Shown here piece by piece: positions 1 through 64,000 of a stretch of DNA of 64,000 bases (positions are counted from its first letter, which is position 1; each line of letters begins with the position of its first letter). The notes below the pieces were generated by a model. The model was not told the origin of the DNA and did no database searches. It worked only from the letters and a program-made list of their open reading frames with translations. The translations under genes were made by a program, and so were the position numbers. The stretch lies in NCBI GenBank assembly GCA_958431225.1, contig OY288107.1:1453501-1517500 (forward strand). Direction: 5' to 3'. The stretch is from an uncultured Alphaproteobacteria bacterium (GTDB lineage: Bacteria > Pseudomonadota > Alphaproteobacteria > Puniceispirillales > UBA1172).

Positions 1-811
1 TATCCACAGAAATATCGGGCGCATCCACCGCTTTCATGCCGACTACATGATAGCCGCAATCCACATGATGCGTCTCGCCGGTCACGCCCGATGCCAAATC
101 AGACAGCAAATACACCCCCGCACCGCCAATATCCGCGAGCGATACATTGCGCTTCAACGGCGCATTATAGGCGTTCCATTTCAAAATATAACGAAAATCG
201 CCGATGCCCGATGCGGCTAGTGTTTTGACGGGACCTGCCGAAAGGCTATTGACGCGGATATTGCGCGCGCCCAAATCCACCGCCAAATAGCGCACGGATG
301 ATTCTAACGCCGCTTTCGCCACGCCCATGACATTGTAATGGGGCATGACGCGCTCGGCACCATAATAGGTCAGGGTGAGAATCGCCCCGCCATCATTGAG
401 CAGGCGTTCCGCGCGCGCGGCAATGGCGGTTAGCGAATAGACCGAAATATCCATCGTGCGCGTAAAATTATCGCGCGAGGTGCTGACATAATCGCCTTTG
501 AGCTCCTCTTTGTCCGAATAGGCAATGGCATGGACGATAAAATCCAGCTTGCCCCATGTTTTTTCGATGGCTTGGAACAGGCGGTCAATATCGGCATCAT
601 TGCTGACGTCGCAGGGCAGAACTATATCCGAATCAACGCTCGCGGCGAGGGGACGGACGCGCTTTTCTAGTGCCTCGCCTTGAAACGTGAAGGCGAGTTC
701 TGCGCCGGCTTCATGCGCGGCGGCGGCGATGCCCCATGCCAGCGAACGGTCATTAGCCACCCCCATAATCAACCCTCGCTTAGATTTTAGGATTTGCGTA
801 TATTCTGACAT
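1..811 (-). CDS. fabI: Enoyl-[acyl-carrier-protein] reductase (NADH), partial
   Basis: This enzyme catalyses the last reduction of each fatty acid elongation cycle, turning trans-2-enoyl-ACP into acyl-ACP with NADH in the cytoplasm. About 270 codons are present and the reading frame runs off the left edge without a stop, so only the extreme C-terminus is missing; family members are about 260-275 residues. The N-terminus (MSEYTQILKSKRGLIMGVAND) has the FabI-type cofactor loop rather than a classical TGxxxGIG. The catalytic Tyr-x6-Lys pair is visible as YNVMGVAK, with Tyr159 and Lys166. The ATG at 811 follows an AAGG ribosome binding site. It is transcribed away from pdxH. Identification is strong. 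Confidence 0.95.
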   Translation of the reverse strand, partial: MSEYTQILKSKRGLIMGVANDRSLAWGIAAAAHEAGAELAFTFQGEALEKRVRPLAASVDSDIVLPCDVSNDADIDRLFQAIEKTWGKLDFIVHAIAYSDKEELKGDYVSTSRDNFTRTMDISVYSLTAIAARAERLLNDGGAILTLTYYGAERVMPHYNVMGVAKAALESSVRYLAVDLGARNIRVNSLSAGPVKTLAASGIGDFRYILKWNAYNAPLKRNVSLADIGGAGVYLLSDLASGVTGETHHVDCGYHVVGMKAVDAPDISVD

Positions 812-922
812 AATACCCTTCCTTGTTGCGATTGATGATAGCATAATGTAATAAATTTTTGTCAAAAGATAGATGCAGACGCAAAAATTTATACAATCAC
901 TTATGCAATTATAGGGGAAAAT
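812..922. promoter_or_regulatory. Divergent fabI/pdxH intergenic region
   Basis: This AT-rich gap of 111 bp separates the start codons of two divergent genes and must contain both promoters. I could not assign -35 and -10 boxes with confidence. The pdxH ribosome binding site (AGGGGAAA) lies just before 923. Confidence 0.5.
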
Positions 923-1525
923 ATGACCGATTCAAATGAATTTGCACCAAACACGCCAGACCCTTTCGCGCTATTTGATGCGTGGATGCGTGAGGCGGAG
1001 GGCGCGGAAATCAACGATGCGAGCGCGGCGGCTTTGGCGACAATGTCCGAGGCGGGGTGGCCGTCGGTGCGGATTGTGCTGATAAAAGGGCGCGATGCCG
1101 AATCGGTGCATTTTTTCACCAACTACAAAAGCCGTAAAGCCGATGAGCTAGCGGCAAACCCGCGCGCCGCTTTAAATTTCCATTGGAAATCCTTACGCCG
1201 TCAAGTGCGGATGGTAGGGCGCGTGGAACGGCTAGAGGCGGCACAATCCGACGCCTATTTCGCCAGCCGTCCGTATGGCAGCCGCATAGGGGCATGGGCA
1301 TCAAAGCAATCGCAAATTTTGGCGGGGCGCGATGCGTTAATGGCACGAGTGCGCGAGTTAGAAGTAAAATACCCCGAAAACCCACCCCGTCCAGATTTCT
1401 GGGGCGGTTATAGGCTCATCCCGCATGAAATAGAATTCTGGCAAGACAGCACTTCACGCCTACATGACCGCTTTCGTTATGATTTGGATGAGAAGGGGTG
1501 GCGGATGGTAAGGCTTTATCCGTAG
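923..1525 (+). CDS. pdxH: Pyridoxamine 5'-phosphate oxidase
   Basis: PdxH is an FMN flavoprotein that oxidises pyridoxine or pyridoxamine 5'-phosphate to pyridoxal 5'-phosphate. The 200-residue protein is near the usual 200-220. It has the FMN-binding core (residues about 45-110, including RIVLIKGRD and the FHWKSLRRQVRMVGRVE segment), the substrate-phosphate motif SRLHDRFRY near the C-terminus, and the family-typical end RLYP. The ATG at 923 follows AGGGGAAA. It is a single gene with no partner on the same strand. PLP made here would serve the aminotransferase and cysteine desulfurase elsewhere in the window, but no direct link is implied. Confidence 0.95.
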   Translation: MTDSNEFAPNTPDPFALFDAWMREAEGAEINDASAAALATMSEAGWPSVRIVLIKGRDAESVHFFTNYKSRKADELAANPRAALNFHWKSLRRQVRMVGRVERLEAAQSDAYFASRPYGSRIGAWASKQSQILAGRDALMARVRELEVKYPENPPRPDFWGGYRLIPHEIEFWQDSTSRLHDRFRYDLDEKGWRMVRLYP

Positions 1526-1533
1526 GGGGAGGT

Positions 1534-1604
1534 GCGGTGGCGTGGGCGCGAATTTAGTGACGGCGCGGCGCACCCTCAGGGTGGTAGCGTGGGCGTGGAT
1601 TTAG
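1534..1604. repeat. Imperfect 24-bp direct repeat downstream of pdxH
   Basis: Two similar G-rich units, about 1534-1557 and 1580-1604, share the pattern GG-T-GCGTGGGCG-GATTTAG. Between them is a small inverted repeat (CACCC TCA GGGTG, 1571-1583). No run of T follows, so it is not a classical terminator. The rest of 1526-1687 leads to the next gene, whose ATG follows GGAGGA. The role is unknown. Confidence 0.4.
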
Positions 1605-1687
1605 ATTTTTAGATTCCTGTTGCAAATGCTGTATTGTTGTTTTAGGGTTGTAAAAAATGCACTATTTTACCGATGGAGGACTAAACC

Positions 1688-4600
1688 ATGCCGAACGATC
1701 TGACAGCAAAACGGAATTTGTTAAACGCGCGCGCGGATGCGCCGACGTCTCAACGTCAAAAGCTCACCTCATCGGGCTTCACGGCTAGTATTTGGACGCT
1801 TTCGGGCGTGGTGTTGGTTGCTTGTAGTTCGGTTGAGGATTTCTTGGGGCTAGATGATGGCGGCGGCGGCGGTCGGGCGTTGCATGTGCAGAATAGCCCG
1901 GTGCAAGGCGCAAGGCTCTATTTTTTCGCTTTTGATACAGATGGTGATGGGATGCTTAGCGATGCTGAAAAAGCGGCACAGGACGCGCAATATCCCGAAG
2001 GTTTTGTCACCGACGCTTCAGGTGCGGCGCGCAATATCCCTGCCGAGTTTTACGGCAAGCCGTTTGTTGCGATTCTTGACGGCGCGATTGATACCGAAAC
2101 TGGCGCAGAATTAAGCGGTGAGTTGCGTTCCATCGCCAATGCGGATGATCAACACCTCCTAGCCTCACCGATTACGGATTATATTGCGACTCAGCTTGCA
2201 TCGGATCTCGAGCCTGAAGCAGTGATTGCCGCCGCCGCCGAAGAGGTTGCCGAATGGTTAGGGTTAGACACCACCGCCCCGCTGCCCCCTGAACAAGAAC
2301 AAATGCGCGATACAGAATTACGCGCGATTCTCAACCATGCGAATTATCAAGGCGGTGATGCGCGCATTGAAACTCTGGCGGCATATTTGGCGAACACGCC
2401 ATCCCCCGACCCAACAGAAATAACGCGGATATTGCTTGGCGATACGGCTGACCCCGACAACACGCTCATCGTTGTTAGTGAGGATATGGTTTCTAGCGAT
2501 GCCGTAACCATAAGCGTGGATGCGGATGGTGCGGTGCTTGATTCGCATATTGCGACAATTCATGCGGTGAGCCATGGGGATAATCTCGTGCGGTATGACA
2601 TTGTTGATACGGATGATGAGACTGTTACTGACGGTCCTTTCAGCGTTGATTCTTCAAGCGGGGTGATTTCGGTTGCGGGAGGTCAAACCCCGCCCACCGG
2701 CACCATGATGCTACGCATTATGGTCAGTAACGGCGATGCTGCAGAAACCGAAATCGTGCTTGTTGAAGTCACGGTTGCGGATGCCCTGACTTTGGAAGCA
2801 ACTGATACTGAATTTGAGGTGATGGAAAATGTTGATGGCGCGGATTTAATTAGCGGCATCACGGCATCTCCGGGCATCACTGCCACCGATTTTGTCATTC
2901 GTGAGGCTGTTCCTGCGGGTTTAGGTTTTCTCGTGGATAGGCTTGAAATTATGGAAGATACCACCACCCCCGGCACTTTCAACCTAATGCTGAAAAGCGG
3001 CGAAACCCTAGATTTTGAGGCGATTCCCGGCGGCGTTCTTAATCTGCACGTTTTTGTTGAAAATAGTGCTGGTGTGCGCTCCGCCCCGTTAGAAATTGCC
3101 ATCACGGTTACTGATGCGAATGATGCGCCGATTTTCCAAACTGCGGCGCAAAATTCCAACCTCGACTACACGGCGGAGATTCCCGAAAATGCCGCGATGA
3201 ATGAAATGGTTGCGCAGGTTGGTGCGATTGATGTTGATGCGGGTGATTCTGTGACCTATGAAATCACTAACGGCAACACCGGCAACGCATTTTCCATTGA
3301 TAATCGCGGCGTGATTCGTGTTGCGGATGCGAGCGCGTTGGATTATGACACCGCCCCCAACACTTACACGCTAACCGTCACGGCAACCGATAGCACTGGT
3401 GCGACAGCAACGCAAGACGCAACCGTCACCATCACCCTCACCGATATCAACGATGTCATCCCCACCTACACCGAATCTGGTGCCAGTGATGCTTCGGTGC
3501 AAATCGTGACGGCGGCGGAGAATACCGCCGACACAAGCACGGGTTATAGCATCACCATCACCGATGCGGATACGAACAATATTTTCAGCGTCAGCGTTAG
3601 CGGTGATGCCCGTGACCGCTTTGAATTCCAAGACCAAGGGGCTGGCGTTTGGGAGCTATTCCTCAAAGCAGGCGAAGCCGTAAATGAGCCAGAAGACGCA
3701 GAAATCCGCCTCACCTACAGCGTCAGCGATGGCGAAAATGAGGCGGCAGATAGGGGTTCGGTCACGCTTGATGTCGTTGATACGCCGGTGAGTTTCACGC
3801 CCCTGAACGACCCGATGGCACTGATGGCGCCGGAAAATGATATGGCTTGGATGTTGCAATTAGAGGCGACCTCGGACGCTGGCGGCAGTGGTGGCACATC
3901 CCCGATTGCTAGATATGAGTTCGTTGATGGTTCTAGCGTCTCTCAATCTTCGGGCATTTTCCGCATTAGCGACATGGGGCTAATCACCATCACGCAGGCA
4001 TTTGATTTTGAGGACAGCAACCCCAATTCTTACGAATTCACCGTCCGCGCCACCGATAGCCGCACCGACCCTGAATCTAACGAAATCACCTTCACCATAA
4101 CCGTGGAAAATGTGGATGAAGGCGATGCGGTATTTGCGCTCACTGGCACGGCTGAGGCGGGTGAGACATTGACGGTGATGCAAACCATGGCAGACCCTGA
4201 CGGCATTGTGCCTAACAGCATCAACTATATTTGGCGTTGGGAAGATGCCACTGTATCTGACCCATTTGCCGAGGACAGATTCAAAACATTGCTTGACGAA
4301 AACGACAACCCGCACACAGGGAGCACTTACACGATTCCCGCTGGCGCAGACCTAACCAACATTCTGGGTTATGAGGTTAGCATTGAATACAGGGATAATT
4401 TCGGTGCTGAATTTTCTGTAGCCGGAGAAAATTCAAAAACAGCTTTCTTGGCAACATCAACGGTGACTTTCACGGCAAACTCGTCCCCTTTTGCCATTGA
4501 TGAAGCCGATGATATCACCACCAACACGCTTGGCACAGCTGGCGATGGCGTTTTGGCGACCGTGACGGCAACATCTAGCGAGAATCAGGATGTATCCTAT

Positions 4601-7600
4601 GCGCTCACATCTGCCACAGCTAGCGATGGTTCTGACGCAAGCAGTCTGTTTTCCGTTGATTCTGACGATGGGGAGGTCAGATTCGCTGATTCAAGCGTGG
4701 ATTTGGATTTTGAAACCATCTCACAATACACGCTAATCATCACCGCCTCCGCCCGAAAATCATCTACGGACACAACTTTGGACACAAACACCGCCACCGT
4801 CATCATCAATGTGGGCGATGTCCAAGAAGGCGAAGCCAATTATGAAATTAGCGAATCAGGCACTATTCTAACCGTTGCGCTAACTGACCCTGACCCTGCT
4901 TCTGCGACCTATTCTGGCGACCCTGATGGCGTTGTTGGTGATGTGATGTTCCGCTGGTTCACGACTATTGATGGGGGTATGACCAAAAATTATATTGGTG
5001 ATGCAAGCACTTCAAACATGCTAGACATTTCTCCCGCCACCCCACCGATGCGAGACCCTAATATGCTGACGCTGGATTATCTGACAACTACAAGCGTCCC
5101 AACTGTTACGGCTGGTAATGAAGGTTGGTATTCGGTGACAGGCGATGCCTTAAATATGCTTGACCCGAATAATATGGACGCGATTGACCCTGATTCGGCT
5201 ACTGGGCATCGGTTTATTCTTGGTCTTCGTTTTCCTAATAATGTCGATTTGGATGGCGGTAGCGGCAATGATGAATATGTCATCACACCCGGCGCCGAGG
5301 GCGGGGACACTGAGGGTATTAATATTGTAGATGTAGAAGGACACAATAGGATCATTATTGGCGACACGATAACAACCGATGCTTTCACTATAAGCCACAC
5401 GCTTACGAGTGTTAGCACAAGGAATGATAATTATTTTCTTGTATTTGATAGAACCACCACTTTTAGTAGTGGTACTAGCACCTCAAGCGTGACTATTTCT
5501 GTCAGAAAACCCACGGGACCTGATAATTCCGTAGTATTCGCTTTTGAAGCGGGGGATGATTCGGGGCGTACATTCACCTATGCCGAACTTGAAGCCCATC
5601 TTAGCGGCACAGAATTATCTTACGGCGTGGAAATCAGCTACACTGATGGACAAGGCAAGGACGAGGCATTTGATGTTTTCGCCTCGCCAATAGATTTCAC
5701 CGATGGCACGGATTCTGTATCCTCCTACACTGGCACAATCAATGAGGATGGCACACTCCTAGCCGACAATGCTGGCGATGACATTCCATTGCCGCAAGTA
5801 GTGGCGGTCGTGGAAGATGCGCCCATGGGTAGCACAATAAAATACGCATTTTTGGTTAATGCCGAAACTGGTCTTACGACCGGCTCGTTTTCAGGTTTTT
5901 CCATTGATTTTGATGATGGTACGATTACCGCGTCTAGCACGATTCCCGGCACAGATTTCAATTACGACCTTAACCCCCCTAGGGAGAGCATCACCCTAAC
6001 CGTGCGCGCGACTTATGATACTAATGGTGCTAACACTGGTGGTGATGTGCATACTAGGGATGTGGATGTGGTAATTGCTGTGAACGACCTCAACGACGAA
6101 ACCCCTGAAATCGGTGCATTGCAGGTAGATGCAAACGCCCCGAGCGCGGTGGCGGGCGCGCCAACATTGGCGGGGGGGACTACTGGCATTGATATGCTAA
6201 CTGGCACGGCTGGTGCTGACCACATTGCTGGCGGAGATGGTGCTGACAAAATCACTAGCGGCGGCGGCAACGACCATATTTTTGGCGGTGATGGCGATGA
6301 CGTCATCACGCTTTCGGATGCGTCAGGGAGCGTGGAAACCGTCTATTACCGCTTTTCATCACAGGGTTCATTCCCATGGGGAGGCGGCGCTGAGGGCTAT
6401 GATATTATCCACAATTTCCGCCGTGGCGAAGATAGGCTTGTGCTCATTGATACCGACGGCACACCCATTGACCGAGACACATTTATAAGCAATGACAATC
6501 GCGGTTTTGATGGTGGGCGCTTGACTGCCACCCATATTTATGATCAGACTGATATGGAGACTTTGCAAGGGCTACGAATCTCGTTTAACGACGGCACCGG
6601 GTTGCAAGTCAATTTCCATTCTGATGATTATGAGGTTCACGATACCCCTGTTGCTAACTTGCCAGACAACACCATGATACCAAGTTATTTCAACATAGAA
6701 ACCGATGACGACAATCTGCAAGTCATTAGCACGGCGGATATACCAGCAATTTTAGGCGCAGACATATTCATCTCCGAAAAATACACCAGCACCCATGGCG
6801 TATTTGCGAATCTTCCCGCCTCCGATGCTGATGGCACTAGCCCGAATAATGCAATTACGAGTTATGACATCACCGGCGGCACCGGCGAGACCCTTTTTGA
6901 CCTTGCCGATGATGGCGATATTAGCGTGAAAGCTGGCGCAACATTGGATGCCACCGAATACACGCTAATCATCACCGCCTCCGATGGCGGCGACACCCCT
7001 ATGACATCAGACCCAAAAACAATAACCATAGGCATATTAGAAGATTCGCTTGCGGAATATAGCCTTGTGCAACCTAACGGCCAAATAGCCGTCATGCTAG
7101 ACACCGCCGATGCCGATGGCGTTGTCGGCACGCCTAGTTATCAGTGGTTCAAAATCAACACCGATGGCACGAGGATGAATGTTGGCACCGATACGACAAC
7201 TTACACGCCACCTATGGCTGATGAGGATTTGATTCATGGCGTTACCATCACCTACACCGACACGTTTGACGTTGACGCAGGGACGCAAACGACCGTTGAA
7301 GCCCTAACCACACCCATAAAAATCACCAACGCCGATGGCGATATTGTCCCGTCCTACACCGCCCCCGTTGGGGAAGCTGAAGATCCCGACGACAATACAA
7401 TCATCATAGATGTAGATGCAAGTGTGGAAAATGCGCCAGACGGTCATGTAATAGGCTATAAATTTAGGCGCGGCGATAACGACTTTCACTTCAATGACCC
7501 TAGCAATACTTTTGCAATTAATGATGATGGCGAGATACGCCTAGCTCTCGGAGCGACTCTGGATTTCGAAACCACCCCAAGCTACACCCTAACCGTGAGC

Positions 7601-10600
7601 GTGGCATACGATGCGGATGGCATGGTTGGTACGGACGACCAAGCGCATAGGGATGTGCAGGTAATCATCAACGTGGAGGACGTAAACGAACACACCCCCG
7701 CATTCGCACCCTTAAAAATAGTGGAAGATTCGGGCGCAGTGGCGGGGATTCCTGTTGCGGCATTAGCGGGGCTAACTGGCACGGCTGCGGCTGAACACAT
7801 CACCGGCACTACGGGGGATGACACCACCATCACTAGCGGCGGCGGTGCAGACCATATCTTTGGCGATGCGGGCGATGACACCATCAGGCTTGATGCGGCG
7901 GCAGGGAGCGTGGAAACCGTCTATTACCGCTTTTCTTCCGCAGGGTCAGGCGCATGGGTGGGCTCAGACGGCATTGACACCATCGAAAATTTCCGCCGTG
8001 GCGAAGATAGGGTCGTTTTCATAGACACCGACGGCTCGCCCATAAGCCGGACTGACTTTTTGAACAACAACAATCGCGGCGCTTCTGGCGGGCAACTGAC
8101 TGTCAAATTACTTACCACTGAAACGATGCCTACTAGCGCAACGCTCACAACCGTGAATGGGATAGAAATCCAATTTGATGCCAACAACAAATTGGTGTTG
8201 AATTACCATAGCGATACCACCCCATCTTGGGCGCGCACTGGTGGTGGTGCCTATTCTAGCTCGGCTCCAACTTTCATAGGCACCAATGGCGCAGGTTTTG
8301 ATGATACAACCGATACATTGACCAACCACGCTGACTTACTGCCAAACTATTTCGGCGACACAGGCAACACCAATCTGCAAGTCATGGGCGATGATATTTT
8401 GACAAGGCTAGGGGTAGACATCCTAATCTCCGAAAAATACACCAATGCCCATGGCGTATTCGCAAAACTCCCCGCCAGCGATGATGATGGCTCTGCCCCG
8501 AATGATGAAATCAACTATTTCATCCTCGCCGGTAGCACGGGCAGGGGGGTTTTTGACTTTACCGCAAACGGCGATATTAGAGTGAAAGCTGGCGCAACAT
8601 TGGATTACGACATCGCCACCGAATACACGCTAATCATAGAAGCCTCCGACGGCGGCTCCCCGTCTATGACATCAGACCCAAAAACAATAACCATAGGCAT
8701 ATTGGAAGATTCGCTTGCGGAATATAGCATTGCTGAAGATGAAGCTAGCGGTGAATTGACCGTTGCGCGCATCAGTGAAGACCTTGATGGCGTTGATGAC
8801 ACGCCTAGTTATCAGTGGTTCAAAATTAACACAGATGGCACGAGGACGATTATTGACACTGCGACCTCAACAACTTACACGCCACCTACGGATGATGAGG
8901 ATTTGATTCATGGCGTTACCATCACCTACACCGACACGCTTGACGTCGCGGCAGGGACGCAAACGACCGTTGAAGCCCTAACCACACCCATAAAAATCGC
9001 GGATGCCGATGGCAATATTGTGCCGTCCTACACCGCCCCCGTTAGCGAAGATGCAGTTTTCGGCGACCCGGCGATTGTGCATGTAGATGCAAGTGTGGAT
9101 GGTGCGTCAGCAGATAGCGTAATTACCTATTCCTTTAGGCTCGGTGATAACGACTTTAACGTCCGTGATTCTAGCGGTATTTTTATAATTGGTAATAATG
9201 ATGGCATGATAGAGGTAGAAGACGAAACGAATTTGGATTTTGAGACCACCCAAAGCTACACCCTCACCGTGCACGTGCGCTACGATGCGGATGGCAGCGG
9301 CATGACCACGGACGACCAAGTGGAGAGAGATGTGCAGGTAATCATCAACGTGCAGGATGTGAACGAATTCGCCCCCGAATTCGCACCCTTGGCGATAGTG
9401 GCAGATTCGGGTGCGGTGGCAGGGATTCCTGATGTTACGGCATTAACGGGGCTAACTGGCATGGCGGCGGCTGAACACATCACCGGCACCGCTGGTGCTG
9501 ACACTATCACTAGCGGCGGCGGTGCAGACCATATCTTTGGCGGTGCTGGCAATGACGGCATCACGCTTTCAACGGATGCAAATAACGTGGAAACCGTCTA
9601 TTACCGCTTTTCTTCCGCCGGGTCAGGCGCATGGGTAGGCTCAGATGGCACGGACGAAATCCACAATTTCCGCCGTGGCGAAGATAGGGTCGTCTTTATT
9701 GATACCGACAGCGGCGACGCCATCAGCCGGACTGACTTTTTGAACAACAACAATCGCGGCGCTTCTGGCGGGCAACTGACTGTCAAATTACTTGCCACTG
9801 AAACGCCTTCTAGTGGCGTAACTCAAGTAACCATAACGGGGATAGAAATCCAATTTGATGCCAACAACAAATTGGTGTTGAATTACCATAGCGATATAAC
9901 ATTTAGTTACAATTCGACTACTGGATCCCCTAGTGCCACGGGCTTACCTTTCATAGGCACCAATGGCGCAGGTTATGATTCTACAACAAAAACATTGACC
10001 AACCACGGCTTACTGCCAAACTATTTCGGCGACACAGGCAACACCAATCTGCAAGTCATTGGTGAAGCCGATTCACCAAATTTCGGCGGAGACATCCTAA
10101 TCTCCGAAAGGCGCAGACATGAGGATGGCGTATTCGCCACCCTAGCCGCCACCGATGAAGATGGCGCCCCAAATAATGCAGTGAGCTATAAAATCACCGG
10201 CGGCACCGGCATGGATATTTTTGCAATTGACGAACATGGCGGGATTCGCGTAGCAAGCGGCAGAGGATTTAACACCGAAGGCGGCACCGAAGCCCTAACC
10301 TACACGCTAACCATAGAGGCGTCCGACAGCGCCGACACCCCTATGAAAGCAACAGAAACCATCACCATAGGCGTAGAGGTAGATCATCTTTCGGTTTATG
10401 GCATTGATGATGAGACAGCTGGTCAATTGGAAGCCGTATTAGACACCGAAGATTCTGATGGCGTGGTTGCGGCTAGCGTTAGGTATCAATGGTTCACCAC
10501 CGACGGCACATCCATAAACCTACTTGGCACGTCCACGGATTCAGAAACGCGTGACATTTCCAGCCACACACTCCCGACGGGCTCAGTCTATGGCTTGACC

Positions 10601-11320
10601 GTCACCTACAACGACGAAGCGGGCAATATGGGCGAAACTGTTACCATTGTACAAGGGATTATTGACGGCGGCGTTGCTAATGAAACTCTCGATGGTGATG
10701 CGACTACTAATTTCATAGTTGGCGGACTAGGCATTGATACCATAGACGGCAAAGGCGGCAACGACCACATCGCCGGCGGGCAAGGCAACGACAACATCAA
10801 GCTTGATGCGACAGGGAGCGACGAGACCATCTACTACCGCTTCGCCTCAACCGACAGCGGATTGGTAGCCATTGACGGCTTTGACACCATCACAAATTTC
10901 CGCCGCGGCGAAGATAAACTCATCCTAGTTGATACAGACGATTCGCTCATCACCCTGACGGATTTTTTGAACCATGATGATTTAGTCATCAAAACGATTG
11001 AGGGGCCCCTTGCTCAAGTATTGGAAGGGGTGCGAATCTTTTTCGGCACCACACAAATACTAGAAATCCAATACCATTCCAGCGACCAGGTACGCTTCCA
11101 GATGACGAATAGCGATTGGATTTTAGAACCCGTCGAAACATATCTAGGCGACCTACCCGGCGACGATGTAAGTATAACCAACGACCCAACAGGCTACAGC
11201 ATTGACACGCAGATCGTAGAAACCACCACCCTACTACCAAACTACTTCAACGAAGAGACCGGTCAAGACAATCTACAAATCCATGACGACGAAATGATTG
11301 TCATTTTTGATTTGATATAA
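1688..11320 (+). CDS. Giant cadherin-like / RTX-like repeat surface protein
   Basis: A 3210-residue acidic protein, probably an adhesin or extracellular structural protein. Residues 31-46 are hydrophobic and end in LVAC (Cys46), which resembles a lipobox, although the preceding n-region is unusually long. An EF-hand-like loop (DTDGDGMLSDAE) follows near residue 80. Residues about 300-1500 hold cadherin-like repeats, recognisable by endings such as DANDAP, DINDVIP and DLNDETP. Then come four modules beginning near residues 1480, 2005, 2565 and 2990. Each has RTX-like glycine-aspartate repeats (GGxGxDxI), then YYRFSS and FRRGED motifs, then cadherin-like domains. Modules two and three are nearly identical in DNA. 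The last module ends early, shortly after NLQI. The ATG follows GGAGGA at 1676-1681. No type I secretion genes are visible nearby. The biological role is inferred from domains only. Confidence 0.85.
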   Translation: MPNDLTAKRNLLNARADAPTSQRQKLTSSGFTASIWTLSGVVLVACSSVEDFLGLDDGGGGGRALHVQNSPVQGARLYFFAFDTDGDGMLSDAEKAAQDAQYPEGFVTDASGAARNIPAEFYGKPFVAILDGAIDTETGAELSGELRSIANADDQHLLASPITDYIATQLASDLEPEAVIAAAAEEVAEWLGLDTTAPLPPEQEQMRDTELRAILNHANYQGGDARIETLAAYLANTPSPDPTEITRILLGDTADPDNTLIVVSEDMVSSDAVTISVDADGAVLDSHIATIHAVSHGDNLVRYDIVDTDDETVTDGPFSVDSSSGVISVAGGQTPPTGTMMLRIMVSNGDAAETEIVLVEVTVADALTLEATDTEFEVMENVDGADLISGITASPGITATDFVIREAVPAGLGFLVDRLEIMEDTTTPGTFNLMLKSGETLDFEAIPGGVLNLHVFVENSAGVRSAPLEIAITVTDANDAPIFQTAAQNSNLDYTAEIPENAAMNEMVAQVGAIDVDAGDSVTYEITNGNTGNAFSIDNRGVIRVADASALDYDTAPNTYTLTVTATDSTGATATQDATVTITLTDINDVIPTYTESGASDASVQIVTAAENTADTSTGYSITITDADTNNIFSVSVSGDARDRFEFQDQGAGVWELFLKAGEAVNEPEDAEIRLTYSVSDGENEAADRGSVTLDVVDTPVSFTPLNDPMALMAPENDMAWMLQLEATSDAGGSGGTSPIARYEFVDGSSVSQSSGIFRISDMGLITITQAFDFEDSNPNSYEFTVRATDSRTDPESNEITFTITVENVDEGDAVFALTGTAEAGETLTVMQTMADPDGIVPNSINYIWRWEDATVSDPFAEDRFKTLLDENDNPHTGSTYTIPAGADLTNILGYEVSIEYRDNFGAEFSVAGENSKTAFLATSTVTFTANSSPFAIDEADDITTNTLGTAGDGVLATVTATSSENQDVSYALTSATASDGSDASSLFSVDSDDGEVRFADSSVDLDFETISQYTLIITASARKSSTDTTLDTNTATVIINVGDVQEGEANYEISESGTILTVALTDPDPASATYSGDPDGVVGDVMFRWFTTIDGGMTKNYIGDASTSNMLDISPATPPMRDPNMLTLDYLTTTSVPTVTAGNEGWYSVTGDALNMLDPNNMDAIDPDSATGHRFILGLRFPNNVDLDGGSGNDEYVITPGAEGGDTEGINIVDVEGHNRIIIGDTITTDAFTISHTLTSVSTRNDNYFLVFDRTTTFSSGTSTSSVTISVRKPTGPDNSVVFAFEAGDDSGRTFTYAELEAHLSGTELSYGVEISYTDGQGKDEAFDVFASPIDFTDGTDSVSSYTGTINEDGTLLADNAGDDIPLPQVVAVVEDAPMGSTIKYAFLVNAETGLTTGSFSGFSIDFDDGTITASSTIPGTDFNYDLNPPRESITLTVRATYDTNGANTGGDVHTRDVDVVIAVNDLNDETPEIGALQVDANAPSAVAGAPTLAGGTTGIDMLTGTAGADHIAGGDGADKITSGGGNDHIFGGDGDDVITLSDASGSVETVYYRFSSQGSFPWGGGAEGYDIIHNFRRGEDRLVLIDTDGTPIDRDTFISNDNRGFDGGRLTATHIYDQTDMETLQGLRISFNDGTGLQVNFHSDDYEVHDTPVANLPDNTMIPSYFNIETDDDNLQVISTADIPAILGADIFISEKYTSTHGVFANLPASDADGTSPNNAITSYDITGGTGETLFDLADDGDISVKAGATLDATEYTLIITASDGGDTPMTSDPKTITIGILEDSLAEYSLVQPNGQIAVMLDTADADGVVGTPSYQWFKINTDGTRMNVGTDTTTYTPPMADEDLIHGVTITYTDTFDVDAGTQTTVEALTTPIKITNADGDIVPSYTAPVGEAEDPDDNTIIIDVDASVENAPDGHVIGYKFRRGDNDFHFNDPSNTFAINDDGEIRLALGATLDFETTPSYTLTVSVAYDADGMVGTDDQAHRDVQVIINVEDVNEHTPAFAPLKIVEDSGAVAGIPVAALAGLTGTAAAEHITGTTGDDTTITSGGGADHIFGDAGDDTIRLDAAAGSVETVYYRFSSAGSGAWVGSDGIDTIENFRRGEDRVVFIDTDGSPISRTDFLNNNNRGASGGQLTVKLLTTETMPTSATLTTVNGIEIQFDANNKLVLNYHSDTTPSWARTGGGAYSSSAPTFIGTNGAGFDDTTDTLTNHADLLPNYFGDTGNTNLQVMGDDILTRLGVDILISEKYTNAHGVFAKLPASDDDGSAPNDEINYFILAGSTGRGVFDFTANGDIRVKAGATLDYDIATEYTLIIEASDGGSPSMTSDPKTITIGILEDSLAEYSIAEDEASGELTVARISEDLDGVDDTPSYQWFKINTDGTRTIIDTATSTTYTPPTDDEDLIHGVTITYTDTLDVAAGTQTTVEALTTPIKIADADGNIVPSYTAPVSEDAVFGDPAIVHVDASVDGASADSVITYSFRLGDNDFNVRDSSGIFIIGNNDGMIEVEDETNLDFETTQSYTLTVHVRYDADGSGMTTDDQVERDVQVIINVQDVNEFAPEFAPLAIVADSGAVAGIPDVTALTGLTGMAAAEHITGTAGADTITSGGGADHIFGGAGNDGITLSTDANNVETVYYRFSSAGSGAWVGSDGTDEIHNFRRGEDRVVFIDTDSGDAISRTDFLNNNNRGASGGQLTVKLLATETPSSGVTQVTITGIEIQFDANNKLVLNYHSDITFSYNSTTGSPSATGLPFIGTNGAGYDSTTKTLTNHGLLPNYFGDTGNTNLQVIGEADSPNFGGDILISERRRHEDGVFATLAATDEDGAPNNAVSYKITGGTGMDIFAIDEHGGIRVASGRGFNTEGGTEALTYTLTIEASDSADTPMKATETITIGVEVDHLSVYGIDDETAGQLEAVLDTEDSDGVVAASVRYQWFTTDGTSINLLGTSTDSETRDISSHTLPTGSVYGLTVTYNDEAGNMGETVTIVQGIIDGGVANETLDGDATTNFIVGGLGIDTIDGKGGNDHIAGGQGNDNIKLDATGSDETIYYRFASTDSGLVAIDGFDTITNFRRGEDKLILVDTDDSLITLTDFLNHDDLVIKTIEGPLAQVLEGVRIFFGTTQILEIQYHSSDQVRFQMTNSDWILEPVETYLGDLPGDDVSITNDPTGYSIDTQIVETTTLLPNYFNEETGQDNLQIHDDEMIVIFDLI
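6110..10960 (+). repeat. Tandem intragenic modules of about 1.6-1.7 kb
   Basis: Four homologous modules lie inside the giant gene. Equivalent points, the GACCATAT of the RTX repeat, are at 6272, 7850 and 9527, giving periods of 1578 and 1677 bp. A shorter divergent fourth module starts near 10655. Modules two and three share long exact stretches, for example about 69 bp (8045-8113 against 9725-9793) and about 58 bp (8159-8216 against 9839-9896). This indicates recent duplication or gene conversion. Confidence 0.85.
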
Positions 11321-11466
11321 ACATGACAGGAGACAAACCCCAACCCGCCACGCATCAGAGCCAGAGGTAATCATCCCAGACGAAGACAACCCAATGCCAG
11401 ACACCGACCCCTCCGCCGGGCGGTGCGGTGCGTATAGGGGGGCGCGCTGGTATTGTGCGCGGGGGA

Positions 11467-11970
11467 TTATTGATGATAATGACGGATAGCCCGACTGCCA
11501 GACCCATGCATCAAAACCCACGAGGCAAAAGCACATTTATCGTCTTTTGATACTTTGCGAAATTCCGCAATGACTAGTTTAGTCTCATCGCACCAATTTT
11601 TAATATCCGCCCCATCAAAATCAATGGTCGGGTCGTAATCAGCAAGGCATCGGTGGTCTTGTAATCGTTCAAATTCATCGGCAAAGTCTTTTATCGCTTC
11701 GGGAAATGTTTTTACATCTCTTGCGCTTTTACACGCTTTTTTAGCATTGCCATGTTCAAGCGCACGATACACCTCGCCCCATGCCTTGCGTAGCCCGGGG
11801 ACAACGAAAGCATCGGCGTTTGAGCCGCTTAATTCGCTAAATAAAGCGTAATAAAGTGTGCTAACAGCACGGCACTTTGTGGCTCGGCCCAGTTCGTGCG
11901 GATGTTTTTTACTCACAAGATCATCCGCAAGCGCAAGCAAACCATCCACATAATTTTGATAATCAAACAT
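11467..11970 (-). CDS. HEPN-domain protein (UPF0332-like)
   Basis: A 167-residue helical protein. The segment RAVSTLYYALFSEL near residue 33 and the later HRCLADYDP segment match the pattern of the HEPN/UPF0332 family, which occurs in toxin-antitoxin modules and as RNA-binding partners. A clear catalytic R-x4-6-H motif is not obvious, so RNase activity is uncertain. Its ATG at 11970 directly abuts the stop of the upstream gene (TAAATG) and has no separate ribosome binding site, so translation is probably coupled. The 3' end lies 146 bp from the end of the giant gene and the two are convergent. It could be the toxin or effector half of a two-gene system. Confidence 0.6.
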   Translation of the reverse strand: MFDYQNYVDGLLALADDLVSKKHPHELGRATKCRAVSTLYYALFSELSGSNADAFVVPGLRKAWGEVYRALEHGNAKKACKSARDVKTFPEAIKDFADEFERLQDHRCLADYDPTIDFDGADIKNWCDETKLVIAEFRKVSKDDKCAFASWVLMHGSGSRAIRHYHQ

Positions 11971-12264
11971 TTAAGCGGTAGCTTGCGCTTTGAAGCTCTT
12001 CAAGCGTCTATAAGGGAATATGTGCGTATATCTATCGCCCATAGCGTCACGCATTACCCCTCCCAGCCTGTAGCTTTTTTTGGAAAACGCCTCAATATCC
12101 AAATCATCGCGCACATGGATGGTAATGCGCAAGCACGGGTCGCCATCCCAGCTGAAGCCTTTTTCAATATCAACACCGCCTAGATACTCCTCAAAATCCT
12201 TGAGTTGCTTATAGATGGCGCCCTCAATGCAATCCTTTAATTCGTCGGTCAGTTCAAAATACAT
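11971..12264 (-). CDS. Small partner protein of the HEPN gene, unknown function
   Basis: A 97-residue protein that I do not recognise with certainty. It has an acidic N-terminal helix (FELTDELKDCIEGAI), a central WDGDPCLRITIHV strand segment and a basic C-terminus (FPYRRLKSFKAQA). The start chosen is the ATG at 12264, eight bases after GGAG; an in-frame TTG six bases earlier is less likely. It lies directly upstream of, and abuts, the HEPN gene, so the two form an operon. By position and size it could be an antitoxin or a regulatory partner; it does not show a canonical MNT nucleotidyltransferase GSxxxG motif. Confidence 0.5.
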   Translation of the reverse strand: MYFELTDELKDCIEGAIYKQLKDFEEYLGGVDIEKGFSWDGDPCLRITIHVRDDLDIEAFSKKSYRLGGVMRDAMGDRYTHIFPYRRLKSFKAQATA

Positions 12265-12381
12265 TTCCAATTCTCCATTTCATGCGCAGATTACATGACT
12301 TATTCTACAACGCAACCAATTTTTGTCAATCATTTAACCCCCATCCCCCACCCGCACGGCAATAATGGAAAGGATTGTGTC

Positions 12382-12460
12382 GTTTATCGGATGCTTTTGT
12401 GTAATCTGTGCTAGTATTATGGATGTGATTTTGGCAGAATAGCCGATAAACGGGTTTATC
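12382..12460. promoter_or_regulatory. GATAAAC/GTTTATC operator-like palindrome and distal half-site
   Basis: A palindrome, GATAAAC-GG-GTTTATC, occupies 12445-12460, just before the GGAGGA ribosome binding site of the FAD/GcvT gene. A third GTTTATC copy lies at 12382-12388, within a 10-bp arm (12381-12390) that is the exact inverse of 12443-12452. An AT-rich TATTAT (12415-12420) between them could be a -10 box. The arrangement suggests a repressor site controlling the two-gene methylamine operon. The regulator is unknown. Confidence 0.5.
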
Positions 12461-12477
12461 TATTGGAGGACAATTCC

Positions 12478-14916
12478 ATGAATACGCAGGCACGTGCTGT
12501 TGTTATTGGGGGTGGGGTGGTTGGTGTTTCTATGCTTTACCATCTGGCTAAAAAGGGCTGGGGCGATGTGGTTTTGCTTGAACGCAAAGAGTTGACTTCG
12601 GGTTCAACTTGGCACGCGGCGGGGTTGTTGCCGCTTTTTAATATGTCGTATTCGGTGGGGCAGGTGCATAAATATTCGGTGCGCTTTTACCAAGAGCTTG
12701 AACAGGAAACCGGCATGAATGTCGGCTTTCGCAAAGTGTCCAATGTCCGCCTCGCTAGCACGCCTGCGCGTTGGGATGAATATATGCAATATGCCGGCGT
12801 GGCGGATACTATCGGCGTGGATGTGCGGCGGCTGACGCCTGAACAGGTCAAAGAGGTTTGGCCTATGTGCAACATTGAGGGGCTTATTGGGGCGATTCAA
12901 CACCCCGAAGATGGCTATATCCAACCCGCCGATTTGACGCAAGCCATGGCAAAAGGCGCGCGCGATATGGGGGCTACTATCCACCGTAATACTTGTGTCA
13001 CTGCCATCAACCGCACGGCTTCGGGGGAATGGGAAGTTATCACCGATAAGGGCAGTATCCTATGCGAGCATGTGGTGTCCTGCACCGGCAATTTTGCGCG
13101 CAAGACCGGGGCTATGGTCGGGTTAAATGTGCCGGTGATTCCGGTGGAACACCAATATATCGTCACCGAAGCCCACCCCGAAATTCAAGCCCGCCACAAA
13201 GAGGGGCAGTTTGAAATGGGCGTGTTGCGGGATAGCGATAATGGTTGGTATATGCGTGAAGAAGCGGGGGGTTTGTTGCTTGGTCCTTACGAATCTGGCG
13301 CGCCGGCGTGTTATGTTGATGCCCCTAGCGATGATAGCGAATATGAACTGTTCCAAGAAGATTTAGAACGCATTGAAGACCACATCGAAAGCGCCATGTT
13401 CCGCGTCCCGGCTTTTGGCGAGGCGGGGGTGAAGAAAGTGTATAATGGTGCGATTGCTTATACGCCTGATGGCAATCCGATTATTGGTCCTGCCCCGGGC
13501 TTGCCGAATTTCTGGCTTAGTGAGGGGCATTCGTTTGGCGTCACCGCCGCCGGGGGTGCCGGGTGGCAGTTGGCGGAATGGATGGCAGAGGGCGAGCCGA
13601 CCATTGATATGAGTGGTGTTGATCCGCGCCGTTATGGCAATTACGCCACCGAAAGCTATCTCATCGCCAAGAACGAGGAAGCCTATGCCAATGTGTTCAC
13701 CGTGCATTTCCCTGATGAGGAACGTGAGGCGGGGCGTCCTTTACGCATGGCGCCGTGCTATGACCGCATGAAAAATCTAGGCGCGGTTTTTGGTGCGAAA
13801 TTCGGCTGGGAACGTCCAAATTGGTTCGCCCCCAAAGGCGTGGAACAAGAGGATGATTGGTCGTTCCGACGTTCGGCTTGGTTTGAACATATCGGCAATG
13901 AAGTGCGTAATACTACCGAGAATGTCGGGCTTTTGGATATGTCGGCTTTTGCCAAAGCGCGGGTTTCGGGCGCGGGGGCGGAGGCGTATCTTGACCGCCT
14001 CATCGCCAATAAAATGCCGAAAAAAATCGGGCGCGTTAATTTGTGCCACAGCCTATCAACAGGGGGCGGGGTGCATTCGGAATTCACCATTATTAAAGAA
14101 AATGAGACGAGTTTTTATGTGGTGTCGGCAGGGGCGTTGCAATCGGTTGACCATGATTGGATGCGTAAAAATCTGCCCGACGATAATAGTGTGCAAATTA
14201 CCAACCTAACCAACGCCATGGGGGTTCTGGTGCTAGCAGGACCGAAATCGCGCGAGGTCATGGCACGGGTCAGCCCACGCTTTGATTTTTCCAATACGGC
14301 ATTCCCGTGGCTATCATCGCAATGGATTGATGTCGGGCAAGCCCCAACTTTAGCGGCGCGGGTGAATTATGTCGGCGAGCTAGGTTGGGAATTGCATCAC
14401 CCTATTGAATACCAAAACCATATTTTTGACCGCCTCATGGAAGCCGGGGCGGATTTGGGGATAAAACCTTTCGGCATTCGCGCCATGGATTCGATGCGTG
14501 TGGAAAAAAGTTATCGCATGATGGGGACGGAATTATCTATTGAATATGCGGCACTGGAATCCAAATTGGATCGTTTCGTGCATTTGAATAAGGGCGATTT
14601 TATCGGGCGCGATGCGTTGGTGAAATGGCAACAAAAAGGCTTTGCGAATGAATTAGTGACCCTGCGCGTGGATGGCACCGACGATGCTGATGTGCTGGGG
14701 GGCAATCCTATTTATCATAATGATAAAATGGTCGGGCGCGCGACTTCGGGCAATTATGGTTTTCGTGTTGAACAATCTTTGGCGTTGGCAATGGTGCCGC
14801 CGAACTTGGCAGGTATCGGTACGGAATTTGAGGTAGATATTCTCGGCAAACGTTACGGGGCGGTGGTCATTGCCGAAAGCCCCTTTGACCCAGAAAACGA
14901 AAAATTGCGGGCTTAG
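12478..14916 (+). CDS. FAD-dependent demethylating oxidoreductase with GcvT domain (dimethylglycine/sarcosine dehydrogenase family)
   Basis: An 812-residue two-domain enzyme. Residues about 1-400 form a DAO-type FAD domain with the dinucleotide motif GGGVVG (11-16). In the segment SGSTWHAAG, His46 lies where dimethylglycine and sarcosine dehydrogenases attach FAD covalently. Residues about 430-812 are GcvT-like (aminomethyltransferase), including YRMMGTELSIEY and a terminal barrel. Family members oxidise an N-methyl group and pass the one-carbon unit to tetrahydrofolate. The exact substrate cannot be read from sequence. The ATG at 12478 follows GGAGGA; an upstream TTG at 12463 is less likely. 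The MttB-family gene starts 16 bp after its stop, so the two are probably cotranscribed, and the sarcosine oxidase operon faces them. Confidence 0.85.
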   Translation: MNTQARAVVIGGGVVGVSMLYHLAKKGWGDVVLLERKELTSGSTWHAAGLLPLFNMSYSVGQVHKYSVRFYQELEQETGMNVGFRKVSNVRLASTPARWDEYMQYAGVADTIGVDVRRLTPEQVKEVWPMCNIEGLIGAIQHPEDGYIQPADLTQAMAKGARDMGATIHRNTCVTAINRTASGEWEVITDKGSILCEHVVSCTGNFARKTGAMVGLNVPVIPVEHQYIVTEAHPEIQARHKEGQFEMGVLRDSDNGWYMREEAGGLLLGPYESGAPACYVDAPSDDSEYELFQEDLERIEDHIESAMFRVPAFGEAGVKKVYNGAIAYTPDGNPIIGPAPGLPNFWLSEGHSFGVTAAGGAGWQLAEWMAEGEPTIDMSGVDPRRYGNYATESYLIAKNEEAYANVFTVHFPDEEREAGRPLRMAPCYDRMKNLGAVFGAKFGWERPNWFAPKGVEQEDDWSFRRSAWFEHIGNEVRNTTENVGLLDMSAFAKARVSGAGAEAYLDRLIANKMPKKIGRVNLCHSLSTGGGVHSEFTIIKENETSFYVVSAGALQSVDHDWMRKNLPDDNSVQITNLTNAMGVLVLAGPKSREVMARVSPRFDFSNTAFPWLSSQWIDVGQAPTLAARVNYVGELGWELHHPIEYQNHIFDRLMEAGADLGIKPFGIRAMDSMRVEKSYRMMGTELSIEYAALESKLDRFVHLNKGDFIGRDALVKWQQKGFANELVTLRVDGTDDADVLGGNPIYHNDKMVGRATSGNYGFRVEQSLALAMVPPNLAGIGTEFEVDILGKRYGAVVIAESPFDPENEKLRA

Positions 14917-14932
14917 TCTAAAGGAGGGAACT

Positions 14933-16495
14933 ATGGCAGATGCAAATCAAAGGCGTAATGAAAGACGGGGGAGGCGTGGCGGCGGGCGTGATGCGAGGCG
15001 GAGCGCGCGCAGTGGCGGGGCTGGTGATGCGCTAGCCGCACCTTATCTCACGCGCGCGGTGCCGATTTATGAAATTCTGAGCGACGAATCTGCGGAAATC
15101 ATTGAAAACAACGCCGAGACCATTTTGGAAGAAATCGGCATTGAGTTCAAAGACGATGCCGAAGCCCTAGAAATATTGCGCGAACACGGCGCCGATGTCA
15201 AAGGCGAGCGCGTGCATTTCCCGCGTGGGCTATGCCGCGAATATTGCCAAAAAGCCCCCGCACAATTCACGCAATACGCCCGCAACCGCGAACGTTCCGT
15301 AGAAATCGGCGGCAATCACACGGTGTTCGCCCCCGTCTATGGCTCGCCTTTCGTGCGCGATTTGGATAATGAGAGGCGCTATGCCACCATTGAGGATTTT
15401 CAAAATCTCGTCAAATTGGCGTATATGTTGCCGGGGCTGCATCATTCGGGTGGCACGATTTGCGAACCTGTGGATCTAGCCGTGCCGAAACGCCATTTAG
15501 ATATGGTCTATAGCCACATAAAATATTCCGACAAGCCGTTCATGGGCTCGGTCACCGCCGCCAGCCGTGCGCAAGACAGCGTGGATATGGCAAAGATTGT
15601 TTTCGGTGCGGAATTTTTGAAAAATCACAATGTTCTGGTGAGTCTAATCAATGCCAACTCGCCGATGACTTGGGATGATACGATGCTTGGCGCGCTCAAA
15701 ACTTATGCGCGCGAAGGGCAGGCGGTGATGGTGTCGCCGTTTATTTTGGCGGGGGCGATGTCGCCGGTATCGGTTGCAGGGACTTTAGCCCAAACCCTCG
15801 CCGAAGCCATGAGTGGCATGGCGTTTGCCCAGATGCTCAATCCCGGCACGCCGGTGATTTTTGGCTCATTCGCCAGTTCCATGTCCATGCAGACCGGCGC
15901 GCCGACTTTTGGTACGCCTGAACCGGCTTTGGTGTTGAATGGCTGTGCGAAATTGGCACGGCGGTTGGGTGTGCCGTTCCGTTCGGGCGGCTCATTGACA
16001 GCGGCAAAAACCGCCGATGCGCAAGCCGCGTATGAATCCAGTTATACATTGTTGCCGGCGGTGATGAGTGGTGTCAATTTCATGCTCCATTCGGCGGGGT
16101 GGATGGAAGGCGGGTTGGTGTCAGATTATCGCAAATTGGTACTTGATGCGGATATGCTTTCCATGATGCAACGCATGGTCGGCGGCATTGATATGAGCGC
16201 AAACGGACAAGCCATGGATGCCATTCGTGAAACCGGACCCGGGCAACATTTTCTAGGTTCCGCCCATACCCAAGCCAATTTTGAAGAAGCCTTTTGGCGG
16301 TCAGACCTAGCCGATTACACCACCTTTGAGCAATGGAGTTCTGAGGGCAGCGTTGAAAGCGCGGCACGTGCCGAAACCCGCGCACGTGAGATGTTGGCGG
16401 CGTATCAACCGCCCCCCCTTGACCCCGCCATTGATGAGGCATTGGTCGCCTTCAAAACCAAACGCGCCGAAGAATTGCCCGATAGCGAGTTCTAG
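14933..16495 (+). CDS. MttB-family (trimethylamine:corrinoid) methyltransferase, non-pyrrolysine type
   Basis: A 520-residue protein of the trimethylamine methyltransferase family (COG5598). The family includes pyrrolysine enzymes acting on trimethylamine and non-pyrrolysine relatives such as glycine betaine methyltransferase MtgB. The frame has no internal stop, so it belongs to the non-pyrrolysine branch. Residues 5-30 form an unusual Arg/Gly-rich basic stretch; the barrel begins near residue 38. The ATG at 14933 follows a strong AAGGAGGG. It lies 16 bp after the FAD/GcvT gene and only 4 bp from the convergent soxG. No corrinoid protein gene is present in the window, so the methyl acceptor is unknown. 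A quaternary or tertiary methylamine is a reasonable inferred substrate. Confidence 0.8.
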   Translation: MADANQRRNERRGRRGGGRDARRSARSGGAGDALAAPYLTRAVPIYEILSDESAEIIENNAETILEEIGIEFKDDAEALEILREHGADVKGERVHFPRGLCREYCQKAPAQFTQYARNRERSVEIGGNHTVFAPVYGSPFVRDLDNERRYATIEDFQNLVKLAYMLPGLHHSGGTICEPVDLAVPKRHLDMVYSHIKYSDKPFMGSVTAASRAQDSVDMAKIVFGAEFLKNHNVLVSLINANSPMTWDDTMLGALKTYAREGQAVMVSPFILAGAMSPVSVAGTLAQTLAEAMSGMAFAQMLNPGTPVIFGSFASSMSMQTGAPTFGTPEPALVLNGCAKLARRLGVPFRSGGSLTAAKTADAQAAYESSYTLLPAVMSGVNFMLHSAGWMEGGLVSDYRKLVLDADMLSMMQRMVGGIDMSANGQAMDAIRETGPGQHFLGSAHTQANFEEAFWRSDLADYTTFEQWSSEGSVESAARAETRAREMLAAYQPPPLDPAIDEALVAFKTKRAEELPDSEF

Positions 16496-16499
16496 AGTT

Positions 16500-17090
16500 T
16501 TAAGCGGGGGCGGGGGCGGGGGCGGGGATGAATTCCGCGCCATATTCGCGCCCGCCATCCATCAGCAAGGCGACCAGATAGGGCAGAAAACTACTGCGCC
16601 CGATGAGGGTGATCTCGTCCGCCCCCCCATCGCCATCGCCATCGCCATCCCCATGTGCCAGCAAAATAACGTTGGCGTGTCCGCAAAGCGTCTGTGCCGC
16701 CGCCCCTGCCGTAAATATAGCGGGGTCTAAATCAATGGCGCAATATTTTGCCAATAGCACGCGGCACGATTTACCGCTAATATCTAGCACCCCCATGGCG
16801 TTGCTGATTTCGGTGGCGGGGGAGGCATCGCTATCAAGGGCGGTGATGATGCGTTTTGCGCCGCTAGGTTCTGCCATAATCAACCATTCATCAGGGGCGA
16901 GCCAGACGACACGGTGTTTGCCCGACTGCACGAATTGATTAGATGCAGGCAAGGCAATGTCGCCACTTTCGGGCGCGCCACGCAAGACAACCAAATCCGC
17001 AGATGCCTCACGGATGGTGATTTTGCCGCGCGAATTTTTCGGGGTAGGGTGGTGTTGCGGCGGCATGGTGCTGAGGGCGGAATTAGCCAT
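16500..17090 (-). CDS. soxG: Sarcosine oxidase gamma subunit
   Basis: This 196-residue protein is the gamma subunit of heterotetrameric sarcosine oxidase, which oxidises sarcosine to glycine with transfer of the methyl carbon to tetrahydrofolate. The region around residues 50-130 (VVWLAPDEWLIM, ISNAMGVLDISGKSCRVLLAKYC) matches SoxG and is related to GcvT folds. The ATG at 17090 overlaps the soxA stop as ATGGCTAA, with a GGAG site inside soxA. Low-complexity Gly-Asp repeats (about residues 147-156) and a Pro-Ala tail come from hexanucleotide repeats in the DNA. It is the last gene of soxBDAG. Confidence 0.85.
   Translation of the reverse strand: MANSALSTMPPQHHPTPKNSRGKITIREASADLVVLRGAPESGDIALPASNQFVQSGKHRVVWLAPDEWLIMAEPSGAKRIITALDSDASPATEISNAMGVLDISGKSCRVLLAKYCAIDLDPAIFTAGAAAQTLCGHANVILLAHGDGDGDGDGGADEITLIGRSSFLPYLVALLMDGGREYGAEFIPAPAPAPA
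16506..16527 (+). repeat. (GGGGGC)n tract at the mttB/soxG convergent junction
   Basis: Four guanine runs of four or five separated by single C, on the plus strand, encode the Pro-Ala tail of SoxG on the other strand. The tract could form a G-quadruplex in plus-strand DNA or in read-through RNA from the MttB gene. It lies 10 bp after the MttB stop. Confidence 0.7.
16627..16649 (-). repeat. (CCATCG)n hexanucleotide repeat in soxG
   Basis: Three and a half to four CCATCG units encode alternating Gly and Asp in SoxG. Slippage would change the protein by two residues without a frameshift. Confidence 0.7.
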
Positions 17091-20000
17091 TGATGCGTTC
17101 TCCTTTCGGGTCATAGAACACGGTGTCGGTGATGGTCGCCTTGATAGGTTTGCGCCCATCAATCATCGGCAACCACACATTTTTCCCCATCATACGCCGC
17201 CCATCTTTGAGCAAAGCCAGCGCAATGGAATGCCCCAAATTGGGCGAATAATAAGACGAAGTCACCTGCCCCAACATATCCATCGGTGCGGGTTGATGCG
17301 GGTCAAGCACCGCATGCGCGCCTTCAGGGATAACGACGTTCGGGTCGGCGGTTTTTAACCCGACTAATTGCTTGCGATTATTGAGCGCCATACTTGTGCG
17401 CGCGAGGGCGCGTTTGCCGATAAAATCGGGCTTGGTTTTGGAAATAATCCAATCCATCCCTAGATCATGCGGGGTCACCGAACCATCGGTTTCCTGCCCG
17501 ACAATAATAAAACCTTTTTCCGCACGTAGCACATGCATGGCTTCGGTGCCATAAGGGGTCAGCCCAAACTCCGCCCCGGTTTGCATCAATTTCTCCCATA
17601 GCGCTAGACCATGTTTCGCGCGGGTGTTAATCTCAAAACTCAATTCTCCCGTGAAGGAAATGCGGAAAATTCGCACATCTAAACCGCCCAGCCGTGCATC
17701 ACGATATGTCATAAACGGAAACGCCGCATCCCCCAAGGCAATAGAACATCCCGCCGCCGCCAAAATTTTACGCGCATTGGGTCCGGATATAGTCGCCACC
17801 GCCCATTCCTCCGTAACGCTCGTCATAAAAACATCCAATTCAGGCCATTCGGTTTGGTGCCATTCTTCCAGCCAAGCCAGCACCGCCGCCGCCCCGCCGG
17901 TGGTCGTGGTCATGTGGAAATGATTTTCCCCAAGCCGTGTCGTCACCCCATCATCCATCACCATACCATCATCTTTGAGCATCAACCCATAACGGCACGA
18001 ACCGATTTTTAGTTTCGTCCAAGCATTCGTATAGATGCGGTTAAGAAATTCCGCCGCATCCTTGCCGCGAATGTCAATTTTTCCTAATGTTGAAGCATCC
18101 AGAATCCCCGCATGCGTACGCGCGGCGCGCACCTCACGGGCTACGGCCTCATCCATGCTTTCGCCATTTTGCGGGTAATACCATGCGCGCATCCATTGCC
18201 CGACATGTTCATATTTCGCGCCATGGGCTTGGTGCCAAGCATCCATGCGGGTGCGCCGTTCGGTATCAAATAGCCCTTTAATTTCACGCCCGGCAAACAC
18301 ACCAAAACTAGTCGGCGTGTAAGGATAGCGAAAAGTGGTCGTGCCAATATCGGGGATGGGCTTGCCGAGTTGATCCGATAGAATCCCGAGCGCATTGATG
18401 TTCGCCATCTTGCCTTGGTCGGTCGCCATGCCGTTGGTGGTATAGCGTTTGACGTGTTCCACCGAATGATAGCCTTCGCGCACCGCCAATTTTATATCGT
18501 TAGCGGTGACGTCATTTTGGAAATCAATAAAGGCTTTGGGTTCGTGGCCCCTCGCCGCATCGCTCGGCACTTTCCATAGGGCGTGGGGGTGCATCTGGCA
18601 TAGGTCTTCGTCAATATCGGGGAGGGCGATGGGGCTGGTTTTATAGCCCAAAGCGCGCGCGGCTTTTGCCCCCGCTTCAGCACCTTCGCGCAAAGCCTCA
18701 TCCGCACCAAAAACACCATTACACCCGCCCGCCGAAAGCACTGCCTCGTGCGCCTCGGACGGACGGAAACAAAGCTGTTTTTCATCCCAACGCAATTTAC
18801 CGCGGGCTTGCGAATGCAGATTGACGATAGGCGTGAAGCCCCCGGACATCGCCAGCAAATCCACATCCAAATAAAATGCCTGCCCGATGACATCGCCATT
18901 ATCTACATCAATCGGTGCGATTTTGAGCCGCCCGACATGGCGCGTCCCTGCCGCTTCAAGCACGGCGTGGCTGTAATGGATGGGGATGCCCAACTGCATA
19001 GCACGGCTAGCGTGCGGCGCGGGGGCGGAGGCGCGTTGGTCAATAATGGCGGCGACCTTAACCCCCGCATTATCTAGTGCCAGCGCGGTTTTATACGCAT
19101 CATCATTATTCGTATAAAGCACGGCACGGCGGGCAGGGCGCACGCCATAGCGATGGATATAACTGCGCACAGCACTCGCCATCATCACCCCGGGCTTATC
19201 ATTGCCGCCAAAGACAAGCGGGCGTTCGTGCAGCCCTTGTGCCAACACCACATGGCGCGCACGAATTTTCCATAGACGTTGGCGGGGCAGATGCGCCGGC
19301 GGGTGCGCCAGATGGTCGGTGACTTTTTCCGCCAAAGTGAGGAAATTGTGGTCCATATAACCAAAACATTGGGTGCGCGGCAACAGCATCACATTAGGCA
19401 TCGCGGCTAGGGTAGCGATGGCTTTGGCAATAGATTTCTCCGGGGCATCGCCGTCAAATTTTATGCGCGATTCTGATAGCATCCAGCCGCCGAATTCCGC
19501 GCCCTCATCCACCAACATCACCCGCGCCCCTGCCTGCCCCGCACTCAAAGCGGCGGCGATGCCAGCAATGCCGCCCCCCACCACCAAAACATCAGTATGC
19601 CGATGGGTTTTTTCATAAAAATCGGGGTCGTTATGGTTTTTGGCGGCGCGCCCTAGCCCGGCGGCACGGCGAATAATTGGCTCATAAATCCGCTTCCAAA
19701 ACGCCGCCGGAAACATGAAAGTTTTATAGTAAAAGCCAGCAGGAAACAGCCGCGCCATCAGCGAATTGAGCGCACCAATATCAAAGCCCAATGAAGGCCA
19801 ACGATTTTGGCTAGTGGCAACTAGCCCATCATAAAGTTCAATTTCGGTCGCGCGCAAATTCGGCGTGTGATAAGCCCCCCGACCAATCTGCACCAACGCA
19901 TTCGGCTCATCATAACCAGCCGTCAAAATCCCACGCGGACGATGATATTTGAACGACCGCCCCACTAGATGCACCCCATTCGCCAGCAAAGCCGATGCCA

Positions 20001-20115
20001 GCGTATCCCCCGCATAGCCGGTGAATTTCTTACCATCAAACGTAAAGCGCACGAGGCTATTGCGGTCAATCCGCCCGCCTTCATTGATGCGCATATTTTG
20101 CTTGTTGTGCTTCAT
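17083..20115 (-). CDS. soxA: Sarcosine oxidase alpha subunit
   Basis: A 1010-residue subunit of heterotetrameric sarcosine oxidase; the family is about 960-1010. Residues about 20-100 resemble the N-terminal ferredoxin-like domain (FTFDGKKFTGYAGDTLASALL, GILTAG). A dinucleotide-binding domain starts near 175 with VVGGGIAGIAAALSAG, and the C-terminal third (about 610-1010) is GcvT-like and binds tetrahydrofolate. The ATG at 20115 overlaps the soxD stop as ATGA and is preceded by GAGGGC; the frame is open 20 codons further upstream, inside soxD. soxG begins inside its last codons. Operon order is soxB, soxD, soxA, soxG. Confidence 0.95.
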   Translation of the reverse strand: MKHNKQNMRINEGGRIDRNSLVRFTFDGKKFTGYAGDTLASALLANGVHLVGRSFKYHRPRGILTAGYDEPNALVQIGRGAYHTPNLRATEIELYDGLVATSQNRWPSLGFDIGALNSLMARLFPAGFYYKTFMFPAAFWKRIYEPIIRRAAGLGRAAKNHNDPDFYEKTHRHTDVLVVGGGIAGIAAALSAGQAGARVMLVDEGAEFGGWMLSESRIKFDGDAPEKSIAKAIATLAAMPNVMLLPRTQCFGYMDHNFLTLAEKVTDHLAHPPAHLPRQRLWKIRARHVVLAQGLHERPLVFGGNDKPGVMMASAVRSYIHRYGVRPARRAVLYTNNDDAYKTALALDNAGVKVAAIIDQRASAPAPHASRAMQLGIPIHYSHAVLEAAGTRHVGRLKIAPIDVDNGDVIGQAFYLDVDLLAMSGGFTPIVNLHSQARGKLRWDEKQLCFRPSEAHEAVLSAGGCNGVFGADEALREGAEAGAKAARALGYKTSPIALPDIDEDLCQMHPHALWKVPSDAARGHEPKAFIDFQNDVTANDIKLAVREGYHSVEHVKRYTTNGMATDQGKMANINALGILSDQLGKPIPDIGTTTFRYPYTPTSFGVFAGREIKGLFDTERRTRMDAWHQAHGAKYEHVGQWMRAWYYPQNGESMDEAVAREVRAARTHAGILDASTLGKIDIRGKDAAEFLNRIYTNAWTKLKIGSCRYGLMLKDDGMVMDDGVTTRLGENHFHMTTTTGGAAAVLAWLEEWHQTEWPELDVFMTSVTEEWAVATISGPNARKILAAAGCSIALGDAAFPFMTYRDARLGGLDVRIFRISFTGELSFEINTRAKHGLALWEKLMQTGAEFGLTPYGTEAMHVLRAEKGFIIVGQETDGSVTPHDLGMDWIISKTKPDFIGKRALARTSMALNNRKQLVGLKTADPNVVIPEGAHAVLDPHQPAPMDMLGQVTSSYYSPNLGHSIALALLKDGRRMMGKNVWLPMIDGRKPIKATITDTVFYDPKGERING

Positions 20116-20474
20116 TTTTTGCCCTCTTTTTTGCGAGAGGTGGCGGCGGCTTCGGATGCGGTTTTGCGCCGCCATGAAGCATCATAGGCACGTTTGGCGG
20201 CGGCGGTTTTGGGGAGTGCGCCCATGGGGTAAATTTCAATGAATTCATGGCTCACCGTATCGCGCGCCGCATTAAACCACCGCCGACATCCAGCGTCATG
20301 GCACCAACGTTCCAAAAACACGCCTTTAGGATTATCACGCCAGAAAAGATATTCGGCAAACTCAGCATCGCTGATAGGATTTTCCGCCAATGGTCGGCGG
20401 ATATGTGCTTCACCGCCGCAGGAAAATTCGCTCTCATCACGCGCACCGCAATAGGGACATTCAATTAACAGCAT
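20112..20474 (-). CDS. soxD: Sarcosine oxidase delta subunit
   Basis: A 120-residue zinc-binding subunit. Cys6, Cys9, His59 and Cys63 are all present at the positions reported for the delta subunit zinc site, and the early CPYCG motif is typical. The C-terminus is lysine-rich (RKKEGKK). Its stop overlaps the soxA start (ATGA). It begins 17 bp after the soxB stop. Confidence 0.95.
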   Translation of the reverse strand: MLLIECPYCGARDESEFSCGGEAHIRRPLAENPISDAEFAEYLFWRDNPKGVFLERWCHDAGCRRWFNAARDTVSHEFIEIYPMGALPKTAAAKRAYDASWRRKTASEAAATSRKKEGKK

Positions 20475-20491
20475 AACTTCCTCTTTTATAA

Positions 20492-21787
20492 TTAATGTGC
20501 AACCCCAGCCGCGCCATGTTCATCAATCAACAGACCCGTCTGAAAACGATCAAGCGCGTAAGGTGCGGCGATTTTATTCGGGCGATCATGCGCGATCAAA
20601 TCGGCAAAAACATGCCCCGAACCCGGCGTCGCCTTAAAGCCCCCCGTCCCCCAACCGCAGTTAAAATAAAGCCCCTTAACATCGGTCTTGGAAAGAATCG
20701 GCGAGGCATCAGGGCAGGTATCAACAATGCCCCCCCAATGCCGCATCATCCGCAACCGCGATAAGATTGGAAACATTTCCACCGCCGCCGTCAGCATATG
20801 TTCAGGCACCGGAAACGACCCGCGCTGAGCATAAGAATTATACTTATCCACGCCAGCACCTAGCACCATTTCGCCCTTGTCGGATTGGCTAATATACATA
20901 TGCACAGCGTTGGACATGATGACGGTGTCAAGTTCAGGTTTAATCGGCTCCGACACCAATGCTTGCAAAGGACGGCTAGCGATGGGCAGGCGAATCCCTG
21001 CCATATCCGCCAAAACCGAACAATGCCCCGCCACCACACAGCCGACTTTCGGGGCGGCGATAAAGCCCTTGGTGGTTTCCACCCCGGCAATGCGCCCGCC
21101 TTGTCGCCGCAAGCCGATGACTTCACAATTTTGAATAATATCCACGCCCAAATCATCGGCGGCACGTGCATAACCCCAAGCCACCGCATCATGCCGTGCG
21201 GTGCCACCACGCTTTTGCAAAAACCCGCCCATGACCGGATAGCGGATATTCGGGTCAATATTGATAATAGGCACCAATTTTTTTATAGCGTGCGGGTCAA
21301 GCACATCGCTATCAATCCCATTGAGGCGGATGGCATGCACCCGCCGCGACATCTCACGCAATTCGCCCCAGCTATGCGCGAGCGTCAAAACCCCGCGTTG
21401 GCTAAACATCAAATTGAAATTCAAATCTTGCGTCAGCCCTTCCCATAATTTGAGCGCGTGTTCGTAAATCGCCGCGCTTTCATCCCACATATAATTAGAG
21501 CGAATAATCGTCGTGTTGCGCCCGGTATTGCCGCCGCCGAGCCAGCCTTTTTCAAGCACCGCGATATTGGTCATCTGATGCACCGCCGCCAGATAATACG
21601 CCGTCGCCAAGCCATGCCCGCCGCCGCCAACAATAATGGCATCGTACGATTTTTTCGGTTGCGGCGCACGCCAAGCCCGCTGCCAGTTCTGATGATAATG
21701 GCGCGCCCCCCGCATCAGCGAGAAGATAGAATATTTCGGCTTGCCTCCGGGCAGTCTGCGCGCCCCGCGGTCAGGAATCTCAGCCAT
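20492..21787 (-). CDS. soxB: Sarcosine oxidase beta subunit
   Basis: The 431-residue beta subunit carries the noncovalent FAD that oxidises sarcosine. The motif [15 protein letters not shown] near residue 54 binds FAD. The segment [13 protein letters not shown] contains His199, matching the histidine that carries covalent FMN at the alpha-beta interface. The C-terminus has the expected [16 protein letters not shown] loop. Compared with homologues of about 405 residues it has an N-terminal extension of roughly 25 ([17 protein letters not shown]). The ATG at 21787 follows GGAGAGGGG. It is the first gene of the operon and is divergent from the M20 gene. Confidence 0.95.
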
Positions 21788-21954
21788 AATGCGCCCCTCT
21801 CCTTTGCAGTTTGGGTGGGATTATCGTTGCAATTTTTTCGCCCGCTATCGTGTGCGCGACTAGTGATACTGCACCACCGACACTTTGAGCAACCTTTTTT
21901 TATACGCATTTTGCTGTATGATGCTAGAATAATATGCAGAAAGGAATGAAAGCA

Positions 21955-23127
21955 ATGCCGATTTACAATGCAATTATGCAAGCAAGTGCGGAAATGCGCG
22001 AGTGGCGCCATTATCTGCACGCACATCCAGAACTAGGATTTGAAGAACACAACACCGCGCGTTTTGTCGCCGAAAAATTAAAAGAATTCGGCATAGAGGT
22101 GCATCAGGGGTTCGCCGGCACCGGTGTCGTCGGGGTGATTCGCGGCAAAGGCAACAGCAAACGCATGATCGGCTTGCGCGCAGATATGGACGCGCTACCC
22201 ATCCTTGAAGCCAGCACCCACAACCATAAATCAAAAAAAGATGGCGTGATGCACGCTTGCGGGCATGATGGGCATACGGCGATGCTGTTAGGGGCGGCGC
22301 GCTATTTGGCGGAAACGCGGAATTTTGACGGCGCGGTGGTGCTCATTTTTCAACCCGCAGAAGAAGGCGGCGGCGGCGGCAAAGTCATGTTGGATGAAGG
22401 ATTATTTGATAAATTCCCAGTAGAAAGCGTGTGGGGGATGCATAATTGGCCGGGGCTTGATGTGGGGCGCGTAGGCATTCATCACGGCGCGGCGATGGCG
22501 GCGGCGGATGTTTTTGACATTCGCATAGAAGGGCGCGGGGGGCACGCGGCAATGCCCCACGAGACGGCAGACCCGATTATCGCGGCAGGGGCATTGATTC
22601 AAGGGTTGCAATCGGTGGTGTCAAGGCGCGTCAATCCGCTAGATGCGGCGGTGGTATCCATCACCCAATGCCATAGCGGTTTCACCCATAACGTCATCCC
22701 CAGCGCGGCAACTCTGCAAGGTTCCGTCCGCTATTTTAACACCGAAATAGGCAAAGAAATCCACCAAACCATAGCCGAAATGACAGACGAGGTAGCCAAA
22801 GCCCACAGGTGTAAGGCAGAATGCAAATGGGAAATAGGCTACCCCCCAACCACCAACGACAGCGAAGCGGCAAACCGCGCAGCAAACACAGCCGCAGAAG
22901 TATTAGGCGCAGGTTCCGTAAAAATGAACCCACCCCCAAGCATGGCAGCAGAAGATTTCGCCTACATGCTAAAAGCCCGCCCGGGCGCCTACATATGGCT
23001 AGGCGCCGGCCACCCCCAAGCCAACGCCACACTCCACAACCCAAACTACGATTTCAACGACGAACTACTACCACTAGGAGCAAGTTATTGGGCAGCCCTA
23101 ACCGAACGCGAATTGGCACTAGAATAG
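21955..23127 (+). CDS. M20-family amidohydrolase (hippurate hydrolase / N-acyl-amino-acid hydrolase type)
   Basis: A 390-residue metal-dependent peptidase-like hydrolase that cleaves amide-linked acyl groups from amino acids. Visible motifs are HAHPELGFEE, RADMDALPI, HACGHDGH (Cys102 and His104 as metal ligands), QPAEEGGGG and MHNWP. The start chosen is ATG 21955, about ten bases after AAAGGA; in-frame ATGs at 21934 and 21946 are poorly placed. It is divergent from soxB. The last 350 bp have markedly A/C-rich third positions (many CTA and ACC codons), unlike the beginning. The natural substrate is unknown. Confidence 0.85.
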   Translation: MPIYNAIMQASAEMREWRHYLHAHPELGFEEHNTARFVAEKLKEFGIEVHQGFAGTGVVGVIRGKGNSKRMIGLRADMDALPILEASTHNHKSKKDGVMHACGHDGHTAMLLGAARYLAETRNFDGAVVLIFQPAEEGGGGGKVMLDEGLFDKFPVESVWGMHNWPGLDVGRVGIHHGAAMAAADVFDIRIEGRGGHAAMPHETADPIIAAGALIQGLQSVVSRRVNPLDAAVVSITQCHSGFTHNVIPSAATLQGSVRYFNTEIGKEIHQTIAEMTDEVAKAHRCKAECKWEIGYPPTTNDSEAANRAANTAAEVLGAGSVKMNPPPSMAAEDFAYMLKARPGAYIWLGAGHPQANATLHNPNYDFNDELLPLGASYWAALTERELALE

Positions 23128-23192
23128 ATGCGTGAAATGTATTATGATAAGATTTAATTTTATGTCTTGCGAGATAATCATTGGGGACTGGA

Positions 23193-24230
23193 ATGGCAAA
23201 GAATAAAAAAGATTTCAATGCGATTGATTTGTTTTCAGGGTGTGGCGGGCTTTCTTTAGGCATGGAAAGGGCAGGCTTCACGGTTAAGGCGGCTGTTGAA
23301 ATAGACAGATACGCGATTGAAGCCTATCGTTTAAATCATAAAGGCGTTCATATCATCGAAAAAGATATTAAAGATGTTTCTGCAAATGAGATAGAGGAAA
23401 CGCTAGACGGCGCGCCGCTTCATTTGTTAGCAGGTTGCCCCCCATGCCAAGGGTTTTCTTCTGTCAGGCGTTTGAATCGAACGCCAGCTGTGCATGATGA
23501 CCGCAACGCATTAATCCAAGAATATTTTAGGCTTGTTAAATCGTTGAAACCTATCACGATTATGATGGAAAACGTCCCCGGATTGAAAGATTATGCGCTT
23601 TTCAAAGATATTGTGAAATGGCTTGAGAAAATTGGCTATTCGGTCAGCGTTGAGGTGCTGAATGTAAAAGAATTCGGTGTGCCACAAAATAGGCGTAGGC
23701 TCATTATGTTGGGTTCGCGCATAGGCAAGATAGATATTTCAAAGCAAGCCAATGCGGGCAAAGTTACTGTGCGTGATATTATTGAAACTCTCGAATTGCC
23801 AGAAGATTCCAACGACCCCCTCCATAAAATTGTTCCAAAACATAGTGAAAAAATCAAAAAAAGAATCGAATTAACTCCCAAAGATGGTGGCAGTTGGAAT
23901 CAATTACCAGATGAATATACTCTGGATTGTCATAAAAAAGATAATGTCGGCTTTAATGATATTTATGGCAGATTGCGGTGGGATGATTGCTCATCAACCA
24001 TTACAGGTGGCTGTTTGAATCCATCAAAAGGGCGGTTCCTGCACCCCGAACAAAACCGAGCCATAACCCCCCGCGAAGCCGCGCTTTTACAATCTTTTCC
24101 TGAGGGCTATGAATTTCCAACAACCATCCCAAAACAAGCCCTAGCACTCCTAATAGGCAACGCCCTACCGCCAAAATTTAGCCAACATCATTCTAAGGTT
24201 ATTATTGACCATTTAGAGGCGCATTGTTAA
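23193..24230 (+). CDS. DNA (cytosine-5-)-methyltransferase
   Basis: A 345-residue C5 methyltransferase using S-adenosylmethionine. Conserved motifs appear in order: I (DLFSGCGGLSLGM, residues 12-24), IV (GCPPCQGFSS, catalytic Cys85), VI (MMENVPG), VIII (FGVPQNRRRL), then IX/X (ITPREAALLQSFPEGY and IGNALPP). The target-recognition region lies at about 200-270 and its specificity cannot be read. The ATG at 23193 follows GGGGA; a TTG at 23181 is less likely. It is clearly more AT-rich than the flanking genes, and a GHKL ATPase follows after 36 bp. No restriction endonuclease is adjacent, so it may protect the host from, or mark DNA for, the neighbouring ATPase system. Confidence 0.9.
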   Translation: MAKNKKDFNAIDLFSGCGGLSLGMERAGFTVKAAVEIDRYAIEAYRLNHKGVHIIEKDIKDVSANEIEETLDGAPLHLLAGCPPCQGFSSVRRLNRTPAVHDDRNALIQEYFRLVKSLKPITIMMENVPGLKDYALFKDIVKWLEKIGYSVSVEVLNVKEFGVPQNRRRLIMLGSRIGKIDISKQANAGKVTVRDIIETLELPEDSNDPLHKIVPKHSEKIKKRIELTPKDGGSWNQLPDEYTLDCHKKDNVGFNDIYGRLRWDDCSSTITGGCLNPSKGRFLHPEQNRAITPREAALLQSFPEGYEFPTTIPKQALALLIGNALPPKFSQHHSKVIIDHLEAHC

Positions 24231-24266
24231 TATCAATGTGTTATTTTGAGAAAAAGGGAGGTTTTT

Positions 24267-25982
24267 ATGTCTGATGATGATGATAAAAAATTAAGAATGA
24301 GCTTTGACCCAAGCACTCTTGAGCATCTTGGGGTCAAAATGTATTCGTCTCTCCCCAATGCTTTAGCGGAGTTAATCGCTAATGCTTATGATGCAGATGC
24401 TACTTGTGTTCGCATTAATCTGCATGACGATGGGGCTAATAAATCTATTGAGGTCATCGATGATGGTGTCGGGATGACTTTTGATGAAATTAATGACAAG
24501 TTTCTTCGCATTGGCAGAAATCGCCGTGCAGAAGAAGATACTTACTCTCCCTCAGGCAATAGGAAAGCCACAGGCAAGAAGGGACTCGGAAAACTAGCAC
24601 TTTTTGGACTTGCGCAGAGAATCAAAATTGAAACTAGACAGAAGAGGATGGATGAGAAAATTATTTTTGAATTAGATTGGAATAAGATCATGAGTTCTGA
24701 GAAACCTGAATATAATCCTACATCTAAATTGAAGCCCTGCGATCCTTCAAAGCAGGGAACAAAAATTACATTGCTTGATCTCAAGCGAAGTTCCCCTTTT
24801 GACAAAAAAGAATTAGCGGTGAGCATTTCAAAATTATTCGTATTTTTTGATAATAAAAAGTTCAAATGCTGTTTAACATTAAATAACGATGAACCTATGG
24901 CAGTTAACCAAAAATTGAAATATGAAAGCGTTGACGAGCAATTTCCGTGGAAGTTTCCAGAATTTTCTATGAGTATAGATGATAATTTTGAGTATAAGAA
25001 TCGCATATCTGGGAAAATTATTTCTACCAGAAAACCCCTTAAACCTAATTTACGTGGCATTACGCTTTATGCGAACGGACGTTTGGTAAATGCACCCGAG
25101 TTTTTTGGTCGCTCCGAAAGTAGTCATGTCTACTCTTACCTTACAGGATGGCTGGAAGTAGATTACATAGATAACCTTGAGGAAGATGTAATTTCAACTA
25201 ACCGTCAATCCCTTAATTGGGAAAATGAGGAAATGAAAAAATTAAGGAATTTTTTATTCAAAATACTTCAAAAAATTGTCAAAGAGTGGCGGGAAAAATG
25301 GCAAAAAGCAAAAGAAGAAAAGATCAGTAAAGACACTGGAATTAATATAGAGATTTGGATGGGCGAAACCCCAGAGAGCATTAGAAAAATTCTCAGAAGA
25401 ATACTTAGGCTAGTTATCGAAGATGGAGGAATTGATCCAATTCTAACAGAAAAAATAGTGAATAACATTTATGGTCTCGTGCCTGGATATCCTTACTATC
25501 ATTGGCGCAATCTGCATCCGAAGGTGAAAGAAATTTCAAGGGAATATTATCAGAAAGAAGATTATTATACTGCTTTTTCTGAATCTGTTAAGTGTTATAT
25601 TGACGAAATTATGCGCATTACTGGCTCTCAATCGCCCCCTTTTAATCTCATGAAAGAGGTTTTTATTTTGCCGGATGCCCACCAATGTAGCGAATGCAAT
25701 CGTCCTTTTAAACCCATAAAAAAGGTAAGTGGCACTCAACCTATATTAGATGTGACAGCCAAATATGTGCAATCTGGGAAATCTTTTAAGCAGGCTACTT
25801 TAGATGGGATTCAAAAGGGGCAGGGACTTCTATCCCAAGGGGTTGTTGCTGGGGGAAGGAATACAATGGCACATGAAGAATTTAGGAATTTAAAACAGAC
25901 AGATCTTTTTACTGAAGATGATTGCTTAGATGCGTTGAGTATTTTGTCACATCTTTTTCGAAGGCTGGAAGATGCTCAATAA
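24267..25982 (+). CDS. GHKL (MORC/MutL-like) ATPase with C-terminal HEPN-like R-x4-H domain
   Basis: A 571-residue protein. The N-terminal GHKL ATPase motifs are clear: ELIANAYDA (Glu35, Asn39, Asp42), DDGVGM (65-70) and GKKGLGK (103-109). This layout matches MORC/MutL-like ATPases known to occur beside DNA methyltransferases in restriction-modification-type loci. Residues about 200-330 form the second GHKL half, followed by a charged helical segment (335-365). There is a CSEC pair near 476. The last 120 residues resemble the Ymh/TIGR02391 type C-terminal domain and include GGRNTMAHEE, where Arg531 and His536 form the R-N-x3-H motif of HEPN ribonucleases. The ATG follows GGGAGG. Base composition is AT-rich, suggesting horizontal transfer with the methyltransferase. 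An antiphage role is inference. Confidence 0.8.
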   Translation: MSDDDDKKLRMSFDPSTLEHLGVKMYSSLPNALAELIANAYDADATCVRINLHDDGANKSIEVIDDGVGMTFDEINDKFLRIGRNRRAEEDTYSPSGNRKATGKKGLGKLALFGLAQRIKIETRQKRMDEKIIFELDWNKIMSSEKPEYNPTSKLKPCDPSKQGTKITLLDLKRSSPFDKKELAVSISKLFVFFDNKKFKCCLTLNNDEPMAVNQKLKYESVDEQFPWKFPEFSMSIDDNFEYKNRISGKIISTRKPLKPNLRGITLYANGRLVNAPEFFGRSESSHVYSYLTGWLEVDYIDNLEEDVISTNRQSLNWENEEMKKLRNFLFKILQKIVKEWREKWQKAKEEKISKDTGINIEIWMGETPESIRKILRRILRLVIEDGGIDPILTEKIVNNIYGLVPGYPYYHWRNLHPKVKEISREYYQKEDYYTAFSESVKCYIDEIMRITGSQSPPFNLMKEVFILPDAHQCSECNRPFKPIKKVSGTQPILDVTAKYVQSGKSFKQATLDGIQKGQGLLSQGVVAGGRNTMAHEEFRNLKQTDLFTEDDCLDALSILSHLFRRLEDAQ

Positions 25983-25993
25983 CGCCACCAACC

Positions 25994-27241
25994 CTAACTA
26001 TCCCGCGGCAATGCCGGTATTGCTACGCAGGATAGGCCTTTTCGGAATATGTTTAGGCAGGCTTGTCTTGCGGCGTCTTCTTTGAAGCCTTCGAAATGTA
26101 CTTGCCAGAAGGTTAGGTTGCCGTAGCGGATTTGTCTTAATTTTGCGGGTTGTAGGGATAGGATGTCGCTACTGGCTTGGCGGGCGTCGGCGGCGGCGCG
26201 GTAGGCGCTGGCGCGGCGTTCGTAGCTGCCGATTTGGATGCCCCAACTGGTTGGCGTGGCGGAATTGGTTGAGGGCGCCGGGTCGGCTAGGTTGGGGCGG
26301 GGCGGGGCTAGTGCTACGGTGACTGCCGCTTCGCCCGATTTTTCGGTGCGTTTTAGGGCTAGGATGTTGGGTCTTGGCGGCGGTAATTTTACTAGCGTTG
26401 GGGCGGATGGTTTCTTTTTCGGCACTAGGGTGGTTTCGGCATATTGCGGGACGCGGTCAAATTGTTTGTTGAGCAAATGTATCATGTGTTTGTTGCGCGA
26501 AGCCCCGGTGCGTCCGCCAAAAACCACGCCGACTAAACGGATGCCCCGCCGTTCCACCGTGGCGACTAAGTTGAATCCTGATGCGCGAATATAGCCGGTT
26601 TTGATGCCATCGGTGCCTTTGTAACTGGATAAAAGTTTATTGTGGTTCCTAAATTTGCGCCCGTTATATTCAAAACTCTTAGTCTTAAAGAGGTGGAAAT
26701 AATGCGGGAAATCGCGGCGGATGGCGATGGCTAATTTTGCCATATCGCGCGCGGTGGATTTTTGCTTGGAATGCGGCAGACCTGAAGCATTGCGAAATGT
26801 AGTGCGTTTCATCCCTAGCGCGCGGGCTTTGCGGGTCATTTTCTTGGCGAATTCGCGCTCGGATGGCGCGAGATGTTCGGAAATAGCGGTGGCAATATCA
26901 TTCGCCGATTTGGTAATGAGCGCCATAATCGCATTTTTCGCAGTGATGGAACTGCCCGGGCGCAACCCCAATTTGGAGGGCGAACGTCCGGCGGCTAATT
27001 TGCTGATTTTGATTTTCGTGCCCATATGCACTTTGCCGTTATCAAGGGCTTCAAACAGCATATAAAGCGTCATAATTTTGGTCAGCGAGGCGGGGTAGAG
27101 TTGCTTGTCGGCGTTGCGCGAATACATGACTTTGCCGCTATTTTCATTAACGACAATAGACGCGTATTTGGCTTCAGCACTGGCGTTAAAGCCCACCACT
27201 AGCGCAGAAACCAACAACATAAAAACAATTAGGCGTCGCAT
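25994..27241 (-). CDS. D-alanyl-D-alanine carboxypeptidase with SPOR domain
   Basis: A 415-residue periplasmic penicillin-binding protein that trims the terminal D-Ala of peptidoglycan stem peptides. Residues 1-24 are a signal peptide. The active-site motifs are SLTK (Ser52, Lys55), SAN in the KSANDIATAISEH segment, and KTG in IKTGYIRASG. The C-terminal SPOR domain (about 335-410) would bind denuded septal glycan. The start chosen is ATG 27241 after GAGG; the frame is open 20 codons further. It is convergent with the ATPase gene (11 bp apart) and divergent from clpS, an arrangement common in alphaproteobacteria. Its 3' end is A/C-rich in third positions. Confidence 0.9.
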   Translation of the reverse strand: MRRLIVFMLLVSALVVGFNASAEAKYASIVVNENSGKVMYSRNADKQLYPASLTKIMTLYMLFEALDNGKVHMGTKIKISKLAAGRSPSKLGLRPGSSITAKNAIMALITKSANDIATAISEHLAPSEREFAKKMTRKARALGMKRTTFRNASGLPHSKQKSTARDMAKLAIAIRRDFPHYFHLFKTKSFEYNGRKFRNHNKLLSSYKGTDGIKTGYIRASGFNLVATVERRGIRLVGVVFGGRTGASRNKHMIHLLNKQFDRVPQYAETTLVPKKKPSAPTLVKLPPPRPNILALKRTEKSGEAAVTVALAPPRPNLADPAPSTNSATPTSWGIQIGSYERRASAYRAAADARQASSDILSLQPAKLRQIRYGNLTFWQVHFEGFKEDAARQACLNIFRKGLSCVAIPALPRDS

Positions 27242-27385
27242 AACCTCACCCGCGAAAAGATTCTGATGGCGAATCCTAACAAAATGGCGTGATTCTGTCA
27301 AGTTTTAAAGGTAAAAAAACAAATTTTTCTTATTTCGCGTGAAACAGGTCTTTTCATTGGGCAAAAGATAGTCATATAATTTGTT

Positions 27386-27763
27386 ATGGAAACCGATAAG
27401 ATAATTTTAGATGCCTTATCTACGCGCTTAAATTCGCGCCCACGCCCGCGCACCCGCCCGGGTGACAATGATGGCGGTGTTGCCACGTTAGATGTTGCGC
27501 CCAAAATCAAACGTCCGGCGCTTTACAAAGTCATCATGCTCAATGATGATTTCACGCCGATGGAATTTGTCATCCAAGTGTTGCAACTTTATTTCCGCAA
27601 ATCCGCCGAGGAAGCCACGCAGATCATGTTGCACGTCCATCAAAGGGGGGTCGGGGTTTGCGGTGTCTATACTTATGAGGTCGCAGAAACCAAATTGTCG
27701 CAAGTGATGGCACTGGCGCGCAAAAATGAACATCCCCTACAACTTCAACTGGAAAAGGAATAA
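27386..27763 (+). CDS. clpS: ATP-dependent Clp protease adaptor
   Basis: ClpS delivers N-degron substrates to ClpA-ClpP. The 125-residue protein has the adaptor core from about residue 45, with [16 protein letters not shown] and [23 protein letters not shown], which carry the N-degron pocket residues. The N-terminal 40 residues are Arg/Pro-rich and disordered. The ATG at 27386 has no strong ribosome binding site. clpA follows 4 bp after the stop. Aat, which adds Leu or Phe N-degrons recognised by ClpS, is encoded 8 kb away. Confidence 0.95.
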
Positions 27764-27767
27764 GCCC

Positions 27768-30089
27768 ATGCTCGCACAAGAACTTGAAGACACCTTACGC
27801 TTCGCCTTGAATCTAGCGGCAGAGAAGGGGCATGAATATGCGACGCTTGAACATTTATTGCTGGCATTGACGCATGATAAGGACGCGATGGAAGTATTGG
27901 AGGCGTGCGCTGCCGATATTGCGAAATTGCGCCACCATCTGCTCCAATATATTGACGAATCCCTTGAGGCGATTAGCGGCGGCGATGGCGACGCGCACCC
28001 GACTAACGGCTTTCAACGTGTGGTGCAGCGCGCGGTGATTCATACCCAATCATCAAATCGTGAAACAACGACAGGGGCGAATGTGCTTGCCGCGCTATTT
28101 GCTGAACGCGAAAGCCACGCCGTATGGTTGTTGAGTCAGCAAGAAATCCACCGCGTTGATGTGGTGAGTTATATCAGCCACGGCATCACCAAAAACCCCG
28201 CCCACGCCAAGACGCACGCCAAAGCGCATCAGGGTGTTGATGGCACCGAGCTCAGCGATGCCGATGTGAATGTTAAGGAAGACGCGCTCAATACCTATGC
28301 GGTCAATCTCAATGAAAAGGCGGCGGATGGCAAAATTGATCCGGTAATCGGACGGCAAAAAGAATTGTCGCGCATGATTCAAGTGCTGTGCCGCCGCACC
28401 AAAAATAATCCGCTACTGGTCGGCGATAGCGGCGTTGGCAAGACAGCGATTGCCGAAGGTTTGGCGCATAAAATCGTTGAAAAATCGGTGCCAGAGGTAT
28501 TAGAAAATGCGGTGATTTATGCGCTGGATATGGGGTCGCTACTGGCGGGGACGCGCTATCGTGGGGATTTTGAAGAACGGCTGAAAGCGGTGATGAAACA
28601 GGTAGCGGATGACGATCATGCCATTCTTTTCATTGATGAAATTCACACCATCATCGGCGCCGGTGCTACGAGTGGCGGGGCGATGGATGCGTCTAATTTG
28701 CTCAAGCCGGCGTTGCAGGATGGCAGTCTGCGGTGTATCGGCTCCACCACCTATAAAGAATTCCGTGGCTGGTTTGATAAAGACCGCGCCCTATCGCGGC
28801 GCTTCCAAAAAGTTGATGTGCCTGAATCGACCCTCGCCGATAGTATTAAGATTCTTGGGGGGCTGAAATCGCGTTATGAGGCGCATCATCAGGTGCGTTA
28901 TACGATGGGTGCGTTGACCTCGGCGGCGGAATTATCGGCGCGCTATCTCACCGACCGCCGCTTGCCCGATAAGGCGATTGATGTCATTGATGAGGCGGCG
29001 GCGGCGCAGATGTTGGTGCCAACCTCGCGGCGGCGCAAAACCATCGGCGAGAAAGAAATTGAAGCCACCATCGCCAGCATGGCACGCATCCCGCCCAAAA
29101 GCGTCAGCCGCGATGACCGCACAGCATTGGCGAATTTAGAGGCGGATTTACAGCGCATGGTCTATGGGCAGGATGCGGCATTAAACGCCTTGGCATCGGC
29201 GATAAAATTGGCACGGGCGGGCTTGCGCGAGGCGGAAAAACCGGTGGGGAATTATTTATTTTCAGGTCCCACCGGGGTCGGCAAAACCGAAGCCGCGCGC
29301 CAATTATCCGAATCTCTCGGCATTGAACTCATCCGTTTTGATATGTCCGAATATATGGAACGCCATTCGGTGTCGCGGCTCATCGGTGCGCCGCCGGGTT
29401 ATGTGGGTTTTGACCAAGGGGGGCTTTTGACCGATGCGATAGACCAACATCCGCATGCGGTGTTGTTGCTTGATGAAATTGAAAAAGCGCATCCTGATAT
29501 TTTCAATCTGCTGTTGCAGGTGATGGATAATGGGCGGTTGACCGACCATAATGGCAAGGTGATAGATTTCCGCAACATTATCATCATTATGACCACCAAT
29601 GCCGGGGCGAGCGAGTTGAGCAAGCAAGCCATCGGATTCGGGCGGGGCTTGCGTGATGGGGCGGCGCACGATGCGATTGAACGTGCTTTCACGCCGGAGT
29701 TTCGCAATCGTCTTGATGCGGTGATTCACTTCGCGCCCCTTGAGCCTGAAATCGTGCGTAAGGTGGTGGATAAATTCGTCATACAGGTGGAATCGCAATT
29801 AGAAGCCAAGGGGGTCAGCATCAGCCTCACCGATGGCGCGCGCGATTGGCTAGCGGTGCGGGGGTATGAGCCTGCCTATGGCGCACGACCTTTGGCGCGG
29901 GTGGTGCAGGAACATATCAAAAAACCCTTGGCGGAAGAATTGCTTTTCGGGCGGCTGATGGATGGGGGGAGCGTTATGGTGGATGTGGATAAGGATGAGG
30001 CTGGCTTGACGTTGAAAGTCGTGGCGGATACACCGCCGCCCCCGCGCAAAAAATCCGCGAAAAAGCGTGTCAAAACCCGCGCGCATTAA
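27768..30089 (+). CDS. clpA: ATP-dependent Clp protease ATP-binding subunit
   Basis: ClpA is the AAA+ unfoldase of the ClpAP protease. The 773-residue protein has the Clp N domain (1-140), AAA-1 with Walker A GDSGVGKT and AAA-2 with GPTGVGKT, plus the Walker B stretches LFIDEIHT and [10 protein letters not shown]. The tail is lysine/arginine-rich ([11 protein letters not shown]). The ATG at 27768 is 4 bp after clpS and follows AAGGA; an in-frame ATG at 27726 lies inside clpS. Its stop codon shares bases with the convergent DUF482 gene stop (30086-30089). Confidence 0.97.
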
Positions 30090-31258
30090 TCCGTTTTATA
30101 CGGCGTCCATTGTTGAATTTGCGCGCGTTCTTGGGCGATGAGTTCGGTCTCGTGGGTGATAAAATCTTTGACGGCACTATGAAACGCCGGCTCGCGCAGG
30201 TGATGTACCGAATAGGTGGGCACCGGCACATAACCCCGCTGGACTTTATGCAAACCTTGCGCGCCCGCCTCAATGCGCGGGATTTTGTGGGCGATGGCAT
30301 AGGCGATGGCTTGGTAATAACAGGTTTCAAAATGCAGGAAAGGGATATGCACCACACTGCCCCAATTCCGCCCATAGAGCGCGTCCGCACCGATGAAATT
30401 GATCGCCCCCGCCACCGCCGCGCCATCAAGGGTGGCTAGCACTAGTAAAATTTTTTCGCGTAGATTCTGGTGTATATGGTCAAAAAATGCGCGCTCAAGA
30501 TACGCGCCGCCCCATTTATCCGCAAGATTGGCGAGATAAAAGCGATAAAAATCATCCCAATGTTGCGGTTTCAAATCATCGCCTTGCAGTAATTGAAATT
30601 CCACCCCCGCATCGGCGACTTGGCGGCGTTCGCGGCGGATGGTTTTGCGCTTGCGGGCGGTGAGGGCATCAAGAAAATCATCAAAATCCGTGTAATCGCG
30701 GTTATGCCAGTGGAATTGCATGCCTTCGCGCACCAGCCATTTGCTATCCTCCGCCTCGGTGAGCAAGCGACATTCTGCGCCACTAAGAAACGTGATATGC
30801 GCCGAAGATAATTCTAATTGTGATACTACCGCCACCAAAGCATCGGCAAGGGCGTGGCGGGCTTCATCAGCATTAAGCCGCGCATCCGTCAAAAATCGCC
30901 GCCCGGGTGTCGGGGTGAAAGGAATACCGCTTTGGGCTTTCGGATAATACGCACCGCCTACTCTCCCTAATGCCCCCGCCCAAGCATGGTCAAAAACATA
31001 TTCGCCATAAGAATGGTTTTTCAAATAAAGCGGCAGAATCCCGTGAATTTTCCCCGCCGCATCTTTCAAAATAATATGGCGGGGAAGCCATCCCGTATCC
31101 GCACATGCCGACCCACTTTCCTCAAGGGCAGTGAAAAAAGCATGGCAAAGCATCGGGTCAGCCGCCCCGGCACAGCGATTCCAATCTGCGGCAGGGATGG
31201 CACTAGCGGCAGGGGTCATTTCCGCCGTCCAAGCCGCCGCCGTCCAAGCATGGGGCAT
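30086..31258 (-). CDS. DUF482 / COG3146 GNAT-like acyltransferase
   Basis: A 390-residue protein of the COG3146 (DUF482) family, annotated as a GNAT or peptidoglycan-related acyltransferase; the substrate is not established. The family signature EAGAQGLHKVQRGYVPVPTYS near residue 345 is clear, as is the KRKTIRRERRQ segment in the middle. The ATG at 31258 follows the ridA stop by one base (TAACATG), suggesting coupled translation; ATG 31218 is an alternative. It overlaps the clpA stop by 4 bp on the other strand. It is the last gene of a nrdJ-ridA-DUF482 series. Confidence 0.8.
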   Translation of the reverse strand: MPHAWTAAAWTAEMTPAASAIPAADWNRCAGAADPMLCHAFFTALEESGSACADTGWLPRHIILKDAAGKIHGILPLYLKNHSYGEYVFDHAWAGALGRVGGAYYPKAQSGIPFTPTPGRRFLTDARLNADEARHALADALVAVVSQLELSSAHITFLSGAECRLLTEAEDSKWLVREGMQFHWHNRDYTDFDDFLDALTARKRKTIRRERRQVADAGVEFQLLQGDDLKPQHWDDFYRFYLANLADKWGGAYLERAFFDHIHQNLREKILLVLATLDGAAVAGAINFIGADALYGRNWGSVVHIPFLHFETCYYQAIAYAIAHKIPRIEAGAQGLHKVQRGYVPVPTYSVHHLREPAFHSAVKDFITHETELIAQERAQIQQWTPYKTD

Positions 31259-31259
31259 G

Positions 31260-31730
31260 TTAATTGATTTCAAAAATGCCTTCAATTTCCACGAGGCATC
31301 CAAGGGGCAGGGCATTCGTGCCAACGGCAAAACGCGCATGACGCCCAATGTCGCCAAACACATCTACCATCATATTGGAGGCGATATTGATGACTTGGGG
31401 TTGTGCCGTGAAATCTGCCGCACAAGCAACAAAGCCCCCCAATTTCACCACGCGCTTGACACGCCCTAAATCGCCATCGGTGGCAGCTTTGAGTTGTGCC
31501 AGCAGATTGATAGCGCATTTGCGCGCCTCGCCCTCGGCATCAGCTTGCGTCATGGTGCCATCGCCGACCGCACCGGTCTTTTCAATTTTGCCCCCAACCA
31601 TCGGCACTTGTCCCGAAATAAACACCAGATTGCCGCTAACGACATAAGGCAGATAATTCGCCGCCGGTGCCGGCGCATCGGGGAGGGTAATGCCTAGTTC
31701 TTCTAGGCGTTGATCAATTTGTCCTGACAT
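31260..31730 (-). CDS. RidA/YjgF-family protein
   Basis: A 156-residue member of the RidA family, whose best-known members hydrolyse reactive enamine/imine intermediates made by PLP enzymes. Motifs include SGNLVFISGQVP, and GRHARFAVGTNALPLGCLVEIE near the C-terminus, which contains the conserved Arg and Glu. It is the longer family variant of about 150 residues, so activity may differ from canonical RidA. It lies 26 bp downstream of nrdJ on the same strand. Confidence 0.85.
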   Translation of the reverse strand: MSGQIDQRLEELGITLPDAPAPAANYLPYVVSGNLVFISGQVPMVGGKIEKTGAVGDGTMTQADAEGEARKCAINLLAQLKAATDGDLGRVKRVVKLGGFVACAADFTAQPQVINIASNMMVDVFGDIGRHARFAVGTNALPLGCLVEIEGIFEIN

Positions 31731-31756
31731 GGATTTGTCCTCATAATTAAAAGGTT

Positions 31757-35386
<3,630 letters not shown>

Positions 35387-35392
35387 CGTGCA

Positions 35393-35432
35393 ACACCTTA
35401 TATAGTTAAGCCCAAGCCACTACATATGGTGC
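35393..35432 (-). promoter_or_regulatory. Putative paired NrdR boxes upstream of nrdJ
   Basis: Two 16-bp sites at 35393-35408 (acaccttatatagtta) and 35417-35432 (ccactacatatggtgc) each match roughly 12 of 16 positions of the NrdR box pattern acaCwAtATaTwGtgt. Their centres are 24 bp apart, less regular than the usual spacing, which lowers confidence. They lie within 50 bp of the nrdJ start. A regulator gene is not in the window. Confidence 0.4.
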
Positions 35433-35549
35433 TCAGGGTTATAGTTAACTACAAGTTAACCAATTTTCTCAGGTCTTGCAACAAAAAAATTTTTGGGCAT
35501 ATACAACGCTGAGATGCGCTAAATTCTGGGCAAATCTATTGAGGCTTAT

Positions 35550-35631
35550 AGATTTCCATTGCAATTTTTAGGGAATTGTAGAAAATAAAAGCTACCAAGT
35601 TTTCGTGATTCAAGAAAGATACCTTGTGCAC
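35550..35631 (+). repeat. 82-bp inverted repeat, left copy (leader of aat)
   Basis: This segment matches 37465-37546 in reverse complement, ungapped over 82 bp with roughly 11 mismatches. It includes the shared core GGGAATTGTAGAAAAT and ends at TGCAC. It supplies the leader and possible start region (VIQERYLV) of aat, as the right copy does for the NDUFA12 gene. Confidence 0.85.
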
Positions 35632-36282
35632 CATTACACGCCTGAGCTACTAATAAAATCTTACGCGCTTGGGGTTTTTCCTATGGCGGAGCATCGTGAG
35701 GATGCGCGCATCTTTTTTGTTGACCCGCCCATGCGTGGGGTGATTCCACTGCACCCCCCACGTTTAAGTCGCGGGCTCAAACGCTTGCTCCGCCAAGACC
35801 CGTTTTCCACCACCATCAACCAAGATTTTGCTGGTGTCATCGCTGCTTGCCGTGAAGCCACGCCTCGCCGTCAAGATACTTGGATTAACGAGGCGATTGA
35901 AGATTTATTCTGCACCCTCCACCGCCTAGGCTTCGCGCATTCAATAGAGGTTTGGGATAATGCGGGGCGGCTCATCGGCGGCATTTACGGCATGGCATTA
36001 GGCGGGGCTTTTTTTGGCGAATCCATGTTCTCGCGGGTGAGCAATGCGTCAAAATGTGCGCTTCTGCATATGATGGCGCGGGTGCTTTGTGGGGGGTTTG
36101 TGCTTTTTGATACGCAGTTTCTTAACCCGCATCTTGTGCAGTTTGGCGGGGCGGAAATTAGCCGTGCGGAATTTCAAACACGACTCAAAACCGCGCTTGA
36201 TACGAAAGCCCAACTGCCCCTAGCGCCCGACCCGAAACCCTTTATCGCTCAACTATTACACGCCAGCATGGTGAGGTCATAA
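35626..36282 (+). CDS. aat: Leucyl/phenylalanyl-tRNA-protein transferase
   Basis: Aat adds Leu or Phe to N-terminal Arg or Lys of proteins, creating N-degrons for ClpS/ClpAP. The 218-residue protein has the alphaproteobacterial N-terminus YTPELLIKSYALGVFPMAEHRED, then FFVDPPMRGVIPL, the GGIYGMALGGAFFGESMFS core and FDTQFLNPHL. Start: GTG 35626 lies eight bases after AAGAAAGA and restores the usual N-terminus. GTG 35605 would add seven residues (starting MIQERY) that match the extended NDUFA12 frame, because both lie in the inverted repeat. Its 3' end overlaps the convergent DUF2155 gene by 34 bp. A decayed copy of its first codons remains after accC. Confidence 0.9.
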   Translation: MHHYTPELLIKSYALGVFPMAEHREDARIFFVDPPMRGVIPLHPPRLSRGLKRLLRQDPFSTTINQDFAGVIAACREATPRRQDTWINEAIEDLFCTLHRLGFAHSIEVWDNAGRLIGGIYGMALGGAFFGESMFSRVSNASKCALLHMMARVLCGGFVLFDTQFLNPHLVQFGGAEISRAEFQTRLKTALDTKAQLPLAPDPKPFIAQLLHASMVRS

Positions 36283-36650
36283 ACCGGATGCTCAAGCCCA
36301 CTCAACGCCGGCGAAGACGCAAACATCCAGCCCTCAAATAACGGCGCATCAGCAACCTCGCCATCAAAATCCACGGCAGTAATTTTCAAAAAAGCGGCGT
36401 GTTCCGGGGGCAGATGCGGCGGGCGGTAATGACACGCATAGACAAACACCTCCAAAGTGCCAAAATGAAGCGCCACCCCTATCGGCACATCCAGCGTAGA
36501 AATGCGCGCGGTGATTTTATCCAAAGTCTGAATACGTGCGCGCGTGCCTTGAAGCCACTCATCCGCCGCCATCACCTCAGACACCTTAGCAAAGGGGGGC
36601 ATCAGCAACACCGCCATCACAATACTCGCGCGAATCAGAACAAAGCGCAC
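36249..36650 (-). CDS. DUF2155 secreted protein
   Basis: A 133-residue exported protein of the alphaproteobacterial DUF2155 family, function unknown. Residues 1-28 are a signal peptide. The mature part has TARISTLDVPIGVALHFGTL, VFVYACHYRPP, FEGWMFASSPALSGLEHPVYD and a C-terminal Cys, all typical of the family. It starts with GTG 2 bp after the mlaD stop and overlaps the 3' end of aat on the opposite strand by 34 bp. It is the third gene of NDUFA12-mlaD-DUF2155. Confidence 0.85.
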   Translation of the reverse strand: MRFVLIRASIVMAVLLMPPFAKVSEVMAADEWLQGTRARIQTLDKITARISTLDVPIGVALHFGTLEVFVYACHYRPPHLPPEHAAFLKITAVDFDGEVADAPLFEGWMFASSPALSGLEHPVYDLTMLACNS

Positions 36651-36652
36651 CT

Positions 36653-37102
36653 TTATTCCCCTGCCTCGCCGCCAGCAAAGATGGCTCTGCCAAGAATATC
36701 CAACAAATCAACAGGGTCTAACGTGTTGTAAAACACATGACCATCAGCAATGCTTGCATCCGAATTGCCCGGCACCAATTCAATATGACTCCCCCCCAGC
36801 AAAGATGACGAAGCAATCCGCACGACGCTATCATCAGGGATAGCCACCCCACGTTCAACCGCCATCACCACATAAGCATCAAACACCTCCGGGTCTAAAC
36901 GCAAGCCCGACACACGCCCCACACGCACCCCCGAAACCCGCACCTCATCACCAACGCGCAAGCCCCCGACTTTGCTGAACACCGCCTCAATGGTGATGGT
37001 GTTAGCGGGTTTGAAATCACTGATGGACACGGCTAGCCACAAAAACGCCGCCGCAATCAGAAGCACCACCGCACCCATCACCATTTCTATAGTATTACGC
37101 AT
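36653..37102 (-). CDS. mlaD: MlaD-like outer membrane lipid asymmetry protein (MCE domain)
   Basis: A 149-residue inner-membrane-anchored periplasmic protein with one N-terminal transmembrane helix (about 5-27) and one MCE domain (ITIEAVFSKVGGLRVGDEVRVSGVRVGRV). In the Mla pathway, MlaD hexamers relay phospholipids between membranes. The ATG at 37102 overlaps the NDUFA12 stop as TGATG; a TTG one codon upstream is also open. The usual mlaF, mlaE and mlaC partners are not in the window. Confidence 0.9.
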   Translation of the reverse strand: MRNTIEMVMGAVVLLIAAAFLWLAVSISDFKPANTITIEAVFSKVGGLRVGDEVRVSGVRVGRVSGLRLDPEVFDAYVVMAVERGVAIPDDSVVRIASSSLLGGSHIELVPGNSDASIADGHVFYNTLDPVDLLDILGRAIFAGGEAGE

Positions 37103-37470
37103 CAAAATTCCCCCTCATCAGGATCCCATGCATGATAATCGCCAGTAGCCCGCCGCCGCCGTCCCTGCCCCAACAAATGCCCCGCCGGACGATAAGCATG
37201 CTGCGTCCCCGTCAGATTAGGCACATGCCCCCGCTGCCAAGGCGAACGCATATACCCGCCGTCAGGAGGCGCAGTGGATTCAGTATAATGCAACCAATCA
37301 TGCCAATCACTAGGCACTTTGCTCGCTTCCACCTTGCCCTTATAGATGACATAACGGCGAGGACGCGAATCACTACGCCGTGCATTTGATTCGTAATAGC
37401 GGTTGCCAAAACTATCCGCGCCAACAAAACGGCTACGAAAGCGGATATTTATGCGGGAAAGCCAGTGCAT
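37102..37470 (-). CDS. NDUFA12-type NADH:ubiquinone oxidoreductase accessory subunit
   Basis: A 122-residue homologue of the 17.2-kDa complex I accessory subunit NDUFA12, found mainly in alphaproteobacteria and mitochondria. The signature DSFGNRYYE occurs near residue 20, followed by RRYVIYKGKVEASKVPSDWHDWLHYT. The start chosen is ATG 37470 (MHWLSRIN), seven bases after AAGAAAGA. A longer frame begins inside the inverted repeat (MIQERYA). It is the first gene of the NDUFA12-mlaD-DUF2155 operon and lies 114 bp beyond the accC stop on the same strand. Confidence 0.88.
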   Translation of the reverse strand: MHWLSRINIRFRSRFVGADSFGNRYYESNARRSDSRPRRYVIYKGKVEASKVPSDWHDWLHYTESTAPPDGGYMRSPWQRGHVPNLTGTQHAYRPAGHLLGQGRRRRATGDYHAWDPDEGEF

Positions 37471-37546
37471 TGCGTATCTTTCTTGAATCATAAAAACTTG
37501 GTGGCTTTCATTTTCTACAATTCCCAAAAAATTGCAATAAAAATCT
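37465..37546 (-). repeat. 82-bp inverted repeat, right copy (leader of the NDUFA12 gene)
   Basis: This is the partner of 35550-35631 in opposite orientation, about 87 percent identical by eye and ungapped. It ends at TGCAC, the second to sixth bases of the NDUFA12 start region. Together the copies bracket the aat-DUF2155-mlaD-NDUFA12 block. Confidence 0.85.
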
Positions 37547-37577
37547 AAATCAATAACTCAGGCGTGTAGTGTTGCAT
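37545..37577 (-). pseudogene. Remnant of the aat 5' end after accC
   Basis: Seven bases after the accC stop an ATG opens a 10-codon frame reading MQHYTPELLI and then TAG. The same residues HYTPELLI begin the intact aat at 35632, with mostly synonymous differences. The fragment marks the former position of aat as the gene after accC. No full-length gene continues from it. Confidence 0.75.
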
Positions 37578-37583
37578 GGGTGC

Positions 37584-38936
37584 TTAATCATTTTGCTGAT
37601 TCGGTAAAAAATTTTCTTCAAGCCAGCGGATGGAGTATGCGCCTGATGCTATATCGGCGTCGCGCACTAATAGCCTGTGTAGGTCTAGTGAGGTGGGCAT
37701 GGGGGTGATGATGGTTTCGTCTAGGGCGCGGGTGAGGCGGGCTAGGCAGTGGGCGCGGGTGTCGCCATGGACGATGATTTTGGCAATCAGGCTGTCGTAA
37801 TCCGATGGGATGCGGTAGCCCGAATAAAGAAAACTATCCACGCGCACACCGGGGCCGCCCGGGGCGTGGAAATCTTTGACTGTGCCCGGGGTGGGTAGAA
37901 AGCTCGTGGGGTGTTCGGCGTTGATGCGGCATTCTATGGCGTGTCCGTTGAACCGCACCTCGTCTTGGGTGAATGATAGGGGGGCGCCACTGGCGATGTT
38001 GATTTGTTCCACGACTAAATCAATGCCGGTGATGGCTTCGGTGATGGGGTGTTCTACTTGTAGGCGTGTATTCATTTCAATGAAGAAAAATCCGCCGTCT
38101 TCGTAAAGGAATTCCATCGTGCCAAGCCCTAGATAGCCCATGGCGCGCGTGGCTTCGGCGGCGATTTTGCCTATTTCGGCGCGCTCTTTGGGCGTGAGGG
38201 CTGGCGACGGGGCTTCTTCAAGCAATTTTTGATGCCGCCGTTGCACCGAACATTCGCGCTCGCCTAAATGGGCGACATTGCCATGGGCATCGGCGATGAC
38301 TTGGATTTCAATGTGGCGCGGGTTGTCTAGGTAACGTTCTAGATACACCGTGTCATCGCCAAACGCGGCTTTGGCTTCACTGCGGGCGGAGGAAAAGGCT
38401 TCGGCTAGGTCATCTTGGCTGTTGGCGACTTTCATACCGCGCCCGCCGCCACCTGATGCGGCTTTGATTAGCACCGGATAGCCGATTTTGTCGGCGGTCT
38501 TGCGCGCCTCATCTAAATCGGCAATCGCGCCTTCTGAACCCGGCACTAGGGGGAGCCCGGCCTTAGCGGCGGTGCGTTTGGCTTCCACTTTATCCCCCAT
38601 GGCGGTGATATGTTCAATGCGTGGGCCGATAAAGGTGAGTCCGTGCGCGGCAACTACCCCGGCGAAATCGGCATTTTCCGAAAGAAAACCCACCCCGGGA
38701 TGGATAGCCTCCGCCCCGGTAATCGTGGCGGCAGAAATGAGGGCAGGGATATTGAGGTAAGATTGCGCCGATGCTGCCTCACCAATACATACCGATTCAT
38801 CCGCCAAGCGCACATGCATGGCATCGGTATCGGCGGTGGAATGGACGGCGACGGTGGCAATGCCCATATCTTGACACGCGCGCAATACCCGCAAAGCGAC
38901 ATCTCCGCGATTGGCAATGAGAATTTTTTTGAACAT
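37584..38936 (-). CDS. accC: Acetyl-CoA carboxylase biotin carboxylase subunit
   Basis: AccC carboxylates the biotin of AccB using ATP and bicarbonate, the first step of malonyl-CoA synthesis. The 450-residue length is standard. Motifs are FKKILIANRG at the N-terminus, the glycine-rich KAASGGGGRGMK loop, ERECSVQRRHQKLLEEAPS and EMNTRLQVEHPITE. The ATG at 38936 follows AGGA, 37 bp after accB. Its 3' third-position composition is A/C-rich. It was probably followed by aat before the inversion. Confidence 0.97.
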   Translation of the reverse strand: MFKKILIANRGDVALRVLRACQDMGIATVAVHSTADTDAMHVRLADESVCIGEAASAQSYLNIPALISAATITGAEAIHPGVGFLSENADFAGVVAAHGLTFIGPRIEHITAMGDKVEAKRTAAKAGLPLVPGSEGAIADLDEARKTADKIGYPVLIKAASGGGGRGMKVANSQDDLAEAFSSARSEAKAAFGDDTVYLERYLDNPRHIEIQVIADAHGNVAHLGERECSVQRRHQKLLEEAPSPALTPKERAEIGKIAAEATRAMGYLGLGTMEFLYEDGGFFFIEMNTRLQVEHPITEAITGIDLVVEQINIASGAPLSFTQDEVRFNGHAIECRINAEHPTSFLPTPGTVKDFHAPGGPGVRVDSFLYSGYRIPSDYDSLIAKIIVHGDTRAHCLARLTRALDETIITPMPTSLDLHRLLVRDADIASGAYSIRWLEENFLPNQQND

Positions 38937-38973
38937 GCTGTGGTTTCCTGGGCGTGGTTTTCTGAAATGGGCT

Positions 38974-39453
38974 TCAATCAATGACGATTAGCGCCTCGCC
39001 AAATTCCACTGGCTGGGCGTCTTCCACCAAAATCCGCCGCACCACCCCGCCGCTAGTGGCAGTGATGGGGTTCATGACTTTCATGGCTTCAATGATGAGT
39101 AGCGTTTGCCCGGCTTTTACCGAATCGCCCTCTTTGACAAAAGGCGCGGCGCCGGGTTCAGGCGCGAGATAAGCCCGCCCCACCATCGGCGAGGTGAGGG
39201 CATTTTCAGGGATGGCAGTTTCAGCGGCGGGCGCGGGTGCAGGTGCGGCGGCGGGTGCGGGTGCGGATGCAACAGGTGCGGATGCGGGCATCCTCCCGCC
39301 TTTGCTTAAGGATATGGATACATTTTCATCCTCAAATCTCAACCTTGTCAAAGCGGCTTCGTCCATGATATCGGCTAAGGCGCGCACGAGGCGGGTTTGT
39401 TGTTCGGTGCTGTCTTGTGTTTTGCTGGGCGTTTTTTTGGGTGCTTTGGACAT
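38974..39453 (-). CDS. accB: Biotin carboxyl carrier protein of acetyl-CoA carboxylase
   Basis: A 159-residue biotin carrier. The biotinylation motif EAMKVMN lies near residue 123 inside the C-terminal biotinyl domain. A Pro/Ala-rich flexible linker (about 57-80) joins it to an N-terminal domain. It sits between aroQ (15 bp upstream) and accC, the common alphaproteobacterial order. Confidence 0.95.
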   Translation of the reverse strand: MSKAPKKTPSKTQDSTEQQTRLVRALADIMDEAALTRLRFEDENVSISLSKGGRMPASAPVASAPAPAAAPAPAPAAETAIPENALTSPMVGRAYLAPEPGAAPFVKEGDSVKAGQTLLIIEAMKVMNPITATSGGVVRRILVEDAQPVEFGEALIVID

Positions 39454-39468
39454 GGGGGTGACTCCTTA

Positions 39469-39903
39469 TTATGCTAATTTAGCGGCAACGGCGCGGATGG
39501 CTAGGTGATATGAATCCGCACCGAAACCACAGATGACACCATCGGCAATATCGGCTAGATACGAATGGTGGCGAAATTCCTCGCGCGCAAAGATGTTGCT
39601 GAGGTGGATTTCAATTTTGATGCCGTCAAAAATCTGCAACGCATCGCGGAGGGCAATGGAAGTATGCGTCAGCCCCCCGGCATTGATGATAATGGCATCG
39701 GTGGCGGCGGTGTGGATGGCTTGGATGAGCTCGGATTCGGCATTGGATTGCATGAAGGTTAGCGCGATATTGTGTTCCTTGGCGGTGTTTTGGCATACGG
39801 ATTCTATATCGGCTAGGCTGGTCGCGCCGTAGATTTCAGGCTCGCGCGTGCCTAGCTGGTCTAGATTCGGGCCGTTGATGACTAGTGCTGAATGTGTCGC
39901 CAT
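39469..39903 (-). CDS. aroQ: 3-dehydroquinate dehydratase, type II
   Basis: AroQ dehydrates 3-dehydroquinate to 3-dehydroshikimate in the shikimate pathway. The 144-residue form is standard for type II. Motifs are NGPNLDQLGTREPEIYG, INAGGLTHTSIALRDAL, EIHLSNIFAREEFRHHS and GFGADSYHLAI. The start chosen is ATG 39903; another ATG at 39957 overlaps the DsbA-like gene stop (ATGA) and would add 18 residues. First gene of aroQ-accB-accC. Confidence 0.95.
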   Translation of the reverse strand: MATHSALVINGPNLDQLGTREPEIYGATSLADIESVCQNTAKEHNIALTFMQSNAESELIQAIHTAATDAIIINAGGLTHTSIALRDALQIFDGIKIEIHLSNIFAREEFRHHSYLADIADGVICGFGADSYHLAIRAVAAKLA

Positions 39904-39953
39904 GATGTGTTCGCTTTCTTTAACCTGTCCTATAACAGAATCATTGCTTGTTG

Positions 39954-40658
39954 TCATCCGCTACGTGCTAGGCGGATGGCTTTGCGAATCTGGGCTTTGC
40001 TGATGGCGCCGCGAATAATCTCATTGCCGATGATAAAACTAGGCGTGCCGGTGATGTTGAGCGCTTGCCCGATATTGCGATTCTGCACCAATTTTGCGGT
40101 GGTGGGGTCGTTGTCGCTTGCGTTAATGGTGAAATTGCTGATGCCGTGTTTGGTCGCTAATTCGGTTAGCATTTCGGGGGTGATTGCCCCCCGCCATTGC
40201 ATGAGCGCGTGATGGACGGGTTCAAATTTACCGATTTCGGCGGCGTGGAGGGCTAATCGCGCCGCCATCACCGAACTCTCTGCCAGAATCGGATATTCTT
40301 TGACGACTAGGCGGATATTGCCGTCATTTTCCACCACTTCCATGAGGTCAGCAAAAACGCGCTTGCAGAACCCGCAATTATAATCGCTGAATTCGTAAAT
40401 GGTGATGTCGCCTTGGGGGTTGCCGATGATGGTTTTGTCTTGTGCCGTTGAGAGTAGGTTGATGGTTTTGTTTTGGCTGAGGGTTATTAGGGCGTTTTCA
40501 ATGGCTTCGGGGTTGGCGGCGATATAGGCGGCGATGCGCGCATCAAGCCCCCCGCGATGCGTCTCCCGCCCCATGACAAAACCCCCCATAATAAAACCAA
40601 GAGCAAGTGCGGCAACCAATGCCAGCACCAATGCAATATATTTTTTTAAAAGTGTCAT
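39954..40658 (-). CDS. DsbA-family thiol-disulfide oxidoreductase
   Basis: A 234-residue membrane-anchored periplasmic thioredoxin-like protein. Residues 5-30 form a membrane anchor or signal. The active site is CGFC (Cys95, Cys98) after IYEFSDYN, and the cis-proline loop is GTPSFII. It is of the Com1/DsbG-like DSBA subfamily and likely acts on disulfides of exported proteins. The start chosen is ATG 40658, eight bases from GGAG; ATG 40664 is too close to that site. The M48 protease gene ends 11 bp upstream. Confidence 0.88.
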   Translation of the reverse strand: MTLLKKYIALVLALVAALALGFIMGGFVMGRETHRGGLDARIAAYIAANPEAIENALITLSQNKTINLLSTAQDKTIIGNPQGDITIYEFSDYNCGFCKRVFADLMEVVENDGNIRLVVKEYPILAESSVMAARLALHAAEIGKFEPVHHALMQWRGAITPEMLTELATKHGISNFTINASDNDPTTAKLVQNRNIGQALNITGTPSFIIGNEIIRGAISKAQIRKAIRLARSG

Positions 40659-40669
40659 TTTCATTTCTC

Positions 40670-41992
40670 CTAATGTTCGGTGGCGGTGATGATATCAAGG
40701 GCTAGTTGTTGTTGAAAGGCATCTGCCTGTTGGTGGTTTTTCGCGCGCGTGGCGAGTTGCTTGGCTAGTTTCGGTTTCCTTAACATAAGCGCGCGTTCTG
40801 CCAAAATCAAATCCGCATCCACCACCCGCCCGGCGCGCCCATAGGTGATGCCTAATTGGTGTTTGGCGAACGCCCATTTTGGCTCAAGGCGGTTGGCTTC
40901 TTCCAATAAAGGGATGGCGGCGTTGAGGCTATCTTGGTCGCCTTGATTGAGCAATGCCCGCCCTAGCGATAGCAAAATCTGCCCGCGATTTACGTGCTTG
41001 GGTAAGTGTTCAAGGCTGGCACGAAACGCCTCCACCGCCTCTGCCGTGCGCCCTGCCGATAGCAATATCTCGCCTTTGAATTCATGATAAAAGGGATTGG
41101 TGGGCTCGGCGGTGATACGCGCATCCATCAATTCCAATGCGAAATCCACATCGCTGAGGCGGAAGGCGGCGATGGCGGTGGCGAATGGGCTATCATCGGT
41201 GCGGATGAGCGTCTGATTCGGCGGGTCAGTCCATGCGCGCAATTTGGCTTTGATGCGTTTGAATTCAGCGACCAATGACGGCGGTGGCGGGGTAGATTCG
41301 CTGGCTAGGGCGTGATTCAAGAATACAATGCTCCGTTCGTGCGCGCCCGGGTGGGTTTGGTAGTATTGCGATTGGCGGTTGGCGGGGAGTAGGCGTTGCT
41401 TGGCAAGACGGCTCATCAGATTCGCCATGGGTTGTAGCGAATAGCCCTGTTCCGCCATTAAACGTATTGCCCATTCATCGGCTTCGGCTTCATCTTGGCG
41501 CGATTGTTTGGTGATGATGCGGAGGTTTTGGTCCGCCCCGCCAATCGCCGCCCCTATCGCCGCCTCGCCATGCCCCGATGCGCTGAGGGCGATGGCGGCG
41601 GCAACCCCCAAGACGCTGGCAAGGGCGGCATCGCTGGCGGTTTGCGCGCGTCCGGGGACGTGTCCTGAAGCTAGATGCCCGATTTCATGCGCTAATACGC
41701 CTGCTACTTCATAGACCGAGGCGGCTTCAAGAATCAGCCCGCTATGGACGAAAATGGTGTTCTCGCCGGTGATGAAGGCATTGAAGCTCGGGTCAATGAT
41801 GATGCGAATCTGTAAATCATCGGCTAGCCCGGCTTGTTGTGCCATGGGGCGGGCTAACCCTAATAGGTGGCTTTCAATTTCGGTATCGCGGATGCTCTTG
41901 AAACCTTGCGCTTCGGCAATGCTGACAATGCCGATAAGCGCGCCTAGCCACAGCACAAAAAATCCGCGAAAGTATATTCCTTTACAAAGCAT
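40670..41992 (-). CDS. M48-family metalloprotease with TPR repeats (BepA-like)
   Basis: A 440-residue periplasmic protein. Residues 1-28 are a signal peptide. The zinc site is HEIGH (His102, Glu103, His106) with the third ligand in EAEADEWAI. The C-terminal half (about 270-430) has TPR-like helices, as in BepA/YfgC, which handles outer membrane proteins such as LptD. It lies just upstream of a DsbA-like gene, which fits a shared envelope-quality role. It is divergent from the aminotransferase. Confidence 0.9.
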   Translation of the reverse strand: MLCKGIYFRGFFVLWLGALIGIVSIAEAQGFKSIRDTEIESHLLGLARPMAQQAGLADDLQIRIIIDPSFNAFITGENTIFVHSGLILEAASVYEVAGVLAHEIGHLASGHVPGRAQTASDAALASVLGVAAAIALSASGHGEAAIGAAIGGADQNLRIITKQSRQDEAEADEWAIRLMAEQGYSLQPMANLMSRLAKQRLLPANRQSQYYQTHPGAHERSIVFLNHALASESTPPPPSLVAEFKRIKAKLRAWTDPPNQTLIRTDDSPFATAIAAFRLSDVDFALELMDARITAEPTNPFYHEFKGEILLSAGRTAEAVEAFRASLEHLPKHVNRGQILLSLGRALLNQGDQDSLNAAIPLLEEANRLEPKWAFAKHQLGITYGRAGRVVDADLILAERALMLRKPKLAKQLATRAKNHQQADAFQQQLALDIITATEH

Positions 41993-42051
41993 CTCAATTT
42001 CTATCTTATACGGGTTTGGGCGAAAAGATAGATGAAAAGAAAGGTAAGATT

Positions 42052-43221
42052 ATGGCACTGCGTATTTCTGCGCGTTCAGAACTTCCGCCCTTTATGGTGA
42101 TGGATGTGGTGGAAAAGGCGGAAGCGATGCAAGCATCTACGCATGAGGTGTTGCGGATGGAGATGGGGCAACCCGCATCCCTGCCCCCGCAAGCGGCACT
42201 GGCGGCACTGCAACGCTATATTGATGACCCCCGCGCCCATAGTTATACGCTATCGCGGGGGATTACGCCCTTGCGTCAAGCCATCGCCCGCCACTATAAA
42301 CGTTGGTATGACCTAGTGATTGACCCTGACCAAATTTTGATAACTATGGGGTCGTCGGTTGGGTTTTTGATGGCGTTTTTGACGTGTTTTGATGCCGGGG
42401 CGCGTATTGCTATGACGGTGCCCGGCTATTCGGCTTATCGCAATTTGATGCTGTCGGCGTCGCTTGAGCCGATGTTGATTGATGTTTATGCCGAAGATGA
42501 TTGGCGGTTGAGTGTGGAAAAATTGGCAGCACTATCCCCTCGCCCTGATGGGTTGTTGATTGCTAATCCGGCGAATCCGACTGGCGTGGCGTTATCGGGT
42601 GCGGAGGTGGAGGCGATTGCGAAATGGTGCGAGGCCAATGGCGTGCGCCTCATTTCCGATGAAATTTATCACGGCATCCATTTCGGCGCGGCCGGGCATT
42701 GTGCGCGTCAGTATGCTAGTTCCGCTTTGGTTTTGAATTCATTTTCAAAATATTTTGCTATGACCGGGCATCGGATTGGCTGGATTATTGCCCCTGATGA
42801 TTTGGTTGACCCCCTTGACCGCCTTGGGCAGAATAGTTTTATTTCTGCCAATGCCCTGTCGCAGATGGCGGCGGCGGCGGCGCTGGATGACCCTGATAGT
42901 TATCGGCAAATGGATGAATATGTGGCGCGTTATCGCATCAATCGTGATTTATTGCTGGCGCGCCTGCCCGAAAAATTGCTGGGGCAGTTCCCTTACCCTG
43001 ATGGCGGGTTTTATATCTATGCCGATACGCGCGCGCTCAGTGCCGATAGTGCGGTGCTGTCAAATCGCTTTTTGGATGAGTTATCCATTTCGGTGACGCC
43101 GGGCTGTGATTTTGATGAAAGGTTGGGGCATTTATACACGCGCCTGTCCTTCGCCGGCTCTACCGAGGATATGGCAGAGGCGGCGCAACGTCTCAGTGAT
43201 TGGGTGGCGCAAAACGCGTGA
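42052..43221 (+). CDS. Class I/II PLP-dependent aminotransferase
   Basis: A 389-residue fold-type I aminotransferase. The PLP lysine is in NSFSKYFAMTGHRIGW, and ANPANPTG, SDEIYHGI and a C-terminal Arg in YTRLSFAGS are visible. The amino acid substrate cannot be fixed from sequence; AspC-like or MalY/PatB-like annotations are both plausible. The start chosen is ATG 42052 after AAGGTAAG; a further upstream TTG frame is unlikely. It is convergent with rne, with 4 bp between stops. Confidence 0.85.
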   Translation: MALRISARSELPPFMVMDVVEKAEAMQASTHEVLRMEMGQPASLPPQAALAALQRYIDDPRAHSYTLSRGITPLRQAIARHYKRWYDLVIDPDQILITMGSSVGFLMAFLTCFDAGARIAMTVPGYSAYRNLMLSASLEPMLIDVYAEDDWRLSVEKLAALSPRPDGLLIANPANPTGVALSGAEVEAIAKWCEANGVRLISDEIYHGIHFGAAGHCARQYASSALVLNSFSKYFAMTGHRIGWIIAPDDLVDPLDRLGQNSFISANALSQMAAAAALDDPDSYRQMDEYVARYRINRDLLLARLPEKLLGQFPYPDGGFYIYADTRALSADSAVLSNRFLDELSISVTPGCDFDERLGHLYTRLSFAGSTEDMAEAAQRLSDWVAQNA

Positions 43222-43225
43222 ATGA

Positions 43226-45328
43226 TTAGCGCGACCACCACCCTTGCTTTTTCTTGTTGCCATTGTCGGCATTGACATCCACCACCTGAATATCCGCCGA
43301 GGTAGCACTTTTGCGGGTGGCTTTCGTGTCGGCTTTTGCGGGTGCTTTTTTGCTGGCACGTTTAGGTGCGGGGGTTTCGGCACTATCCGCATCATCAGTT
43401 TTTTTGCGCCGACCCTGTGAAGATTTGGCGGCAGGTTTCGGTGCGTCCTCTGTTTTCGCAGGGGTTTCCGCATTATCAGTATTTTCGGGGGCTTTTTTCT
43501 GGCGACCGCGTGTAGGTTTGGGTGCGTCCTCTTTGGGTGCTTCAACCGCATCATCCGTTTTTTCGGGGGTCTTCTTACGCCGTCCGCGTTTCGGTTTAGG
43601 GGCTTCCTCATTAGCGACGACTTCCTCTTTCGCTTCCGCTTTCGCCTCATCAGGGCGGTTTGATTTGCCCCCGCGCCGATTGCGCCGACGCCGTTTGGGT
43701 TTGCCGTCTTTGTCATCAGCATTTGGGGCATTTGAGGTGCTTGCTGTCTCGCCGTCAAAACGCACATCGGTGCCGAGCAAATGCGCGTCGGGTTCTAAAA
43801 TGATTGTCATTTTGTGGCGGTCTTCTAGTGCGCTGATGGCGGCGCGGTTGTGGTTCAAAATATAAAGTGCCACCGGACTTGCCATGCCTACCACCAATTT
43901 GGCGCGGGATTTGCGCGCGATTTCGCTTTCAATCTGCCCCAGCACCGCCATTGCGACGCCTTCCATGGATTGAATGCGCCCACTGCCTTGGCAATGGGGG
44001 CAGGGGTCCGCCATACTCTCGCTCAAACTTGGGCGGAGGCGTTGGCGCGACATTTCTAGCAAGCCGAATTGGCTGATGCTACCGGTTTGCACGCGCGCGC
44101 GGTCTTGTTTTAGGGCTTCATTGAGTTTTGCTTCAATGGTGTGGCGATTGCGATTGACCTCCATATCAATGAAATCAATGACAATTAAGCCCGACAAATC
44201 GCGCAATTTTAACTGACGCGCGATTTCCACCGCTGCCTCTAAATTGGTTTTGAGCGCGGTTTCTTCAATGTTGCGGAGTTGCGTGGCTTTGCCCGAATTG
44301 ACATCAATCGCCACCAAAGCCTCGGTTTGATTGATGACAATATAACCCCCGGATTTGAGCGTGACTTCGGGCAGGTGCATTTCTGCCAAGCGTGGCTCTA
44401 CTTGATAGGTTTGGAGCAGATGCTGTGCCTTATCGGTGTGTTCAATGACTTTTTTCACATGGCTCGGCATGAGGTTTTTCATGTGCGTGCGCGCGGCGAG
44501 ATAGGCGTCATGCCCTTCCACAATCACCTCATCCACCTCAGCAGTGTAATAATCGCGCACCGCCCGTTTGATGAGATTGGCTTCCTCATGGATGAGGGCG
44601 GGGGCTTCGGATTCCAGCGTGGTTTTGCGAATTTCATCCCATTGGCGCATCAGATAATTATGGTCGCGGGTGATTTCCGCCTTGGTGCGTTTCGCCCCTG
44701 CCGTGCGCACAATCACCGCCATCCCTGTCGGCACTTTTAGATCGGCGATGATTTTTTTGAGTTTCTTGCGGTCGGCATCGCCACTGATTTTACGGCTAAT
44801 CCCGCCGCGATGATAGGTGTTCGGCATCAAAACACAATAACGTCCCGCCAAAGATAGATAGGTGGTTACCGCCGCACCTTTGGTGCCACGTTCCTCTTTC
44901 ACCACCTGAATCAGCAGAATCTGACGGCGTGAGATGACCTCTTGGATGGTGTAATGACGGCGGAAACGTTCAAAGCGTTTTTTGCGCATGCGTTCATCAT
45001 CGGCATCAAAGCCTTCGCTATCATCCTCGCCTGATTCGGCATTAGCGCGTTCTTCTGCGAGCAATTTTTCGCGGTCTTCTATCGGGATGCGGTAGTAATC
45101 CGGGTGGATTTCGCTGAATGCTAGAAACCCTTGGCGGTTGCCGCCATATTCGACGAATGCTGCCTGTAAAGACGGCTCAACCCGCGTTACTTTCGCTAGA
45201 TAAACATTGCCGCGGAGTTGCTTGCGGTGGCTGGTTTCGTAGTCAATATCCTCAATGGTGTCGTTGTTGAGAAGGACAACACGTGTTTCGTCGTGACGCT
45301 GGGCGTCGATGAGTATTTTTTTGGTCAT
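43226..45328 (-). CDS. rne: Ribonuclease E/G
   Basis: A 700-residue endoribonuclease central to mRNA decay and rRNA maturation. An S1 domain with an acidic insertion covers about 35-140, and the catalytic RNase H-like region follows, with VAIDVNSGKAT and VIDFIDM carrying catalytic aspartates. The zinc-link motif DPCPHCQGSGR joins dimers. The last 150 residues are low-complexity Lys/Pro/Glu repeats (PKPTRGRQKKAPE and similar) and end GWWSR, as in alphaproteobacterial RNase E scaffolds. The start chosen is ATG 45328 after GAGAAAG. A long structured leader precedes it, which fits leader-based autoregulation as known for enterobacterial rne. Confidence 0.95.
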   Translation of the reverse strand: MTKKILIDAQRHDETRVVLLNNDTIEDIDYETSHRKQLRGNVYLAKVTRVEPSLQAAFVEYGGNRQGFLAFSEIHPDYYRIPIEDREKLLAEERANAESGEDDSEGFDADDERMRKKRFERFRRHYTIQEVISRRQILLIQVVKEERGTKGAAVTTYLSLAGRYCVLMPNTYHRGGISRKISGDADRKKLKKIIADLKVPTGMAVIVRTAGAKRTKAEITRDHNYLMRQWDEIRKTTLESEAPALIHEEANLIKRAVRDYYTAEVDEVIVEGHDAYLAARTHMKNLMPSHVKKVIEHTDKAQHLLQTYQVEPRLAEMHLPEVTLKSGGYIVINQTEALVAIDVNSGKATQLRNIEETALKTNLEAAVEIARQLKLRDLSGLIVIDFIDMEVNRNRHTIEAKLNEALKQDRARVQTGSISQFGLLEMSRQRLRPSLSESMADPCPHCQGSGRIQSMEGVAMAVLGQIESEIARKSRAKLVVGMASPVALYILNHNRAAISALEDRHKMTIILEPDAHLLGTDVRFDGETASTSNAPNADDKDGKPKRRRRNRRGGKSNRPDEAKAEAKEEVVANEEAPKPKRGRRKKTPEKTDDAVEAPKEDAPKPTRGRQKKAPENTDNAETPAKTEDAPKPAAKSSQGRRKKTDDADSAETPAPKRASKKAPAKADTKATRKSATSADIQVVDVNADNGNKKKQGWWSR

Positions 45329-45793
45329 AGATAGAACTTTCTCTGTCGCCGACACCTGCCCCGCTTGTTGAAAGTGGCAGTTGTGGCGTGTGAATCCGAT
45401 GGGAGGTTCTAGCACTGCAAGGCTGTTTTGATAAAAGCAAGTCTGATAGCCCTGAAAACATGATTTGAACCTTTCCTATAAGATGTAAGGGCAGTGCCCT
45501 TATCGGTGTTGCATTGGGCTGAGGGATTTTGTCCCCCCTCAGCGCGGTTTGTTGTCGCGTCCGCGGGTGTTCCGACTCCCCAAAAATAATGCCAAAAACA
45601 TATTGGTAAAAACATATTGGCAAAACAGGGTCGGTTCAGCATCCGCGGGGCTTCTAGAAGGTTAATTTTCCTAAAAACTTTCCAGAAAGAATTTCATTCT
45701 TTTTGCACTATATCTTTTTGTGAAACAATATACAATGAAAAATACGTAATATATGATGGATAAAAATGAACTATGATGAATATGAGGAGCAAT
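45329..45793. promoter_or_regulatory. rne leader / rne-amidase divergent intergenic region
   Basis: This 465-bp stretch has no gene. It holds a perfect 7-bp hairpin, TAAGGGC-AGT-GCCCTTA (45486-45502), a second 7-bp stem GCTGAGG/CCTCAGC (45518-45524 and 45537-45543), and two adjacent copies of AAAAACATATTGG (45594-45606 and 45608-45620). The part next to the amidase gene is AT-rich. The hairpins lie on the rne side and could belong to a long 5' untranslated region. The direct repeats could be protein binding sites. Confidence 0.5.
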
Positions 45794-47149
45794 ATGAGGC
45801 GGGGGATGGCGTTAGCGCGCATCATTGGGGCGTTTTTTTTGTTGCTGGCATGTGCGGTGCGCTTGGCTGTGGCGGAGGCACCGCAGATTAATGGCGTGCG
45901 TAGCGGTCAGTTAGATGATGCCTCGCGCCTTGTTATTGAGACATCACAGCATTTACCCATTTCCTTATTCTTGCTGGCAGAGCCGTATCGTTTGGTGGTG
46001 GATTTCCCCGCAAGCCGTTGGCGTGTTGACGCAAAAGCAGAGGCGGGGAAATTATCCGCGCCTTTATTCAAAGGCTATCGATTCGGTGCGCCTCAGCCGG
46101 AGACCTCGCGCCTAGTCATTGATTTAGACACCGCCGCCGTGCCTGAACAGATTTTCTGGTTGCCCCCGCAAGATGGACGGCATCGGCTCGTCATTGATGT
46201 GGTCGCACGGGGGGAAACAGCGTTCCGCATCGCCGCACAAGGGCTATTAGCGAATCAGAAACAGGGATTTTTCACCATTCCCGAACCGACAAAACGTAAA
46301 GCGGGTGCGGTGCCTCTGCCCCGCCCGCGTCCAACGCCTGCCGCCCCCGCCCTTGCTAGCAATAATGCCAAAGCCATTAAAGGTGTGCCTATCCCGCCGC
46401 CGCGCCCGCTTGCCGCCAATAATGCAACTAGTCGGGCATCGCCACGTTGGGTGGTGTTTGTTGATCCCGGGCATGGGGGCAAAGACCCGGGCGCGATTAG
46501 CGTCAATGGGCATCACGAAAAAGATATCACGCTAAAAGCCGCGCACGAACTCGCCAAACAACTAGAAGCCACCGGACGCATTAAGGTGGTGCTATCGCGG
46601 CGGGGGGATAAATATCTGCGCTTGCGTCAACGTATCGCTTTGGCACGTATGAATCGGGCGGATGTGTTTATCTCGCTCCATGCCGATGCCGCGCCTTCAT
46701 CTAAAGCGCGCGGGGTTTCGGTTTTTACCTTGTCGGATAAGGCTTCGGATAAAGAGGCGGAATTGCTGGCGCGGCGCGAAAATAAAGTGGATTTGATTGA
46801 TGGTGCCGATTTAGGTTCGGTTGACCCCGAAATCACGCCAGTTTTGTTAGGGATTTTCCAACGCGAGACCAAGAATCAATCCTCTATGTTGGCGGGCAGG
46901 ATGCTGATGGCTTTTGATGATTTGCCGACGCGAAAACGCGGGCATCGGTTTGCTGGTTTTGCGGTGCTGAAATCGCCTGATATTCCATCGGTGCTGGTGG
47001 AAATGGGGTTTTTGACGAATAAACAGGATGAACGCTATCTGCTTGATGCAAATTATCGGCGGCAGATTATGCAGCGGGTAACTAGGGCGGTGGTGGCGTT
47101 TTTAGAGGCCTCGCGCCCACCTTTGCCGAATGTGCTGGCAACAAATTGA
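45794..47149 (+). CDS. amiC: N-acetylmuramoyl-L-alanine amidase (AmiC type)
   Basis: A 451-residue periplasmic amidase that cleaves the bond between MurNAc and L-Ala, splitting septal peptidoglycan. The signal peptide ends near AEA (residue about 29). An AMIN domain follows (about 35-130), then a Pro-rich linker, then the Amidase_3 domain. Zinc ligands and catalytic residues appear in VDPGHGGKDPG, HHEKDITLKAA, ISLHADA and VLVEMGFLTN. GAGGAG at 45784-45789 precedes ATG 45794; ATG 45773 would add seven residues. mrcA follows after 76 bp on the same strand. Confidence 0.92.
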   Translation: MRRGMALARIIGAFFLLLACAVRLAVAEAPQINGVRSGQLDDASRLVIETSQHLPISLFLLAEPYRLVVDFPASRWRVDAKAEAGKLSAPLFKGYRFGAPQPETSRLVIDLDTAAVPEQIFWLPPQDGRHRLVIDVVARGETAFRIAAQGLLANQKQGFFTIPEPTKRKAGAVPLPRPRPTPAAPALASNNAKAIKGVPIPPPRPLAANNATSRASPRWVVFVDPGHGGKDPGAISVNGHHEKDITLKAAHELAKQLEATGRIKVVLSRRGDKYLRLRQRIALARMNRADVFISLHADAAPSSKARGVSVFTLSDKASDKEAELLARRENKVDLIDGADLGSVDPEITPVLLGIFQRETKNQSSMLAGRMLMAFDDLPTRKRGHRFAGFAVLKSPDIPSVLVEMGFLTNKQDERYLLDANYRRQIMQRVTRAVVAFLEASRPPLPNVLATN

Positions 47150-47225
47150 CAAGCCATTGCGCGCATGCCAAAAAACCGCCATTTTTACAAAATAGACTGC
47201 CAGCAGAAACATTGAGGATATAGTT

Positions 47226-49715
47226 ATGGGAAAATGGTTGCTCCGATTGATGACCCTGCTCTTTTTCGTATCGGTGTGCGGGGTTTTTGGCGTGTTAGCA
47301 GTGATATGGCATTTTGGTCGTGATTTACCCGACCATAGCCAACTCGCGCAGTATGAACCGCCAGTATTAACCCGCGTCCATGCCAGTAATGGGGCGTTAT
47401 TGGCGGAATACGCCATTGAAAAGCGCGTCTTTGTCCCCATCCAAGCGATTCCTAAACCGATCATTTACGCCTTTCTGTCGTCCGAAGATAAAGGTTTTTA
47501 CGACCATTTCGGGGTTGATTTATGGGCGGTGATGCGGGCGGTGGTTACTAATTATGCCAATCGGGGTTTGGGGCGGCGTCCGGTGGGGGCATCTACAATT
47601 ACGCAACAGGTTGCTAAAAACTTCCTCCTCACCAATGAACTTTCTTATGAACGCAAAATCAGAGAAGCGATTCTCGCCCTCCGCATTGAAGCCGCGTTTA
47701 GCAAAGACCGCATATTGGAACTTTACATGAATGAAATTTATCTCGGTTTCGGCAGTTATGGCGTGGCGGCGGCGGCGTTGAATTATTTTGATAAATCTTT
47801 GGCGCAGTTGAGCCTAGCCGAAGCTGCCTATCTCGCCGCTTTGCCGAAAGCCCCGAATAACTACCACCCCACACGCAAGCCCGAAGCGGCAAAGGCACGG
47901 CGGAATTGGGTGCTACGCCAGATGCGTGAGAACGGCTATATCAGCGTGGCGGATGAGGAATCCGCCGCCGCCGAACCGCTTGCGATTCGCCCAAGGAGTG
48001 CTAGCGATGGTGCGGATGCGCCGTTTTTTGTTGAAGAAGTGCGCCGCGAAATTGCTAAACGTTTTGGTGAGGAGAATCTCTATCGTGGGGGGTTGTCGGT
48101 GCGGACATCGCTTGACCCTGATTTGCAAGAATTGGCGGTTTCGGCATTGGTGAATGGTTTGGAATCGCTTGATAAACGGCAAGGCTGGCGGGGGGCGTTA
48201 GGGCGGTTAAATTGGCAAGAAATGCCCGAAGCCGCGCGTATTGAGGCGTTGCGCCCCTATCGTCGGCAGATATTGGAAGGGCGGTTTCCGGCACTGGTGG
48301 TTGGGGTAGATGCCACCACCGCTATGGTGGAGGTGCTAGAAAAAAATGACAACGGCTTTATTTTGACAGAGGGCGAAATTCCCTTTGCTCTGGCGGATTG
48401 GGCGTATCCCCCCCGCGATGCGGAAGGCGCGCGCCCCGTGCCGATTAGACGCCTCACCGAAGCCCTTACGCCCGGCGATGTCATTGTCGTGCAACCGCCC
48501 GAATCTGCAAAAGATAGGCTGTCGCGCCATCCCGATTTAATCGTCACGCCGCATACATGGGCTTTGGGACAAGTGCCGTTGGTGCAAGGTGCGGTGGTGG
48601 CTATGGACCCGCATACCGGGCGCGTTTTGGCGATGACTGGCGGTTTTGATGCCAAGCAAACGCAATTTAATCGCGCCACCCAAGCTTTGCGGCAGGTTGG
48701 TTCCGCCTTTAAGCCGTTTATCTATATGGCGGCGTTGGATGCCGGGTATTCGCCGGTGACGAAAATTTTGGACGCCCCGCTTGTGGTTGATCAAGGCAAA
48801 GATTTGCCCAAATGGAAACCCGCCAATTATACGCGCAAATTTTACGGGCCTAGCACCATGCGCCTAGGCATTGAACAATCGCGCAATTTGATGACGGCAC
48901 GGTTGGCGATGCGCCTCGGCATGCCGGTGGTGCAAGATTACGCACGGCGTTTTGGCATTGATGAAGACTTGCCGCCGTTTTTGTCCATGTCGTTGGGGGC
49001 GGGGGAGACGACTTTACTGCGCCTCACCGCCGCTTATGGCATGATTGTCAATGGCGGGCATCGTATTGAGGCTTCCATGATTGACCGCGTGCAGAATCGC
49101 TATGGGCGGAGCATTTATCGGCATGACCGCCGTGCTTGTAGAGCCTGTCAGGTCGCAGCGGACTCCGATAAAACCATAGAACCGCCGCGTTTGGTGGATA
49201 CCCGCCCGCGCGTCACCGATGCCAATACCGCCTATCAGATGGTATCCATGCTTGAAGGCGTCACCCAACGTGGCACGGCACGGCGTTTGCGCGATTTGCC
49301 CTTTGCTGTGGCGGGGAAAACCGGGACGACTAATGCCAATACGAATGGTTGGTTTATCGGTTTCACGCCTGATTTAGTGGTCGGGATTTATGTTGGTTTT
49401 GACCGCTTAAAGGCGCTAGGCAAACGCGAAACCGGCACATCGGTTGCTGTGCCGATATTCAAACAATTCATCACCGAATCCATGGCGACACGTCCGCAGA
49501 TTCCGTTCCGCCGTCCGCATGGCATCCGCCTCTATACCATCAATGCAGAAACCGGTGTGCGCGTCCGCCCCGGCGGGAAAAATAGCCTATTAGAAGCCTT
49601 CAAGCCCGGGCAAGAACCCCCTAGCAGTATTAGCGCACAGCAAGGCGCGATTGGCGGGGTAGATACTGGCGGCGGATTTAGTAACGGAGGGCGGGGCATA
49701 CCGAGTCTTTATTAG
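47226..49715 (+). CDS. mrcA: Penicillin-binding protein 1A (bifunctional transglycosylase/transpeptidase)
   Basis: An 829-residue inner-membrane enzyme that polymerises and crosslinks peptidoglycan. There is one transmembrane helix at about 8-28. The GT51 domain has SSEDKGFYDHFG (catalytic Glu) and GASTITQQVAKN. The transpeptidase domain has SAFK in RQVGSAFKPFIY, SRN in IEQSRNLM and KTGTT. An OB-like insert lies between the two. It is preceded by amiC and followed 5 bp later by prfB, so the three may be cotranscribed. Confidence 0.96.
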   Translation: MGKWLLRLMTLLFFVSVCGVFGVLAVIWHFGRDLPDHSQLAQYEPPVLTRVHASNGALLAEYAIEKRVFVPIQAIPKPIIYAFLSSEDKGFYDHFGVDLWAVMRAVVTNYANRGLGRRPVGASTITQQVAKNFLLTNELSYERKIREAILALRIEAAFSKDRILELYMNEIYLGFGSYGVAAAALNYFDKSLAQLSLAEAAYLAALPKAPNNYHPTRKPEAAKARRNWVLRQMRENGYISVADEESAAAEPLAIRPRSASDGADAPFFVEEVRREIAKRFGEENLYRGGLSVRTSLDPDLQELAVSALVNGLESLDKRQGWRGALGRLNWQEMPEAARIEALRPYRRQILEGRFPALVVGVDATTAMVEVLEKNDNGFILTEGEIPFALADWAYPPRDAEGARPVPIRRLTEALTPGDVIVVQPPESAKDRLSRHPDLIVTPHTWALGQVPLVQGAVVAMDPHTGRVLAMTGGFDAKQTQFNRATQALRQVGSAFKPFIYMAALDAGYSPVTKILDAPLVVDQGKDLPKWKPANYTRKFYGPSTMRLGIEQSRNLMTARLAMRLGMPVVQDYARRFGIDEDLPPFLSMSLGAGETTLLRLTAAYGMIVNGGHRIEASMIDRVQNRYGRSIYRHDRRACRACQVAADSDKTIEPPRLVDTRPRVTDANTAYQMVSMLEGVTQRGTARRLRDLPFAVAGKTGTTNANTNGWFIGFTPDLVVGIYVGFDRLKALGKRETGTSVAVPIFKQFITESMATRPQIPFRRPHGIRLYTINAETGVRVRPGGKNSLLEAFKPGQEPPSSISAQQGAIGGVDTGGGFSNGGRGIPSLY

Positions 49716-49720
49716 CGATT

Positions 49721-50821
49721 ATGAGTGCGGAAACCGAACATAAAGCCGAAGCCATCCGTTCCAGTTTGGCGTTGTTGCGTCAGCATCTGGATTGGGAGCA
49801 GAGCATGAAACGTCTAGGCGAGATGCAACGCGCTAGCGAAGCCCCTGACCTATGGGATAGCCCTGAATCTGCACGCGAATTATTGCGCGAGAAAACCAAT
49901 CTTGAAAGCATGATTGATGATGTCAATGCCATGACGCGTCAGCTAGATGATGCGGTGGAATTGGTGGCACTAGCCGAAGCCGAGGCGGATGATGCGCTGG
50001 TTGCCGAAACGCTGGAACAATTAGGCGCGCTTGAAACCCTAGCTACGCGCAAGCAATTAGAAAGTCTATTGTCGGGCGAGGCGGATGGCAATGATTGCTT
50101 TGTTGAAATTCACGCCGGCGCTGGTGGCACCGAAGCCCAAGACTGGGCGGAAATGTTGGTGCGCATGTATGCGCGTTGGGCGGAACAGCACGGCTATAAA
50201 ATTGACTATATTGAAGAAAGCCCCGGGGAAGAAGCCGGGCTGAAATCTATGACCATGCAATTTACCGGGAGGCGGGCTTATGGTTGGATGAAAACCGAAT
50301 CGGGGGTGCATCGGTTGGTGCGAATCTCGCCTTATGACAGCGCGGCGCGGCGGCATACTAGTTTTGCCTCGGTGTGGGTCTATCCGCTGGTGGATGAGGC
50401 GATTGCCATTGATATTGATGAAAAAGATTTGCGTATTGATACCTACCGCGCATCAGGGGCGGGGGGGCAGCACGTCAATAAAACCGATTCCGCCATTCGC
50501 ATCACGCATATTCCTACGGGCATTGTCGTGCAGTGCCAAAATGATCGTTCGCAACACCGCAATCGTGCCACCGCTTATGCGATGTTGAAAGCGCGCCTTT
50601 ATGAAGCCGAACTCCAACGCCGTGAAGCCGAGGCTAGTGCCGCGAGTGCCGCGAAAACCGAAATCGGCTGGGGGAATCAGATCAGGTCGTATGTATTGCA
50701 CCCCTATCAGATGGTCAAAGATTTACGCACGCAAGTGGAAAAAACCAACACCCAAGCCGTGCTTGATGGCGATATTGATGCGTTTTTAGAGGCGGGATTA
50801 GCACAAAGGCTCAACAAATAG
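49721..50821 (+). CDS. prfB: Peptide chain release factor 2
   Basis: RF2 ends translation at UGA and UAA. The 366-residue protein has the GGQ motif in ASGAGGQHVNKTDSA, and SPYD in place of the enterobacterial SPF recognition tripeptide. Unlike in E. coli there is no in-frame UGA frameshift site near codon 25; the LLRQHLDWEQ segment reads straight through. So the UGA-dependent autoregulation is absent here. It starts 5 bp after mrcA. Confidence 0.95.
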   Translation: MSAETEHKAEAIRSSLALLRQHLDWEQSMKRLGEMQRASEAPDLWDSPESARELLREKTNLESMIDDVNAMTRQLDDAVELVALAEAEADDALVAETLEQLGALETLATRKQLESLLSGEADGNDCFVEIHAGAGGTEAQDWAEMLVRMYARWAEQHGYKIDYIEESPGEEAGLKSMTMQFTGRRAYGWMKTESGVHRLVRISPYDSAARRHTSFASVWVYPLVDEAIAIDIDEKDLRIDTYRASGAGGQHVNKTDSAIRITHIPTGIVVQCQNDRSQHRNRATAYAMLKARLYEAELQRREAEASAASAAKTEIGWGNQIRSYVLHPYQMVKDLRTQVEKTNTQAVLDGDIDAFLEAGLAQRLNK

Positions 50822-50868
50822 CCCCTAATCAGTGGCGGCGGGGCGGAAATGTTATTATAGTATCGGGT

Positions 50869-53800
50869 ATGATGGGGATGGAGCGTTTGAAATACTGGTT
50901 GCGTTATGGGATTGCTGGGGTGCTGGGGCTGGTGCTGTTGGCGGTGCTGGCAGGGCTTGGCGGGGCGTGGTATGTTAATCATTATGTTGATTTGCGGGGT
51001 TGGATAGAATCGCAGCTGGATCTGGCGTCGGCAAATGGCGATTTAGACATTGAAATTGGCGATGCCAAAATCGGGCTGGCATTTAGCATTTACCCGGTTG
51101 AAGTCATCACCAAAGACGTGCGGGTCATCGCACCCGAACAAGCACTTGACCTGCCCCAAGCCAATTTTGGATTCTCGTTATGGGGTTTGCTAACAGGCGA
51201 TGTGGTGCCACGTAGTGTCGTGCTGTCGGGGGAAGAATCGGCGTTGGGGCGTATTGCGCTATCCGGGCGTTTTGATGCCGATGGGCTGGATGTGGTGGCG
51301 GATTTGGATGATTTTGATAGCGGGCAGTTTTATCCGTATCTTTATCCGTATTTGGGGATGAACCTGCCCGAATTGCGCGATCTTGGGCGGGTGAGTGGGG
51401 CGATGCGCCTCAGTTTAGCCGAGGGACGCTTGACGCAGTTTTATGCCGATATTTCGGCGCGTGATGGGCAGATTTTGGTGCCGAGCATTGGAGCGATGGG
51501 TTTTGATTCTGCCGCCACGCGTCTGCATTATGTGCCTGATGAAGATCGCTTGGTGTTGGATGAATTTACTATGACGGCTTCGGCTTCCGCGCCGTTTCCC
51601 GGGCGTTATGCCTTGCAGGGCGAGATTAGTGCTGTTTCCACGCCAACGCCTTTCGTCAAGGCGGTGTTTGATGGCGAAGCCGTGCCGTTGGAGCCGATGT
51701 TGCAATTCCTACCCGAGCAGGTGGAATGGACTAATATCCCTCATGAACTCCCCCCCCACGAATTTAAGCTGAAAAATGGCATTGTGCATCAGATGGCGCT
51801 AGATATGTCGGCGCGCATTGACCGCGTGGCGGGTGGTTTGGCGCTTGATGCGCTGTCCTTGCAGGCGAATTTCGGGCAGGTTGATTTTGTCGCTAGTATG
51901 GAGCCGGTGGAAAATTTGGCGGGGCAATTGAATGGCGAGATTGATTTGGTCATTGAATCTGGCGGGGTGGTGCGTGCCTTGGAAACAAGGCTTAATTTAA
52001 CCGATGCACGGCTGAAACCATTTTATGGCGATGATGTCATTGCGCTCAAAGACGTTGAGATAGTTGCGGGGGTTGAGGGTAAAACGCTGGTGATTAGGCG
52101 GGGGGTTTTGGATGCGTATCAGCATGGGCAGGTTGCCTTGCAGGGGCGCGTCAATTTTGATGATGATTTCCGCCCGACACTCCTTGAGATGCAGCTATTT
52201 GCCGAACAAGTGGATGCACAAGCCGTCCGCAATCTATGGCCAAAAACGCTTTTCAGCACCACGCGGGGTTGGGTGCGTACGCATATCTCGGACGGGGTGA
52301 TTAACGGCTTTCGGCTCAATTTAGGGCTTGATGTGGAGCTTGATGCGGGGCTTGATGCGGATGGGGGGGCGTTCAGTTTGCTCTTTGTTGAAGGCGGCGG
52401 GCAACTCAAAGCCCCAAGTTTTACTTATCTTAAAGACACGAGCCCGATTGAAAATGCCGATATTAGTCTCAATTTTTCAGGCACGAAATTAGGCGGTGTT
52501 GATTTTGATTTGCAATTCAATGCGGGCATGGTGCGGGGTATTGACCTCAAGGGCAGTGCGTTGGCGATTTTTTATCAAGACGGCGAAAACGATATGGCGT
52601 TGAACCTATTAGGGCGGGGGGATTTCGGGCAGGTGATGCGGGTGCTTGATGAGCCGAAATTTAATCTCCTAGCCCCGCGCGGATTATCGGCGGAGGGCGC
52701 ATCGGGTGCGGTGGATATGGCGGGGGCAATCAAATGGCAGCTGGATAAAGGCGAGAATGCGCTAACGCTGGCGGATTTGGATATGCGCCTCTCGGCTACG
52801 GCGGAAGCGGTGGTGATGCCGCATCTGCCCGCCAATTTGCGCCTAGATGAAGCGCGTTTTGGGTTGCAATACGCCAACGGCATGATGCGTATCAACGGGC
52901 AGGGATTGGTGGGCAAAGCACCGGCGCGCTTTGATATTGAATTGGCGGAAAGCGGGGCGGGGACCTATGCGTTGTCCTTTACCAAAGGCGAAGCTTTTAC
53001 CGCATTTTTGAATAGCCAATTTCCTTTCGGTTTGGCGGGGGCGAGTGGCGGACGCATTACGCTTAAAACAGCAGGGGGGGCAGGGGCGGATGCTTCCACG
53101 CTCAAAGCCGAGCTGGATTTGGATGACGCGCATTTCCACATACCGCTTTTGGAAGTCATTAAATTTGAAGGCGAAAGCGCGAAACTGACCGCAGATTTAC
53201 GCATAAAAGATGGCAAATTGCAGGAAATTAGCGAGGTGGTGATGGAATCCGATGCCATTGCCTTTGAGGGACGTTTAGGGGTTGATGATGCGCAGAATCT
53301 CACCCACGCGCAGTTTGCTTTTCTGGAATGGCCGGGCAATGCGTTGCGCGCTGTGGATGTTGTGCGCGCGAGCGATGGTCTCCTAACCATTACTGGCACT
53401 GCCGATACATTGGATTTGCGCCCCATGCGCCGTCAGCAACGTGCTAGTGAGGGGTTTCAGGTGGATATCACGCTGTCGGCGGAACGTTTGATTCTTGACC
53501 GCCGGCTATCGCTGGCGGGGCAGGTGAAACTCATTGCTGGGGAAGATGGGCGGGGGGAGGCGCAACTGCTCGGCAATCTCTATACGCTCAATGAGGAATT
53601 TATCACCGAGGCCAATCTAACCGCGCGTTTTGGCGGCGAGGAAGATGTGCTAGAAGGGCATGGGCTCATTGGCGGTAGTGAGGCGTTTTTGACGTTTCGT
53701 TCGGGGGCAGAGACCGATGACCGCTTGCTCTTAACCACGAGCAATGCCGGGCAGGTTTTGAAAACACTAGCCATCACCGATGCCATCCGTGGCGGCAGTA

Positions 53801-54375
53801 TGCGTATGGATGTGCTTTATGATAGCGAGGATGATGGGTATTACACCGCCAATTTTACGCTAGAAGATTTCCGCATTATTGAAGCCCCGACGGCGGTGCG
53901 GATGCTGTCGTTATTGAGCCTTGCCGGACTTTTTTCACTGCTTGAAGGCGATGGCACGGCGTTCACCGATGGCTCGGCGCGCATCCGTGTTTCGCCCGAA
54001 GAACAACGCATTGATTTCGCCAAAGCGCGCGGGGATGCGTTGGCACTTGAAGTGACGGGCATTATCTATCGCCATGATGATACGCTTGATGTTAGCGGGG
54101 TGCTGTTCCCGGTCTATCAGATTGTGCAGATTATAGGGCGCGTGCCGATTGTCGGGGAAATTATCACTGGCATCAATCAGGAAGGCGTATTTAACACGCT
54201 ATTCCGTATGAAAGGCGCGGTGGATGACCCCGAACTTGACGTGCGCCCGGCTAGCATTGCCCCGGGGCTGTTGCGCGATATTTTTGCACCTGATTGGATT
54301 GGTAGCGAACGTTTGCGCCTATTCGGTGATGAGGGCATCCCCGCCGATTCCCCCGATGTCGCCCCTGCCCCTTAA
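50869..54375 (+). CDS. AsmA-family / YhdP-like envelope protein (DUF3971)
   Basis: An 1168-residue protein with one N-terminal transmembrane helix (about 12-37) and a long periplasmic beta-rich body. The family (YhdP, TamB, AsmA-like) forms bridges between membranes and is linked to phospholipid transport. Recognisable are the DUF3971 segment in the middle ([23 protein letters not shown]) and the C-terminal block [20 protein letters not shown]. Starts are ambiguous among ATG 50869, 50872 and 50878. Its stop shares bases with the convergent tyrS stop (TTAA). Confidence 0.85.
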
Positions 54376-55622
54376 GATGTGGTTAGAACGGCGTGGCGTT
54401 TTTTGCCTGCGGAAATTTTAATCGCGCCATCTTCATTGGCATCGCTAGCGGTGATTTCGTATTCTTCATCCAAAATCGGCGCATCATTGAGTTTTGCCCC
54501 GCCCCCACGGATTAAACGCCGTGCTTCGCCATTGCTAGACGCAAACTGACAAAGGCGCAAAGCATCAAGGAAGCCAAGCGGCAAAGCGGTAGGAAATTGC
54601 GGAAGCCCCCCGGAAATAGCACCCCCCGAAATAGCCCCTTCAGCAAAAGTCTTTTCCGCAGTCGCGGCGGCAGTTTTGGCTTGTTCGGCAGAATGGCAAA
54701 GCGTCGTCACTTCATTGGCGAGGATGATTTTGGCATCGTTAATCTCTTGTCCCTCTAACGCCTCAAGGCGGGTAATTTCATCCAAGGGCAATTCGGTGAA
54801 TAGACGCAGAAACCGCCCGACATCGCCATCTTCGGTATTGCGCCAATATTGCCAGAAATCCCATACCGGCAAATCCGCCTCGGTGAGCCAAATCGCCCCG
54901 GACGCACTCTTGCCCATTTTCGCCCCCGATGCGGTGGTGATTAAAGGCGAGGTCAACCCATAAACGCTCTGCCCATCGGCACGGCGGGTGAGGTCAATGC
55001 CCGTGATGATATTGCCCCATTGGTCCGAACCCCCCATCTGCAACAAACAGCCATAACGCCGCCGCAATTCCATAAAATCATAGGCTTGTAAGATGGCATA
55101 GTTGAACTCAAGAAAACTCAAAGCCTGTTCGCGGTCAAGGCGCGCTTTGACGCTTTCCATCGCCAGCATCCGATTGACCGAAAAATGCCCGCCATAATCG
55201 CGCAAAAACGCAATATAATCCAGCGCGTCAAGCCATTCGGCATTATCCACCATAAGCGCATCGGTGGCACCATCGCCGAATTTGAGGTAATGTTCAAAAA
55301 TGCCTTTGATGCCTTGTTTGTTGATCTCTATGTCTTGTTCGGATAGTAGGGGGCGTTGGCTATCTTTGCCCGACGGGTCGCCGATTTTGGTCGTCCCGCC
55401 CCCCATCAACACAATCGGCTTATGCCCCGTCTGTTGCAAAATGCGCAACATCATAATCTGCATCAGCGAGCCGATATGCAGGCTATTCGCCGTGCAATCA
55501 AAACCAATATAAGCCGGCACGCACCGCTTCGCCGCTAGTGCGTCTAGTTCTTCAAGGTTGGAGGCTTGATGCAAATAGCCACGTGCGGTGAGAATCTGGA
55601 TAAAATCGGATTTATGGGTCAT
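54372..55622 (-). CDS. tyrS: Tyrosyl-tRNA synthetase
   Basis: A 416-residue class I aminoacyl-tRNA synthetase. The HIGH-type motif appears as [11 protein letters not shown] and the KMSKS-type motif as [10 protein letters not shown]. The C-terminal S4-like domain (about 350-416) includes [17 protein letters not shown]. The ATG at 55622 overlaps the stop of the upstream alpha/beta hydrolase gene (ATGA). Confidence 0.97.
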
Positions 55623-56296
55623 GTCACTCGGGGCGGGAGGTCGCTGTGTTCAATCATACTCGGCTCGCTCCCGGATAGATAATCGCCGACATGTTCTATC
55701 AATTCATCCAAATGGTTGGTGAAAAACCGATTCGCATCGTCAATTAAACGATAATCAATGCTGATGCCTTTTTGTGCGGGAATGCGTTCAATGATGCTAT
55801 TGACTTCATCGGCAGACACCACAGAATCCGCACCGCCATGCACGATCAAACCCGATGCCGGACAAGGCGCCAGAAACGTATAATCCTGTTCATCCATAGG
55901 CAGAGATGCCGCGACAAACCCGATGACTTCGGGACGGCGCATCATCAACTGCATACCAATCAACGCGCCAAAGGAAAACCCAGCAATCCAACACGCGCGC
56001 GCCGAAGGGCATTGCGACTGCATCCAATCTAGGGCGGTTGCGGCATCGGATAATTCGCCCTCGCCTTCGGAATAATTGCCTTGCGACCGCCCCACCCCGC
56101 GAAAATTGAAACGCATCACCGAAAACCCGCGCGCTTGGAATAGTTTATACATAGCAAAGGAAACACGATTATTCATATTCCCCCCGCGGTCAGGTTCAGG
56201 ATGCAAAATCAGCGCAATCGGTGCGGTCGCATCCGCCCCCGGCATATAACGCGCTTCAATCCGCCCAGCAGGACCATTGATAATAACTTCAGGCAT
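55619..56296 (-). CDS. Alpha/beta hydrolase (COG2945-like)
   Basis: A 225-residue alpha/beta hydrolase. The nucleophile elbow is GFSFG near residue 108, the oxyanion region is [12 protein letters not shown], and [12 protein letters not shown] follows. An acid ([12 protein letters not shown]) is in place, and the final His is likely in [10 protein letters not shown]. The substrate is unknown. It overlaps tyrS by 4 bp, so the two are cotranscribed, and it is divergent from cysE. Confidence 0.8.
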
Positions 56297-56442
56297 AGTT
56301 TGATTCTCAAATTAAAGAAGGTCAGATTGGGGGTTCTATAGCCGAAATCACGCCAGAAATCAAAAAGAATCTGCACTTCATAATGTTGAAATTGCATCCA
56401 AAGCCGATTAGGTATAGAATAGGGTAGCAAAGGAGGCGCGAT

Positions 56443-57189
56443 ATGCGCGGATTTATTGATGAATTGCGGAGCATTCGTGCGCGCGACCCGGCGGCGGGGG
56501 GCTTGGTGAGTGTGTTTTTCCTCACCCCTAGCGTCCATGTGATGTTGGCGTATCGGCTGGCGCATTGGCTTTGGGGTTGGCGGATGCGGTTTTTGGCGCG
56601 GGCGGTGATGGTAGTGGCGCGGATGCTCACCGGCATTGAAATCCACCCCGCCGCTACCATCGGCAAGCGGTTTTTTATTGACCACGGCATGGGGGTGGTT
56701 ATAGGCGAGACCGCAGAAATCGGCGATGATGTGACGTTTTATCACGGCGTCACCCTTGGCGGATTGTTGCCGAGCGTGGATAGCGACGGGCAAAGATGCC
56801 AAAAACGCCACCCCAGCATCGGCAATCACGTCATCATCGGGGCGGGCGCGCAAGTTTTGGGGGCGATTTTGGTGGATGATTGCGCGCGCATCGGGGCGAA
56901 TTCCGTAGTCGTCAAAGATGTGCCGAGGGGCGCAACGGTCACCGGCATCCCCGCACGTCCGGTCAGTGCCAAACGCCCCACCGATGAGACTAAATTCCAA
57001 CCTTATGGCACGCCGGCGGATTTATCATCGGATGCCCGCGACCGCGCCATTCAGGGCCTGTTGGATGAGGTGGAAATTCTGCACAGCAAAATTAAAGCCA
57101 TGGAAGAAGCGCGCGGGGCAAATGCGCCTAGCCTATTTGCCCCCGATGATGATAATGACGATGCGCCCCATCCCCCCGCTAGCCCCTGA
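56443..57189 (+). CDS. cysE: Serine O-acetyltransferase
   Basis: CysE acetylates serine with acetyl-CoA, the first step of cysteine synthesis. The 248-residue protein has left-handed beta-helix hexapeptide repeats and the catalytic region [28 protein letters not shown], then a C-terminal tail rich in Asp and Pro. It is the shorter type lacking most of the E. coli N-terminal domain. ATG 56443 follows AAAGGAGG. The cysteine desulfurase gene begins 23 bp after the stop. Confidence 0.93.
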
Positions 57190-57212
57190 TTAGCATTTGA
57201 TTAGTTATTTTC

Positions 57213-58313
57213 ATGTCCGCGACCTACCTTGATTACAACGCCACCGCCCCGCTACGCCCGCAAGCTAAGGAAGCCATGATGGCGGTAATGGATGCGCCCG
57301 CTAATGCCTCCTCGGTGCATAGTTATGGTCAGCACGCGGCACAAAAATTAGAAACCGCCCGCCAACAAATCGCCGCCCTAGCCGATGCCAATAGCGAAAG
57401 CGTCATTTTCACTAGCGGCGGCACCGAAGCCAACAACCAAGCCTTACGCGGCTTCCCCGACCATGTTATTATCACCACGCCGGTGGAACATAGCGCGGTA
57501 TTGGCGGCGACCCCCGAGGCATTATTGGTGGATGTGGATAAGGATGGGCTGATTGACCTTGACCATTTGGAAAATCTTTTGCGGAGTTATCGTGGCGGGG
57601 CGTTGGTTTCGGTGCAAGGGGCGAATAATGAAACCGGCGTCATCCAACCCCTAGCCGAAGTCGTGGCATTGGCGCGCCAATATGATGCCATCACCCATAG
57701 CGATGCCGTGCAGAATTTCGGCAAGGAGGGCTTTACGGGTTTGCGGGAAAGCGGTGTGGATATGCTATCAATATCGGCGCATAAAATAGGCGGTCCTGTC
57801 GGTGTCGGGGCGTTGTTGGTGCGCGAAGACCTAACCATCCCGCCTTTATTATTAGGCGGCGGGCAGGAACGCCGTCGGCGCGGCGGCACAGAAAACCTCA
57901 TCGGCATAGTCGGGTTCGGGGCGGCGGCAGAAGCGGTCAGGGAAAGCGGCACGGCATGGCTGAAACAATTACGGCAATGCCACCAAAAACTTGAAGAACG
58001 GCTCATATCCGCAAGCGATGATGCGGTGGTTTTTGGGCGCGATGTAGCACGGCTCCCCAACACCACCGCAATCGCCATGCAAGGCAGGCGCGCCGAAACG
58101 CAAGTGATGCATTTTGACCTAGCCAACATAGCCGTCAGCGCCGGTGCGGCGTGCTCATCGGGCAAAGTCGCATCCTCGCATGTATTAGAAGCCATGGGTG
58201 CCGGCACACTGGCGGGGGAGACGATTCGCGTATCGTCAGGCTGGGCGAGCCGCCCCGAAGATTTTGACCGCTTCGCCGAGATATGGTTGCAGCTTCAAAA
58301 AAACCCGCTATAA
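57213..58313 (+). CDS. Cysteine desulfurase (NifS/IscS family)
   Basis: A 366-residue PLP enzyme that removes sulfur from cysteine as an enzyme-bound persulfide. The PLP lysine is in SISAHKIGGP and the active-site Cys in SAGAACSSGKV. HSDAVQ and GGGQERRRRGGTEN are also typical. With mnmA just downstream it is likely the sulfur donor for tRNA thiolation, while the ferredoxin between them suggests Fe-S assembly. No iscU or iscA is in the window. Confidence 0.92.
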   Translation: MSATYLDYNATAPLRPQAKEAMMAVMDAPANASSVHSYGQHAAQKLETARQQIAALADANSESVIFTSGGTEANNQALRGFPDHVIITTPVEHSAVLAATPEALLVDVDKDGLIDLDHLENLLRSYRGGALVSVQGANNETGVIQPLAEVVALARQYDAITHSDAVQNFGKEGFTGLRESGVDMLSISAHKIGGPVGVGALLVREDLTIPPLLLGGGQERRRRGGTENLIGIVGFGAAAEAVRESGTAWLKQLRQCHQKLEERLISASDDAVVFGRDVARLPNTTAIAMQGRRAETQVMHFDLANIAVSAGAACSSGKVASSHVLEAMGAGTLAGETIRVSSGWASRPEDFDRFAEIWLQLQKNPL

Positions 58314-58337
58314 AAAGGGCGGGTAAAGCATTTTTTT
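58303..58337 (+). terminator. Possible attenuator between the desulfurase and ferredoxin genes
   Basis: A 6-bp stem, ACCCGC/GCGGGT (58303-58308 and 58319-58324), has a 10-base loop holding the desulfurase stop codon. A run of seven T lies at 58331-58337, six bases beyond the stem. The spacing is not ideal, so partial termination is possible but unproven. Confidence 0.35.
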
Positions 58338-58353
58338 AACAAAGGAGGCAGAT

Positions 58354-58668
58354 ATGCCAGCTATAACATTTATAAAACGCGATGGCGATGAGGTGACGCT
58401 TGATGTCAGCGCAGGGCAGTCGGTGATGGAAATCGGACGCGATGGCAATCTAGGCATTGAAGGCACGTGCGGGGGGAGCCTATCGTGTGCCACCTGCCAT
58501 GTCATTATTGATGATGCGTGGATTGATGCCGTGGGCAAACCGAGCCTTGATGAAGAAGATATGCTCGATCTGGCGTTCAATGTGGAAGCCAATTCAAGGC
58601 TAGGCTGTCAGATAAAAATGGACGCGAAATTGGACGGATTAAAGGTGCGTATTGCCGATGAAGATTGA
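58354..58668 (+). CDS. fdx: [2Fe-2S] ferredoxin (adrenodoxin type)
   Basis: A 104-residue ferredoxin. Cluster ligands are Cys in GTCGGSLSCATC (C-x5-C-x2-C) and the fourth in RLGCQI. It is of the ISC/adrenodoxin type that supplies electrons to Fe-S assembly. ATG 58354 follows AAAGGAGG. mnmA begins inside its last codons. Confidence 0.93.
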   Translation: MPAITFIKRDGDEVTLDVSAGQSVMEIGRDGNLGIEGTCGGSLSCATCHVIIDDAWIDAVGKPSLDEEDMLDLAFNVEANSRLGCQIKMDAKLDGLKVRIADED

Positions 58669-59875
58669 GCCAAAAACCAATCCAAAAAATAGTCTGGGAT
58701 TTAACGCCCCCCCCGAAAATACGCGGGTGGTGGTGGCGATGTCCGGGGGCGTGGATAGTTCGGTGGCGGCGGGCTTGCTCGTTGAGGCGGGGTATGAGGT
58801 TATCGGCATCACCTTGCAGCTTTACGACCACGGCGCGGCGGTGCAAGCCAAAGGCGCGTGCTGTGCCGGTGCCGATATTCTGGATGCAAGGGCGGCGGCG
58901 GCGCATCTAGGCATCAAACATTACGTGCTAGATTACGAAAGCCGTTTCCGTGATGCGGTGATAGATGAATTCGCCGATAGCTATCTGCGCGGTGAAACGC
59001 CGGTGCCGTGTATCACCTGCAACCAAACCGTAAAATTCCACGATTTGCTAGCCACCGCCAAGGAACTAGGCGCCGATTGCCTAGCCACCGGACATTATGT
59101 GCAACGGCAGCTAGATGAGGACGGACAAGCAAGGCTCTATTGCGGGGCAGACACAAGCAAAGACCAATCCTATTTCCTATTCGCCACCACGCCAGAACAA
59201 TTAAATTATCTGCGCTTTCCGTTGGGGGCGATAAGCAAGGCGGAAACGCGGGAACACGCGCGCAGATTGGGGCTAAAATTGGCAGAAAAAGCCGATAGCC
59301 AAGATATATGCTTCGTCCCCCAAGGCAAATACGGCGACCTAGTGCGAAAACTCCGCCCGGGCGCGATTGAAGCAGGCGATATTGTGGATACGACGGGCAA
59401 GGTATTAGGGCAACACGAAGGCGTGATAGATTTCACCATAGGGCAAAGAAAAGGGCTAGGCATAGGCGGACGCGGCACCGGCATCGATGAAAACACCCCA
59501 TTATATGTGGTCGCCATCCGCCCCGAACACCGCCAAGTCGTAGTAGGACACAAAGAAGACCTAGCCTGTGTTGAAGTAGTGTTGCGCGACATAAATTGGC
59601 TAGGGCAAGGCGCGATGATAGGGCGCAAAGTGCTCGCAAGGTTAAGGAACACGGCACCGGCAGAACCAGCAGAAGTCACCGCATGGGAAGCGGGCGCGGG
59701 CGGAGACACGGGCGGCGGGAGCGCGGTAGTGCGCCTACTAACCCCCCAATACGGCATAGCAACAGGACAAGCAGCCGCAATTTATGACAGGAAAGATAAG
59801 GCATGGCTATTAGGCGGCGGCTGGATAGCAGAAGCCAAACAAAGAATGGCACTTGACGAAAAGCAGAGCAGTTAG
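58658..59875 (+). CDS. mnmA: tRNA-specific 2-thiouridylase
   Basis: MnmA thiolates U34 of tRNAs for Glu, Gln and Lys. The 405-residue protein has the PP-loop SGGVDSSV near residue 31, the catalytic Cys pair regions VPCITCN and DICFVPQGKYGD, and SKDQSYFL. ATG 58658 overlaps the ferredoxin stop by 11 bp; the tract GGATTAAAGGTG provides the ribosome binding site. Its stop shares bases with the convergent proW stop (59872-59875). The last 500 bp shift to A/C-rich third positions. Confidence 0.96.
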   Translation: MKIEPKTNPKNSLGFNAPPENTRVVVAMSGGVDSSVAAGLLVEAGYEVIGITLQLYDHGAAVQAKGACCAGADILDARAAAAHLGIKHYVLDYESRFRDAVIDEFADSYLRGETPVPCITCNQTVKFHDLLATAKELGADCLATGHYVQRQLDEDGQARLYCGADTSKDQSYFLFATTPEQLNYLRFPLGAISKAETREHARRLGLKLAEKADSQDICFVPQGKYGDLVRKLRPGAIEAGDIVDTTGKVLGQHEGVIDFTIGQRKGLGIGGRGTGIDENTPLYVVAIRPEHRQVVVGHKEDLACVEVVLRDINWLGQGAMIGRKVLARLRNTAPAEPAEVTAWEAGAGGDTGGGSAVVRLLTPQYGIATGQAAAIYDRKDKAWLLGGGWIAEAKQRMALDEKQSS

Positions 59876-61452
59876 CGGTTTTGTCGGAATGCGCCTTGGA
59901 CGATGCGGTCCATCACCATTGCTAGGAAAAGAATGGCAAAGCCGCCCAACAATCCCGGGCCTTTGGCGGCGTATTGTAGGGCTTCAAGAATTTCCTTACC
60001 CAATCCACCACCGCCAATCAATGAGATGATAACCACCATAGACAGACACATCAAAATGGTTTGATTCACCCCTGTCATAATTGATGGCAATGCTAGCGGA
60101 ATTTCCACATCTTTTAACAATTGCCAACGTGACGCACCGAATGCAACCGCCGCTTCCTTGATGCTTTCAGGGACACCGCGCATCCCTAGTGCCGTCAGAC
60201 GAATCACCGGCGGCATCCCAAAAATGATTGTTGCCAGAATTCCCGGCGGGTTGCCTGTGCCGAAAAAGGCTATAATCGGTATCAAATAAACAAATGCCGG
60301 GAGCGTTTGCATGAGGTCTAAAACTGGCTCGGCGGCGGTATAGGCACGGCGCGATTTGCCAAACCAAATTCCCAAAGGAATGCCAATCACCACGCATAAT
60401 AACACCGATGCGCCAACCAAGGCGACGGTTTCCATCGCCACCGCCCAATAGCCAAGCAAGGCAATATAGGCAAGCGATGCCGCCGTGAAAATAGCAACGC
60501 GCGGTCCCGCCGACCGCCATGCCGTCACGCATATAATCAGCATCACAACCGGCCATGGCGAGCCTATCAGGGCGAGCGTCAGCCCATCCAAAACCGCGCG
60601 CACAGCGGCGACCACACCATTAAACACATCGCCCCCCGCAAGCGCCGCCGCATCAATGCGCGCTTCCATCCAATCGGCTAAAGCGGAAAAGAGCGTGCCT
60701 TTACCTTCACCCAAAACGAGATTGGACACGGCTTGTTCAGGGAAAGCGTCCAAGAATAAAAAATTCGTATTGACGGTGAATTTGAAAATGATAAGCGGGG
60801 CGATGGCGGCGGTCAGCACCACGCCTAGAATGATATTACGCATCTGCCGCCCGCTTTCTACTTTACTCGGGTCAATGCGCCAGTTGGAATAGCGCTTTTC
60901 ATAAACCGAATTGGCAATGAATCCTTGCAGTGCTTTGACGATGACAAGCAGAAATAGCCCCGTCATTAAAATCATCGGTGCCTCGGCTTGCATAGCGTTG
61001 GCTTGGGCGAAACTATTATCCGCCGCTTTTTGCAGATTGGCGGCGAGGGTGGTGAAGCGGTCAATATCGGCTTGTTCGGTTGCCGCAGACGCGCGGTCAA
61101 GCATTTGTTGCACGCGTGCCTGTTGCCGTTCCGCCCTTTCAAGCAACTCCGCCCCGGGATTGCCCCAAATACCGCGCCCGATTTGAACCCACGCAAATAT
61201 CTCAAGAATCAGAAACGACCAGAACATCCCCCAAATGGCACGGCTCGCCGCCCAGATAGGACCGCATAGCGCGGCAAAGATATTAAAAGTGTTTGGCATC
61301 ACCCCGGTTGCGTTATGAATTTTGTGGAACGCCGCGACATAAGCATCGCCGTTCGCCCCTACAAATTCGCGGATTGAGGCATCAAGTTCCTCATGATCAA
61401 CTTCAATATCGGATGCTGCCGTGACTTTGATTTCTTCTTGTGGCTCAGTCAT
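59872..61452 (-). CDS. proW: Glycine betaine/proline ABC transporter permease with N-terminal extension
   Basis: A 526-residue inner-membrane permease. The C-terminal 230 residues are a typical ProW domain (ETVALVGASVLLCVVIGIPLGI, EAAVAFGASRWQLLKDVEIPLALPSIMTGVNQ). About 270 N-terminal residues are extra. They include a DUF2628-like hydrophobic stretch (FNIFAALCGPIWAASRAIWG), a coiled-coil-like segment rich in Ala, Gln and Arg (about 105-150) and more membrane helices. The ATG at 61452 overlaps the proV stop by 8 bp. It is the third gene of proX-proV-proW. Confidence 0.88.
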   Translation of the reverse strand: MTEPQEEIKVTAASDIEVDHEELDASIREFVGANGDAYVAAFHKIHNATGVMPNTFNIFAALCGPIWAASRAIWGMFWSFLILEIFAWVQIGRGIWGNPGAELLERAERQQARVQQMLDRASAATEQADIDRFTTLAANLQKAADNSFAQANAMQAEAPMILMTGLFLLVIVKALQGFIANSVYEKRYSNWRIDPSKVESGRQMRNIILGVVLTAAIAPLIIFKFTVNTNFLFLDAFPEQAVSNLVLGEGKGTLFSALADWMEARIDAAALAGGDVFNGVVAAVRAVLDGLTLALIGSPWPVVMLIICVTAWRSAGPRVAIFTAASLAYIALLGYWAVAMETVALVGASVLLCVVIGIPLGIWFGKSRRAYTAAEPVLDLMQTLPAFVYLIPIIAFFGTGNPPGILATIIFGMPPVIRLTALGMRGVPESIKEAAVAFGASRWQLLKDVEIPLALPSIMTGVNQTILMCLSMVVIISLIGGGGLGKEILEALQYAAKGPGLLGGFAILFLAMVMDRIVQGAFRQNR

Positions 61453-62509
61453 TTTCACCTCCCCCATCTTTGCCACCTTGAATCCCGCGTAGAAGCCGTG
61501 CTTTATCAACGACGCCGACATCTTTGTTGTTCTCTGTGATGATGATTGGCGAATAGGTTTCAACGGACAGGTCAATGAGTTGGTCTAAATCGGCGTTCTC
61601 ATCGGCACGGGGGGCATCGTCTAATGCGCGGTCATCATTCGCCAAAAATTCTTTAATCGGTATCATAATGGAATGCGCTTTGACGAGTTTTAGTTTTGAA
61701 ATTCCCTGAACGAATTCGCGCACATAATCATCGGCGGGATTCATAACAATTTCTTCAGGCGTTCCAATTTGCACAATGACCCCATCTTTCATGATGGCAA
61801 TGCGATGCCCGATGCGGATGGCTTCGTCAAGATCGTGGGTGATGAAAAGCGTGGTTTTTTTGAGTTGCGCGACTAGGGCTTTGAATTGATCCTGTAATTG
61901 CAGACGAATGAGTGGATCTAAAGCGGAAAAAGGTTCATCCATCAGTAGAATTTCGGGGTCTGACGCCAATGCCCGTGCGATGCCTACACGTTGTTGCATC
62001 CCGCCCGAAAGCTCGCTAGGCAGGCGGTCTTCATAGCCTGTTAAATCAACCAACCCCAACGCATGGTCAGAAATAGCCCAGCGTTTTGATTTTGACACTT
62101 TTCGGATTTCAAGGGGGTATGCAACATTATCGCGCACCGTCCTATGGGGCATCAGTGCCATGTGTTGAAACACCATGCCGATTTGCTCTGCCCGAATGCG
62201 ACGCAATGCGCTATCGGATACGGCGGAAACATCATGCCCGAGGATTTCAATTTTCCCTGCGGTCGGGTCTATTAGGCGATTGACATGGCGGACGAGCGTT
62301 GATTTGCCCGAACCCGATAAGCCCATGATACAAAATATCTCACCCCGCGAGACTTCAAAACTAGCGCTTTGCACGCCGACTACACAGCCAAAACGTTCAA
62401 GGACTTCGGGTTTGCCGATACCTTCTTTTTTGACGGTTGCCATGGCTTCGTTGGCACGGTCGCCGAAAATCTTCCAAACATCGGTCAGTTTAACAACAGC
62501 ATCACTCAT
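61445..62509 (-). CDS. proV: Glycine betaine/proline ABC transporter ATP-binding protein
   Basis: A 354-residue ATPase. Walker A is GLSGSGKST, the signature is LSGGMQQRVGIARALA and Walker B is ILLMDEPFSALDP. The N-terminal segment KEGIGKPEVLERFGCVVGVQ is typical of ProV. The C-terminal 80 residues are acidic and shorter than a full pair of CBS domains; they end with GGKDGGGEND. A hairpin lies in the gap from proX. Confidence 0.94.
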   Translation of the reverse strand: MSDAVVKLTDVWKIFGDRANEAMATVKKEGIGKPEVLERFGCVVGVQSASFEVSRGEIFCIMGLSGSGKSTLVRHVNRLIDPTAGKIEILGHDVSAVSDSALRRIRAEQIGMVFQHMALMPHRTVRDNVAYPLEIRKVSKSKRWAISDHALGLVDLTGYEDRLPSELSGGMQQRVGIARALASDPEILLMDEPFSALDPLIRLQLQDQFKALVAQLKKTTLFITHDLDEAIRIGHRIAIMKDGVIVQIGTPEEIVMNPADDYVREFVQGISKLKLVKAHSIMIPIKEFLANDDRALDDAPRADENADLDQLIDLSVETYSPIIITENNKDVGVVDKARLLRGIQGGKDGGGEND

Positions 62510-62532
62510 ATAAATCTCTCGCGGTTGCAGTT

Positions 62533-62556
62533 AGGCTACCGCCAAAGCGGTAGCCT
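62533..62556 (-). promoter_or_regulatory. Hairpin between proX and proV
   Basis: A perfect 10-bp stem (62533-62542 with 62547-62556) closes a 4-base loop. No T run follows in the direction of transcription. It fits a processing or stability element that keeps proX mRNA higher than proV and proW, as is common for binding-protein genes. Confidence 0.6.
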
Positions 62557-62588
62557 GTCTATAACAAAGATCAAATACGCACAAGATG

Positions 62589-63539
62589 TTAGTTAGACAG
62601 CCAGCGCAAAATATCATCTTCATTATCTGCAACCCATTGCTTGGCATAGGCAAGGGGTTCTTGACCATCAATGACCAAAGCAAAGGTCATGCCCGAAACC
62701 GTTTGCGTGTCAAATTTCATATTTGACAGAAGCGTTGCGACATCGGGATAGTCTTTTTCCAGCGATTTTGCGTAATGGATATGCAGATACGCCGAATCCC
62801 ATGCAACAGGCGCACTGGATTCTTCAAGCCAGTTTGCCGAATCGGTAGGTTGCGTTACATTCCATTTTGCTGGGTCATAGTCTGGTTCTTCAAGAACAGC
62901 GAGATCATGCAACTCAAACACATAATGCGGGGTATAGCAAAATCCCGCCCATGGTTTACCCGCCTTGATGGCATCGCCTAACTGACCATAAGCAACCGTC
63001 TCATCAATCGCCGTCAGCGTGAAAGTTTGGTCATAGCCATAGGATTTGGCACGGATTTTTTCAACATTGGTTGAAGCCCAGCCCGGCACGCCAATCCATA
63101 ACTCGCCCTGACCATCGCCATCGCTGTCAAAGATTGCGGCAATGTCGGGGTTGGTTAGGTCGTTGATGGACGTGATGCCGTGGGCATCGGCAGTGGCTTG
63201 GTCAACGCACATGCCTTGAAAGGATTCAACGCCATTGCTGTTGATTTCCACTGTGCCCTTATCCTTCACGAATTTATCGTGGAGGTTTTGTTGGTTCGGT
63301 AGCCAGACTTCGGGATGGACGTGCATGGCACCCGAATCCATGGCTTCAAATATGATGGGGTTAGTGCCGTTCTGCAATTCAACCTCATAGCCGAGGTTTT
63401 GTTCAATGGCAACTTTCATAATATGCGCGGCGGCATTGATGGAAGGCCAGTTGCCAACCCCAATCACGATATCGGCAGCAAACACCGGCGATGTGATTAG
63501 CACGGTGCCACTGACTAGTATGGTTTTTAGCATTTTCAT
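62589..63539 (-). CDS. proX: Glycine betaine ABC transporter substrate-binding protein
   Basis: A 316-residue periplasmic binding protein. Residues 1-22 are a signal peptide (TSPVFA cut). The fold begins IVIGVGNWPSINAAAHIM; several Trp residues (VHPEVWLPNQ, GEWLIGV-like GELWIGVPGW, WAGFCYTPHY) could form the aromatic box that binds quaternary ammonium. ATG 63539 follows GGGAG. It is the first gene of the transport operon. The exact ligand is inferred. Confidence 0.9.
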   Translation of the reverse strand: MKMLKTILVSGTVLITSPVFAADIVIGVGNWPSINAAAHIMKVAIEQNLGYEVELQNGTNPIIFEAMDSGAMHVHPEVWLPNQQNLHDKFVKDKGTVEINSNGVESFQGMCVDQATADAHGITSINDLTNPDIAAIFDSDGDGQGELWIGVPGWASTNVEKIRAKSYGYDQTFTLTAIDETVAYGQLGDAIKAGKPWAGFCYTPHYVFELHDLAVLEEPDYDPAKWNVTQPTDSANWLEESSAPVAWDSAYLHIHYAKSLEKDYPDVATLLSNMKFDTQTVSGMTFALVIDGQEPLAYAKQWVADNEDDILRWLSN

Positions 63540-63634
63540 TGATTTCTCCCTATTTCAGTTGTTCTATCAGGTTAACGGCTGAGAAAAAATTGATAAGCGA
63601 AATTTTATGCAGACTATATTCAAAAAAATTGAAC

Positions 63635-64000
63635 TTAGTTAGAGGTTGCAGCTTTGAGCCTATCAACATGGCTTTGAAACCAGCCCCATCTTTGGGCGGC
63701 GGTATCATTGACCACGAGGCATTTTTTGCGGGTATAGACGGGCGCATCAAACAGGGGAAAAATCCGACCATCACGCACGAATCGCCCCGCCAATGCCTCA
63801 GGCAAATACGCCGAGCCACCATTTTCAAGGATGAATTGGAGCGCCCACCATGAACTATCAAAACTAATCCGTGCCACATCGGCATCGTGATAGGATTCGG
63901 CGTGCATCCGACGATAATCACTGCCGTGATCCACAAAAATATAATCGGGATTGCCAGTAATCGGCGCATCTTGCCTATCCGCATAGAGAATGAGACGCTC
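63635..64000 (-). CDS. LysR-family transcriptional regulator, C-terminal part
   Basis: The frame is open from the right edge (ERLILYADRQDAP) to a stop at 63635, giving the last 121 residues. The sequence resembles the effector-binding domain of LysR regulators (SFDSSWWALQFILENGGSAYLPEALAGRFVRDG). The DNA-binding part lies outside the window. It is upstream of and parallel to proX, with a 95-bp gap, and may regulate it. A separate frame over the same bases is a shadow. Confidence 0.8.
   Translation of the reverse strand, partial: ERLILYADRQDAPITGNPDYIFVDHGSDYRRMHAESYHDADVARISFDSSWWALQFILENGGSAYLPEALAGRFVRDGRIFPLFDAPVYTRKKCLVVNDTAAQRWGWFQSHVDRLKAATSN

Follow-up and report, generated by a model that had tools for sequence, protein, structure and literature searches.

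Type II restriction-modification systems of the BbrUII/HgiDII kind (NCBIfam NF050001) have a C5 cytosine methyltransferase gene adjoining a gene for a GHKL-ATPase protein with a C-terminal PD-(D/E)XK nuclease. M.HgiDII methylates GTCGAC (PMC5867850), and we take the activity of BbrUII from the NCBIfam name and from the same paper. Prokaryotic MORC and paraMORC proteins, in which a GHKL and S5 module is found in restriction-modification loci, were described in 2008, including members that end in a RecB-like nuclease or a TIR domain (Iyer et al., PMC2292703). Fusions of a Ymh-family HEPN domain to a paraMORC in restriction-modification neighborhoods were reported computationally, in one sentence that draws an analogy to PrrC/RloC (Anantharaman et al. 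2013, PMC3710099). The same paper assigns the Ymh family to the HEPN proteins, a superfamily of predicted metal-independent RNases, gives Rx4H as the RNase motif of HEPN proteins, and notes that certain HEPN domains act as non-catalytic binders. Work from 2025 on VcSduA, a GHKL-Shedu protein of the paraMORC3 type with proven anti-phage activity, established a case of phage defense in which the C-terminal nuclease is under the control of a GHKL ATPase; both the ATPase and the nuclease residues are required, and in that work the protein functions without a methyltransferase (PMC12137116). In the open-access literature, which leaves most subscription papers out of reach, we found no experimental study of a Ymh-HEPN/paraMORC fusion, and none of the open-access papers from 2014 on linked HEPN and GHKL with defense or with methyltransferases and anti-phage activity.

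The locus described here lies in a 64,000-nucleotide stretch of an uncultured alphaproteobacterial genome (the window), which corresponds to 1.45-1.52 Mb in a genome assembled as one contig of 2.33 Mb. Two intact genes on the plus strand, 36 bases apart, encode a C5 methyltransferase and a GHKL ATPase. The features of the locus are as follows.

21934-23127, plus strand: M20-type peptidase, flanking; conserved left border of the umuDC-replacement site
23193-24230, plus strand: C5-cytosine DNA methyltransferase, 345 aa (PF00145, PADLOC MTase_II, catalytic motifs in the translation)
24256-24261, plus strand: GGGAGG, ribosome-binding-site-like, upstream of the ATPase start codon (sequence reading)
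24267-25982, plus strand: GHKL ATPase-HEPN fusion protein, 571 aa (profiles, motifs, AlphaFold model with pLDDT 85.2)
24288-24791, plus strand: GHKL ATPase domain, residues ~8-175 (PF13589, E 1.5e-22; E35, N39, D65xGxG69, G103xxGxGK109)
24792-25421, plus strand: S5-like transducer and helical stalk, residues ~176-385 (NF050001 match; MORC2/MORC3/Hsp90 fold matches)
25482-25979, plus strand: C-terminal Ymh-family HEPN domain, predicted RNase, residues ~406-571 (PF09509, TIGR02391, structural neighbors)
25857-25874, plus strand: HEPN motif RNTMAH (R531...H536, Rx4H; homologue conservation)
25994-27238, minus strand: D-alanyl-D-alanine carboxypeptidase (DacA-like), flanking; conserved right border

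The original prediction, made by reading the DNA alone, was of an AT-rich methyltransferase and ATPase pair set between two convergent chromosomal genes, and this description holds: the pair is bracketed by the M20 peptidase on the plus strand and DacA on the minus strand, and its GC content is 42.4% for the methyltransferase and 37.2% for the ATPase, whereas 20 other genes in the window stand at 53.9% (sd 1.9); the GC3 values are 0.39 and 0.32 against 0.57. The ATPase is read from the ATG at 24267, downstream of the GGGAGG, to the stop at 25982, and the methyltransferase has an alternative upstream start, TTG at 23181. The pair stands alone amid housekeeping genes, with no obvious defense island around it. 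Elsewhere in the window, positions 1688-11320 encode a protein of 3210 residues that contains both cadherin repeats and calcium-binding repeats of the RTX type.

The methyltransferase is matched over its full length by PF00145 in a Pfam profile search (E 8e-62) and by PADLOC MTase_II (E 1.4e-88), and its translation contains FSGCGG, PPCQ, ENV, QNRRR and GNALPP, so it is intact, as was first proposed. Looking toward its target site, we scanned the ATPase for co-divergence with the methyltransferase; the scan gave no clear recognition region, and the co-divergence of the two proteins is moderate only (r 0.44). We also considered an unlinked restriction partner by way of the other related C5 methyltransferase in the host genome; that methyltransferase adjoins its own NgoFVII-type (PLD-fold) restriction endonuclease, so this locus shows no sign of supplying the partner. 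The latter two genes form a complete conventional restriction-modification pair beside ruvX (L215:4914-7127; G000:C1:124913-127126).

In the ATPase, the profile check proposed at the outset gave matches to both PF13589 and, above its cut-off, TIGR02391. Across 37 homologues, the GHKL residues E35, N39, D65, G67, G69, G103, G106, G108 and K109 do not vary and position 104 is K or R, which bears out the reading of the ATP-binding motifs as intact. NF050001, through positions 2-396 of its 659, matches residues 17-388 of the 578-aa reading with E 2.5e-64; the score of 218 bits falls below the curated cut-off of 550. The low score can be read beside those of homologues with a PD-(D/E)XK end, which match the profile nearly end to end, yet at just 304-348 bits. 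PADLOC files relatives of the ATPase under REase_II. In the whole-protein AlphaFold model, about 400 residues match the ATPase modules of Hsp90 and of MORC2/MORC3, and the MORC S5 motif GhXhhpXXRhl is fitted at 10 of 11 positions by GITLYANGRLV in the window protein, with A at the polar position; the R position is R or K in homologues. By the NF050001 match, the ATPase and transducer chassis is homologous to that of the BbrUII/HgiDII restriction enzymes, in which the GHKL, transducer and stalk regions correspond to residues 1 to ~388. In structure comparisons among viral proteins, the ATPase module is also similar to many rIIA-like phage proteins, a group with a GHKL module of its own.

The C-terminus is where the window protein departs from this family. 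The PD-(D/E)XK region of NF050001 is absent, and PF09509 (Ymh; 40 bits, cut-off 25) and TIGR02391 stand in its place. A full-length match to a known restriction enzyme would have spoken against a new system, and the NF050001 match instead stops at residue 388. PF09509 is found in 37/37 homologues with this end, the PADLOC PD-Lambda-3_B tail matches all 37, and Aga_HEPN matches 25. In the Rx4H motif, which falls within the Rx4-6H pattern of catalytic HEPN domains, H536 is kept in 37/37 homologues and R531 in 36/37, and the active sites are retained across Patescibacteria, archaea, Bacteroidota and Proteobacteria. The model of the C-terminus has a pLDDT of 87, and VIA-align ranks seven HEPN-type proteins of solved structure as its nearest neighbors, at Z 6.2-8.1 before a drop to 4.8, although such Z scores are possible by chance for helical bundles. 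A Foldseek search of the HEPN end alone against the PDB returned nothing significant (the best hit, at E 2.9, was an AMPylated HEPN toxin), and a sequence search of the PDB gave no match. Profile searches of the window protein found neither an SduA_C/DUF4263 nuclease domain, which weakly matches the PD-(D/E)XK relatives L059 and L075, nor any other nuclease domain beyond the Ymh HEPN. A CSEC-containing insertion in the HEPN domain (window 25672-25740, residues ~470-490) is absent from homologues and is modeled with low confidence. Taken together, the profile and motif matches indicate that the C-terminal end of the ATPase is a HEPN domain of the Ymh family, a predicted RNase whose Rx4H motif is intact.

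It had been suggested that no nuclease accompanies the pair and that the ATPase might itself carry the effector. The second idea agrees with what we find. The first stands insofar as a separate endonuclease gene is absent, and fails insofar as the ATPase itself bears a domain of a nuclease family. The locus was also put forward as the best candidate for an undescribed system, and this is not supported: the protein is built on the chassis of a Type II restriction-enzyme family that is already known, and the same domain architecture, in a restriction-modification-type neighborhood, was described computationally in 2013 (PMC3710099). The families described among the prokaryotic MORCs (PMC2292703) share the GHKL and S5 module and the MORC2/3 fold that the window model matches, but the HEPN end is not among them, and the window locus has no SFII helicase partner. 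Judging from its sequence, the window protein resembles VcSduA in having an N-terminal GHKL ATPase and a C-terminal effector that would be under its control. VcSduA, however, has a PD-(D/E)XK nuclease, stands alone and spares the host, whereas the window protein has a HEPN end and a methyltransferase.

In five relatives (L202-L206; four from the same genus and one from the same family) the site between the M20 peptidase and DacA (window 23128-25993) is occupied differently: the three same-genus loci L202-L204 carry a umuD-like S24 peptidase and umuC (families checked for L203), and in L205 and L206 the interval is about as long but lacks the methyltransferase and ATPase pair. Given that umuDC is at this site in relatives and that the window genome has just a distant Y-family polymerase elsewhere (27%), the two genes replaced umuDC as one unit and the window genome lost umuDC. 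Among 136 genomes of the order, no other has a full-length homologue of the ATPase, and one genome of the same family carries a PD-(D/E)XK version with its own methyltransferase. The presence in 1/136 genomes, the AT-rich composition and the position in place of the relatives' umuDC mark the pair as a mobile cassette. Scans of the cassette borders for repeats, promoters and terminators gave nothing above chance, and we therefore claim no integrase-type mechanism.

To survey the family, genome and viral collections were scanned by the ATPase sequence alone, which together with the earlier loci gave 132 non-redundant ATPases. Their C-termini are PD-(D/E)XK or Shedu-like in 88, HEPN in 38, TIR in one, helical without a match in three and truncated in two. 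The single TIR end matches the SpbK TIR (E 3.6e-7). This SpbK-like TIR on a GHKL chassis is from Elusimicrobia (L069:7986-9728, and L068) and lies beside a C5 methyltransferase and Vsr. The helical type (L080, L081, L111) has no Pfam or PDB match; Gram-positive bacteria and one viral contig carry it, on a GHKL chassis linked to a methyltransferase.

Of the 38 non-redundant HEPN loci, 32 have a C5 methyltransferase on the same strand no more than 150 bp away, and 36 have one within 2 kb. Of the two without a counted methyltransferase, L032 lies where its contig stops and L034 is truly unpaired. Homologues unpaired with a methyltransferase had been named as evidence against the idea of a two-gene system, and because the partner is so consistently close, the pairing of the methyltransferase with the HEPN-type ATPase is not due to chance. 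Vsr is the sole frequent extra neighbor of the HEPN loci (12 among 100 further neighbors), which is consistent with active cytosine methylation. Genes for ResIII, SNF2, N6/N4 methyltransferases and AbiEii-like ATPases are scattered among the neighbors, and no separate restriction endonuclease recurs, the HpaII-type enzyme being present in two HEPN loci (L029, L036). In a Neisseria gonorrhoeae record (L018:5101-8066), the methyltransferase and the GHKL-HEPN gene are both broken and Vsr is intact, and the viral contig L102 has the same layout.

On the ATPase tree, the HEPN label requires at least four changes. A single HEPN clade, and with it a single origin of the HEPN end, was rejected (p-AU 0.007), though L069 is a long branch. 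Methyltransferases are 60-68% identical between loci with different effectors in three pairs (L029/L061, L033/L063 and L025/L059), the last of which, at 63%, joins a HEPN locus (L025) to a PD-(D/E)XK locus (L059). With methyltransferases up to 68% identical across HEPN and PD-(D/E)XK loci and at least four changes on the tree, effectors have been exchanged while the methyltransferase and the chassis were retained. We also note that an HpaII-type methyltransferase and restriction endonuclease are linked to GHKL-HEPN in one species (L029:5654-9620), whereas in a second species (L061) their partner is a GHKL-Shedu-like protein.

Based on this evidence, we think that the pair is probably a restriction-modification-like two-gene defense cassette whose effector is a predicted RNase instead of a DNase, with the methyltransferase marking self and unmarked or foreign DNA acting as the trigger. 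The methyltransferase would mark its target sites in host DNA, and the GHKL chassis, as a dimerizing DNA clamp of the MORC/MutL-like kind, would engage DNA that lacks the mark. Closure driven by ATP would then join two HEPN domains and activate RNA cleavage, leading to a stop in translation or to death of the infected cell, that is, to abortive defense. Loss of the methyltransferase would be toxic to the host. That unmethylated DNA is the trigger is inferred from the relatives and from the pairing, and some observations go against gating by methylation, namely the HEPN-type locus without a nearby methyltransferase (L034) and the two HEPN loci beside an HpaII-type restriction endonuclease, which better fit a guard role. 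The chassis may also sense something besides missing methylation, because VcSduA acts without a methyltransferase (PMC12137116). Two further results weigh against the reading: the methyltransferase and the ATPase co-diverge only moderately, and the Z scores of the HEPN end lie in a range that unrelated helical bundles also reach.

The main rival is a guard arrangement like that of PrrC/RloC, in which the methyltransferase or a restriction-modification complex silences the ATPase-HEPN protein, and phage attack on the complex, or its inhibition, releases it, with methylation not being read directly. PrrC guards a complete Type I restriction-modification system, whereas the window has no restriction endonuclease with the pair. 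PrrC and RloC do share with the window protein an N-terminal ATPase, a C-terminal HEPN RNase (predicted in the window) and a link to restriction-modification, although their ATPase is of the ABC type and the window N-terminus is GHKL. A guard role is what the one-sentence proposal for Ymh-paraMORC fusions envisaged (PMC3710099). It is favored by L029 and L036, which combine a methyltransferase, an HpaII restriction endonuclease and GHKL-HEPN, by L061, which is equivalent with GHKL-Shedu, and by an additional AAA ATPase gene in L027. However, a separate restriction enzyme that could be guarded is missing from most HEPN loci, and in the two-gene systems of the BbrUII/HgiDII type the chassis is itself the restriction enzyme, so we consider a guard role unlikely here, though worth keeping in view.

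Much less probable is an orphan methylation or regulatory pair, made up of an epigenetic methyltransferase and a non-catalytic, RNA- or DNA-binding ATPase-HEPN partner. The isolation of the locus among housekeeping genes and the existence of non-catalytic HEPN binders would suit such a pair, but the catalytic motif is retained over very distant hosts, the domain is swapped with a PD-(D/E)XK nuclease and with TIR, and many homologues have the ResIII, SNF2, N6/N4 methyltransferase or AbiEii-like neighbors listed above. About as improbable is ordinary Type II-like restriction, with the fusion cutting unmethylated DNA through its Ymh domain or an unrecognized DNase elsewhere, since despite the restriction-enzyme identity of the nearest named family and the REase_II label of the relatives, the PD-(D/E)XK region is missing, Rx4H is an RNase motif and the profile searches gave no other nuclease domain.

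Beyond the fusion described in 2013, what is new here is the assignment of the chassis to BbrUII/HgiDII, the count of methyltransferase pairing, the exchange of effectors under a conserved methyltransferase, and the replacement of umuDC. If a methylation-gated defense cassette is the correct reading, then DNA methylation, the classical self-mark of restriction, would also gate suicide at the RNA level, and perhaps at the NAD level, through a swappable domain, and Type II restriction would be linked to abortive infection and to toxin-antitoxin logic. With the two-gene cassette, the 2013 prediction becomes directly testable. The wider proposal, to which we give about an even chance, is that methylation-licensed suicide systems form a general class in which a C5 methyltransferase provides the self-mark and a common GHKL clamp, on meeting unmarked DNA, fires one of a set of effectors that can stand in for each other (a DNase, a HEPN RNase, a TIR NADase or the helical domain); if it is true, 'restriction' can mean shutdown of the cell instead of cutting of DNA. 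If the cassette reading holds, genes labeled as BbrUII/HgiDII-like restriction enzymes may not cut DNA, and their methyltransferases may therefore be misfiled as orphans or as parts of ordinary restriction-modification systems.
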